From: a bacterium
GTDB taxonomy: Bacteria; Campylobacterota; Campylobacteria; Campylobacterales; Sulfurimonadaceae
NCBI GenBank assembly: GCA_018824305.1
Contig: JAHJGM010000020.1
Span: 1-42,553 of the forward strand
Direction: 5' to 3'
Length of the DNA: 42,553 nucleotides
Shown here one piece after another: positions 1 to 42,553 of this stretch. The notes below the pieces were generated by a model. The model did no database searches, had not been told where the DNA came from, and worked only from the letters and a program-made list of their open reading frames with translations. The position numbers and the translations under genes are program-made. How positions within the stretch are numbered: position 1 is the first letter of the stretch; each line of letters begins with the position of its first letter.

Positions 1-161
1 TAAATACCAATAAGCATAAACATAAATGTTCCGGCAAATAAAGCAGGTTTTGCTTTATTTATCTCATATTTTTCTTCTGTTGCTATAAAATAATAAGCTA
101 TTAAAAAAACAGCAAAGCTAAGTATACCGACCCAACTGGTCGTTAAATCCAATTCATGCAT
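1..161 (-). CDS. nhaD: NhaD-type Na+/H+ antiporter, N-terminal fragment (cut by window edge)
   Basis: Only about 53 N-terminal residues are in the window; the gene runs off the left edge. The start is the ATG at 161, preceded by an AGGAG Shine-Dalgarno about 7 bases upstream, 9 bases after the nadB stop on the same strand, so the two are probably co-transcribed. The visible protein begins MHELDLTTSWVG, then a hydrophobic segment (about residues 10-26), a short charged loop TEEKYEINKAKP and the start of a second hydrophobic segment. This pattern matches the amino end of NhaD-family sodium:proton antiporters of marine Campylobacterota, inner-membrane proteins that extrude Na+ in exchange for protons. 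The family call rests on a short fragment and resemblance to sequences I remember, so it is moderate. Confidence 0.6.
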   Translation of the reverse strand, partial: MHELDLTTSWVGILSFAVFLIAYYFIATEEKYEINKAKPALFAGTFMFMLIGI

Positions 162-170
162 TACGCTCTC

Positions 171-1616
171 CTAGTTTTCTTCAATGGTGTGTACACCGAT
201 AGATTTATCTCGTTTTAAAGCCGAAGTCACTATCTCTTTTGCCGTTAGTAAACGAAATTTTAGAAGTTTACCAATTTTTTCATTTAAAAGAGCATTAATC
301 TGGTCTAATGCCTCATTTAATCCCTCTTTTGTCCTTACTATAGACACCTTATCCCACATAATCCGGCGAAGAAGATTTTTCTTCTCTTTATCCTCTTTAT
401 AACTCATCACATCTTTGGTTATATCAAATTCTACAAACTCTTTTTTATGTGTATCTTGTAATATATCTTCGACTGCACGTTTTGCAAAGACAAGCCCCTC
501 TAACAATGAGTTTGAAGCGAGTCTATTGGCGCCGTGAACACCGGTTGATGCGACTTCGCCTATGGCATAAAGAGAACCCACACCCTCGACTCTAGCATCT
601 AAATCAGTTTTGATCCCGCCTATTGCATAGTGAAAAGCCGGAGAGATAGGGACTCTGTCTTTTGGCAGGTCGTAACCCAAGAGTTTCAAGCTTTTATAGA
701 TGTTTGGAAATCTATGGATAAAGTATTCATAACTAAAGTTTTTAACACAAAGATAGACCTCTGAGCCTGTTTTTTTCTTATAGTCATATATCGCTTTACT
801 CACGATATCACGAGAAGCAAGTTCACCTCTAGGGTCATAATCAAAAAGGAATCTTCTTCCGTAAGTATCCTCAATTGTCGCACCCTCACCTCTTAGTGCT
901 TCGGTAAGCAGAAGTTTTTGTGCAGAACCCTTGGTCATGTAGACAGTCGGATGAAACTGCATCATCTCCATCATCTCAAGCTTTATGCCTTTAAGCACAC
1001 ATAATCCCTGCATATCTCCGCTGATCGTCGGTGCATTCGTGTGGTACTCATAAAGCGAGCCGACTCCTCCGCTTGCGATGATGACCTTGTCTGCGTAGAT
1101 ATTTTTCAGTTCCCTATGGTCAAGCACCGTGACACCGTAACACTCATTGTCTTTTATGAGCAGATCGACCACTCTGGCATTAAAAAGCATAGGATGTGGG
1201 TTGTGTTCAAGAAGAAAAAGATGTACATACCTTCCCGTTGCATCACCGCCTGCATGGAGTATTCTCTCTCTGGAATGAGCAGCCTCTTTTGTATATAAAA
1301 GATTCCCCTCGCTGTCCTTGTCAAACTCAAATCCCATATTTATAAGATTATCAATAACCGTCCTAGAGTTTGCACTTAAAACATCAACTGCATCTTTATC
1401 ACAAAGCCCGTCTCCGGCATTTAAAGTATCTTCAATATGCACAGGAATATCATCTTTGTCAACAGCTAAAGCTATGCCGCCTTGTGCATAGAAACTGTTA
1501 CATTTGAACGTCTCACGCTTATTTATTATAAGTACTTTTTTATCTTTTGGCAGGTTCATAGCAGCGTATAGACCCGCTATTCCGGCACCTACTATGATCA
1601 CATCATATTTTATCAT
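171..1616 (-). CDS. nadB: L-aspartate oxidase NadB
   Basis: This FAD flavoprotein oxidises L-aspartate to iminoaspartate, the first step of de novo NAD synthesis; NadA then condenses the product to quinolinate. The N-terminal Rossmann motif VGAGIAGLY (about residues 10-18) binds FAD. The family signatures SRERILHAGGDATGR (about 115-129) and SPAFHYAIGGIKTD (about 326-339) carry the substrate-contacting Arg and His. At 481 residues it is shorter than the roughly 540 of E. coli NadB, with the loss at the C-terminus. nadA and nadC are not in the window. The ATG start overlaps the stop of a small upstream lipoprotein gene as ATGA, suggesting translational coupling, and nhaD follows 9 bases downstream. 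Succinate dehydrogenase flavoproteins are related, but the gene context and signatures favour NadB. Confidence 0.93.
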   Translation of the reverse strand: MIKYDVIIVGAGIAGLYAAMNLPKDKKVLIINKRETFKCNSFYAQGGIALAVDKDDIPVHIEDTLNAGDGLCDKDAVDVLSANSRTVIDNLINMGFEFDKDSEGNLLYTKEAAHSRERILHAGGDATGRYVHLFLLEHNPHPMLFNARVVDLLIKDNECYGVTVLDHRELKNIYADKVIIASGGVGSLYEYHTNAPTISGDMQGLCVLKGIKLEMMEMMQFHPTVYMTKGSAQKLLLTEALRGEGATIEDTYGRRFLFDYDPRGELASRDIVSKAIYDYKKKTGSEVYLCVKNFSYEYFIHRFPNIYKSLKLLGYDLPKDRVPISPAFHYAIGGIKTDLDARVEGVGSLYAIGEVASTGVHGANRLASNSLLEGLVFAKRAVEDILQDTHKKEFVEFDITKDVMSYKEDKEKKNLLRRIMWDKVSIVRTKEGLNEALDQINALLNEKIGKLLKFRLLTAKEIVTSALKRDKSIGVHTIEEN

Positions 1617-1741
1617 TTGGTATTTGCTTTCGTTTTATCGGTATCTTTATCACCGATATAATATGGGTTGGCTTTATACCCGCAACCAAACATATTTAAT
1701 GATAAGAATGCTATAATCACAACATGAAAAATGCGAATCAA
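1613..1741 (-). CDS. Small lipoprotein (LptM-like, 42 aa)
   Basis: A 42-codon reading frame on the minus strand starts at TTG (1741), with GAAGAG about 7 bases upstream, and ends in a TGA that overlaps the nadB ATG (ATGA). The product begins [20 protein letters not shown], a short positive n-region, a hydrophobic core and a lipobox ending at Cys20, followed by GYKANPYY and a charged Lys/Asp tail. This G-C-G-Y-K-A-x-P pattern resembles tiny LptM-like lipoproteins that sit in front of other genes in many Proteobacteria, so export and lipidation are inferred. A GTG at 1720 is an alternative start but would leave a very short signal peptide. The 5' end overlaps the divergent gene at 1724 and its promoter. 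No homology search was done. Confidence 0.55.
   Translation of the reverse strand: MIRIFHVVIIAFLSLNMFGCGYKANPYYIGDKDTDKTKANTK
1712..1717 (+). promoter_or_regulatory. Extended -10 promoter of the DciA-like gene, leaderless arrangement
   Basis: TGCTATAAT (1709-1717) is a perfect extended -10 box (TGnTATAAT). The ATG of the next gene at 1724 follows after only six bases (CACAAC), so transcription would begin at or next to the start codon. No Shine-Dalgarno can fit between. The element also lies inside the opposing small lipoprotein gene. Confidence 0.6.
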
Positions 1742-2170
1742 ATTATCTCTTCTTTGCAAAGTAAACCTCAATTTTCAAAATTATCTCAATTTCACTGTAT
1801 AAAAAAAATTCAAGAACTATTTCCCATCCATTTACAAAAAATGATCGTCTATGGATATATCAAGAACAACATATTAAATTTCGTTCTTAGTCACCCATGG
1901 GCTAAACAGGAATTTGATATTATAATACAATCTATTAAAACACCTTTAAAGCAAATCCCCCCTCTTGAGTGTAAAAACCTAAATTTCAACGATATAAGAG
2001 CTTATGTCTCTTTCAAACCTCACAAAGATGAAAGCCTGCATGGCGGTTCAAGCACGGATGAAAGATTTGTTGAGCGATCCCATGCAGAGTTTACCAACAG
2101 TGTCACAGACGAGAGACTCTATAACGTCATAGAAGATATCCGCAAGATTTTAAATGATAGACAAGATTAA
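1724..2170 (+). CDS. DUF721 / DciA-like protein
   Basis: A 148-residue protein whose first 100 residues resemble the DUF721 family: basic N-terminal helix, then [29 protein letters not shown], a compact alpha-beta-beta pattern resembling a KH fold. Members of this family (DciA) help load the DnaB helicase in bacteria that lack DnaC/DnaI. That role is known for the family and only inferred here. The C-terminal third ([16 protein letters not shown] onward) looks disordered and polar. The last 17 bases overlap the start of uvrC, so the two are co-expressed; I recall a small gene in the same place before uvrC in Helicobacter. The mRNA may be leaderless (see the promoter at 1712). Identification is moderate because DUF721 proteins are divergent. 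Confidence 0.6.
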
Positions 2171-3950
2171 AAACCTCCCGAGTTCTGCGGGGATTTATCA
2201 GTATTTTAACGAAAAAGGCCAACTGCTCTACATCGGTAAAGCAAAAAATCTCAAGAACCGTGTAAAAAGTTATTGGTATTTTACTCCGATCCTACGTCCA
2301 AATCCTGCCCTTAATCCAAGAATAGTCAAAATGCTGAGTGAAACAGCATCGATGAACTATATTGTCGTCAACAGCGAACATGATGCATTGATCTTAGAAA
2401 ACTCTCTCATCAAACAGCTAAAACCAAAATACAATATCCTCCTGCGTGATGATAAGACTTATCCCTATATCTATATAGATTATTCACAAAAATATCCAAG
2501 ATTTGAGATCACGAGAAAAGTTGTAGATTCAAGGGATGTGAAGTATTTCGGACCCTATTCCATAGGAGCCAGAGATATACTGGACTCTGTCTATGAACTC
2601 TGCAGACTTGTCCAAAAAAAAAGCTGTATAAAGGGAAAAAAAGCGTGTTTATACTACCAAATAAAAAAATGTCTTGCACCGTGTGAGTTCAACATCAAAA
2701 GTGAACTTTACAAAAAAGAGATAGACAAAGCCATAAATTATATAGAAAACAAAAAAGAGCTTTTAAAAGAGCTGAAAAAAAAGATGCTCTTTTATGCAGA
2801 GGAGCTGCGTTTTGAAGAGGCAAACGAAATCAAAAGCAGAATCCAAAGCATAGAAAAATCAAACATCTCTTCACAAATCGACTTAGCAACAAATGATAAC
2901 TACGATATTTTCTGCATTGCGGATAAAGAAAATCGTGCCGTCATAATCAAGATATTTATGCGAAACGGGAAGATAGTCTCATCTTCGCATGACTATATTT
3001 ACCTCAATGAGGGATTTGATACGGATGAGATATATTACCGCGCCATTATGGAGTATTACGGCAGTGAAGCACCTCCGATCATAGCTCCTATTCTAGTCGC
3101 ACATGAGTTTGATTCCAAAGAACTTTTAGAAGATTATCTCTCTAGTGTTTTTGGTAAAAAAGCAGAGATCGCAAATCCTAAACGCGGTGATAAAAAAAGA
3201 CTGATCGACTTAGCTTTACTCAACGCCAACGAGCTTTTAAATAAAACAAAAATCGACAATTCCTATGAAAGTGCACTTTCCATAAAAGAGCTTTTCAATC
3301 TTCAGAGAGTTCCATTAAGAATAGAGACTTTTGACAACTCGCACATGAGCGGCCAAGCGACTGTAGGAGCTATGGTGGTATACGACAACGGTATATTTGA
3401 TAAAAAATCGTACAGAACATATCATCTGGAATCAAGGGATGAGTATTCGCAGATGAAAGAGATGCTCACAAAAAGAATAGAGAGTTTTGAAAAGAACACT
3501 CCCCCCGACTTATGGATACTTGACGGTGGAGAAACACTGCTTAAGCTAGCACTTGATCTCATCGAATCAAGCGGTGTATTTTTAGATGTCATCGCTATTT
3601 CCAAAGAAAAGATCGATGCAAAAACTCATCGTGCAAAGGGTGAAGCGAAAGATATCATCCATACTGCCGATGAAAGCTTTAATCTAAGTACAACCGATAA
3701 AAGGCTTCAATTTGTTCAAAGGCTCAGAGATGAGGCCCATAGAAGCGCTATCACATTCCACAAAAAAACGAAATTAAAGTTGGATCAGGAGAGTAGGCTT
3801 TTGTCGCTTAATGGAATATCTGCAGCAAAAATTCAAAAGCTTTTAAACTATTTTGGAACATTTGAAATGATTAAATCTGCAAGCGAAGATGAAATTGCTT
3901 CTATATTAAACCTAAAAGATGCAAAAACTATAAAATTACATTACAAATAA
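2154..3950 (+). CDS. uvrC: UvrABC excinuclease subunit C
   Basis: UvrC makes both incisions during nucleotide excision repair after UvrAB finds a DNA lesion. The N-terminal GIY-YIG nuclease domain is clear: AGIYQYF at about residue 12 and [17 protein letters not shown] at about 25-41, with the catalytic Arg in KNR. A UVR motif ([15 protein letters not shown], about 215-229) contacts UvrB. The C-terminal RNase H-like nuclease shows [20 protein letters not shown] (about 393-412) and LWILDGG (about 450-456), followed by helix-hairpin-helix sequence ([18 protein letters not shown]). The length of 598 is normal for the family in this phylum. The start overlaps the preceding gene by 17 bases, which fits translational coupling. 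Confidence 0.97.
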
Positions 3951-3973
3951 GTGATTTTTAGTTAATAATATGT

Positions 3974-3979
3974 TATATT
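3974..3979 (+). promoter_or_regulatory. Extended -10 promoter of the PAS/HPt/kinase operon
   Basis: TGTTATATT (3971-3979) fits TGnTATAAT with one mismatch and lies in the 59-base gap after uvrC. Transcription would start near 3986. This supports the ATG at 4010 over the in-frame GTG at 3980 as the start of the PAS gene. No good -35 is seen, as is usual for Campylobacterota promoters. Confidence 0.5.
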
Positions 3980-4009
3980 GTGACCAACTTAGATTTTAAG
4001 GTTTTTAGG

Positions 4010-4423
4010 ATGAGTAGACCAAAAGTAGTAAATGAAGAGTACCACTTCGAAGGAAGAGCAATAGTAAGTGAAACCGACACAAAGGGTGTAATCACATTTG
4101 CTAATAGAAAATTTTGTGAAATTTCCGGGTATACAAAAGAAGAACTAATTGGAAAACCTCATAATATTATACGACATCCGGACATGCCTAAGACAGCCTT
4201 TGCACAGATGTGGAAAGAGATTCAAGCCGGTCAGACATGGCACGGATTTGTAAAAAATCTACGTAAAGACGGCTTGTACTACTGGGTTGAGACCGAAATT
4301 ACTCCCGTCTTTGATGAAAATAGGAATATAACAGGCTATATAGCAGCACGTAAGCCGGCGAGTAGAAAGAACATCGAAGAGGCTAGCAGTCTATATGCAA
4401 AAATGCTACAAACTGAAAAGTAA
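4010..4423 (+). CDS. Aer-like PAS sensor protein
   Basis: A single PAS domain of about 137 residues with no other domain. The stretch GVITFANRKFCEISGYTKEELIG, then HNIIRHPDMPKTAFAQMW and WHGFVKNLRKDGLYYWVETEITP, closely follows the Aer-type PAS, which binds FAD and senses redox or energy state in E. coli Aer and Campylobacter CetB. FAD binding here is inferred. There is no HAMP or MCP signalling domain, so it must act through a partner. It is the first gene of an operon with the HPt protein, hybrid kinase and response regulator (gaps of 9, 12 and 13 bases). I chose the ATG at 4010, preceded by AAGG about 8 bases upstream and downstream of a probable -10; the upstream GTG at 3980 lies before the predicted transcription start. 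Confidence 0.85.
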   Translation: MSRPKVVNEEYHFEGRAIVSETDTKGVITFANRKFCEISGYTKEELIGKPHNIIRHPDMPKTAFAQMWKEIQAGQTWHGFVKNLRKDGLYYWVETEITPVFDENRNITGYIAARKPASRKNIEEASSLYAKMLQTEK

Positions 4424-4432
4424 GGAATAGGG

Positions 4433-6490
4433 ATGCTTATATACAATCATAAACAAGAGTTTATTGGAATTGATGAAAAAGATTTAAAGAGTCTAGGGTT
4501 TCAAAACTTGGCAGAGCTTAAAAGAGAATGTAGCGACTTTGCCGACCTTTTTGTTAAAAAACCTAGCTATATACATAATTTTAAAAATTTCAATTGGATC
4601 TATTATATATTGCACTCAGATATAGGTGAAGCAAAAGTCATTATCCGTACAAGCAAAAAAAACTTCACTGCAACATTAGAGTTGGAGACAATATATCTCA
4701 ATGATGCACCTGATCAGCCTGCGTATGCAATCACACTTTCCAAATTAAGAGCTTTAGACACTAAAGAAAACAAAGATATTGAAAAAGATATTTTAGAAAC
4801 TCCTGCACCAAAAATAGTCATTCCAGAAAAAAAAGTAGAAGAGATCTTACCTGATTTTGAAGATGAACAGTCAATAGAACTTAGCGAACCGGATATATTT
4901 GAGACTCCGATACAACAAAAAGTTATAGAAGATCCATATGATTTTGATTTTAACGCTCCATTAGATATAGAAGATGTATATGAACCAGCAATAGAAGATG
5001 AACCATTCAAGATAGATGAAGATTTTGAATTTGATCAGATCGATAAAGCAGAACTGCCTATCGATATTTATGAAGAGAATGAGATCAAAGAAAGCATAAA
5101 AGAGCCTGTAGAACAAAAACCGGTCGAGAAACCTATGCTCGGCGATTATACGGCGACTCCGTCCAATAATCAATACATCAAAAATCTGCAAGTCAGTAAA
5201 GACTATAAGTATGATCCGAGTGTGGCGTCCAGCGAATTGGGACTGCCTATCGACCTTATCGAAGAGTTTATCGGGGATTTTATTCAGCAATCTTACGATT
5301 TTAAAGACGATCTATATAAAAACGTGTTAAATGATGATCTAGAAGCGGTAAAACTTTTATCTCACAAACTCAAAGGTGTAGCGGCAAATCTGAGGATTGA
5401 AGATGCATTTGAAGTATTGAGTATAATCAATAGTTCAGATAATATGGATGAGATAAGAGCGAATCTTGACCATTTCTACACGATAATCGCAAAACTTGAG
5501 GGTAAAGCTCCGATCCTTACACAAGACAACGTAGAACCGTTACATGTAGAATCGATTGAAGAGATTCCCCAAGAAGAGCTTTATACGGTTGATTTAAAAG
5601 ATGATCTAGAAGATACACAAGAACATATACTTGAAGAATCTTCTGATGAAGACGACTTATATCATATAGGAATCAAATATGATGATAATGAGCCGATCAC
5701 TTTGGAAAATCACAATTTTGATGAGAAAGATGATTTCAACGAAAAAGAGCAATTTAAAGATGATGATAAAATCGCATTAGAAGAGATTGCTTTTGATGAT
5801 GATTATTTTATCAAAGATGACGAATCAACTGAAAATAAAGCAACTTTTGTAGAAAATGAAGATGATTTTTTCATCAAAGATGACAACTTAACTGATGATA
5901 CAGATAGTCTTGTAGAAGAAGATGAACCAATTAAAATAGATGAAGAGCTATCACTAGAAGATATAAATAAAGATGATTATTTGAATGAAGAAAGCAATGA
6001 AATAGAGGAAGATGCTTTCATAGAATTAGATGAATTGACACCTGTAGAAAATGATAATGAAGATGATTTTTTCATCAAAGATGACAACTCAACTGATGAC
6101 ATAGATAATCTTATAGAAGAAGATGAACCGATTAAAATAGATGAAGAGAGTGATGAAACAGAAGAAGAAAATCCAGTTGAAAAAGAGGATAACATTGATT
6201 ATGACAAAGACATAATCATGCACGAACTAGGACTCAATAAAGATATCGTCAATCAACTTTTAGCCGACTTCAAAGAACACTCGATCGATATGATGCCTAG
6301 TTTAGAAAAAGCAATTGAACAGAGTGATTTTACTGAACTAAAAAGTCAAGTTATTAGTATAAAAGGAGCTTCTGACAATCTTCGTCTCAATAAAGTTTCA
6401 AGAATACTAGAAGAGTTACTATCTGTAGATAATGTAGAAGATGCCAAAGAACTGTTGGTCAGCTTTAAAAACTACATAAACCAAATATAA
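4433..6490 (+). CDS. Acidic two-HPt phosphotransfer protein (second HPt lacks its histidine)
   Basis: A 685-residue, strongly acidic protein. Residues 1-105 form a globular N-terminal region I do not recognise. Residues about 265-355 are a histidine phosphotransfer (HPt) domain with the motif SHKLKGVAANLRI; H311 is the expected phosphorylation site. Residues about 600-685 form a second HPt-like domain with the parallel motif ISIKGASDNLRL, in which the histidine position is Ile641, so it cannot carry phosphate there. Between them lies an Asp/Glu-rich linker with repeated blocks around DDFFIKDD and EEDEPIKIDEE. An AAGGA Shine-Dalgarno precedes the start. Its place between a PAS sensor and a hybrid kinase suggests it moves phosphate from the kinase receiver to the downstream regulator, with the dead HPt as a docking or inhibitory module. 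Function is inferred. Confidence 0.8.
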   Translation: MLIYNHKQEFIGIDEKDLKSLGFQNLAELKRECSDFADLFVKKPSYIHNFKNFNWIYYILHSDIGEAKVIIRTSKKNFTATLELETIYLNDAPDQPAYAITLSKLRALDTKENKDIEKDILETPAPKIVIPEKKVEEILPDFEDEQSIELSEPDIFETPIQQKVIEDPYDFDFNAPLDIEDVYEPAIEDEPFKIDEDFEFDQIDKAELPIDIYEENEIKESIKEPVEQKPVEKPMLGDYTATPSNNQYIKNLQVSKDYKYDPSVASSELGLPIDLIEEFIGDFIQQSYDFKDDLYKNVLNDDLEAVKLLSHKLKGVAANLRIEDAFEVLSIINSSDNMDEIRANLDHFYTIIAKLEGKAPILTQDNVEPLHVESIEEIPQEELYTVDLKDDLEDTQEHILEESSDEDDLYHIGIKYDDNEPITLENHNFDEKDDFNEKEQFKDDDKIALEEIAFDDDYFIKDDESTENKATFVENEDDFFIKDDNLTDDTDSLVEEDEPIKIDEELSLEDINKDDYLNEESNEIEEDAFIELDELTPVENDNEDDFFIKDDNSTDDIDNLIEEDEPIKIDEESDETEEENPVEKEDNIDYDKDIIMHELGLNKDIVNQLLADFKEHSIDMMPSLEKAIEQSDFTELKSQVISIKGASDNLRLNKVSRILEELLSVDNVEDAKELLVSFKNYINQI
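5850..6148 (+). repeat. Direct repeat coding for acidic linker blocks
   Basis: Two long near-identical copies lie at about 5850-5946 and 6044-6148, each beginning with GTAGAAAATGA and ending with ATAGATGAAGAG; the second copy has a 6-base insertion near its start. A shorter related unit lies near 5796-5830 (DDDYFIKDDEST). They encode DDFFIKDD...DD..D.L.EEDEPIKIDEE in the linker between the two HPt domains. High DNA identity suggests a recent in-frame duplication. Confidence 0.8.
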
Positions 6491-6502
6491 GGAAGTTAGA
6501 TA

Positions 6503-9500
6503 ATGCAAATAGGATTAAAAAATAGGCTAAGACTGATAAGTTTATTTCCGATTATTATTCTTTTCTCATTAGCTTCATATTATGTTTACAATGCATATTC
6601 AAGCTATGACAGTGCAAAAAAATTAGAAGCCAAACTAAAAGAGAACAGATACTTAACACAGTTACTGGATAATATATCGCGTGAACGCGGGATGACAATT
6701 ATGTATCTAGGAAACTCTTCACCTACGACTCATAAGTCGCTTATTGCACAAAGAGACTTAGTCGACCAAAAAACTTCAGAGTATGTAGCACATATCAAAA
6801 ACAATGACTATCTGCATGATCATACAAACGGTGAAGCGAATTGCCAAGCATGTAAAAACAGCGCTACCGTTACAACTATTATGAAAAATACACAAGGAGT
6901 GAGAAAACTTGTCGATGAGCAAAAAATAGATTTTAATGATGTTTTTTATACTACATACGGAAAAGCACAAAAAGATATTTTAACAAAATTGGAAAATATT
7001 GCGGCTATTCACGTTGATGAGAAGATATCTTCACTTGTCACTGCCTATCTTTCATTGGTACGTGCACAGGAGTTTACTGCTGCAGAGCGAGATTATATCT
7101 CTTATACCCTTGCACGTTCTACTCCGCTTGAGTCTGATGAAATAAACAAATGGCTCGCTTTCATCGGCAAAGCCGACTCTATCAATTATGAAGAAGTCGA
7201 TGCAGACATACATAAAAAGCTTGATGATATTTTTAAAAGTGAAGACAACACAGACTTAAGCAACGATATTACAGAAGAGCGTTCAAACATCCTTGAAGCA
7301 GCAAAGAAAGGTGAATATGACACTGAATCCGGCATCTGGTTTACAATGCTTTCAGAAAAAGAGAATGTTATAACGCAAGCTAAAGATATTATTCTTGAAG
7401 AGATGGATAAAAGGGCAAAAGTCGTTCAAGAAAATGCTATTAAAATACTTGTAATTGCTATCTTTATTTGGCTATTATCAATAATAGTCGGTATTTTGGG
7501 CTTCCTGCTTTCAAATGATATTGCTAGAAATATTAAAAATCTTGAACTCGTTTTAAGACGTGTTGCAAAAGATACCGGAGATGATGAGGACAATAGAAAT
7601 ATTAACCTTGACACAGCTTCAGGAACGGCACAGGCATATCAACTACTAGAAGATATTATTGAGCAGACACGTCGTGATAAAGAATACGCGATGGAAGCAA
7701 GTGAAGCAAAATCTATGTTCCTTGCAAATATGTCTCATGAAATCCGTACACCACTAAACGGTATCGTCGGATTTACCGAACTGTTAAAAGACACAGATCT
7801 TAGTGAAGAACAAAGAGAGTTCATCGATATTATTGAAAAATCATCCGAAAACCTTCTTGAAATTATCAATAACATTCTTGACCTTTCTAAAATCGAAAGC
7901 AATAAACTTGAGATCGAAGAGGTTATATTTAATCCTACAGACGAATTTGAAAGTGCTGTCGAAGTTTACTCTGTTCGTGCTTCTGAAAAACATATCGACC
8001 TTGGTTGCTATATCGATCCAGAGCTTGAGCGTCCTATTAAAGGGGATCCTACTAAGATCAAAGAGGTTATCATTAACCTTTTATCAAATGCAGTTAAATT
8101 TACAAACAGCGGCGGTGCCATCAATGTCGATATTCGTCGTCTAGAATCAGAACAAAGCGGTAAAATTAAGATCAGATTCCAGGTACAAGATAGCGGTATC
8201 GGTGTAACAAGCGAACAGAAATCTCGTATTTTTGAAGCATTCAGCCAAGCTGATACATCTATTACCCGTAAATATGGTGGTACCGGTCTAGGTCTTACTA
8301 TTTCTAGCCGCTTTGTTGAATTAATGGGTGGTCAACTGGATATAGAGAGTGAAGTGGGTCACGGCACAACTTTCTTCTTTACTTTAGAGTTTGAAGAGAT
8401 AGAGACTTTAAATGACTCTATGAAAGCTAGTTTTTCAAATATTAATGCTCTGATCTTAGATTCAAATAGTAAAGAAAAGACACAAAGCAAATATCTTCGT
8501 GAGTATTTAGATTTTTACGGAGTCAGTTATACTTCATTTAAAGACATAGTAGAGCTCAATACATTGGAACAACAGATCAATTATGATTTGATGTTTGTCG
8601 ATTATGATTTTGCAAATGAAGAAGATCTAGTAAATTATGCTAAATCACCGGAAGCAATGATACTCATCACAAAATCATACTATATGAAAAAGATAGAAAG
8701 CCTAGGCTTGTCTCTCTTTAAAACACTTTATGAGCCACTCAATACAAGTAAATTAAAATCTGTTCTAGAAAACTATGATTCATCATCATTTAATGAACAA
8801 AAAAACAAAAGAGCTCGTCGTAAAAAATTTGATGAAAGAAGCTCTAAATTTACAGCAAGAGCTTTAGTGGCTGAAGATAATATCATCAACCAAAAACTTA
8901 TAAAAAGAACTTTGGAAGATCTAGGTATTACCGTAACTTTGGCAAATAATGGCCTTGAAGCATTCCAAAAACGTAAAAGCGGAAACTTTGACATCGTGTT
9001 TATGGATATCCAAATGCCGGTGCTTGACGGTGTAGAAGCGACACAAGAGATATTAGATTATGAAGAAGATTTCAATCTTCCTCACGTGCCGATAGTCGCA
9101 TTAACGGCAAATGCGCTCAAAGGCGACAGAGAACGCTTTTTGAGCCATGGTCTTGATGAATATACAACGAAACCTTTAGTGCGTTCTGAAATAATCTCTA
9201 TTCTCAACCATTTCTTGGCTGATCTTATTGTAGATGTAAAATCATACAAGGCTCCAATTGCTTTAAATAGCGAGGAAAAGGCACAAGAAGACAAGAACAC
9301 TACTACTCCGACAGAGATTGAACAGTCTGTTTTAGAGTCTACACCAATTGCAGAAGTGGAAGATACTGTCAGTTTAGAAGAGATCATTAAGCCAGAAATC
9401 GATACGGTTGAAGATGAAACTAGTTTGGAACCTGAAATCACTGTCGTAAGTCATGAAGACAAACCTTATATGTCTGATATTTTACTGACAAAGAAAAATA

Positions 9501-9817
9501 AAGTAGAAGCAAAACTATTCGCCCATATTCTTGATGAACTCAAATACAGTTATGAAATAGCTGAAAATGTTGAAGATATGAAAGCAAAATTAAAGGCCAA
9601 TAGATATAAGCTTGCACTTTTTGATAAAGAACTTCATGGATTAAAGCTTCAAGAACTAACAGAAGAGTTGAAAGGCATAAATTCTGAGGTATATTTTGTT
9701 ATGATGATTGATCCACACAGTAAAGAGGAAGAAACAGATGCACTGTATGTGCATGAAATTATAAAAAATATAGTAAATAAAGACCTATTGCGCTTAGTAT
9801 TTGAAAAATTTGTTTAA
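6503..9817 (+). CDS. Hybrid sensor histidine kinase with NIT-type periplasmic sensor
   Basis: A 1104-residue membrane kinase. TM1 is at about 10-29 and TM2 at about 312-336; the periplasmic part between them carries the NIT hallmark LDNISRERGMTIMYLG (about 57-72), seen in nitrate/nitrite-sensing domains, plus a CQAC pair at C114/C117. The cytoplasmic part has HisKA (FLANMSHEIRTPLNG, phospho-His H412) and HATPase_c with N, G1 and G2 boxes (INLLSNAVKF, DSGIGV, GGTGLGLTIS). A receiver-like domain lacking normal acidic residues (about 645-755) is followed by a true receiver (about 786-905, VFMDIQMP with D835, and the Lys in TTKPL), an acidic linker and a second degenerate receiver-like domain (about 987-1104). 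This is the BarA/ArcB-type multistep layout without its own HPt; the HPt is the upstream gene. The ligand is unknown. Confidence 0.9.
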   Translation: MQIGLKNRLRLISLFPIIILFSLASYYVYNAYSSYDSAKKLEAKLKENRYLTQLLDNISRERGMTIMYLGNSSPTTHKSLIAQRDLVDQKTSEYVAHIKNNDYLHDHTNGEANCQACKNSATVTTIMKNTQGVRKLVDEQKIDFNDVFYTTYGKAQKDILTKLENIAAIHVDEKISSLVTAYLSLVRAQEFTAAERDYISYTLARSTPLESDEINKWLAFIGKADSINYEEVDADIHKKLDDIFKSEDNTDLSNDITEERSNILEAAKKGEYDTESGIWFTMLSEKENVITQAKDIILEEMDKRAKVVQENAIKILVIAIFIWLLSIIVGILGFLLSNDIARNIKNLELVLRRVAKDTGDDEDNRNINLDTASGTAQAYQLLEDIIEQTRRDKEYAMEASEAKSMFLANMSHEIRTPLNGIVGFTELLKDTDLSEEQREFIDIIEKSSENLLEIINNILDLSKIESNKLEIEEVIFNPTDEFESAVEVYSVRASEKHIDLGCYIDPELERPIKGDPTKIKEVIINLLSNAVKFTNSGGAINVDIRRLESEQSGKIKIRFQVQDSGIGVTSEQKSRIFEAFSQADTSITRKYGGTGLGLTISSRFVELMGGQLDIESEVGHGTTFFFTLEFEEIETLNDSMKASFSNINALILDSNSKEKTQSKYLREYLDFYGVSYTSFKDIVELNTLEQQINYDLMFVDYDFANEEDLVNYAKSPEAMILITKSYYMKKIESLGLSLFKTLYEPLNTSKLKSVLENYDSSSFNEQKNKRARRKKFDERSSKFTARALVAEDNIINQKLIKRTLEDLGITVTLANNGLEAFQKRKSGNFDIVFMDIQMPVLDGVEATQEILDYEEDFNLPHVPIVALTANALKGDRERFLSHGLDEYTTKPLVRSEIISILNHFLADLIVDVKSYKAPIALNSEEKAQEDKNTTTPTEIEQSVLESTPIAEVEDTVSLEEIIKPEIDTVEDETSLEPEITVVSHEDKPYMSDILLTKKNKVEAKLFAHILDELKYSYEIAENVEDMKAKLKANRYKLALFDKELHGLKLQELTEELKGINSEVYFVMMIDPHSKEEETDALYVHEIIKNIVNKDLLRLVFEKFV

Positions 9818-9830
9818 TCAAGGATGAGAG

Positions 9831-10208
9831 ATGTCAGATAAAAAATTAAAAATATTAGCTGTAGATGATGATATGATCAATCTAAAGCTATTAAAATCCA
9901 TGCTGCTTAAACAGGATAATGTTTCTGAAGTAGTAGAAGCTAGAAACGGTGCGGATGCGATAGGAATATTAAAATCCACTAATGATATCGATATTATACT
10001 TTTAGACATTATAATGCCGGTTATGGGTGGATTAGAGATGTTAAAAGTAGTGCGTGCAGATGAAAATCTACAACAGATGCCTGTCATAATGCTGACAACA
10101 GATGAAACAAAGAAAAGTGAAGCTTTAGAAAGTGGAGCAAACGGCTTTTTAATGAAGCCTGTTCGCGCTCATGACTTAACAGACCAAATAAAAAAGCTAT
10201 CTATATAA
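9831..10208 (+). CDS. Single-domain response regulator (CheY-like receiver)
   Basis: A 125-residue stand-alone receiver domain. The acidic pocket VDDD (about 11-14), phospho-acceptor D59 in LLDIIMPVMGG, the switch Thr in MLTTDE (about 86-91) and the conserved Lys in FLMKPVRA (about 109) are all present, so it should accept phosphate. There is no DNA-binding or enzymatic output domain, so it must act by binding another protein or serve as a phosphate sink. It closes the PAS/HPt/kinase operon, 13 bases after the kinase, with an AAGGA Shine-Dalgarno. The most likely donor is H311 of the two-HPt protein. It could instead act on the flagellar motor like CheY; I see no chemotaxis genes nearby to decide. 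Confidence 0.9.
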   Translation: MSDKKLKILAVDDDMINLKLLKSMLLKQDNVSEVVEARNGADAIGILKSTNDIDIILLDIIMPVMGGLEMLKVVRADENLQQMPVIMLTTDETKKSEALESGANGFLMKPVRAHDLTDQIKKLSI

Positions 10209-10225
10209 ATAAAACTTCATTATAA

Positions 10226-12647
10226 TTAAACAAGTGCCAACTTAAGCACTTGTTCTATACGCGTCACTCCGATTATCTCTAAATCGTCCCTGATCTCTTT
10301 TGGAATATCATCAAGATCTCTCTCATAATTTTTTTGGGGAATCACCACTGTCGTCATACCCGCTTTATGAGCTGCGATAAGTTTCTCTTTTAGTCCGCCT
10401 ATAGGCAAGACGTCTCCACGTAAAGAGACCTCTCCGGTCATCGCAAGATCTGAGCGAACTTTTTTCGAACTTAGAATAGAAGCCATAACCGTCGTCATTG
10501 CGATTCCCGCACTTGGTCCATCTTTTGGAGTAGCACCATCAGGGACATGAACGTGAAGATCATATCTTTTATACACTTCACTTGCATCGATGACACTGTT
10601 TTCCTCTTCCTCTTTATGATTTACAGGGATATTGTCTAATGAAATTTCAATCTTTTTTTCATCTATCAATGTTTTAACAACACTCAAAGCGATTCTTGCC
10701 GATTCTTTCATAACATCGCCAAGGCTACCTGTGAGCTGCATATTACCTTTGCCTTTTATGCGAATAGACTCTAGTTTCAATACATCTCCGCCTACACTTG
10801 TCCATGCCAATCCGTTTACCATACCTATAACAGGGATCCTATCGGTTTTTTCTATTTCAAATACGCTTTTATCAAAAAACTCTTTTAAATTTTTTATCGA
10901 TACAGAGACTTTTGACTGATCAGGATGTTGAAGCAGTATTTTTGCTGCTTTTCTTGTCAAGTCTGCAATTCTACGTCTTAGATTTCTTACACCCCGCTTC
11001 ACGAGTATATTTATCAATGATCTCATGCAAAGCAGTTTTTGAGACTACAAGTTCTGAAGTCTTAAGACCATGTTTTTTTATCTCTTGCGGTAATAAATAG
11101 CGTTTTGCTATCTCAAACTTTTCTTGAGGTGTATAACTAGTAACTGTTATAAACTCCATTCTATCTCTCAGAGGTGCCGGTATACCTCCCACATCATTCG
11201 CTGTAGCGATAAATATCACATCTCTAAGGTCTATGTTGAAGTTTAGATAATAATCTCTAAACTCTTTATTTTGCTCAGGATCTAAAATCTCCAAAAGTAC
11301 GGCAGTCGGATCACCTCGATGAGAACGTGCGACTTTATCTATCTCATCTAACACAATAACAGGATTCATCTTTTTAGCGTCTATGAGTCCTTGTGTGATG
11401 CGTCCTGGCATCGCACCGATATAGGTACGTCTGTGCCCACGCAATTCGTTAACATCTTCAAGCCCGCCAAGTGCGATGCGCACAAGTGGACGATGAAGTG
11501 CTTTTGCAATAGAGTTAGCTAAAGATGTTTTACCCACACCAGGAGGTCCGTTGAAACATAAAATCGCTCCGGCACTATCACCCTCTTTCTTGCCTCTAAG
11601 TTCAAGCAGCTCTTTTACGGCAAAATATTCTACGACTCTCTCTTTTGGTTTTTTAAGTGAAAAATGGTCTTCGTCAAGCTGTTTTTCGACATTTTCTATT
11701 TTTAACGATTTCTTTGCCATCTCTCCAAAAGGTATGTCAAGCGTCCACTCCAAATAGGTCTGTATCATCCCTGCATCGGCAGAATCAGGGTGCATCCTTG
11801 CATATCTTTCGATCTGTTTATTTATCTCTTTGTAGGCATCTTCACCCATTTTCTCTTTTTTTGCAGCTAATTTTTTACGATACTCTTCTATCTCCTCTTC
11901 ACGCTGCGTATCTGTTCCAAGTTCTCTTTGTATCTGTTTTAACTGCTCTTTTAAAAAGTACTCTTTATTGACTTTCTCTATTTTAGAGTGAACTTTGTTT
12001 CTTATCTCTTTTTGCAGTTTATTTGCTTCTATCTCTTCAATAAGATAATCGATAAGTATTAGAAACCTATTTTCAATATTTGTTTCGGAAAAAAGTTTAT
12101 AAGCCTGCTCTTTTTTCAGTTTGATACTGCTGCATATCAGATCGACAATGCGATTGTACTCATGATTTTCCTCTATAGTGCGAAGAAGATCGGGTGGAAA
12201 ATAGCTGCTTACTTGAGAAAGGGCACGGACCTTTTCCCTTACGACTTCAAGTACTGCATCCATTCTGAGTTCATTAGCCACACTTGAGTTCAGTACATTT
12301 ACATTTGCGATAAGCGGTGAATCGCTTACATGTGACAATATCTCTCCGCGGGCAAGACCCTGAAAAAGAACTTTTACCCTGCCATCAGGCAGTGCTACTT
12401 TTCTCATGATCGAACCTATAACCCCGACCTTATATAAAGAATCAAAATCTCTTTTACCCTCATGATCAGGTCGTGTCGAGCAAACTATGACCAATGTGTT
12501 TTCATCCATTGCTTTATTTGCAGCAGCTATATTACTTTCATCACTTAAAAAAAGCGGAGATATCATAAACGGGTATAAAAATATTTCATCTTCTGCTATA
12601 ACGGGAATATTTGTAGGAAATTCACTATAATTACTTAATTGCATCAT
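10226..12647 (-). pseudogene. lon: ATP-dependent protease Lon, interrupted by a one-base frameshift
   Basis: Lon is a hexameric cytoplasmic AAA+ serine protease that degrades damaged and regulatory proteins. Both halves are recognisable: an N-terminal substrate-binding domain (FLYPFMISPLFL), Walker A GPPGVGKT, Walker B VIVLDEIDK, then in another frame the protease domain with the catalytic Ser in KDGPSAGIAM (codon 10511-10513) and the Lys region GGLKEKLIAAHKAG. The frames meet at a run of four G on the coding strand (10992-10995): with three G it would read TREAGVRNLRRRIADL as in the family, but with four it reads TREAGCKKSKT and stops at 10971. All other parts are intact and the repaired length of about 807 residues is normal, so a base-calling error or very recent mutation is likely. 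The start is ATG 12647 with GGAG 6 bases upstream; it overlaps bamD. Confidence 0.9.
10229..10254. terminator. Hairpin between the convergent regulator and lon genes
   Basis: Perfect 9-bp stem AACAAGTGC / GCACTTGTT with an 8-base loop, covering the last codons of lon. It is well placed to end transcription in both directions. The U-tract is weak on both sides, so its efficiency is uncertain. Confidence 0.45.
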
Positions 12648-13395
12648 TTTCTTCTCCATCACTTGTCATATTATCATCACTTTGAACACTGTTTCTTGAA
12701 ACAACACTGCGCGTATGAGGTATGATCGCTCCATACCAGCTGGCTGTTCCATCACCCTCAAACCACTCTCTATACCATGGAGTATTCGCACGATCGACTT
12801 CATCCCACTTGATCCAAGGCTGAGGCAATATCTCTCTATAATATTTGGCACTTTTTGGTTTATCGATTCTGTCATAAAGCAATGCGATCGTTTCATTTAA
12901 AGCGGCTCTTGCCAAATACAATCTTGTCAGCATCGTATCTATAACAGGATAGTACTCTGAATTTGGATATTTCGATTCAAAGCTTTTTGCCCCTTCGATC
13001 GCTTCATCAATGAATGCCTGATCACGACGAGGATTTGGAAGAGACATGTACTTGACTTTTATCTTTAAAAACTCCGAATACTCTTTTTCATTAACATTGG
13101 CATATCTGCTTATATATTCATCCAAAAAATGTTCGCTAAGCAGATATTCTTCGCTGTTCATGTGAGCAACGGCAAGCAGGAATGTCGCTTCTCTAAGCAA
13201 AGGAGACCCGATGTGTTCTCCCTGTAAAGAACTATAATAGCTATCCGCTTTTTCCAAGTTGCCGTTGGAAACATTCTCTATTATCTTAGAGTACCAGTAC
13301 ATTGCAGGTTTATTGTATTCATCGTCATTTTTACTACATCCCGTAAAAAGTATGAAGATAAAAAATAGGGGTAATAGTGTTTTTGTCAGTATCAA
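12631..13395 (-). CDS. bamD: Outer membrane assembly lipoprotein BamD
   Basis: BamD is the essential lipoprotein partner of BamA in outer-membrane beta-barrel insertion. The protein has a lipoprotein signal peptide ending in LFTGC (Cys19) and helical TPR-like repeats: YWYSKIIENVSNGNLEKADSYY, REATFLLAVAHMNSEEYLLSEHFLDEYISRY, then ESKYPNSEYYPVIDTMLTRL, the typical hydrophobic pattern. The C-terminal tail (after about 195) is specific to this lineage. The start is TTG at 13395 with AAGGA 6 bases upstream; there is no better ATG before the signal peptide. The last 17 bases overlap lon, so the two genes are probably co-transcribed; BamD next to Lon is an arrangement I recall from Helicobacter and Campylobacter. 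Confidence 0.88.
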   Translation of the reverse strand: MILTKTLLPLFFIFILFTGCSKNDDEYNKPAMYWYSKIIENVSNGNLEKADSYYSSLQGEHIGSPLLREATFLLAVAHMNSEEYLLSEHFLDEYISRYANVNEKEYSEFLKIKVKYMSLPNPRRDQAFIDEAIEGAKSFESKYPNSEYYPVIDTMLTRLYLARAALNETIALLYDRIDKPKSAKYYREILPQPWIKWDEVDRANTPWYREWFEGDGTASWYGAIIPHTRSVVSRNSVQSDDNMTSDGEENDAIK

Positions 13396-13459
13396 ATTAG
13401 GTCCTTCAAATATAAGAGTGTTATTTTATCGCAAATTCTTGTTACACAACATTAATCAG

Positions 13460-13488
13460 TTACCAATTTAATTCAAATATGCTACAAT
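13460..13488 (+). promoter_or_regulatory. Sigma70-type promoter of fliW-proC
   Basis: TTACCA (13460-13465) is spaced exactly 17 bases from TACAAT (13483-13488), the latter with an upstream TG (TGCTACAAT, extended -10). Transcription would begin near 13495, giving a short leader of about 24 bases before the fliW ATG. Confidence 0.6.
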
Positions 13489-13518
13489 ATTGCCAATGTT
13501 TATTATAAAGGTTTATTT

Positions 13519-13905
13519 ATGATATTTGAGATAAAAAGTCCGTTGTTAGGTTTTGAAAACATTACAAGTATGGAGTTGAAAAAGATAGATGATGTCTTTG
13601 CAAGACTTCAAGTTGTAGATGCGAACGAACCATCATTTACACTTATAAACCCTTTTGTATTACGTGAATATGATTTTGAGATCCCGACTGCAATACAAAT
13701 ATTGATGGAAGTAAATGAGACATCTAATCTTTTAATCTATAATATGTTAATTATCAATACTCCGATAGAAGAATCTTTTGTTAATTTTGTAGGTCCTTTG
13801 GTCTTCAACCTCGATAATAATACGATGGCACAAGTCATTTTGGCTGACAACTCCCCATACGCAGTCGCGGAAAAGCTTTCAAACTTCTTGCATAAAGACA
13901 AATAA
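13519..13905 (+). CDS. fliW: Flagellar assembly factor FliW
   Basis: FliW binds flagellin and antagonises the translational repressor CsrA, linking flagellin translation to filament assembly. The 128-residue protein has the family pattern: FEIKSPLLGFENITSMEL near the start, then ANEPSFTLINPFVLREYDFEIP, the hallmark NPF-Y-F segment, and LLIYNMLIINTPIEESFVNFVGPLVFNLDNNTMAQVIL. The length is typical. It shares its last base with the first of proC (ATAATGAATAA), so the two genes are coupled. No csrA or flagellin gene is in the window. The promoter upstream looks like a housekeeping one rather than sigma54 or sigma28. Confidence 0.93.
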   Translation: MIFEIKSPLLGFENITSMELKKIDDVFARLQVVDANEPSFTLINPFVLREYDFEIPTAIQILMEVNETSNLLIYNMLIINTPIEESFVNFVGPLVFNLDNNTMAQVILADNSPYAVAEKLSNFLHKDK

Positions 13906-14666
13906 TGAATAAGCAAATCACACTTATCGGAAATGGGAATATGGCCTTTGCTATAGCATCAGGTCTAGCCTCTTCGTACGATATTGAAGTTGTCGGAAGA
14001 GATATTCAAAAGCTTGAAGAATTTGAAGAGAAACTAAAAAGTGTTATTAAAAAAACAGTTTATCCCGAATTTGATGCAAAAGACAAGAGTTTGATCTTAT
14101 GCGTCAAACCTGCAAATATCACATCAATGAAAACAATGATAAAGGGAAAAGCTAAAAACCTCTATTCTGTTTTAGCCGGAACATCTATCGACGTTCTCAA
14201 AGAAAACATCGATGCAGAAAGCTATGTAAGAACCATGCCTAATCTTGCTGCAAACATAAAAAAATCGATGACAACTCTCACCGGTGATCTTGCATGTAAA
14301 GATGATGCCCTTGAGATATTCAGCTCTATCGGTTACACATTGTGGGTGGCTTCTGAAAAAGAGCTCAATATTGCCACTGCAGTTGCAGGAAGTGGCCCTG
14401 CTTACTTGGCCCTGATCGCTGAAGCACTTGCCGATGGCGGTGTTAAACAGGGACTAAAACGTGACGATGCGATGCAGCTTGTCCGCGGTCTATTTGCGGG
14501 ATTTGGCGATATCATTCAGGATGTTCACCCGGCGCTCTTTAAAGATGCCGTAATGAGTCCTGGCGGTACTACTGCTGCGGGATACAGTGCATTAGAGGAA
14601 AACGGTGTTAGAATCGGTTGTATAAAAGCTGTAGAAGCTGCTTATAAAAAAGCAACTGAATTATAA
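13905..14666 (+). CDS. proC: Pyrroline-5-carboxylate reductase ProC
   Basis: ProC reduces pyrroline-5-carboxylate to L-proline with NAD(P)H, the last step of proline synthesis in the cytoplasm. The N-terminal Rossmann motif LIGNGNMAFAIASGL (about 6-20) differs slightly from the usual GxGxMA. The C-terminal dimer and active-site region is well conserved: GSGPAYLALIAEALADGGVK (about 161-180) and MSPGGTTAAGYSALE (about 223-237), the ProC signature. At 253 residues it is a little shorter than the usual 265-275. It is joined to fliW with a one-base overlap and is followed by a hairpin at 14676. Rossmann, SGPAY and SPGGTT blocks together leave little doubt. Confidence 0.95.
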   Translation: MNKQITLIGNGNMAFAIASGLASSYDIEVVGRDIQKLEEFEEKLKSVIKKTVYPEFDAKDKSLILCVKPANITSMKTMIKGKAKNLYSVLAGTSIDVLKENIDAESYVRTMPNLAANIKKSMTTLTGDLACKDDALEIFSSIGYTLWVASEKELNIATAVAGSGPAYLALIAEALADGGVKQGLKRDDAMQLVRGLFAGFGDIIQDVHPALFKDAVMSPGGTTAAGYSALEENGVRIGCIKAVEAAYKKATEL

Positions 14667-14675
14667 AAGTTACAT

Positions 14676-14718
14676 GTAAGAGATTTTCTCTTACTTTCGT
14701 ATAGGCGAGAAGCCTATA
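14676..14718. terminator. Two hairpins between convergent proC and pckA
   Basis: The first stem is GTAAGAGA / TCTCTTAC (14676-14694, 3-base loop), immediately after a TACATGTA octamer at 14671 and followed by TTTCG. The second is TATAGGC / GCCTATA (14700-14718), covering the pckA stop codon. Together they probably end transcription from both sides. Confidence 0.65.
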
Positions 14719-16294
14719 ATTTCGGTCCTGCTTCTGAAAAATCAAACTCAGCATCTTCTGTCTGATACTTTTTAAAATTTTCTATAAACATCGCTGCTAA
14801 TGTATCACGAGTATGATCAAATGCATCTTTGTCTGCCCAAGCGTTACGAGGGTTTAAAATACTTGGATTGATATCTCCAAGTGTTTTTGGAACTGCAAGA
14901 CCGAATGTTTTTGTTATATCAAACTCACTGTGTTTGATACTTCCGTCTAGAATTGCATTGATACATGCACGGGTATCTTTGATGCTCATACGTTTGCCGA
15001 CACCCGGTCCGCCACCGCTCCATCCTGTATTGACAAGATAAACATGAACATCGTGTTCATCTATCTTTTCACCAAGCAGTTTTGCATACACTGTCGGATG
15101 TAACGGTAAGAACGCTTCACCAAAACAAGCACTGAATGTCGCAACAGGCTTAGTGATACCGCGCTCTGTACCTGCTACTTTTGCAGTATATCCGCTTAAG
15201 AAATAATACATCGCCTGCTCTTTTGTAAGTTTGCTCACAGGAGGAAGAACACCAAAAGCATCTGCTGTTAAGAATATGATATTTTGTGCATGTCCGCCCA
15301 TAAGAGAGGGCTCATGATTTTCTATGTGATCGATCGGATAGGAAACGCGGGTATTTTCTGTTTTTGAGCTACTTGAGTAATCAACTGTACCTTCATGGTC
15401 GGTTACCACATTTTCTAAAAGAGCTCCTCTTTTGATAGCTCCATAGATCTCCGGCTCGCTGTTTGGATCAAGATTGATGACCTTGGCGTAACATCCGCCT
15501 TCAAAGTTGAAGACTCCATGCTCATCCCAACCATGCTCGTCATCACCGATAAGACGACGTTCAGGGTCTGTAGAAAGGGTGGTCTTGCCTGTTCCGCTAA
15601 GTCCAAAGAAAAGAGCTGTATCATTATCTTTTCCGATATTGGCAGAACAATGCATAGAAAGCTTGCCTTGTAAAGGCAGCCAGTAGTTCATCATTGAGAA
15701 GATACCTTTTTTAAGCTCTCCTCCATACCAAGTCCCCCCGATAATGGCCATATTGTTTTCAATATCAAACAAGACAAACACTTCAGAGTTAAGACAATGC
15801 TCTTGCCATTTATCATTTACTGCTTTACATGCATTAAAAACTGTGAAATTTGGCTTAAACCCTTTAAGTTCATTTTCACTTGGACGTATAAACATATTTT
15901 TTACAAAGTGTGATTGCCATGCAATTTCCGTAATAAAGCGAATCGAATGTTTACTTGCAACACTCGCACCCGTAAAAACATCCGTTACGTAGAGATCTTT
16001 GCCTGAGAGTTGTTGCTTGGAAAGCTCAAAGAGTTCGTCAAAGATCTTTTTACTGATCTTTTGATTTACATTACCCCATGCAATATATTTGTTTGAGGGT
16101 TCTTGATCTACAAAATATTTATCTTTAGGACTACGACCTGTAAATACACCTGTATCTACAGCAGTAGCACCGCTACTTGTCATAGTACATTCATTATTGT
16201 CCAACTCGTGTTTTATTAAATCATCATAACTTAAATTATAATATATGCTGCCTATATTTTTCAGTCCAAGTTGTTCAAGTTCTTTAGAATCCAT
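14714..16294 (-). CDS. pckA: Phosphoenolpyruvate carboxykinase (ATP)
   Basis: Converts oxaloacetate and ATP to PEP and CO2, feeding gluconeogenesis; in autotrophic Campylobacterota it draws carbon from the reverse TCA cycle. The 526-residue protein has the family P-loop [13 protein letters not shown] (about 227-239), the metal-binding stretch [18 protein letters not shown], the N-terminal substrate motif [11 protein letters not shown] (about 50-60) and the adenine-site segment [16 protein letters not shown]. The length is standard for the ATP-dependent type. A GAAGG Shine-Dalgarno sits upstream of the ATG. A -10 at 16351-16346 gives a leader of about 45 bases. It is transcribed alone. Confidence 0.97.
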
Positions 16295-16345
16295 ATTTTG
16301 CCTTCAAAATTTATACAATGTTAATTAAAACATTTTGAATGTGAA

Positions 16346-16351
16346 ATTATA
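16346..16351 (-). promoter_or_regulatory. -10 box of pckA
   Basis: On the minus strand, TATAAT (16351 to 16346) in the context GTGTATAATTTC lies 51 bases before the pckA ATG. The matching -35 region is poor. The rest of the 175-base gap 16295-16469 is AT-rich and holds no other feature I can support. Confidence 0.5.
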
Positions 16352-16469
16352 CACTGAGATAACCTAAATTAAAAGTAAAAATTATAAACTTTTTAAATCT
16401 TTGGCAACTTGAGAGGATATATGAACGTTCACTCTTTGTGAGTTTCTCTAAAAATCAATATGTGTCAAA

Positions 16470-17060
16470 TCACTCCATTTGGAATCTATAAATAAAACTT
16501 GCATAGCCGTTTATCATATGATCAAACTTTGCGACTGCAGTCGTAGATGCATTTGTATAATCATAACCGATATACATATAGCGGGCGCCTATCTCAAAAT
16601 CCAATGCTTCCATCAGATGAAGATTAACACCGATATCACCGCCGTAATAATCTTTTTTATCACTCACTTTGGCGACTGTCGTATCTGCTTCATACTTAAA
16701 ATTCATAACCCCTACATTGAATCCTACAAATATATTCATATAGTTTGATACATTCATAAGGTACTGAGCTTCTGCACCCGTACAATACGCGTAATCAAAT
16801 CCGGAGATACTGTAATAACGGGCACTTAAGAACAAACGATAATCATCTGTCTGGGCACCAAGTTTCAAAGCACCCTCTCCAAAACTTTTATTTTCTGTTT
16901 TTTTGCCTGCAACTAAACCGTGTTCAAAATCAAAACTGCCGTAGCCGCCTTCAATACCTATGAGGCTGAATGTATTGTCACCAAACTCATCTACACTAGC
17001 GTACGCTGTTGCAGTTATAAGCACTAAAGAAGCCAAAACGACTGTTAATAATCTTTTCAT
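16470..17060 (-). CDS. Small outer-membrane beta-barrel protein
   Basis: A 196-residue secreted protein: Sec signal peptide MKRLLTVVLASLVLITATAYA with cleavage after about residue 21, then alternating hydrophobic/polar strands (YRLFLSARYYSISGF, MNIFVGFNVGVMNFKYEA, LDFEIGARYMYIGYDY, INGYASFIYRFQ) and an aromatic C-terminus. This is the pattern of an 8-strand OmpA/OmpW-sized barrel. Function is not known; small barrels serve as minor porins, adhesins or lipid carriers. The Shine-Dalgarno AAGGAG precedes the ATG. The most notable point is a sigma54-like promoter about 120 bases upstream (17181-17196), while other genes here have sigma70-type -10 boxes. Confidence 0.8.
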   Translation of the reverse strand: MKRLLTVVLASLVLITATAYASVDEFGDNTFSLIGIEGGYGSFDFEHGLVAGKKTENKSFGEGALKLGAQTDDYRLFLSARYYSISGFDYAYCTGAEAQYLMNVSNYMNIFVGFNVGVMNFKYEADTTVAKVSDKKDYYGGDIGVNLHLMEALDFEIGARYMYIGYDYTNASTTAVAKFDHMINGYASFIYRFQME

Positions 17061-17180
17061 AGTGTAAACTCCTTATGATGGTCATAAAAAGATAATCAAT
17101 ATTTCACTCTATGCTATTTAAAATAAGCGATTTGAAAAATATCACACTCTTTTTTATCTATACCAAGTTACATCAAGAAA

Positions 17181-17196
17181 AGCAATTTTTATGCCA
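17181..17196 (-). promoter_or_regulatory. Sigma54 (RpoN)-like -24/-12 promoter
   Basis: On the minus strand, TGGCATAAAAATTGCT matches the sigma54 consensus TGGCAC-N5-TTGCW at all but one core base, with exactly 10 bases between the GG and GC dinucleotides. It lies in the gap between the flavoprotein stop (17202) and the outer-membrane protein start (17060). The leader would be about 110 bases. Confidence 0.55.
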
Positions 17197-17201
17197 TTCT
17201 T

Positions 17202-18356
17202 TTAAAAGATCTTATTTTTAATATGCCTTGAACAGACAACTCCGCTGCTAAATGCCCATTGAAAATTGTATCCGCCCAGCTCACCCGTGACATCTACGAC
17301 TTCGCCGATAAAATAGAGCCTTTTGACTTTTTTGCTCATCATTGAGTCTGTATCCAGCTCATCAGTCCTAACACCGCCGCGGCTCACTTCGGCTTTTGTA
17401 AAACCGAAATTTCCAGCCGGAGAGAAAGCATACTTGTGAACTGCCTGAAGATTTTGCAACTCATCTTTACTCAATCTGTTACAGGGTTTGTCCTCTACAT
17501 GTAAAGCTTCAAGCAGTCCTTTTGATAAACGCTTCGGAAGATTCAGTACCGAAGAGATATTTTTTTTGGAGTTTTTTATAAGGTTGTTGATATTCTGAGC
17601 AGGCAAAAAATTGATATACATATTGCCTTTTTTCCAGTAAAGCGATGCACTCAGCACAACGGGACCGCTTATGCCGCGATGGGCAAAAAGCATCTCTTCG
17701 CTTAATCTCTTGCCATCCACTTCTATTTCGACCTCAGCACTGATGCCGCTAAGCTCTTTCATCCAAAATTGATCTTTTTGAAGGGTAAGTCCTACAAGAG
17801 CAGGTGTAAAGTCCGTGACCTCGATTCCGAAACCGGATGCTATCTTGAGCCCGATATCGCTTGCACCCAGTGTCTTATAGCTCACACCGCCAGTTGCTAC
17901 GACCAGATTTCTGGTACTGTATGTTTTTTTTGAAGTTTTGATGAAAAAGAGGTCATCTTTTTTTTCTACATGTAGGATATCTTCACCAAGAAAGTAGCTG
18001 ACATTTTTTGTGAGTCTTTTAAAGATAGAGATGATCTCGTCACTGCTTTTTTCACAAAAATAGTAACGATTTTTGCGGATGACAGGCTTAAGAGAGTTAA
18101 CTTGTAAAAACTCTAGAAGTTCATCTTTTGTAAATCTTGATAAAACAGAGGAGACGAACTTTTCATCGCCCAGATAGTTATCTTCGCTGACTTTGGTATT
18201 TGTGATATTGCACTTTCCCCCGCCAGATATCTTTATCTTGGCACCTATATGCAAGTTGGCATCGATCATACCGACTTTGAGGTCTTTACATGTAGCAAGC
18301 TCGCTGACACACATAAGCCCGCTGGCACCAGCTCCAAGGATCAAGACATCATACAT
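17202..18356 (-). CDS. HI0933/BaiN-family FAD-dependent oxidoreductase
   Basis: A 384-residue flavoprotein. It opens with the FAD Rossmann motif VLILGAGASGLMCVSEL (about 4-20), followed by the family signature KIKISGGGKCNITN (about 41-54). The C-terminal RGGVRTDELDTDSMMSKKVK and GEVVDVTGELGGYNFQWAFSSG segments are the other conserved blocks of the HI0933 group. Family members have been called BaiN-like or aminoacetone oxidases, but for most the substrate is unknown. The gene begins one base after the stop of the upstream msrQ-like gene, so they share a transcript. The pairing hints at a redox role, but this is inference. Confidence 0.9.
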   Translation of the reverse strand: MYDVLILGAGASGLMCVSELATCKDLKVGMIDANLHIGAKIKISGGGKCNITNTKVSEDNYLGDEKFVSSVLSRFTKDELLEFLQVNSLKPVIRKNRYYFCEKSSDEIISIFKRLTKNVSYFLGEDILHVEKKDDLFFIKTSKKTYSTRNLVVATGGVSYKTLGASDIGLKIASGFGIEVTDFTPALVGLTLQKDQFWMKELSGISAEVEIEVDGKRLSEEMLFAHRGISGPVVLSASLYWKKGNMYINFLPAQNINNLIKNSKKNISSVLNLPKRLSKGLLEALHVEDKPCNRLSKDELQNLQAVHKYAFSPAGNFGFTKAEVSRGGVRTDELDTDSMMSKKVKRLYFIGEVVDVTGELGGYNFQWAFSSGVVCSRHIKNKIF

Positions 18357-18357
18357 C

Positions 18358-18978
18358 TTAGCGCTTTAAAAGTTTGAGTGCCAAAAGTGCCGATATGACT
18401 GCCACATAGATGATGTCCGTAAAGGAGATATTTTTTTGAGCCAGTAAAAAATGCACCATAACAAATACCATCGAGATATAAAACAGTTTATGCCATGAAT
18501 GAAACTTCCTAAATAAAAACGGCACAGAGGTAATACTCATCATCAAAAGCACTGCAAACGCCAAGACACCGAAAATGATGAAAAGATGATGCGTAAATGC
18601 ACCGTATATCTCACCAAAATCAAAATGGTGCTTCAGCCAAACAAAGACCGCTACATGTAAAAGAACATAAAATGCTCCAAATAGTCCGATAAGTCTTTTG
18701 TATTTGAGCAGATCGAACTTAAGGTAACTGTGAAGCGGTTTAAGCGCGAGTGTCAAGATGAGCAGGTTCAATGCTGTTTTTGCAGTCGTAACTTCTAAAA
18801 ACTTGATAATATTGCCCGGATACCATCCGATATGCAGATGTAGGTAACCGTTTAAAAACTTTGCCATAACGATAGGCAGCTGCCATCCTTGACCTAGCGA
18901 ATAGCGAAATGACATATAAAAAATCGGCATCAGTGCCGCGATCCAGATAATTGTTCTCATGGCGCGATTATAGAACAT
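18358..18978 (-). CDS. msrQ: MsrQ-like heme b membrane protein (ferric reductase-like domain)
   Basis: A 206-residue integral membrane protein with about six hydrophobic helices. It matches MsrQ/YedZ, the heme b subunit that passes quinol or flavin electrons to MsrP for repair of oxidised methionine in periplasmic proteins. Candidate heme ligands are the His in YVLLHVAVF (about 108) and the His residues in FHSWHKLFYIS and VMVHFLL. The N-terminal half (RYSLGQGW, HIGWYPGNIIKFL) shows the conserved G-x-W and TG-like segments of the family. The catalytic partner msrP is not adjacent. It is co-transcribed with the flavoprotein downstream. An ATG at 18960 is a possible alternative start; neither has a strong Shine-Dalgarno. 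Confidence 0.75.
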   Translation of the reverse strand: MFYNRAMRTIIWIAALMPIFYMSFRYSLGQGWQLPIVMAKFLNGYLHLHIGWYPGNIIKFLEVTTAKTALNLLILTLALKPLHSYLKFDLLKYKRLIGLFGAFYVLLHVAVFVWLKHHFDFGEIYGAFTHHLFIIFGVLAFAVLLMMSITSVPFLFRKFHSWHKLFYISMVFVMVHFLLAQKNISFTDIIYVAVISALLALKLLKR

Positions 18979-18996
18979 AATTGCTCAAAATGAGTT

Positions 18997-19776
18997 TTAA
19001 CCTCTTTTTTTAAATATCTTTTTTCTGTAATGGTGAAGCTTTTCGTAGTTTATCTCCATCAGTAAAGCGATGAGTAACACTACAGCAAAAAAAGCTGAAG
19101 TCCCTATGGTTCCAAGGTTTAATCCCCCGTGATCGAAGGGTTTTGTAAGCAGATCGCCAAAAGTCGCACCAAAGGGGCGGGTCAGGACAAAGGCTAACCA
19201 AAATAGAAATATCTTAGATATCTTCGTGTAGTAGTTTGCGACCGCCAAGGTGATCAAGACTATGGATATCAGTGTAGCACTTTGCACAAAACCCATACCA
19301 AGATCGTCTGCTAGAAAATCTCCAGCAGCCGTACCCAAAGTGTTTGCTATTAAAAAAGCACTCCAATAGTAAATCTCTGAGGGAGTCGTATATATTCTCT
19401 CAACAGATAACGAGCCCTCTTTTTTATACCAAAGGAACAAGATGATCCCTAACAGACAGACCAAGATCAAAGAACCGACAGCGTATCCAAGCCCCAGCGT
19501 CCTGTCTATAAAGTCGGATATAGCTGTTCCGACTATTGCCGTTGCAGTAAAAGTAAGCCAGTAAGATATGGGTTCATACCTTTTAAGAGAGAGTTTGATA
19601 GCTAAAAAGAGTAAAAAGACCACCATAAAGATGATAATAGTTGTAAGATACCCCAGATCAAATGTCATGGAAAACATATCTGCACCCGTCTCACCAAGCG
19701 TCGTAGAGGCTATTTTGATGATCCAATAAAGTAATATGATCTGAGGAACACGTGTATTGACCATCTCTTGTTTCAT
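18997..19776 (-). CDS. COG4705-type membrane protein with four internal repeats
   Basis: A 259-residue membrane protein with seven or eight hydrophobic helices. It shows a fourfold repeat of a short motif with small residues, a conserved Asp and a Gly-rich end: TTLGETGADMFSMTFDLGYL, GTAISDFIDRTLGLGYAVG, NTLGTAAGDFLADDLGMGF and PFGATFGDLLTKPFDHGGL. The regular acidic residue inside a Thr/Gly-rich membrane segment suggests a cation site, as in transporters made by duplication. I match it to the conserved membrane-protein family COG4705, whose function is unknown to me. It is 18 bases upstream of msrQ on the same strand and divergent from the marC-like gene. Confidence 0.75.
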   Translation of the reverse strand: MKQEMVNTRVPQIILLYWIIKIASTTLGETGADMFSMTFDLGYLTTIIIFMVVFLLFLAIKLSLKRYEPISYWLTFTATAIVGTAISDFIDRTLGLGYAVGSLILVCLLGIILFLWYKKEGSLSVERIYTTPSEIYYWSAFLIANTLGTAAGDFLADDLGMGFVQSATLISIVLITLAVANYYTKISKIFLFWLAFVLTRPFGATFGDLLTKPFDHGGLNLGTIGTSAFFAVVLLIALLMEINYEKLHHYRKKIFKKRG

Positions 19777-19854
19777 AACAGAACCTTTATAAAAATTTTA
19801 TCCCTCATTGTAATTCGTTTGCATAAATGAACAGGAACACAGAGTTTATAAAAC

Positions 19855-19885
19855 TTGACGATATTATCCAAATACTTGTTAAGAT
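19855..19885 (+). promoter_or_regulatory. Promoter of the marC-like gene
   Basis: TTGACG (19855-19860) is followed 19 bases later by an extended -10, TGTTAAGAT (19877-19885). The spacer is slightly long, but both elements are close to consensus. The start codon is at 19917. Confidence 0.5.
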
Positions 19886-19916
19886 GTAGCACAAATATCA
19901 AAAAATAGGCAGACTC

Positions 19917-20546
19917 ATGGATCATACGACTTTTATACATATCTTCATCACACTGGTCTCCATTATGAATCCGCTTGGAGTGATACCCATATTTTTAGCC
20001 ATTGCAGCTGACCAATCGCCACTGCAGAAAAAAAAGTCTATCAAAAGAACTGTCACTGCCGTTATCCTTATCCTGCTCATCAGCGCTTATGGAGGCAACT
20101 ATCTGCTTTCATTTTTTGGGATCGATATTGACTCGTTTCGCATCGCCGGGGGGATACTCCTGCTTTTAATGTCCATACATATGCTTCAGGCAAAAACACC
20201 GACCGTCAAGACAAATGAAGACGAGCAAAGCGAAGCGGTTGAAAAAGATGATATTGCCGTCGTACCCTTAGCCATCCCTCTTCTGGCAGGACCCGGTTCT
20301 ATTAGTACCGTGATCCTATTTTCCGCGTCTATGCCGACTTTGGTAGACAAGATCACTCTTGGCATCATCATCGCTCTTGCAGGGCTTTTGATACTGCCTA
20401 CACTGCTTCTTTCCAAACCGATAGGAGAGCGTCTTGGAAGTACAGGACTCAACATCGCCACAAGAATTATGGGGCTTATTTTGGCTTCTATTTCAGTCAA
20501 GTTTATTTTAGAGGGCGTCTTGCATTTTTTAAAAGGTAATATCTAA
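19917..20546 (+). CDS. MarC family membrane protein
   Basis: A 209-residue inner-membrane protein with six hydrophobic helices and the family hallmark LVSIMNPLGVIPIFLAI near the N-terminus (about 13-29), then SFRIAGGILLLLMSIHML and PLAIPLLAGPGSISTVIL (about 118-135), the inverted repeat of the same half. MarC/YchE/YhgN proteins are widespread, but their substrate is not established; the old link to antibiotic resistance has been withdrawn. The central loop (residues about 87-112) is charged and cytoplasmic. The gene is followed 41 bases later by rimO, which has its own -10 box. Confidence 0.93.
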   Translation: MDHTTFIHIFITLVSIMNPLGVIPIFLAIAADQSPLQKKKSIKRTVTAVILILLISAYGGNYLLSFFGIDIDSFRIAGGILLLLMSIHMLQAKTPTVKTNEDEQSEAVEKDDIAVVPLAIPLLAGPGSISTVILFSASMPTLVDKITLGIIIALAGLLILPTLLLSKPIGERLGSTGLNIATRIMGLILASISVKFILEGVLHFLKGNI

Positions 20547-20563
20547 TATTGGATATAATTTCA

Positions 20564-20569
20564 TAAATA
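20564..20569 (+). promoter_or_regulatory. -10 box of rimO-tilS
   Basis: TATAAT at 20564-20569 in the gap between marC-like and rimO gives a transcription start near 20576 and a short leader before the ATG at 20588. No clear -35 is visible. Confidence 0.45.
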
Positions 20570-20587
20570 TATATAAAAGTGAAGTAA

Positions 20588-21901
20588 ATGAGCAAAAAAC
20601 TACATATCGTATCTTTGGGATGTACCAAGAACCTTGTCGATACCGAAGTTATGATGGGACGCCTTCAAAACTATGAACTGACAGACAGCCAAGAGGATGC
20701 CGACGTCATCATAGTAAATACCTGCGGCTTTATAGACGCTGCAAAAGAGGAATCTATCAATACTGTTTTAAACCTTCACGATGTAAGAAAAGAGAACTCG
20801 CTTCTAGTCATGGCAGGATGTCTGAGCGAACGTTACAAAGAGGAGTTGGCTAAAGATATGCCTGAAGTCGATCTCTTTACGGGTGTAGGCGACTATGAAA
20901 AAATAGATGAACTTCTGGCAAACAAAAAATCTCAGTTCAGCGAACAAGTCTACCTCATCGACGGTGCGGAGCGTGTCGTCACGGGTTCAACGTACCATGC
21001 TTATATCAAGCTTTCAGAGGGTTGTAACCAACAATGCAGTTTTTGTGCGATTCCATCATTTAAAGGCAAGCTTAACTCACGTTCACTGGACTCTGTGGCA
21101 AGAGAGGTCGAATCTTTAGTCAAAAGAGGTTATTATGATTTCAGTTTTGTCTCACAAGACAGTTCTTCATACCTCAGAGACAAAAAGACAATTGATGGAC
21201 TCAGTCTTCTCATCAGCAGGATCGAACTGATCGAAGGTGTAAAAAGTGCAAGGATCTTATACCTTTATCCTTCGACTACATCGCTGAAACTGATCCAAAA
21301 TATCGGTAAGTCAAAGATATTTCAAAACTACTTCGATATGCCGATCCAACACATCAATGATGAGATGCTGCGCATCATGAAACGCGGTTTTGGAAAAGAA
21401 AAGACTATCGAGCTCTTAGATGCTATGAAAGCATTGCCGAATTCCTTTGTCAGAACAAGCTTTATCGTCGGTCATCCAAATGAGACACCTGCGATGTTTG
21501 AGGAGATGTGCGACTTTGCCGCAGCTTTTGGGTTTGACAGGATAAATGTATTTAGCTACTCGGATGAAGAGACCACTCCCGCTTATGATATGAGCAGCAA
21601 GATAGATAAAAAAACGATCCAAAAAAGAGCTGATAAACTCGGTAAGATCGCTTCAAAATGTGAACTGGCAAGTTTACAAAAAGAGGTCGGTAAAACCGTC
21701 GATATCGTCATCGACGGTGAAAGTGAAGAGAGTGAGTTCATCCTGAGTGCAAAAGAGCTTATCTGGGCACCTGATATCGACGGTGAGCTTTATGTAAATG
21801 ACAGAGAGATCGATGAAGATATAGAGTTTGGCAAGATTTATAAAGCCAAGATCACGGAACTCATCGGCACAAAACTTTTATGTACCGTAGATAATGCTTA
21901 A
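20588..21901 (+). CDS. rimO: Ribosomal protein S12 methylthiotransferase RimO
   Basis: RimO is a radical-SAM enzyme that methylthiolates an aspartate of ribosomal protein S12. The N-terminal UPF0004 domain supplies three cysteines for one [4Fe-4S] cluster (SLGCTKNLVDTE, VNTCGF, AGCLSER). The radical-SAM motif CNQQCSFC (about 146-153) binds the second cluster. A TRAM domain closes the protein (GKTVDIVIDGESEE onward). The length of 437 is normal. SLGCTKNLVDTE at the start is the RimO form; MiaB, which also occurs in this window at 26925, reads [12 protein letters not shown]. It overlaps tilS by 8 bases. Confidence 0.96.
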   Translation: MSKKLHIVSLGCTKNLVDTEVMMGRLQNYELTDSQEDADVIIVNTCGFIDAAKEESINTVLNLHDVRKENSLLVMAGCLSERYKEELAKDMPEVDLFTGVGDYEKIDELLANKKSQFSEQVYLIDGAERVVTGSTYHAYIKLSEGCNQQCSFCAIPSFKGKLNSRSLDSVAREVESLVKRGYYDFSFVSQDSSSYLRDKKTIDGLSLLISRIELIEGVKSARILYLYPSTTSLKLIQNIGKSKIFQNYFDMPIQHINDEMLRIMKRGFGKEKTIELLDAMKALPNSFVRTSFIVGHPNETPAMFEEMCDFAAAFGFDRINVFSYSDEETTPAYDMSSKIDKKTIQKRADKLGKIASKCELASLQKEVGKTVDIVIDGESEESEFILSAKELIWAPDIDGELYVNDREIDEDIEFGKIYKAKITELIGTKLLCTVDNA

Positions 21902-22880
21902 ACCTCAAGATATCTCCCTTTTAAAAACTTCCAAAAACCTTCTCGCCTTTTCAGGCGGAGCTGATTCTACTGCACTCTTTTTTTTACTCTTAGAAAATGA
22001 GATCCCTTTTGACATCGCCATCGTCGACTATGCCATTAGAGAGCAGAGCAAAGAGGAGGTCTCCTATGCACAAGAGATCGCCCTTACATATAAAAAGAAC
22101 TGCTATGTTTTTACATCTGAGCCAATCGAAAAAAACTTTGAAGCACGTGCCAGAAAAATCAGATACGATTTTTTTGATGAACTGATACTTGCTTACAGCT
22201 ATGACAATCTTTTAACAGCGCATCATCTAGGCGACAGGCTCGAATGGTTCTTGATGCAACTAAGCAAAGGTGCGGGATGTGCAGAGCTTAGCTCATTAAA
22301 AAGCATCACAAAAAAAGAGAACTACAACATTATCCGTCCGCTTTTACATGTAGACAAAAATGAACTTATCGCTTATCTAAAAACAGATGACAGAAAATGG
22401 TTTGAAGACAAGACAAATGAGGACTTGAATATCAAAAGAAACGAATTTAGACATCTGCATGTCACACCTCTGTTACAAAAGTACAAAGAGGGTATACTCA
22501 AAAGTTTCGAGTACATAGACAATGATACGGACGAACTTATAGAAGAAGTGGATATCCTGCATGTAAAAGAGTTATATTATTTTAAACGTGCATCTCACCT
22601 AAAAAGTGACATTTACCATATAGACAAGCTTCTAAAAACGCTTGGGATCATGATAAGTTCCAAAGTAAGAGGGGAATTAAGAGATCTAAATGAGACGGTA
22701 ATCTCTAGAAAATATGCAGTTGCTAAAACAGATGAACATATATTTATCGCACCATATATCTCACATGTAAACATGGATAAAGAGTTCAAGGAGAGATGCA
22801 GGATATTAAAAATCCCCGTGAAACTCCGCCCATATCTCTTTTTAAATCAAGATGTTTTAGAGACTATGGCTTCTTTGTAA
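21894..22880 (+). CDS. tilS: tRNA(Ile)-lysidine synthetase TilS
   Basis: TilS attaches lysine to C34 of tRNA-Ile(CAU), allowing it to read AUA; the gene is essential in most bacteria. The N-terminal PP-loop ATP-binding motif FSGGADSTALFFLLL (about 19-33) is clear, as are HHLGDRLEWFLMQLSKGAG (about 111-129) and KWFEDKTN (about 166-173), which are conserved in the family. At 328 residues it is the short form of Campylobacterota and lacks much of the C-terminal domain of E. coli TilS. The start overlaps rimO by 8 bases; the 3' end overlaps the convergent PilO-like gene by 17 bases. Confidence 0.94.
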   Translation: MLKPQDISLLKTSKNLLAFSGGADSTALFFLLLENEIPFDIAIVDYAIREQSKEEVSYAQEIALTYKKNCYVFTSEPIEKNFEARARKIRYDFFDELILAYSYDNLLTAHHLGDRLEWFLMQLSKGAGCAELSSLKSITKKENYNIIRPLLHVDKNELIAYLKTDDRKWFEDKTNEDLNIKRNEFRHLHVTPLLQKYKEGILKSFEYIDNDTDELIEEVDILHVKELYYFKRASHLKSDIYHIDKLLKTLGIMISSKVRGELRDLNETVISRKYAVAKTDEHIFIAPYISHVNMDKEFKERCRILKIPVKLRPYLFLNQDVLETMASL

Positions 22881-23505
22881 CATTAGTCTCAGTCGATGAG
22901 TTCATATCATCCACAGTTGAATTGATCTCACAAGTAGTATTCATCTCGAGCGCTTGAGGTTGGATCATTGAAGTGTTGATCTCTTCGTTTAACGCATAGA
23001 CTCTCATCGTAAATGATGAGTTTATAAGCTCACCGTCTCTTTGAAAATGGATAGGGAAATTAACGCCTATAACCCAATCACCCTTATTTAGACTATCTAA
23101 AAAGTTGTAAAAAACAGCAGGTGAGTCGATCTTTGAAGTCGTATTTACCTCGTAGAGATCAAAAGGATCCTGTCTATCTATCTTTGCTATCTTCGAAAGT
23201 GTCAGATTTTGAAAAAACTTCTTATTTTCGGTAATAAATCTGTCTTGATTAAAACTATTGTCAAATGCAGTAATAATCGTTCTGTGCTTCTCTTGCAAAG
23301 ATTTCAACTCCTGCCATGTTTCATCGTTGAGCTGTTGGTATTGACTTAGTTCTATGGCATGTTTATTGGTCAGACTTCTTGCTTCTCTATACTCTTTTCC
23401 CGATGGGATCAATACTATAAAAGCAAAAAGCAGTACAAAGATCAAAAGCAAAAGCGTAATGACCAATAGATATATATTCTGGCGAGACACGTTAAATGAT
23501 TTCAT
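22864..23505 (-). CDS. PilO-like inner-membrane protein
   Basis: A 213-residue bitopic protein: short cytoplasmic start, one TM helix (about residues 11-33), a periplasmic coiled-coil region (YREARSLTNKHAIELSQYQQLNDETWQELKSL) and a small globular domain. This is the layout of PilO/GspM, which pairs with PilN/GspL as the periplasmic alignment ring of type IV pili and type II secretion systems. The C-terminal tail is rich in Asn/Thr/Ser and looks disordered. It is the last gene of the operon and overlaps the preceding gene by 4 bases (ATGA). Assignment rests on topology and gene order more than motifs, so PilO is inferred. Confidence 0.55.
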   Translation of the reverse strand: MKSFNVSRQNIYLLVITLLLLIFVLLFAFIVLIPSGKEYREARSLTNKHAIELSQYQQLNDETWQELKSLQEKHRTIITAFDNSFNQDRFITENKKFFQNLTLSKIAKIDRQDPFDLYEVNTTSKIDSPAVFYNFLDSLNKGDWVIGVNFPIHFQRDGELINSSFTMRVYALNEEINTSMIQPQALEMNTTCEINSTVDDMNSSTETNVTKKP

Positions 23506-24020
23506 TTTAGTACATCTTTATCATCTATTGTATTTGTCGAGACAAAACTGAGCCAACCGTTTTCAAGCTGATAAAAACTTGTATAGGTATTATTGAAAAT
23601 CGAACGCAACGGAGCTTGAAGCAAGAACTCGTATATTTGCTTTGTCGGTGTCACGCCGTACATGATCAATGCATCTTTTTTCAATTCGACTTGTGAAAGC
23701 GTGATCCGCTCGGGGACCAGATCAAAAAGATTTTTTATGCTCTCTTTTAAAACACTGTTTTCCGTGCTGATCTTTTCTGCCTTATCGCTCTCTTTTTCTA
23801 TGATATATATTTGATGCTGCATCTTCACGATCGCATCGTTGAGATCCACTTTTTTCTCTTCGATCCTTGCTATGCTTTGCTCAAACGTAAATATCTTTAG
23901 TTTTAAAAATCCATACGTCAAAGAGAGCATCACGATGGAGATCGTAAAAAAAGTCAGTACAAGCTGCAGCTCTGCCGAGACTATTTTTTTTGCCCTAGGT
24001 TTTATATAACTGTATGTCAT
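23502..24020 (-). CDS. PilN-like inner-membrane protein
   Basis: A 172-residue bitopic protein: basic cytoplasmic N-terminus (YIKPRAKKIV), one TM helix (about 17-41), then a long coiled coil (about 48-95; IARIEEKKVDLNDAIVKMQHQ) and a C-terminal domain (LSQVELKKDALIMYGVTPTKQIYEFLLQAP) that resembles the ferredoxin-like fold of PilN/GspL periplasmic domains. It overlaps its neighbours by 4 bases on both sides, so the three genes are translated together and very probably form one complex. Family assignment is from topology, fold pattern and gene order. Confidence 0.6.
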   Translation of the reverse strand: MTYSYIKPRAKKIVSAELQLVLTFFTISIVMLSLTYGFLKLKIFTFEQSIARIEEKKVDLNDAIVKMQHQIYIIEKESDKAEKISTENSVLKESIKNLFDLVPERITLSQVELKKDALIMYGVTPTKQIYEFLLQAPLRSIFNNTYTSFYQLENGWLSFVSTNTIDDKDVLK

Positions 24021-25039
24021 ATTTTTTCCCTTTTAACCAGATCCAGCATCTCTTCGCACATGTTTAGTTGACGTACATATACTTTTAAGAAGAGTTCCTC
24101 TTCAAGATAGTTTTTAAGATCATTTTCCATATCGCAAGCCGCTGCAATATAGATGGACTCAATAAATTTACTCTCATATTTTCTATCATTATAGAATTGA
24201 TTCAATGCGCTTTGAATAGCACTAAAACGTTTGTAATCCTCATTGAAACCTACCCCGCTCATATCCTCTTTATAACCTCTTACAGCACTTGGCTTGGGTG
24301 ATTGTACCTTGACCTCTGTAAAATCCTCTAAATCATCTATAGAATCGAGGTCCTCTATATCTGCCAAATCATCCAGATCTTCAAGGTCATCGTCTACATC
24401 TATCTCTTCAAGGTTTACGGCATTGAGATCATCCAGATCAAAATCCAGTTCATCTTTGTCGGTATCGATGATCGATAGACTTTCATCCAGTTTATCTATT
24501 TTCATGTTTACGTATTCTGAATATTTCAGCATCGAATCTTCAAAGACAGTCACGATCAAAGAGTCTTCTTGAACCAGAACAAACAGTGCCGCCTGAGAGT
24601 TTATCTTATCTTTAAAAAAGTTCTTCAGGATCGTGTAGGGAGAAAAAACAAAGTCCAGTCCGAAAGCTGCATATTTTTTATCAAAATTTATCAGATCGAC
24701 TTTTGATGTAAAACTGCTCCAGCCGTTATGACAGATCACTTGTGATGTTTCCAGATCACTGTATTTTGAGAACTCTTTGTCATCACACGAGGGCATTGCG
24801 CCTTGGCTTACGGAATAATCCAACAATGATATATAATAAAACGGCGTCTCATTCATAAAGGATTGGATGAAAGAGATCATCTCCTGCGTTACGTCAGAAC
24901 CTTTAAACGATTGGACGTAACTGTCTCTTACCTTGTTGTTTTTTAAAGTGTGTACGCAGACATCCGTCTTTGAATTGGATACTATGATACTAATATATAT
25001 CTTTAAATATAGACTATGTAGTATCTTAGAAAGTATCAT
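24017..25039 (-). CDS. PilM/GspL-like protein with acidic insertion
   Basis: A 340-residue soluble protein. Together with the two following genes it gives the order PilM-PilN-PilO, so I read it as the cytoplasmic actin-like PilM or GspL equivalent, although the ATPase signatures are too weak to call by eye. A striking acidic insertion occupies about residues 196-245, with repeats of the type DDLEDLDDL and no basic residues for long stretches. The ATG at 25039 is supported by AAGGGA about 6 bases upstream. It overlaps the upstream recombinase gene by 14 bases. I recall that Campylobacter also has three uncharacterised genes downstream of the miaB / DUF374 pair. Confidence 0.5.
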   Translation of the reverse strand: MILSKILHSLYLKIYISIIVSNSKTDVCVHTLKNNKVRDSYVQSFKGSDVTQEMISFIQSFMNETPFYYISLLDYSVSQGAMPSCDDKEFSKYSDLETSQVICHNGWSSFTSKVDLINFDKKYAAFGLDFVFSPYTILKNFFKDKINSQAALFVLVQEDSLIVTVFEDSMLKYSEYVNMKIDKLDESLSIIDTDKDELDFDLDDLNAVNLEEIDVDDDLEDLDDLADIEDLDSIDDLEDFTEVKVQSPKPSAVRGYKEDMSGVGFNEDYKRFSAIQSALNQFYNDRKYESKFIESIYIAAACDMENDLKNYLEEELFLKVYVRQLNMCEEMLDLVKREKI

Positions 25040-25871
25040 CTATTCCCTTGCATAATGGGTGTGCCTTATTATAGTTTTGCATCTTGAGCGCACTTCCCAA
25101 CTTCGTATATATCTGTGTCGTAGCCATAGAAGAGTGACCTAACAGTTCACTAACATCGGCAATTCTTGCATTATTATTTAAAAGTATCGTTGCATACGAG
25201 TGACGCAACTGATGAGGAGTGACCTTTAGTGACACTCTTTTAAACACCTTAGTAATGATATATCTTAAACTATTTTCGCTTAATTTTTGGCTATTTTGCT
25301 CAAAAAGGTATTTTTTTGGATGGGTCTGAGCCACATATTCGCGTAAAATTTTAGCCGTGCTTTGCAATAGAGGGATATCTCTTTGTTTATTCCCTTTTCC
25401 TACTACCCGTATCCACTCTTCGCCTATATCTTCAAGCTTCAGACCTGCAAGCTCGGAAATACGCAGACCAAGCGTATAGAGCATCGTTACGACTAAACGT
25501 TCTTCAGGCTCTGCAACATTCAAAGCCTCCATTATATGATTGTGAGGTATAGGTTTTGGAAGTGTTTTAGGAACCTTGATACTCTCATCGGCTTTTAATG
25601 TAACATGCTCCTCTTGAGTATTTATATACTCGACAAATGAGCGAATCGCGCTTAGTTTTTTAGCGATTGTCTTCTGTTTAAGCCCCGCAATCTTTATGCG
25701 GTACGGCATCAAGTTAAAAAGAGTCGTTTTCTCTTTTGTTTCTATCTCTATCAAGGGGATCGCTTCACTGAGCGCTTCGTCATACGTTTTTAGTGTAAGG
25801 TCGGAATAACCTCTCACTTTTTCCAAATAGAGAAGAAAAGATTTTTTATATTGAAGGGGTGAGTTTTTCAT
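25026..25871 (-). CDS. Tyrosine recombinase (Xer family)
   Basis: A 281-residue site-specific recombinase. The N-terminal SAM-like core-binding domain (about 1-90) precedes a complete catalytic domain: Arg in GLRISEL (about 152), Lys in VVGKGNKQ (about 174), HQLRHSYAT (about 221-229), LGHSS (about 244-248) and the nucleophile Tyr in TQIYTKL (about 254). This is the layout of chromosome-dimer resolvases. Helicobacter and Campylobacter use a single XerH of about 355 residues; this protein is shorter, nearer XerC/XerD size. It overlaps genes on both sides and sits in a housekeeping operon, so it is not part of a mobile element. No dif-like site was found nearby. Confidence 0.88.
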   Translation of the reverse strand: MKNSPLQYKKSFLLYLEKVRGYSDLTLKTYDEALSEAIPLIEIETKEKTTLFNLMPYRIKIAGLKQKTIAKKLSAIRSFVEYINTQEEHVTLKADESIKVPKTLPKPIPHNHIMEALNVAEPEERLVVTMLYTLGLRISELAGLKLEDIGEEWIRVVGKGNKQRDIPLLQSTAKILREYVAQTHPKKYLFEQNSQKLSENSLRYIITKVFKRVSLKVTPHQLRHSYATILLNNNARIADVSELLGHSSMATTQIYTKLGSALKMQNYNKAHPLCKGIDDTF

Positions 25872-26307
25872 GAAGCTTTACAAACTCATTATGATAATAT
25901 GCCGCTTCTTGCACCAATGCTTTATCGGTTACAACACTGGGTGAAAGCTTGACGTATCCATCGACGACTATTTCTGACATAAGTTTCATTTTTGCTCTAT
26001 CGCCGTCACTGAGCGTATCTTGATGTGCCAGAGCATCGATCTCACTCATATATTTTTTTGCCTGCTGAATATACTTGGCATACTGCAAAGATATCTGAGA
26101 CTGTGCCATTATCGTAGAAGCCATACGGTTGTAAACATTGAGGGCAAACGCCTCTTTTGAAAGAGAAAGTGATTTTTCGTAATCACCCATGTGATAGTAG
26201 TATTTTGCTTCAAAAGATTTTTCATACGAGGGATTTACGATCAAGTAAACAGCCATGACCAGAAGTAATGAAAAGCTGGCTATGAACAAAACATATTTAT
26301 AGGGCAT
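25846..26307 (-). CDS. Small membrane-anchored helical (TPR-like) protein
   Basis: A 153-residue protein with one N-terminal TM helix (about 3-22: YVLFIASFSLLLVMAVYLIV) and a helical periplasmic domain. The segment YYHMGDYEKSLSLSKEAFALNVYNR resembles one TPR unit, and the rest is helical. I do not recognise a named family. It overlaps the acyltransferase by 11 bases and the recombinase by 26 bases, so it is a fixed part of this operon. A role in anchoring or assembly is possible, but nothing shows it. Confidence 0.75.
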   Translation of the reverse strand: MPYKYVLFIASFSLLLVMAVYLIVNPSYEKSFEAKYYYHMGDYEKSLSLSKEAFALNVYNRMASTIMAQSQISLQYAKYIQQAKKYMSEIDALAHQDTLSDGDRAKMKLMSEIVVDGYVKLSPSVVTDKALVQEAAYYHNEFVKLHEKLTPSI

Positions 26308-26920
26308 GCTCCATCAACCTCTCTTTTATCAGTTTTCTTGCATCTTCCATATTATAACCACTTAAATCCATAGGTTCACTGGCAAAAAATTCCAACGTTC
26401 CAAACGGTTTTGGTATAACGAACCTGTCCCAGCTGTTAAGCTGCCAGTATCTTGTCGGTCTACAATTATACACTATTACTTTTGCACCCGTTTTTTGAGC
26501 CATCACCACTACACCGTCAGTGACATGGTAACGAGGTCCTTTAGGTCCATCGGGGGTGATGCCAATATCATACCCCTCTTTTAGACTTCTTATCGCCTGC
26601 ATCAAGACTTTTGCCGCATTGCGGTTTGTAGATCCTGCGATCGTTCCGAGCTTGAAATATCTCATTGTCTTTGAGATAAGCGCACCGTCGAAATGGTCGC
26701 TTATAAGGACATTTGCTTTTGGTATTTTGCGTAACTGAAAATAAAGATACGGTTCCATAAGCAGATCACCGTGCCAAAAAGCAAAGATGATAGGTTCTGT
26801 GGGTATATTTGAGGGAAGATGAAATACTTTTCTGCTGGTAAAATATACCAGACGCATCAAAACCATGCCGATGAAGGGTATTAATGCCAATGCAAGCGCT
26901 CTTAATATTCGTTTTTTCAT
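26297..26920 (-). CDS. DUF374 lysophospholipid acyltransferase-family protein
   Basis: A 207-residue protein with one N-terminal hydrophobic segment (about 4-27) and a glycerolipid-acyltransferase-like fold. Conserved blocks are IIFAFWHGDLLMEPYL (about 45-60), SDHFDGALI (about 74-82, the H-x-x-x-x-D-like site), AGSTNRNAAKVLMQAI and GYDIGITPDGPKGPRYHV, which is the DUF374 signature. The family is related to LpxL/PlsC acyltransferases and probably acts on lipid or lipid A precursors at the inner membrane; the substrate is not known. It follows miaB by 4 bases, as I recall for HP0269-HP0270 in H. pylori. Confidence 0.87.
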   Translation of the reverse strand: MKKRILRALALALIPFIGMVLMRLVYFTSRKVFHLPSNIPTEPIIFAFWHGDLLMEPYLYFQLRKIPKANVLISDHFDGALISKTMRYFKLGTIAGSTNRNAAKVLMQAIRSLKEGYDIGITPDGPKGPRYHVTDGVVVMAQKTGAKVIVYNCRPTRYWQLNSWDRFVIPKPFGTLEFFASEPMDLSGYNMEDARKLIKERLMEHAL

Positions 26921-26924
26921 AATC

Positions 26925-28226
26925 TTATTTTACTATCTCACCGATTAAAGAAGCTCTGCCGACATTGGTTATCTTTACATCAGCCAAAGTGCCTAGAAGT
27001 TCATCGCTTCCTTTTACTTTTACAAGATAGTTATTATCGCTTCTGCCGGCTACAAATCCGTCAGGACGCAGCTCTTCAAAATAGACTTCATAGATTTTTC
27101 CAAGTTGTTTTGCGACATTCTTGTCCAATATCTCGTTATGCAGTTCCTGTAAAACAGAAAGTCTCTCCGAACCGACCTCTTCATCCACTACATTTGTAAA
27201 CTCTGCAGCTTCTGTGAGCGGACGTGCAGAGTATTTAAAACTAAACATCTGTTCAAACTCTACCTGACGCACGACATCAAGGGTATCTTCAAAATCTTCG
27301 TCGCTCTCACCGGGAAACGCTACGATGATATCCGTACTCAAACTCACATCGGGTACCATCTCTTTGAGTTTACCGACACGGTTTAAAAACCACTCTTTCG
27401 TATATCCGCGTTTCATATCTTTTAAGACTTTTGACGAACCGCTTTGAAGAGGCATATGCATAGATTTACATATTTTAGGATTAGAAGCAAACTCCTCTAA
27501 AAACTCATCATCCATATGAAACGGATGCGGAGAGGTAAAACGGATACGTCTCAAACCTTCGATTTTGGAGATACGGCGTAAAAGCTCCGTAAAATTCACT
27601 TTTTCATGTTCACCGCTGAAACGGCGACCGTAGTTATTGACGTTCTGTCCAAGTAAAAAAAGCTCTTTTGCTCCGCTGTTTACTGCTTTTTGGCACTCTT
27701 GAAGTATGAGATCCGTCGGGATGGATATCTCATCACCCCTTGTCTTTGGAACTATACAAAATGTACATGATTTATCACAACCGATAGAGATGTTTATGTA
27801 AGCTTTATAGGGGGATGAACGAAAATCTTTAAATGCAAAATCGGATTCATCATAATTGATATCGATTTCGACAGCTTTGTCTTTGTGCAGGACTTCACTT
27901 ATCTTTGATACGTTTCTAGCACCCAGAACAAAGTTGACATAGGGAGCGCGTTTGATGATATCTTTACCCAGATGTGAAGCGGTACAGCCGCACACCCCGA
28001 TCTTAGCGCCCTCTTTTTTGATTTTATTGAAAACACCGAGCTCAGAAAAAAGCTTTTGAACGGGCTTTTCACGAACTGAACAAGTGTTAATGAGAATAAG
28101 ATCTGCTTCTTTTGAATCGTCGGTAAGCACATAATGATCTTTCTCATTCAGCTCTGCTATCATATGCTCGGAATCCCGAACATTCATAGCACAGCCTAGC
28201 GTCTCTATATAGAGTTTTTTACTCAC
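26925..28226 (-). CDS. miaB: tRNA-2-methylthio-N6-dimethylallyladenosine synthase MiaB
   Basis: MiaB is a radical-SAM methylthiotransferase that modifies isopentenyl-A37 of tRNAs reading UNN codons. The three N-terminal cluster cysteines are in [22 protein letters not shown] and CGCTASH; the radical-SAM motif is [11 protein letters not shown] (about 149-159); a TRAM domain ends the protein. The 433-residue length is standard. It follows an HP0268-like gene by 10 bases and precedes DUF374 by 4, matching the Helicobacter order. The second methylthiotransferase here, RimO, differs in its first motif. Confidence 0.96.
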
Positions 28227-28236
28227 TACAAATACC

Positions 28237-28482
28237 TTATGCTAGTATGTGCACTTCGTACATGTACTCACTGTCAGCTAATCCGTATTTTACTTCACGC
28301 ATATAAAAGCTTTTGCCTGATGCCTCTATGTGGTCTTGCAGTGCCAAAAGATCTTTATGTGAATTTTCACGGTCGAAATAGAAAATCACTGATCCCTCTT
28401 TTTCTGCACTCTCTTCAATCTTTTTTAGATCGATCTTTTTTGGTTTTTGGTCAATTTCAACACGAGCTAATTTTAGTTCCAT
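28237..28482 (-). CDS. HP0268-family small nuclease-like protein
   Basis: An 81-residue protein beginning [11 protein letters not shown] and ending YMYEVHILA. It lines up along its length with my memory of H. pylori HP0268: [27 protein letters not shown] against SIFYFAPTNAHKDMLKAVDF, and a C-terminal YE[VL]HI. HP0268 has an Smr-like fold and reported DNA-nicking and RNase activity. Position directly before miaB is also the same. An AAGGA Shine-Dalgarno precedes the ATG, and a -10 box at 28516-28511 serves the operon. Nuclease activity here is inferred from the family. Confidence 0.85.
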
Positions 28483-28510
28483 CTAGTATCCTTGCTATAT
28501 AATTATTTGC

Positions 28511-28516
28511 ATTATA
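28511..28516 (-). promoter_or_regulatory. -10 box of the HP0268-like/miaB operon
   Basis: TATAAT on the minus strand (28516 to 28511) lies 28 bases before the ATG at 28482, giving a leader of about 22 bases with AAGGA in it. The opposite-facing nusA promoter is about 70 bases away. Confidence 0.5.
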
Positions 28517-28603
28517 TTAAAAATTCAATAAATATTCGATTAAGTACCCTTTTGAACTTAAAACATTTTTTAAATAAGTTTTTGATATAATCACTCTCTT
28601 CAT
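28517..28603 (-). other. Possible 28-codon ORF with strong Shine-Dalgarno, antisense to the nusA leader
   Basis: On the minus strand TAAGGAGGT (about 28612-28620) is followed 9 bases later by ATG at 28603 and an open frame of 28 codons (MKRVIISKTYLKN...) ending in TAA at 28517. The frame overlaps the nusA promoter and ends directly against the -10 box of the next operon. It may be a leader or chance; the same bases on the plus strand put CCTCCTTA, an anti-Shine-Dalgarno look-alike, into the nusA leader. Confidence 0.25.
28583..28591 (+). promoter_or_regulatory. Extended -10 promoter of nusA
   Basis: TGATATAAT (28583-28591) is a perfect extended -10 (TGnTATAAT). The predicted leader of about 70 bases can fold by pairing TTCATAAAAA (28599-28608) with TTTTTATGAA (28634-28643), with CCTCCTTA in the loop. 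The start codon at 28667 is preceded by AAGGGA. Confidence 0.55.
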
Positions 28604-28666
28604 AAAAATGAACCTCCTTAAAATACATACTATTTTTTATGAAAGCCACCTAAAAAAGGGATACTT

Positions 28667-29803
28667 ATGGAAAAAATTTTAGACATAGTCGATGCAATTG
28701 CTCATGAAAAAGGACTCAAACCGGAAAATGTTCTTGAAGCACTAAAAACAGCATTCGTTCAAACTGCAAAACGCGTAATCAATCATAATTTTACTTTTGA
28801 AGCAGATATTGACAACAAAACAAAAAAAATGCACCTATTTCAAACTATCATAGTCGTAGCAGATGATGATAAAAGATTACAAGATACAGAGATAGCAGGC
28901 GGCTATATCTCTTTAAGTGATGCGATAAAACTTGATGAAGACGTCGAACTCGAAGACCAACTTCAAATAGACCATAGTCTCGAAGATTACGGTCGTACTG
29001 CTGCGGGACGTTTACACAATGAGATCGAGTACCATGTACAAAGACTCGTAGAAAATGAACTTTACAATAAATATAATTCAAAAATCGGCACTATAGTAAC
29101 CGGCCGTGTAACTCTTGTAGACTCAGACCAAAACACTTACATAGAGGTTGATGAAGTGCGCGCAGTTCTTCCTATGAAAAACCGTATCAAAGGTGAATAT
29201 TTTAAAGTCGGAGACCTCTTAAAAGCAGTTGTGCGCCGTGTAAATATAGACAAGACAAACGGTATTCAAATAGAGCTTTCACGTACTTCACCGAAATTTT
29301 TAGAGCAGCTTTTAGCGCTTGAAGTCCCTGAGATCGCCGATGGTGTCGTTTTAATAGAAAAAGCGGCTCGTATCCCCGGTGAAAGAGCGAAAATAGCACT
29401 TCTCAGTATGCACCCGCAAGTCGATGCAGTAGGGGCTACGGTCGGCGTAAAAGGTGTCCGTATCAATGCAGTCAGTGAAGAACTTTTAGGTGAAAATATC
29501 GACTGTATAGAGTACACGACGGTTCCCGAACTTTTTGTCGCACGTGTTATGAGTCCGGCTATCATCTCTCATATAGACATCGAGAGAAATGAAAAAAATG
29601 AACCTGTAAAAGCTATCGTCACTCTTCCGTCTGACCAAAAAAGCAAAGCTATCGGTAAAAGCGGTATCAATATCCGTCTTGCTTCTATGCTCACGGGTAT
29701 GGTCATAGAACTTGTCGAACAAGAAAGTTCATCTGCTCAGACAAACTCTGCACAAGAGGAACAAAAAGACGGTGTTGACGCACTTCAGGCTCTATTTAGC
29801 TAA
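28667..29803 (+). CDS. nusA: Transcription termination/antitermination factor NusA
   Basis: NusA binds RNA polymerase and modulates pausing, termination and antitermination. The 378-residue protein has the N-terminal polymerase-binding domain (ILDIVDAIAHEKGLKPENVLEALKTAF), an S1 domain (GTIVTGRVTLVDSDQNTYIEV, about 140-160), KH1 (VPGERAKIALLS-type RIPGERAKIAL, about 240-255, and VGVKGVRI) and KH2 (VTLPSDQKSKAIGKSGINIRLA, about 320-340). It has no acidic C-terminal repeats, as is normal outside gammaproteobacteria. It is divergent from the HP0268-like/miaB operon and is followed by a strong terminator made of two TACATGTA boxes. Confidence 0.96.
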   Translation: MEKILDIVDAIAHEKGLKPENVLEALKTAFVQTAKRVINHNFTFEADIDNKTKKMHLFQTIIVVADDDKRLQDTEIAGGYISLSDAIKLDEDVELEDQLQIDHSLEDYGRTAAGRLHNEIEYHVQRLVENELYNKYNSKIGTIVTGRVTLVDSDQNTYIEVDEVRAVLPMKNRIKGEYFKVGDLLKAVVRRVNIDKTNGIQIELSRTSPKFLEQLLALEVPEIADGVVLIEKAARIPGERAKIALLSMHPQVDAVGATVGVKGVRINAVSEELLGENIDCIEYTTVPELFVARVMSPAIISHIDIERNEKNEPVKAIVTLPSDQKSKAIGKSGINIRLASMLTGMVIELVEQESSSAQTNSAQEEQKDGVDALQALFS

Positions 29804-29811
29804 ATAACTTC

Positions 29812-29852
29812 TACATGTAAGACTTTTCTTACATGTACACCCTCTTTTTCTC
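29812..29852 (+). terminator. Intrinsic terminator of nusA
   Basis: A perfect 11-bp stem TACATGTAAGA / TCTTACATGTA (29812-29822 and 29827-29837) with the 4-base loop CTTT is followed by a T-rich tract (CCTCTTTTTCTCTTT). Each arm contains the octamer TACATGTA. Confidence 0.8.
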
Positions 29853-29881
29853 TTTGTAACCAAACTTCTCTGTTTTTAATG

Positions 29882-29887
29882 TATAAT
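29882..29887 (+). promoter_or_regulatory. -10 box placed six bases before the NDH-2-like start codon
   Basis: TATAAT (29882-29887) is followed by TTTTTC and then the ATG at 29894, so the transcript would start at or beside the start codon. No Shine-Dalgarno is present. It lies downstream of an in-frame ATG at 29879, which argues against that start. Confidence 0.55.
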
Positions 29888-29893
29888 TTTTTC

Positions 29894-31111
29894 ATGGACA
29901 AGAAAAAAATATTTATCATCGGCGGCGGATATGCAGGAATAAGAACCCTCTCTCATTTATCCAAATGTGAGGATGTTGAACTGTTCTTGATAGACAAAAA
30001 CTCGTATCACTACCTTCAGACGGATGTGTATGATTATATAGCAAGCCAAATAAACCTGTCCGATATTGCGATCGATCTCTACACATACTGTGCCAGCTAT
30101 GAAAAGAATGTGACATTTTTGCATGAAGAAGTTTTGCGTTTTGATCTGGAAAATAAAAAAATAATCACGACAAATAATCGCTATAGATATGATTACCTTG
30201 TCATTGCAAGCGGTTCACAAACTCGGCTTCCTGATTCTATCGAAGGATTAAAGGAAAACTTTCACGGTATAAAATCTCTTGAAAACGCTCTTCTCTTTAA
30301 ACAAAAATTTGAATATTTTATCTATAAAAAAATAGAGAACGAGGGCAAATGTTCATTAGACATAAATTTCAACATCGTCATTGCCGGAAGCGGACTTAGC
30401 GGTGTAGAGATCGCTTCTGAAATGGCACACTACTCAAGAACTTTTTACAAAGATATGGGTTATCTTTGCAGCGGCATCACTATCACGCTTATCAATTCCC
30501 ATGAAAAACTTTTGGCTTCCAATTCCGCTTTTATGCAGGAAAAAGCTGAAAAAAGGCTCAATGATCTTGGAATCAAAATCATAAAAAATGCCCGTGTCAC
30601 CAAAGTCATGGAAAGTTATGTCATACTCAATAACTCGCAAAAAGTGGATATGAACTTTCTTATATGGACAGCCGGAATAATATCGAGTGATCTTGTTTTA
30701 AATATGCAGGTCGCTAAAAATAAAAAAGGCCAGCTTGAAGTAGATGAATACTTTCGATTAAAAGAGTACAAAGAGGTTTACGCCATTGGCGACAATGCCA
30801 ATGTTTTTGACCCTACATCAAAAAGTTCGCTTCCGCCTACAGCACAAGCGGCTGAGCTCGGAGCCGATTATATCTCTCAAAATATCATCAATGAAGTCTC
30901 AAATAAAAAACTCCATGTTAAAAGTATAAAACTCAAAGGTTTTTTTGCGTCCTTAGGAGGTAAATTCGGATGTGGAGAGATTATGGACTATATAACACTC
31001 AGCGGTAAAACAGCTTATATCTTTAAAAAACTCATAGAGATAACCTATAGATTTCCTCTTCAGCAAAGATGTAAAACGGGCTTAAAAAAGATAAGAGCGA
31101 TCATAGACTAA
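29894..31111 (+). CDS. NDH-2-like NAD(P)H dehydrogenase / FAD-dependent pyridine nucleotide oxidoreductase
   Basis: A 405-residue two-dinucleotide-binding flavoprotein. FAD-binding GxGxxG is in IFIIGGGYAGIRTL (about 5-18), the NAD-binding GxGxxG in IVIAGSGLSGVEIASEMA (about 156-173), and the second FAD contact in EVYAIGDNANV (about 296-306). The C-terminal helical part (YITLSGKTAYIFKKLIEITYRFPLQQR) is like the amphipathic membrane-binding end of type II NADH dehydrogenases, which pass electrons to quinone; sulfide:quinone reductases are the alternative, but redox cysteines are not evident in the expected places. I start at ATG 29894 because MDKKKIFIIGGG is the usual start and a -10 box covers the upstream ATG. 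The 3' end overlaps the convergent permease by 4 bases. Confidence 0.82.
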   Translation: MDKKKIFIIGGGYAGIRTLSHLSKCEDVELFLIDKNSYHYLQTDVYDYIASQINLSDIAIDLYTYCASYEKNVTFLHEEVLRFDLENKKIITTNNRYRYDYLVIASGSQTRLPDSIEGLKENFHGIKSLENALLFKQKFEYFIYKKIENEGKCSLDINFNIVIAGSGLSGVEIASEMAHYSRTFYKDMGYLCSGITITLINSHEKLLASNSAFMQEKAEKRLNDLGIKIIKNARVTKVMESYVILNNSQKVDMNFLIWTAGIISSDLVLNMQVAKNKKGQLEVDEYFRLKEYKEVYAIGDNANVFDPTSKSSLPPTAQAAELGADYISQNIINEVSNKKLHVKSIKLKGFFASLGGKFGCGEIMDYITLSGKTAYIFKKLIEITYRFPLQQRCKTGLKKIRAIID

Positions 31112-32067
31112 CTTCGTTTTGCATAAGGGTTCAGTCTAAACAGGATAAAGTCGGCGATCATGTTGCCAAGCAGCGTTAAAAAAGCGGTGATCATAAGTAT
31201 CCCCATAATCACAGGATAATCTCGGCTTAATGCACTCATATAAAAAAATCTTCCCATTCCGTCTATCCCGAATATCGATTCAAGTATGACACTTCCCCCG
31301 ATAAGCCCCGGAAGTGACAATCCTAAGAGTGTAACAACGGGCGGTAAAAGATTGGGAAGTATGTATCTCTTAAGTATGATTTTATCACTAAGCCCCCTAG
31401 CCTTTGCAAAAAAATAATAGTCGCTTTTGAGTATCTCCAGAGTAAGAGAACGTATGTAGATTATCATACTTCCAAGCCCCACAAAGACCATGACGCTGAT
31501 CGGCAGGATAAGATGCCAAGCCATATCCAGATAATAATAAATTCCATTCTTAGGCTCTATGGAATGAAGTCCTGAGAATGGCAAAATATTTAAATTGACG
31601 CTAAAGAGTATGATGAGCAAAAGTGCCAGATAAAAAGAGGGCATTGAAAAAGAGAATAAAGAGAACTGACGGATGACGTAATCGATTTTTTTGTCGTTAT
31701 TGAGCGCTGCTTTTATCCCAAGGTAGATAGAGATGAAAAAGACTAAAAAAAGTGAGATTAGATTTATGACAAGGGTTATGGGGATGCGTTTGGATATTTC
31801 GGTATTCACATCTTCCCCCGTTACAAAGGAAACACCGAAATTAAGAGTCAAGATATTTTTCATCCACTCCAGATACTGGTATAAAAGCGGTTTGTCAAGT
31901 CCGTAAACCGCTTTAAGCTTTGCCAACGCTTCAGCCGTCATATTTGGATTTAGCTCTCCTGCACTGAAAAAACTGTTCGGCGCGATATGAATAGCTAAAA
32001 AGGAGATGACAGATATAAGCAGAAGCATCAAAATCAGATATGATATTTTTTTAATCAGTAAAATCAT
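31108..32067 (-). CDS. ABC transporter permease, DppB/OppB type, orphan
   Basis: A 319-residue permease with six TM helices. It has the N-terminal helix and periplasmic region typical of DppB/OppB (GLDKPLLYQYLEWMKNILTLNFG, about 55-77) and the EAA-loop equivalent YYFFAKARGLSDKIILKRYILPNLLPPV (about 214-241), which contacts the ATPase. In the family it works with DppC, two ATPases and a binding protein to import peptides or nickel. None of those genes is adjacent, so partners must be elsewhere. A -10 box lies six bases before the ATG, suggesting a leaderless mRNA. The last 4 bases overlap the convergent NDH-2-like gene. Confidence 0.9.
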   Translation of the reverse strand: MILLIKKISYLILMLLLISVISFLAIHIAPNSFFSAGELNPNMTAEALAKLKAVYGLDKPLLYQYLEWMKNILTLNFGVSFVTGEDVNTEISKRIPITLVINLISLFLVFFISIYLGIKAALNNDKKIDYVIRQFSLFSFSMPSFYLALLLIILFSVNLNILPFSGLHSIEPKNGIYYYLDMAWHLILPISVMVFVGLGSMIIYIRSLTLEILKSDYYFFAKARGLSDKIILKRYILPNLLPPVVTLLGLSLPGLIGGSVILESIFGIDGMGRFFYMSALSRDYPVIMGILMITAFLTLLGNMIADFILFRLNPYAKRS

Positions 32068-32073
32068 AAAAAT

Positions 32074-32095
32074 ATTATACTACATTCGTTATAAT
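32074..32095. promoter_or_regulatory. Two divergent -10 boxes back to back
   Basis: TATAAT on the minus strand (32079-32074) faces the permease, six bases before its ATG at 32067. TATAAT on the plus strand (32090-32095) faces the DUF234 gene, whose ATG is at 32124. The boxes are 10 bases apart, so the two polymerases would compete for this 56-base gap. Confidence 0.55.
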
Positions 32096-32123
32096 AAATT
32101 ATGCAAAAGAAAATAGAAGCTAG

Positions 32124-33056
32124 ATGCTGTTAGAGCAGTTCAGATCATTTTACGCCAGACACTACCCTGACGATATGGAAAAACAGATAGAGTACTTCTC
32201 CATCTTCGGCGGACTCGGGTGGCAGATAGACATCGACAAACCTCTGGATGAACTCATAGTATCCGTGATCTTAGACAACTATGGGCACCTTCATAATGAA
32301 TTGGCGGCACTCTCTTTGGATGATCCTGAATATTCACGTTTGCTGCACGCTCTTGCTGTAGGAGACAGACGCATATTTAAAGCTTTTAGCCGTGCAGGAC
32401 TCAACAACGGCAACGGCGGTGCGGCACTGGATTTTTTACAAAATAACAATATTCTAGAGATGCAACAATCCCGTGAACGCCATCCAAAAGAGATATACCC
32501 TGATCAAAAGCTAAAACGTGAGATCGCACGCCACCGTATATCTCACAAAATGAGATTTACAAAACCTTTTATACGATTTTGGTTCTACTTTATAACACCC
32601 TTTGCAAGACAGATAGAAGTCGGAAACTATGAAAACTTTTTAAAACGGTTCCAAACACATCAAAGCAGTTATACAAGTCTTGTCTTTGAAGAGCTCTCAG
32701 AACTCCTGCTTGACTATTACACAAGAGATGACCAGATACTCACTAGCGGAAGCTATTGGGATGCAAACGTGGAAATAGATATACTCGCCATCACAAAAAG
32801 TCTCAATATTTATGTCGGTGAATGCAAGTGGACGAACCATAAGATAAATAAAAAAGAGGTACATAAACTTTTGGAAAAATGCACGAAACTCGGCATATCG
32901 CCTAATAAAGTCCTGCTTTTTTCAAAACGCGGATTTTCAAATGAGCTTGAACATAACCAGAGTCCGCAATTGGCACTTTACTCAGCAGAAGATTTTTCTA
33001 TTTTGCTAAAGAATATCTCACAAAACGACTTAATAGAGGGTTTTGCGACTCCATAG
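32124..33056 (+). CDS. Stand-alone DUF234-type PD-(D/E)xK nuclease-like protein
   Basis: A 310-residue soluble protein. The C-terminal half (about 140-300) resembles DUF234, the domain usually found at the end of archaeal-type P-loop ATPases: RFTKPFIRFWFYFITPF, VFEELSELLLDYY, then the nuclease-like core NVEIDILAITKSLNIYVGECKW, with Asp and E-x-K in the spacing of PD-(D/E)xK enzymes. No Walker A or B motif is present, and the N-terminal half (about 1-135), with FSRAGLNNGNGGAALDFL in it, looks helical and perhaps winged-helix-like. DNA cleavage is inferred. It has its own -10 box and ends 2 bases before the convergent J-domain gene. Confidence 0.7.
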   Translation: MLLEQFRSFYARHYPDDMEKQIEYFSIFGGLGWQIDIDKPLDELIVSVILDNYGHLHNELAALSLDDPEYSRLLHALAVGDRRIFKAFSRAGLNNGNGGAALDFLQNNNILEMQQSRERHPKEIYPDQKLKREIARHRISHKMRFTKPFIRFWFYFITPFARQIEVGNYENFLKRFQTHQSSYTSLVFEELSELLLDYYTRDDQILTSGSYWDANVEIDILAITKSLNIYVGECKWTNHKINKKEVHKLLEKCTKLGISPNKVLLFSKRGFSNELEHNQSPQLALYSAEDFSILLKNISQNDLIEGFATP

Positions 33057-33058
33057 TC

Positions 33059-33859
33059 TCAACTGACACTCTTAAGTGCGCTGTAAGCTTCTTGAAGTAG
33101 CTGAAACTTTTGTGTGTAGTGATCCAGCATACCCGGACTATGATGAAAGATCCTATCCGGATGATATACACGGACAAGTTTTTTATAGTTTTTCTTTATA
33201 ACCTCTAAAGATGCACCTACAGGACACTCCAAAGCATTGTAGAACTGTATCATTTTATCTATTTTCTCATCATTATGCTCTTCATAGTCAAACATTGAAA
33301 AACCGTTATATAAACGCCGTAAAAAGTCATTGTCGTAACTGTATTGGATCTCATAATGTAGGACATTCTTTTTATTTAGCACACGTTCTAGCATTGTTTT
33401 TGCAATGGAGTCGCTCACATCCAATGAGATGGAGTTATCACTGCTCTGTAGTACATAGATACCGAACTGCCCGATCAAAAAGCTCATCACCCATGAATTG
33501 GGATAGTATAGTGAGATATCGACCGTGTACTTGTCTCTGGCATAAACCTCGACACTCACTTCTTGGATATCCTGCAAACTGACAAGTTCTATCTTAATGG
33601 GCTTATTACGCAGTTTTAAAAGAGAATTTTTAAAGAAATATTCCGGAAGATCATGCTTGTTCGCATGATAACTGCCCAGTACATTTAAAAACTCTTCCCT
33701 GCTTTGTATGAGTAGCTGATTTTTAAAGATCAAAACTGCTCTTGGCAAAAAAAGCATGTTTTTTGAGTGCTTGGTCAAAAAATCTCTCATCCAACACTGA
33801 TTTAAGGTATTGAAATTGGTACGAATCAAAATAAGATTGTTCTGCAACACGATTTCCAT
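33059..33859 (-). CDS. Protein with C-terminal J-domain
   Basis: A 266-residue protein. The last 60 residues form a J-domain: ECPVGASLEVIKKNYKKLV, the HPD tripeptide in YHPDR (about 233-235) and YTQKFQLLQEAYSALKS, so it should stimulate DnaK ATPase. Having the J-domain at the C-terminus and no Gly/Phe or zinc region makes it a class III J-protein. Residues 1-200 are not recognised; they are rich in beta-strand-like segments (YTVDISLYYPNSWVMSFLIGQFGIYVLQ) and may bind a client. No signal peptide. The start is ATG 33859, with AAAGGGG upstream. It is transcribed alone. Confidence 0.85.
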   Translation of the reverse strand: MEIVLQNNLILIRTNFNTLNQCWMRDFLTKHSKNMLFLPRAVLIFKNQLLIQSREEFLNVLGSYHANKHDLPEYFFKNSLLKLRNKPIKIELVSLQDIQEVSVEVYARDKYTVDISLYYPNSWVMSFLIGQFGIYVLQSSDNSISLDVSDSIAKTMLERVLNKKNVLHYEIQYSYDNDFLRRLYNGFSMFDYEEHNDEKIDKMIQFYNALECPVGASLEVIKKNYKKLVRVYHPDRIFHHSPGMLDHYTQKFQLLQEAYSALKSVS

Positions 33860-33991
33860 TCATACCCCTTTGTTAAAGCGTCTGTAGATACAAAGCAAAA
33901 AAAGTTCCATTATTTGTGCGCTTACATAATATATAAAGAAGTATCCATAGCTACATTTGTATAGACAACAGAGTGTTAATACGGTGCTTCA

Positions 33992-34034
33992 TGTAACCGT
34001 TATGTAATTTTTAGATTTTAAAATGTCGGTAACA
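33992..34034 (+). promoter_or_regulatory. Inverted repeat in the porin leader
   Basis: TGTAACCG (33992-33999) and CGGTAACA (34027-34034) form a perfect 8-base inverted repeat separated by 27 bases, just before the AGGAG (34040-34044) of the porin gene. It may be an operator or an mRNA hairpin. The rest of the gap 33860-34054 is AT-rich with no other clear feature; I could not choose a confident porin -10. Confidence 0.4.
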
Positions 34035-34054
34035 AAAACAGGAGAAATTCAAAA

Positions 34055-35272
34055 ATGAAAAAAATCGTACTATCAACGTTAGTAGCGCTATCAATTGCTT
34101 CAGTTGCATCTGCAGGAGATGTCAAATTATATTCAGATGACAAAGGTCAAGTTTTTACTATGCCGGCTGAAGGTCGTACTGAAATCAAAACTACTCCGGT
34201 AACTTCAAAAGCTTCTAAACTAGACTTCAGCGGTCTACATTACTTAGGTTATACATATAAAGCAACAGAAGACCTAAAAGCTTCTGATGTAACTGCAACT
34301 GGTCTTACAGTACCAAGTAGCGATGCATCAGGTGTAAACACTGGTAAATTTGAAATGCGCCGAAACTACGTTCAAGTTAAAGGTTATTTCTTTGAAGATC
34401 CAAAAAGCTACGCTCGTGTAACTCTTGACTTCACAAATGTAAGTGGATACAACACAGTTATCGTTAAATATGCTTACCTTTTCTTAAATAACGTTCTACC
34501 GTTTACTGGTGTTGAATTCGGTCAAGCACACCGTCCATGGATCGACTACGAAGAGCACAATGGTTGGTTCTACCGTTCAATCTCTAAAACTATGACAGAA
34601 GCTGCTGAGACTGCTGACCTTTCTAACTCAGCTGATCTTGGTGTTAACTTCAAAACTAAAACTGATTATTTCACATCTGAAATCGGTCTATTCAACGGTG
34701 AAGGTTACCACGGTGACAGCACGTCAAATACAGGTACAGGTAACTCTTTAGAGTGGAGATTGACTGCTGCTTTAATGGGTGATGGTAAAGCTCACCGTCA
34801 TGCTACAAAAGACACATGGTTCGATGCATCTTTCTGGGGTCAATTAAATGCTAAAAATGGATCTAACACAGATGCAAATAGTGATACACAAACTTATAAA
34901 ATCTATGGTCTACATACTGTATACAATATGCCGTCATTCCTTTTATCAGCTCAATATATCAAAGCTGAAAATGACATCAAAACATCTTACAATAAAAGTG
35001 GATCTGGCTACTCTGTAAACGGTACTGTTCGTCTTGGCGAAAAGAAAGAGTATGAGATCCTTGCTCGTTACGATCATTGGACAGCAACAGCAGATAATAA
35101 AGATGATTTAAACAGAGATAACTATATCTACGGTCTTGCTTGGGAACAAAACAAAAACCTAAAATGGTTATTAACTGGCCAAACATCTAAAAATGCTCAA
35201 CATGCTAACTATAAAGGTACTGTAACTCAAGATTACAATGCTGCTATGTTAACTGCTCAAGTTGAATGGTAA
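34055..35272 (+). CDS. Outer-membrane porin-like protein
   Basis: A 405-residue secreted protein with a Sec signal peptide (MKKIVLSTLVALSIASVASA, cleaved after about residue 20) and a long beta-strand pattern: KFEMRRNYVQVKGYFFEDP, YARVTLDFTNVSG, FLLSAQYIKAE, EYEILARYDHW, and a final strand MLTAQVEW with the C-terminal aromatic expected for outer-membrane insertion. This is the general plan of porins related to the OprP/phosphate-selective group; substrate cannot be told. A strong AGGAG lies 10 bases before the ATG. Codon use is more biased (Ala GCT, Gly GGT, Lys AAA) than in neighbouring genes, suggesting high expression. A hairpin follows at 35283. Confidence 0.85.
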   Translation: MKKIVLSTLVALSIASVASAGDVKLYSDDKGQVFTMPAEGRTEIKTTPVTSKASKLDFSGLHYLGYTYKATEDLKASDVTATGLTVPSSDASGVNTGKFEMRRNYVQVKGYFFEDPKSYARVTLDFTNVSGYNTVIVKYAYLFLNNVLPFTGVEFGQAHRPWIDYEEHNGWFYRSISKTMTEAAETADLSNSADLGVNFKTKTDYFTSEIGLFNGEGYHGDSTSNTGTGNSLEWRLTAALMGDGKAHRHATKDTWFDASFWGQLNAKNGSNTDANSDTQTYKIYGLHTVYNMPSFLLSAQYIKAENDIKTSYNKSGSGYSVNGTVRLGEKKEYEILARYDHWTATADNKDDLNRDNYIYGLAWEQNKNLKWLLTGQTSKNAQHANYKGTVTQDYNAAMLTAQVEW

Positions 35273-35282
35273 AAATAAACTC

Positions 35283-35308
35283 TCCGATGTGACGTTCATC
35301 ACATCGGA
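35283..35308 (+). terminator. Hairpin after the porin gene
   Basis: A perfect 10-bp stem TCCGATGTGA / TCACATCGGA with a 6-base loop lies 10 bases after the porin stop. There is no strong T-tract, so it may act mainly as a 3' stabiliser of an abundant mRNA. Confidence 0.6.
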
Positions 35309-35342
35309 ATCTCCTATATTCCAAATTATAAGCTTACAGATC

Positions 35343-35358
35343 TCCCGCTTTTGCGGGA
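35343..35358. terminator. GC hairpin between porin and aguB
   Basis: TCCCGC / GCGGGA with a TTTT loop, 14 bases beyond the aguB stop, is the likely end of the aguB transcript. On the plus strand it is a second stop after the porin hairpin. Confidence 0.5.
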
Positions 35359-35371
35359 ATCCCATCTAAAA

Positions 35372-36217
35372 CTATTTTATCAAATCTCCATAACACTCAG
35401 GACGTCTATCACGTATCAGACCCCAGTAATGTTGAAACTCTCTATTTTTCTTTAAATCAAACTCAGCGTATATTATCTCTTCTTTGTCACGCGATGCTTC
35501 AGCGATCTTTTCCCCCGAACTATCCGTAATAAAAGAACTTCCAAAAAAGTTTAAAGTACAGCTTTCTCCCTCTTCTGCACCATATCTGTTTGCAGCGATC
35601 ACAGGTACGATGTTGGTCGCCGCATGTCCCATTTGAACGCGTTGCCAATGCTCTTTTGAGTCTACATGTATCTCAGGTTCGCTTCCTATGGCTGTGGGGT
35701 AAAATATAAGTTCAGCACCTTTTAAAGCCAAGGCGCGAGCCGTCTCACAAAACCATTGGTCCCAACATATTCCGGCTCCGATACGCCCATAAGCAGTATC
35801 CCAGACTTTAAACCCTGAATCGCCCGGTTTAAAATAGAATTTTTCTTCATATCCGGGACCATCGGGGATGTGTGTTTTACGATAATTCTCAAGCTCTGTT
35901 CCATCTGCATCCATAACTACCAAAGAGTTAAAGTATTCATCACCGCTTTTTTCAAAATAGCTGACAAGCAGCACCACATTCAGCTCTTTTGCCAATAATG
36001 AAAAAGTTTTTAAAAGCGGATTACCTACTCTCTCCTGCGCCCATGAAAAATATTTTTTATCCATATCTTTACAAAAATACAAACCCTCAAAAAGCTCCGG
36101 TAGAAGTATGATCTTCGCATCATTATTTGATGCTTCTCTTACCAGTCGAACAGCTTTTTCAACGTTTGATTCTTTATCTTTACCCATACTCATCTGGATC
36201 GCTGCTATTTTTAACAT
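35372..36217 (-). CDS. aguB: N-carbamoylputrescine amidase
   Basis: A 281-residue carbon-nitrogen hydrolase of the nitrilase superfamily. The Glu-Lys-Cys catalytic triad is visible: Glu in LLPELFEGLYF (about 41), Lys in YRKTHIPDGPGY (about 114) and Cys in GAGICWDQWFCE (about 150). The YRKTHIPDGPGYEEKFYF and GICWDQWFPE-like segments are typical of AguB, which splits N-carbamoylputrescine to putrescine, CO2 and ammonia in the arginine-to-putrescine route. aguA is not in the window. GAGGAG lies about 10 bases before the ATG. A TACATGTA octamer lies upstream at 36237. Confidence 0.9.
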   Translation of the reverse strand: MLKIAAIQMSMGKDKESNVEKAVRLVREASNNDAKIILLPELFEGLYFCKDMDKKYFSWAQERVGNPLLKTFSLLAKELNVVLLVSYFEKSGDEYFNSLVVMDADGTELENYRKTHIPDGPGYEEKFYFKPGDSGFKVWDTAYGRIGAGICWDQWFCETARALALKGAELIFYPTAIGSEPEIHVDSKEHWQRVQMGHAATNIVPVIAANRYGAEEGESCTLNFFGSSFITDSSGEKIAEASRDKEEIIYAEFDLKKNREFQHYWGLIRDRRPECYGDLIK

Positions 36218-36278
36218 AAGTACAAATCTCCTCTTTTACATGTAACAAAATAATAGTACAAATAAGCTATTATTCGAG

Positions 36279-38204
36279 TTAAATCAAGTCTTTATAAAGA
36301 GCATACTTCTCATGTTTTTCATGTTTTGCCGTATACATCGCTTTGTCTGCATTGCCCACAAGAGTATTTCCGTCTTCTCCATCTTCGGGGTATATACTTA
36401 TGCCTATACTAAGTGAGGGTGTTAATAAATTATCGTTTATGCAAAGCGGCTGTTCTACTCTGTGTATAATTTTCTCGACGATATGTACCGCATCGTTGTA
36501 TTCTTTTAATTCTGTCAGTATAACAGCAAACTCATCACCGCCGAGTCTTGATGCCGTGTCTTCTCCCCTGATACTCTTTACCAATCTGTTGGCAACATCG
36601 ATTAAAAGACGATCGCCGATATTATGACCCAAGTTGTCGTTCACCTCTTTAAATTTATTGAGGTCTATAAACAACACTGCTATTTTACTTTTACGACGAT
36701 TTGCTATAAGGATAGCCTTATCCAGATTATCGTAAAAATGCATTCTGTTGGGAAGAGAAGTCAAAGTATCATGACTTGCTAAATGAGCTAATCTTAATTC
36801 ATGGTTTTTACGTTCGCTAATATCTGAAAAGACGGATACGTATCCGCTGATAAAGCCCTCTTCATCTTTTACGGCAGTTATACTTTGCATGGTAGTAAAA
36901 TACTCACCGTTTTTACGTCTGTTATTTAGTTCTCCATACCATGTACCTCTTGTATTTATTGTATTCCACATCTCTTGGTAAAAATCCCGAGTATGACTTT
37001 TTGATTGTAAAAAACTCGGATTTTTGCCAATTGCCTCCTCTGGCAAATAACCCGTGATTTTTGTAAAAGTATTGTTCACTCTTCTGATTTTCGCATCGGC
37101 ATCAGTGATCATGATTCCCTCATGCGTATTCTCAAATACGAGGGATGATTCTTTTAAAGCCATTTCACTGCGTTTATGTTCTGTAATATCTTCAACGCTT
37201 GACCAGATAAAACTTTTATTATCGCTATGCAGCATACATCCTGATAATCTTACATTTACATGATGTCCCTCTTTGTGAATATACTCTTTTTCATAAGGAC
37301 CGTAATTACCCGTAGTCGCAAGCTTGTTTAACTGTTCATACTCCTGTGACTTATATTTGTTTGGAGTAATATCCCAATAAGTCATATTGGAAATCTCTTC
37401 GAGAGAATATCCTATAAGTCTTGCAAATGAGGGGTTTACATCGATCATCCTACCTTTCATATCGGTAAGCACAAGTCCTATCGGAGATTCATCAAAAAGC
37501 ATACGATTGTATTTTCGACTTTTCTCTATTTCGTTAAGCAGAGGTTCTGTAAAACGGATGACTGTAAAACTACTGATCATAATGAGAATAATACTTCCGA
37601 TGAGACCATAGATACCTGCATCCACATAGGGGGCTTCTATCTCTGCAATATCCATCTTCGCAACTATACCCCAGTCAAGGATAGGAATCGGCTCATACGC
37701 GGATAAAACTTTAGCTCCGCGATAATCAAGTCCGACCAGACTGCCCGATTTATCGCTTAAAGCCGCACGCATCGGTGCCGCCAATTCAGAGTCGGTGGTT
37801 ATCGAGTCCATTCTGTCGACTTCATTATGACGATGTCTGAGTAAAAAGTGTATCCTGTTATTGTCAAGTTTTGCCATCGTGAACTCACCGCTTTCACCAA
37901 AGCCGGTAAATCTGGCATGAGCATAGATAAGTTTTTGCAAGATCTCTGATTCCAGCTTAGCCTTGTCTATCGTAGTATTATGATCCATCTTGATCTGATA
38001 ATCTATCAGCATATTGATCATCACGACTTCATTTTTGACAAGTTCCGATAAGCGTTTTCTCTGTTGCTCAAAGCCGATTTTATAAAGACCGTAAATAGAT
38101 ACAATCGTAACCAAAGCAAGAATCATAGACATAATAAAAATAAGCTGATAAGGTGCTCTTTGCAGCTTTTTGTAAATAATACTATTATGTCGATGTTTTT
38201 CCAT
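36279..38204 (-). CDS. Membrane diguanylate cyclase (Cache-PAS-PAS-GGDEF)
   Basis: A 641-residue inner-membrane protein. TM1 is at about 18-42 and TM2 at about 205-228; the periplasmic domain between them has the Cache-like end VLSAYEPIPILDWGIVAKMD. Two PAS domains follow (NRMLFDESPIGLVLTD at about 235 and LVFENTHEGIMITDADAKI at about 350), then GGDEF (about 470-641). The active site is SRLGGDEFAVIL, with the inhibitory site RGED exactly five residues upstream, so it should make c-di-GMP under product control. No EAL domain. AGGA lies before the ATG. It is separated from the pyruvate kinase gene by 173 bases containing an inverted repeat. Confidence 0.92.
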   Translation of the reverse strand: MEKHRHNSIIYKKLQRAPYQLIFIMSMILALVTIVSIYGLYKIGFEQQRKRLSELVKNEVVMINMLIDYQIKMDHNTTIDKAKLESEILQKLIYAHARFTGFGESGEFTMAKLDNNRIHFLLRHRHNEVDRMDSITTDSELAAPMRAALSDKSGSLVGLDYRGAKVLSAYEPIPILDWGIVAKMDIAEIEAPYVDAGIYGLIGSIILIMISSFTVIRFTEPLLNEIEKSRKYNRMLFDESPIGLVLTDMKGRMIDVNPSFARLIGYSLEEISNMTYWDITPNKYKSQEYEQLNKLATTGNYGPYEKEYIHKEGHHVNVRLSGCMLHSDNKSFIWSSVEDITEHKRSEMALKESSLVFENTHEGIMITDADAKIRRVNNTFTKITGYLPEEAIGKNPSFLQSKSHTRDFYQEMWNTINTRGTWYGELNNRRKNGEYFTTMQSITAVKDEEGFISGYVSVFSDISERKNHELRLAHLASHDTLTSLPNRMHFYDNLDKAILIANRRKSKIAVLFIDLNKFKEVNDNLGHNIGDRLLIDVANRLVKSIRGEDTASRLGGDEFAVILTELKEYNDAVHIVEKIIHRVEQPLCINDNLLTPSLSIGISIYPEDGEDGNTLVGNADKAMYTAKHEKHEKYALYKDLI

Positions 38205-38270
38205 CTCTTTTTCCTAAACTATAGGTTATCTGTGTAAAAAATCATTGCTAAAACGATTATTATAAAATTT

Positions 38271-38301
38271 TGTGATACTGACAAAAAAACAGTATAACAC
38301 A
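38271..38301. repeat. Imperfect inverted repeat between pyk and the cyclase
   Basis: TGTGATACTG (38271-38280) and CAGTATAACACA (38290-38301) pair imperfectly around an A-rich loop, 77 bases beyond the pyk stop and about 70 bases before the cyclase start. It could be a weak terminator for pyk or an operator of the cyclase promoter. The rest of this gap is AT-rich. Confidence 0.4.
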
Positions 38302-38377
38302 ATATCATCACAAATTTATAGCCTTTTAGTAAATAAGGATAAACTTTATCTTCTAAAAAAGAGTAATAAAAATAAAA

Positions 38378-40219
38378 TTACATCTGCCAAAGTGACTCTT
38401 TCTTTAGTAACTGCTTATTTTTTTTAAAGATAGAATGCATATCGTGAAGGATGGAGGTAAGAACATCTATCGTGTCAAATGTAAAAGCACCTTTATTTAA
38501 CATAACACATTCTGCTCTGCTGGACATTGCGGCATCTGTCACCTCAGCACGGCTCGGCAAATTGTTTTTCATCTTGCTTTCTAAAACCTGAGTCGCCCAG
38601 ATAACAGGTATATGAGCAGCATCACAGATATCCAAAAGTGCTTCTTGTATATAAGCCAGATTTTCAAAACCTACTTCTATTGCCAGATCACCCCTTGCAA
38701 TCATGACTCCGCTGTTTTTGGATTTTAATAATTGTTTTAATATTTCCGGCATGTTTGTGACAGCCTGTTTTGTCTCGATCTTTGCGATGATGCCTATATC
38801 ATCCCTATTTTTCTGATGCAGTATCTCTTGTATCTCTCTTATATCTTCAGCATTTTGACAAAACGATATACTAAAACTATCTGCAAAATCGATAACGGAT
38901 AGAAGATTCTCTTTATCCGTACTTGTCAGTGCCGGAGTCCTGATATAGTTATTTGGAAAATTGATGCCCTTTTCCTCTTTGATGAGTACACCGTTTTCTT
39001 TCGCAGTTGTCACCTTACAAAGTATCTCGTCCTCTTTTTTATCGATAACTTCCAAGCCTATTTTTCCATCATCTATAAAAACTTTATCACCGATATTGAC
39101 ATTTTCCAGTATGCCGTTTTGACTACAGCTGATAAGAGCAGGTTCTGCTATGTCGCCCTCTTTATCTTTTATGGCCGAAGTTCCTAGTATATTTTTTTGA
39201 GTTATTCTGACACTCTCTCCTACAAAGACCCGTATCGGTTCTGTCTGCATCTCAATGTTTTTTATGAAACTCTCTCTCTTTTTAGATTTCAAGAGACTGT
39301 TTTTATCTAAAAAAACCTTTTTATCTATTGTACATCTTGCATAGTCTTCTTCTATTGCTATCACTTTTATCTTAGCTCTTTTACCGTTCATATCTAAGAC
39401 TTTTATAGAAGAATCGTCTTGTAAAGATTTAAAAAACTTCTTATCTACGACTATCTGAGCAGGTAACTTTTGCAGAGTTTTTGCATCTGTTGATTCAGCT
39501 TTACTCTTTTGCTCATTATGATATAAGAACACATCTTTTTCGATCTTATTGCTTCCTACTTCTACGGGCAAATCTATTTCTCTGATCTTGCCGGTACGTA
39601 TTTTCGGACCTGCCAGATCCACGAATATCTTTATTTTTTCATTTTTATCTTTGTTTTCATTTACCGACGCAATGACATCAGCCATCTCTCTCCATATTAC
39701 AGGGGTATCGTGAGCCGTGTTTATTCTAAATATGTTTACTTTTGATCCTGCCAGTTTTCTTATCAATTCTCCATCGTTTTCTGCCGCGTGAGAAGGTAAT
39801 GTGATCATAAGTGAAGTAGTCTGTTTACTGAGTTTAGAACTTGATTTTCCGCCAAAAAGTGCTTTGGCATTATCTGAGGCAATATTGATCGACTCTTGGA
39901 TCGTAAGGTGATGGAACTCTTCCATGAGTTCTTTTGATATCTCTTCATATCCAAGTGAAGAACTCATTTGGTCATGAAGAGTATCGATGCTTGCCGCAAC
40001 ATGAGCATATGATCTGCCAAGAGATGACAGTGAAAGCAAAAAAAGCTTTTCTTGCAGCTTTGTCCAGTCATCACGACGAAGTCTGAGGTACTGATTGAGA
40101 TTTAACAGGCTCTTATATCTCAGTTCCTTCTCGTCCATCCCAAATCTGACTTCTTGCAGACCTGTTCTTATGCTTTGTATCTCATCATACGCCGATCTCA
40201 TCAATTCTCTATCTAACAT
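38378..40219 (-). CDS. pyk: Pyruvate kinase-like protein with N-terminal extension
   Basis: A 613-residue protein. Residues about 1-130 form a helical extension not found in classical pyruvate kinase. The kinase barrel follows: NIFRINTAHDTP (cf. R-x-N-x-S-H), VDLAGPKIRTGKI (about 207-219), a B-domain-like insert that is longer than usual, IIAKIETKQAVTNMPEIL and the signature GVMIARGDLAIEVGFENL (about 516-533), WATQVLESKMKNNLPSRAEVTDAA. The classical C-terminal allosteric domain is missing; the protein ends soon after the barrel. So catalysis (PEP + ADP to pyruvate + ATP) is plausible, but regulation must differ. AGGAG precedes the ATG at 40219. It lies between two c-di-GMP enzymes on the same strand. 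Confidence 0.85.
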   Translation of the reverse strand: MLDRELMRSAYDEIQSIRTGLQEVRFGMDEKELRYKSLLNLNQYLRLRRDDWTKLQEKLFLLSLSSLGRSYAHVAASIDTLHDQMSSSLGYEEISKELMEEFHHLTIQESINIASDNAKALFGGKSSSKLSKQTTSLMITLPSHAAENDGELIRKLAGSKVNIFRINTAHDTPVIWREMADVIASVNENKDKNEKIKIFVDLAGPKIRTGKIREIDLPVEVGSNKIEKDVFLYHNEQKSKAESTDAKTLQKLPAQIVVDKKFFKSLQDDSSIKVLDMNGKRAKIKVIAIEEDYARCTIDKKVFLDKNSLLKSKKRESFIKNIEMQTEPIRVFVGESVRITQKNILGTSAIKDKEGDIAEPALISCSQNGILENVNIGDKVFIDDGKIGLEVIDKKEDEILCKVTTAKENGVLIKEEKGINFPNNYIRTPALTSTDKENLLSVIDFADSFSISFCQNAEDIREIQEILHQKNRDDIGIIAKIETKQAVTNMPEILKQLLKSKNSGVMIARGDLAIEVGFENLAYIQEALLDICDAAHIPVIWATQVLESKMKNNLPSRAEVTDAAMSSRAECVMLNKGAFTFDTIDVLTSILHDMHSIFKKNKQLLKKESLWQM

Positions 40220-40292
40220 TTATTCTCCTAGATCTTAAGAAAGCTTACTCATTATAACCCTCATTAGATACAGTTTGATAACAAGAAGCTAT

Positions 40293-42362
40293 CTAGAAAT
40301 TTGTCACATAAGCCAAAAACTCATCGAATTTCAAAGGTTTGGAATAAAAATAGCCCTGGACCTTCGTACATCCTAGCTCTTTTAACGTATCAATATGCGT
40401 TTGTGTTTCAGAACCCTCGGCGATGACATTTTTATTTAATGATTTTGAGAGTGCGATGATCGCCTGAACGATTGAACGGTCATCTTCGTCTTTGTCGATA
40501 TCTAACACAAAACTCTTGTCGATCTTGATAATCTCTGCCGGAAGTTTTTTGAGATAACTCAGCGATGAATAACCTGTCCCAAAATCATCGATTGAGATTT
40601 TTATGCCGCAAGATGTGATCTCTCTTAATTTTACGAGTGCTGCCTCGATATTGTTCATGATCTGGCTTTCTGTTATCTCAAGTTCTATGAGATGTTCAGC
40701 AACTCCTATCTCATCGACAATAGCTTTTAAATCGCTCAAAAACCTATCATTTTCGATCTGTATATATGAGATATTTATGGAAACTATAAGACCCTCATTC
40801 CCTGCATCATGAAACTTTTTCGTATCACTAAGAGCCTGCCTGATTATCCACAATCCTATTTCGTAGATAAGTCCGTTTTCTTCTAATATAGGTATGAATT
40901 TATCCGGTGGAACAAAACCCAAAGCGGGATTGATCCAGCGGATCAAAGCTTCCATGCCGTATACTTTGTTCACTGTAAGATCGACCTTTGGCTGATAGAC
41001 CAAATGAAACTCTTTATTTGAGAGTGCACTACGCAGATTGCTATCAAGTCCTATACGTTCAGATACCGTATCACCCATAGTTTTTGAATAGAATTTAAAT
41101 CCCCCCTTACCCGATGCTTTTGCATGATACATTGCCGTATCTGCTGCCTTCATCAAATCATGATATGTAGTTCCGTTATCAGGATATACACTTATGCCTA
41201 TACTTGCACCTGAAAAAAATTCATTATTTTCCAGTATAAAAGGTTGATTAAACAGCTCGACTATTTTATTTGCCAATACAGCCAAATTAGAGATAGTAGT
41301 AAAATCTTCGATCAAAACCATAAACTCGTCTCCGCCAAAACGCCCGATGATATCCTCTTCCCTGATACTATTTTTTAGTCTCTGGGCTGCATTTTTTAAA
41401 AACTTGTCACCTACGAAATGCCCATATGAATCATTGATTGTTTTAAAATTATCCAGATCGATAAACAAAAGAGCCAAACCACTCTTTTTACGTTTAGCAG
41501 ATGCGATCTTATTGTTAAATCTCTCTTCAAAAAAAGCTCTGTTAGGTAACTGGGTCAGCGTATCATAATAAGCCAAATTTTTGATGACTTTTTCCTGCTC
41601 TTTTTTCATTGTGATATCACTTGAAACGGCGATATAATGAGCCACATCACTATTTTTATCTTTTATGGCGACAATAGATGTTTCAGACGTATATACTTCT
41701 CCATCTTTTCTGCGGTCAATTATCTCCCCTTTCCAGTTGCCCTCATCACGTATCTGTTTCCACATATCTTTATAAAATGCACCATCATGCCAACCGGAAC
41801 TCAATATAGAAGGTGCTTTTCCTACAAGCTCTTCTAACGTATATCCTGTATTTCTGCAAAAAGCATCATTGGCATTGATGATTTTTTCGGACACATCTGT
41901 AATAACGACACCATCTGTCATTGTTGAAAAGACTTTTGCAGAGAGCATCAAATCCTTTTCATTCTTTTTACGCTTGGTTATATCTCTTACAAATACAAAA
42001 AAATTTCCGCCATCTATCGTTGAAAAAGTAGTAGTTATCTCTACCTCGTAAATAGTGCCGTTTTTTTTCCGGTGTCTTGTCTCAAATCTGTCACTGCCTG
42101 TTTTTATAATTGTTTCTATATGTTGTTTTGTCTCTTGCGGTGATTCACTAGCCTCGATATCGGGTATTTTCATCGTCAGCAGTTCTTCTCTGCTGTAACC
42201 GGACATTGTACAAAATCTATTGTTAACCTCTAAAAAATGCCCTTGCATATCCGAGACCCAGTACCCATCACTTGTTGTTTCTATAATCGCACTATACTGA
42301 TATGCTAATTTTTCCAACTTTGATTGCTCAATATTTTCAACATGATCTTGATATTTTTTCAT
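40293..42362 (-). CDS. Cytoplasmic PAS-PAS-GGDEF-EAL c-di-GMP enzyme
   Basis: A 689-residue soluble protein without TM helices. Two PAS domains (YSAIIETTSDGYWVSD at about 23 and VFSTMTDGVVITDVSEKI at about 145) precede GGDEF (about 255-425) and EAL (about 435-689). GGDEF has GRFGGDEFMVLI with an I-site REED five residues upstream. The EAL domain keeps EALIRW, the Asn in SINISYIQ, LEITES, IDDFGTGYSS, the Lys in IKIDKSF and VIAEGSET, so both synthesis and breakdown of c-di-GMP are possible on paper. Which dominates cannot be told. Start at ATG 42362 has only a weak AGGTG; PAS sequence begins soon after. Confidence 0.92.
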   Translation of the reverse strand: MKKYQDHVENIEQSKLEKLAYQYSAIIETTSDGYWVSDMQGHFLEVNNRFCTMSGYSREELLTMKIPDIEASESPQETKQHIETIIKTGSDRFETRHRKKNGTIYEVEITTTFSTIDGGNFFVFVRDITKRKKNEKDLMLSAKVFSTMTDGVVITDVSEKIINANDAFCRNTGYTLEELVGKAPSILSSGWHDGAFYKDMWKQIRDEGNWKGEIIDRRKDGEVYTSETSIVAIKDKNSDVAHYIAVSSDITMKKEQEKVIKNLAYYDTLTQLPNRAFFEERFNNKIASAKRKKSGLALLFIDLDNFKTINDSYGHFVGDKFLKNAAQRLKNSIREEDIIGRFGGDEFMVLIEDFTTISNLAVLANKIVELFNQPFILENNEFFSGASIGISVYPDNGTTYHDLMKAADTAMYHAKASGKGGFKFYSKTMGDTVSERIGLDSNLRSALSNKEFHLVYQPKVDLTVNKVYGMEALIRWINPALGFVPPDKFIPILEENGLIYEIGLWIIRQALSDTKKFHDAGNEGLIVSINISYIQIENDRFLSDLKAIVDEIGVAEHLIELEITESQIMNNIEAALVKLREITSCGIKISIDDFGTGYSSLSYLKKLPAEIIKIDKSFVLDIDKDEDDRSIVQAIIALSKSLNKNVIAEGSETQTHIDTLKELGCTKVQGYFYSKPLKFDEFLAYVTNF

Positions 42363-42553
42363 AATATAAACAACACCTATTTATTAGATGGGTAAATTCT
42401 ATCACATTTTTTTCATATTAATAAATTTTTTTTAATAATTTAAAAAAGATATCTGAAAATGCAAAGATAATTATTTTTAATTTTTGATATGAGGATGTGT
42501 AAAAAAGAGACATAAGTTTTTGAAATAATTAAAAGGTGGTGGCCAATCTCGGA
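42363..42553. other. AT-rich gap to the window edge
   Basis: No gene is supported in these 191 bases. They hold AT-rich DNA that probably carries the promoter of the PAS-GGDEF-EAL gene. The last 20 bases are more GC-rich; on the minus strand they could encode the last residues of a gene ending in ...LATTF and a TAA near 42531, but that is too short to call. Confidence 0.4.

Follow-up and report, generated by a model that had tools for sequence, protein, structure and literature searches.

Pseudo-HPts have been described in plants, where Arabidopsis AHP6 and related proteins combine the HPt fold with a residue other than His at the phospho-acceptor site, take no part in relay and share a pathway with active HPts (PMC7402358). 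As regards bacteria, ChpA of P. aeruginosa and CheA3 of R. centenum carry several Hpts per chain, some of them His-less, the role of which was stated to be undetermined (PMC10782961). Pseudo-receivers are also known to regulate kinases by docking (PMC12632262), and those of Caulobacter ShkA and Synechococcus CikA resemble the C-terminal receiver-like domain (REC-c) of the kinase described below. The window analysed here, a stretch of 42,553 nucleotides, encodes a 685-aa protein (4433-6490, +) with a PAS-like domain, a first HPt domain (D1) and a second, His-less one (D2). D2 shares with AHP6 the features listed above, but AHP6 stands alone as a protein and has Asn as its site residue, whereas D2 is bacterial, forms the C-terminal part of a multidomain protein in which it is joined to a PAS-like domain and, in many cases, also to an active HPt, and has a variable, mostly hydrophobic or small residue at its site. 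Like ChpA and CheA3, the protein is bacterial and its family combines multiple Hpts, not all of them with His, within a single chain (PMC10782961); by contrast, the His-less Hpts of ChpA and CheA3 lie inside CheA chemotaxis kinases, while D2 belongs to a kinase-less PAS/HPt protein whose gene adjoins that of a HisKA hybrid kinase, and in certain lineages this protein contains His-less domains only. The HPts of hybrid-kinase phosphorelays (Shewanella 3myf, P. aeruginosa HptB 7c1i, ArcB 2a0b) have the same fold as D2 and a role that D1 would fit, but D2 differs from them in its missing phospho-acceptor. The pseudo-domains of ShkA and CikA, finally, are receivers, whereas D2 is an HPt.

Pseudo-HPts in plants and His-less Hpts in CheA3 and ChpA are thus already known; a conserved bacterial family with a fixed kinase did not turn up in the papers searched. 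For bacterial pseudo-HPts, the papers listed were plant reports only, and searches for degenerate or inactive Hpt found none. No order-wide, syntenic bacterial pseudo-HPt outside CheA was found in a literature search that left most subscription journals outside its scope, the papers found did not describe neighbouring genes for a pseudo-HPt and for a pseudo-receiver, and the Epsilonproteobacteria literature on HPt and NIT proteins yielded nothing on a uvrC-PAS-HPt-kinase locus. The interest of the family lies in the retention, in numerous genera, of a His-less HPt next to a kinase that is always the same neighbour; such domains are rare among bacterial Hpts (PMC12632262).

The full-length AlphaFold2 (AF2) model of the 685-aa protein displayed globular domains separated by long acidic disordered linkers, and the only Pfam matches within the protein were two Hpt stretches. 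The N-terminal domain (aa 1-110, 4433-4762, +) was modelled with a pLDDT above 90 and a PAS-type order of strands and helices, but had no Pfam match; PAS/LOV structures were found among the Foldseek matches of the full model, at E values of about 0.1. As HPt proteins prevailed among the matches of the full-length model, the PAS-like reading of this domain rests on the AF2 secondary structure together with these weak Foldseek matches. D1 (aa ~255-360, 5195-5512, +; SHKLKGVAANLRIEDAF), the helices of which were modelled with a pLDDT above 90 and which could be aligned to Ypd1 structures, contains the classical SHKLKG motif with His311 (LSHKLKGVAANLRIEDAF). The codon of this predicted phospho-acceptor (5363-5365, +) corresponds to an invariant column in two alignments, and D1 is a plausible catalytic HPt, as predicted from these features. 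An acidic linker (5522-6175, +), in which nearly all residues from aa 364 to 581 have pLDDT values under 50, separates D1 from D2. The two domains aligned with 28% identity over 96 residues with zero gaps (E = 5e-11) and, judging from this similarity, are paralogous. Since the alignment is gap-free over its whole length, the correspondence between His311 and Ile641 is not a matter of alignment choice, in line with the initial annotation, which had proposed that Ile replaces the phospho-His of the second domain.

D2 (aa 588-685, 6194-6487, +; VISIKGASDNLRLNKVS, also given as VISIKGASDNLRL) was delineated from Pfam, AF2, PDB matches and orthologues. A C-terminal HPt domain is indeed present where it had been annotated, except that it begins nearer to aa 588 (nt ~6194) than to nt 6230. 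The Ile641 codon (att, 6353-6355, +), placed by sequence and orthologues, occupies the phospho-histidine position and is followed by the KGASDNLR segment (aa 644-651, 6362-6385, +), which corresponds to the conserved H+3 to H+10 patch of the orthologue alignment. Taken alone, D2 matched Pfam Hpt (PF01627) with 29.0 bits and D1 with 24.5, for a cut-off of 24.6. An AF2 model of D2 alone, built with 64 orthologous domains as input, displayed five helices in an HPt fold (pLDDT 93.8, pTM 0.83), and the best PDB matches of D2 in Foldseek were HPt proteins (3myf, 8rqj, 8pbw), with TM-scores to the query of 0.74-0.81 for the first five. The confident four-helix-type fold that was expected of a pseudo-HPt was therefore recovered. 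In VIA-align 2, D2 reached a Z value of 12.5 with Arabidopsis AHP1 and a Shewanella HPt over 97-98 residues; such values run generous for helical bundles, a designed bundle coming next at 11.4, while the top ranks and the full coverage belonged to HPt proteins. For this reason, the Pfam match also carries weight. Sequence and model together indicate that D2 is a genuine HPt homologue, predicted to be phosphorylation-incompetent (a pseudo-HPt): with His absent and no consistent substitute in its place, D2 would not accept phosphate by the HPt route.

The absence of His was then clearly a property of the window's own family (termed f1, with the architecture PAS-like/HPt/pseudo-HPt). A search with D2 among 60 related genomes matched 44 of them, including 38 of the 49 of good quality; every D2-type domain of f1 among these matches was devoid of His, while D1 of the same matches retained it. 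A scan of GTDB species genomes, with the D1 motif SHKLKGVA as search pattern, provided 80 named loci (with titles such as Sulfurimonas, Sulfuricurvum, Sulfurimonadaceae, Campylobacterales and the like). Due to this search pattern, the conservation of the D1 His in the named loci is partly built in; the bias leaves the D2 result untouched, and the D2-based search yields the same result for D1. After removal of a truncated domain (L067) and of one that is really a first domain (L025), the 93 distinct aligned D2-type domains were reduced to 91, and His was absent from 90 of these. The sole f1 orthologue with His at the D2 site comes from a Sulfurimonas MAG (L095, 9360-9653; codon CAT, EAHKLKGMSNN). 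The other domains displayed 11 residue types at this site (L 20, I 17, S 14, A 14, T 8, F 5, M 4, V 3, K 2, R 2, Q 1), which ranked 75th of 98 positions by entropy. By contrast, H+3 Lys, H+4 Gly, H+6 Ser, H+7 Asp, H+8 Asn and H+10 Arg were among the ten most conserved positions of D2, with Lys at H+3 in 90 and Gly at H+4 in 89 of the 93 aligned domains. The retention of Lys-Gly, Asn and Arg noted in the initial annotation thus extends to the orthologues. As the site itself is variable and the H+3 to H+10 patch near-invariant, conservation concerns the lack of His and the neighbouring patch, and not Ile: orthologues do share a non-His residue, as anticipated, without sharing this particular one. 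A survey of bacterial Hpt domains found 90 of 10,312 (0.9%) to be His-less (PMC12632262), and a figure of 90 out of 91 in f1 is therefore beyond chance. A local mutation or a sequencing error at Ile641 was ruled out by the His-less orthologues. Separately, in two loci from one contig of a MAG (L006 and L077, CAISHH010000163.1), the gene is broken by a frame change inside the D1 His motif.

The distribution of the protein was evaluated with a whole-protein profile, which found it in 146 of 249 genomes from the order; in a phylum-wide sample, 35 of 150 genomes matched, every one of them inside the order. Eighty-five proteins, belonging to nine families, were read for their architecture, and nearly all the same-block orthologues across the order possess a His-less HPt-like domain. 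The order of domains is reversed in f4 (PAS-like/pseudo-HPt/HPt), the first domain having L, I, M or F in place of His and all 13 second domains having His itself. Most f18 proteins have three HPt-like domains, the last of which has Lys in 12 cases, Arg in 2 and Val in 1 instead of His, and f6 combines a degenerate first domain, which has lost the KG pair, with a His-bearing second domain; two of these degenerate first domains have His at the site, yet lack Lys-Gly. Only His-less domains were found in the 34 proteins examined from f7 (14), f20 (17), f22 (1) and f23 (2), and f7 has also lost the KG pair, so that the receiver-facing patch is not retained everywhere. The exception is f16, with a single His-bearing HPt, where no clear pseudo-HPt was found. 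On a tree of 78 domains, the distribution of His and non-His required 5 changes, versus 26 when shuffled, the deep branches of this tree being weak. In eight f7 and f20 genomes, almost every other Pfam Hpt match retained the His motif, which indicates that the loss is specific to the PAS/pseudo-HPt protein. The active residue is thus absent, as initially annotated, but its loss is not recent: His-less domains are spread over the order and constitute the sole HPt-like type in four families.

 In the window, the block consists of uvrC (2154-3950, its first gene), a single-PAS-domain protein upstream of the 685-aa protein (3980-4423, +; Pfam PAS_3 etc.), the 685-aa protein itself, a NIT-HisKA-HATPase hybrid histidine kinase immediately downstream (6503-9817, +; Pfam), a stand-alone CheY-like receiver protein (9831-10208, +; Pfam Response_reg) and then lon on the opposite strand. 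Among f1 loci, the kinase was directly downstream in 74 of 74 testable cases, the PAS gene was present in 60/61, the stand-alone receiver in 64/65 and uvrC in 61/61. Much the same gene order was found in f4, f6 and f18, and the PAS gene was absent from the f7, f20 and f22 loci that were read. The kinase has three receiver-like domains: REC-a (8444-8812, +), degenerate in an alignment of 32 kinases; REC-b (8858-9232, +), a canonical receiver (AEDN...MDIQMP...KP; Pfam Response_reg) conserved in the aligned kinases, where its motif reads MDIxMP; and the C-terminal REC-c (9464-9814, +). In nearly all of these 32 kinases, the acidic pair of REC-c is changed to Lys-Lys, while the acceptor Asp is mostly retained, and REC-c is on this basis a predicted pseudo-receiver conserved across the order. 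As a separate observation, lon is represented in the window (10226-12662, -) by two overlapping ORFs of 563 and 266 aa, while relatives have one ORF of about 810 aa; this split reflects a frameshift, either real or due to an assembly error.

From a mechanistic point of view, these results suggest that D2 is probably a pseudo-HPt that selection has maintained for docking, and that it would most likely bind a receiver of the neighbouring kinase without phosphate exchange. A docking module is favoured since the HPt fold and the receiver-side residues are kept while phosphate acceptance is absent. In Ypd1, indeed, the Lys at H+3 touches the receiver in the BeF3 complex, and substitutions of the Gly at H+4 impair transfer while hardly altering binding (PMC6341664), which is why the conserved D2 positions may be regarded as receiver-facing. 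From the kept patch and the fixed kinase neighbour, we infer receiver binding, any particular receiver and a scaffolding or an inhibitory effect of D2 being likewise putative; the NIT hybrid kinase is the likely partner of the 685-aa protein. D2 may thus bind a receiver of this kinase through its normal HPt face and, in f1, anchor D1, the active HPt, to the kinase along with the PAS-like input domain; D1 could then relay phosphate from REC-b to the stand-alone receiver. In the lineages with pseudo-HPts only, the role of the protein would be that of a sensor adaptor or a kinase inhibitor, and not that of a relay. A mirror-tree analysis of D1 and D2 versus each kinase receiver and the stand-alone receiver in 62 species gave partial correlations that were all moderate and similar (for D2, stand-alone receiver 0.39, REC-c 0.34, REC-b 0.32), and no single receiver partner stood out among these species. 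The earlier proposal of a docking pseudo-HPt acting without exchange provides the best fit to the kept patch and the fixed kinase, although co-evolution did not single out its partner. The occurrence of natural versions with and without an adjoining active HPt, together with the one His-bearing variant (L095), makes the role of the pseudo-HPt directly testable by comparison.

A more specific form of docking may be considered, albeit as an unlikely one, in which D2 and REC-c would be a dead relay pair: descended from a true HPt-receiver pair, they would bind as a phosphorylation-independent clamp that couples the PAS sensor to the kinase across Campylobacterales, while the active HPt and REC-b do the chemistry. 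Two hints point in this direction. The pseudo-HPt and REC-c are both conserved pseudo-domains encoded by adjacent genes order-wide, and the f6 pseudo-HPt without KG occurs in species with a shortened kinase REC-c, within a single clade. D2 could also act in the manner of AHP6, which is thought to compete with active HPts (PMC7402358), by occupying REC-b and blocking transfer to active HPts, with the PAS input possibly releasing it. The f7 and f20 loci, where only a pseudo-HPt stands beside the kinase and where the other His-bearing HPts of the genome are possible competitors, would suit such an inhibitor; it appears rather doubtful nonetheless, as f1, f4 and f18 have the pseudo-HPt and an active HPt in the same chain, where inhibition in cis would be strange without some regulation, and as REC-b did not co-vary specially with D2.

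Since Spo0B and ChpT build their HPt-like bundles by dimerising (PMC11481889), the fold might serve, by means of the KG-SDNLR patch, for self-association or for binding a protein other than a receiver, and the retention of the domain in f7, despite the loss of its receiver-facing KG pair, is in line with this. We nevertheless regard a purely structural or oligomerisation module as quite unlikely, given that the strongest conservation in f1 includes the receiver-contact positions of known HPt complexes and that the neighbour is always a multi-receiver kinase. D2 does evolve fast, with a mean distance of 1.37 versus 0.50 for D1, as would be expected of a functionless relic of an internal duplication in the course of decay. 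Its intact fold, its near-invariant motif across f1 and its presence in many other families of the order make such a relic very improbable, and the f1 orthologues that have the N-terminal domain and D1 without D2 in the same ORF are all explained by a contig end or a broken frame. Phosphorylation on another residue, either a Ser or Thr in place of the His or a His at a shifted position, is hardly credible: Ser or Thr does occupy the D2 site in 22 f1 domains, but most have Leu, Ile, Ala, Phe, Met or Val there, and the two other His of the window's D2 (in MHELG and EHSID) are not conserved. As neither a phosphorylatable Ser/Thr nor a shifted His is conserved, both candidates were rejected. Docking to a kinase receiver is therefore the reading that we retain as the probable one.

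Other HPt-like proteins were found in the same genome, outside the window. A 372-aa protein (G000:C28:17608-18723; L247:609-1724) contains a second pseudo-HPt: it has a hydrophobic segment at its N terminus, a canonical receiver and, at its C terminus, an HPt-like domain (LLLDISGISANIGA) in which Leu replaces the His. Among 20 aligned sequences, 17 have Leu at this site, 2 have Ile and 1 has His. A 279-aa protein (G000:C1:36851-37687; L246:852-1688) carries a D1-like HPt that has the His but lacks the H+3 Lys (AHKNLGVAKNLRIED), and a similar match was found in genome G006.
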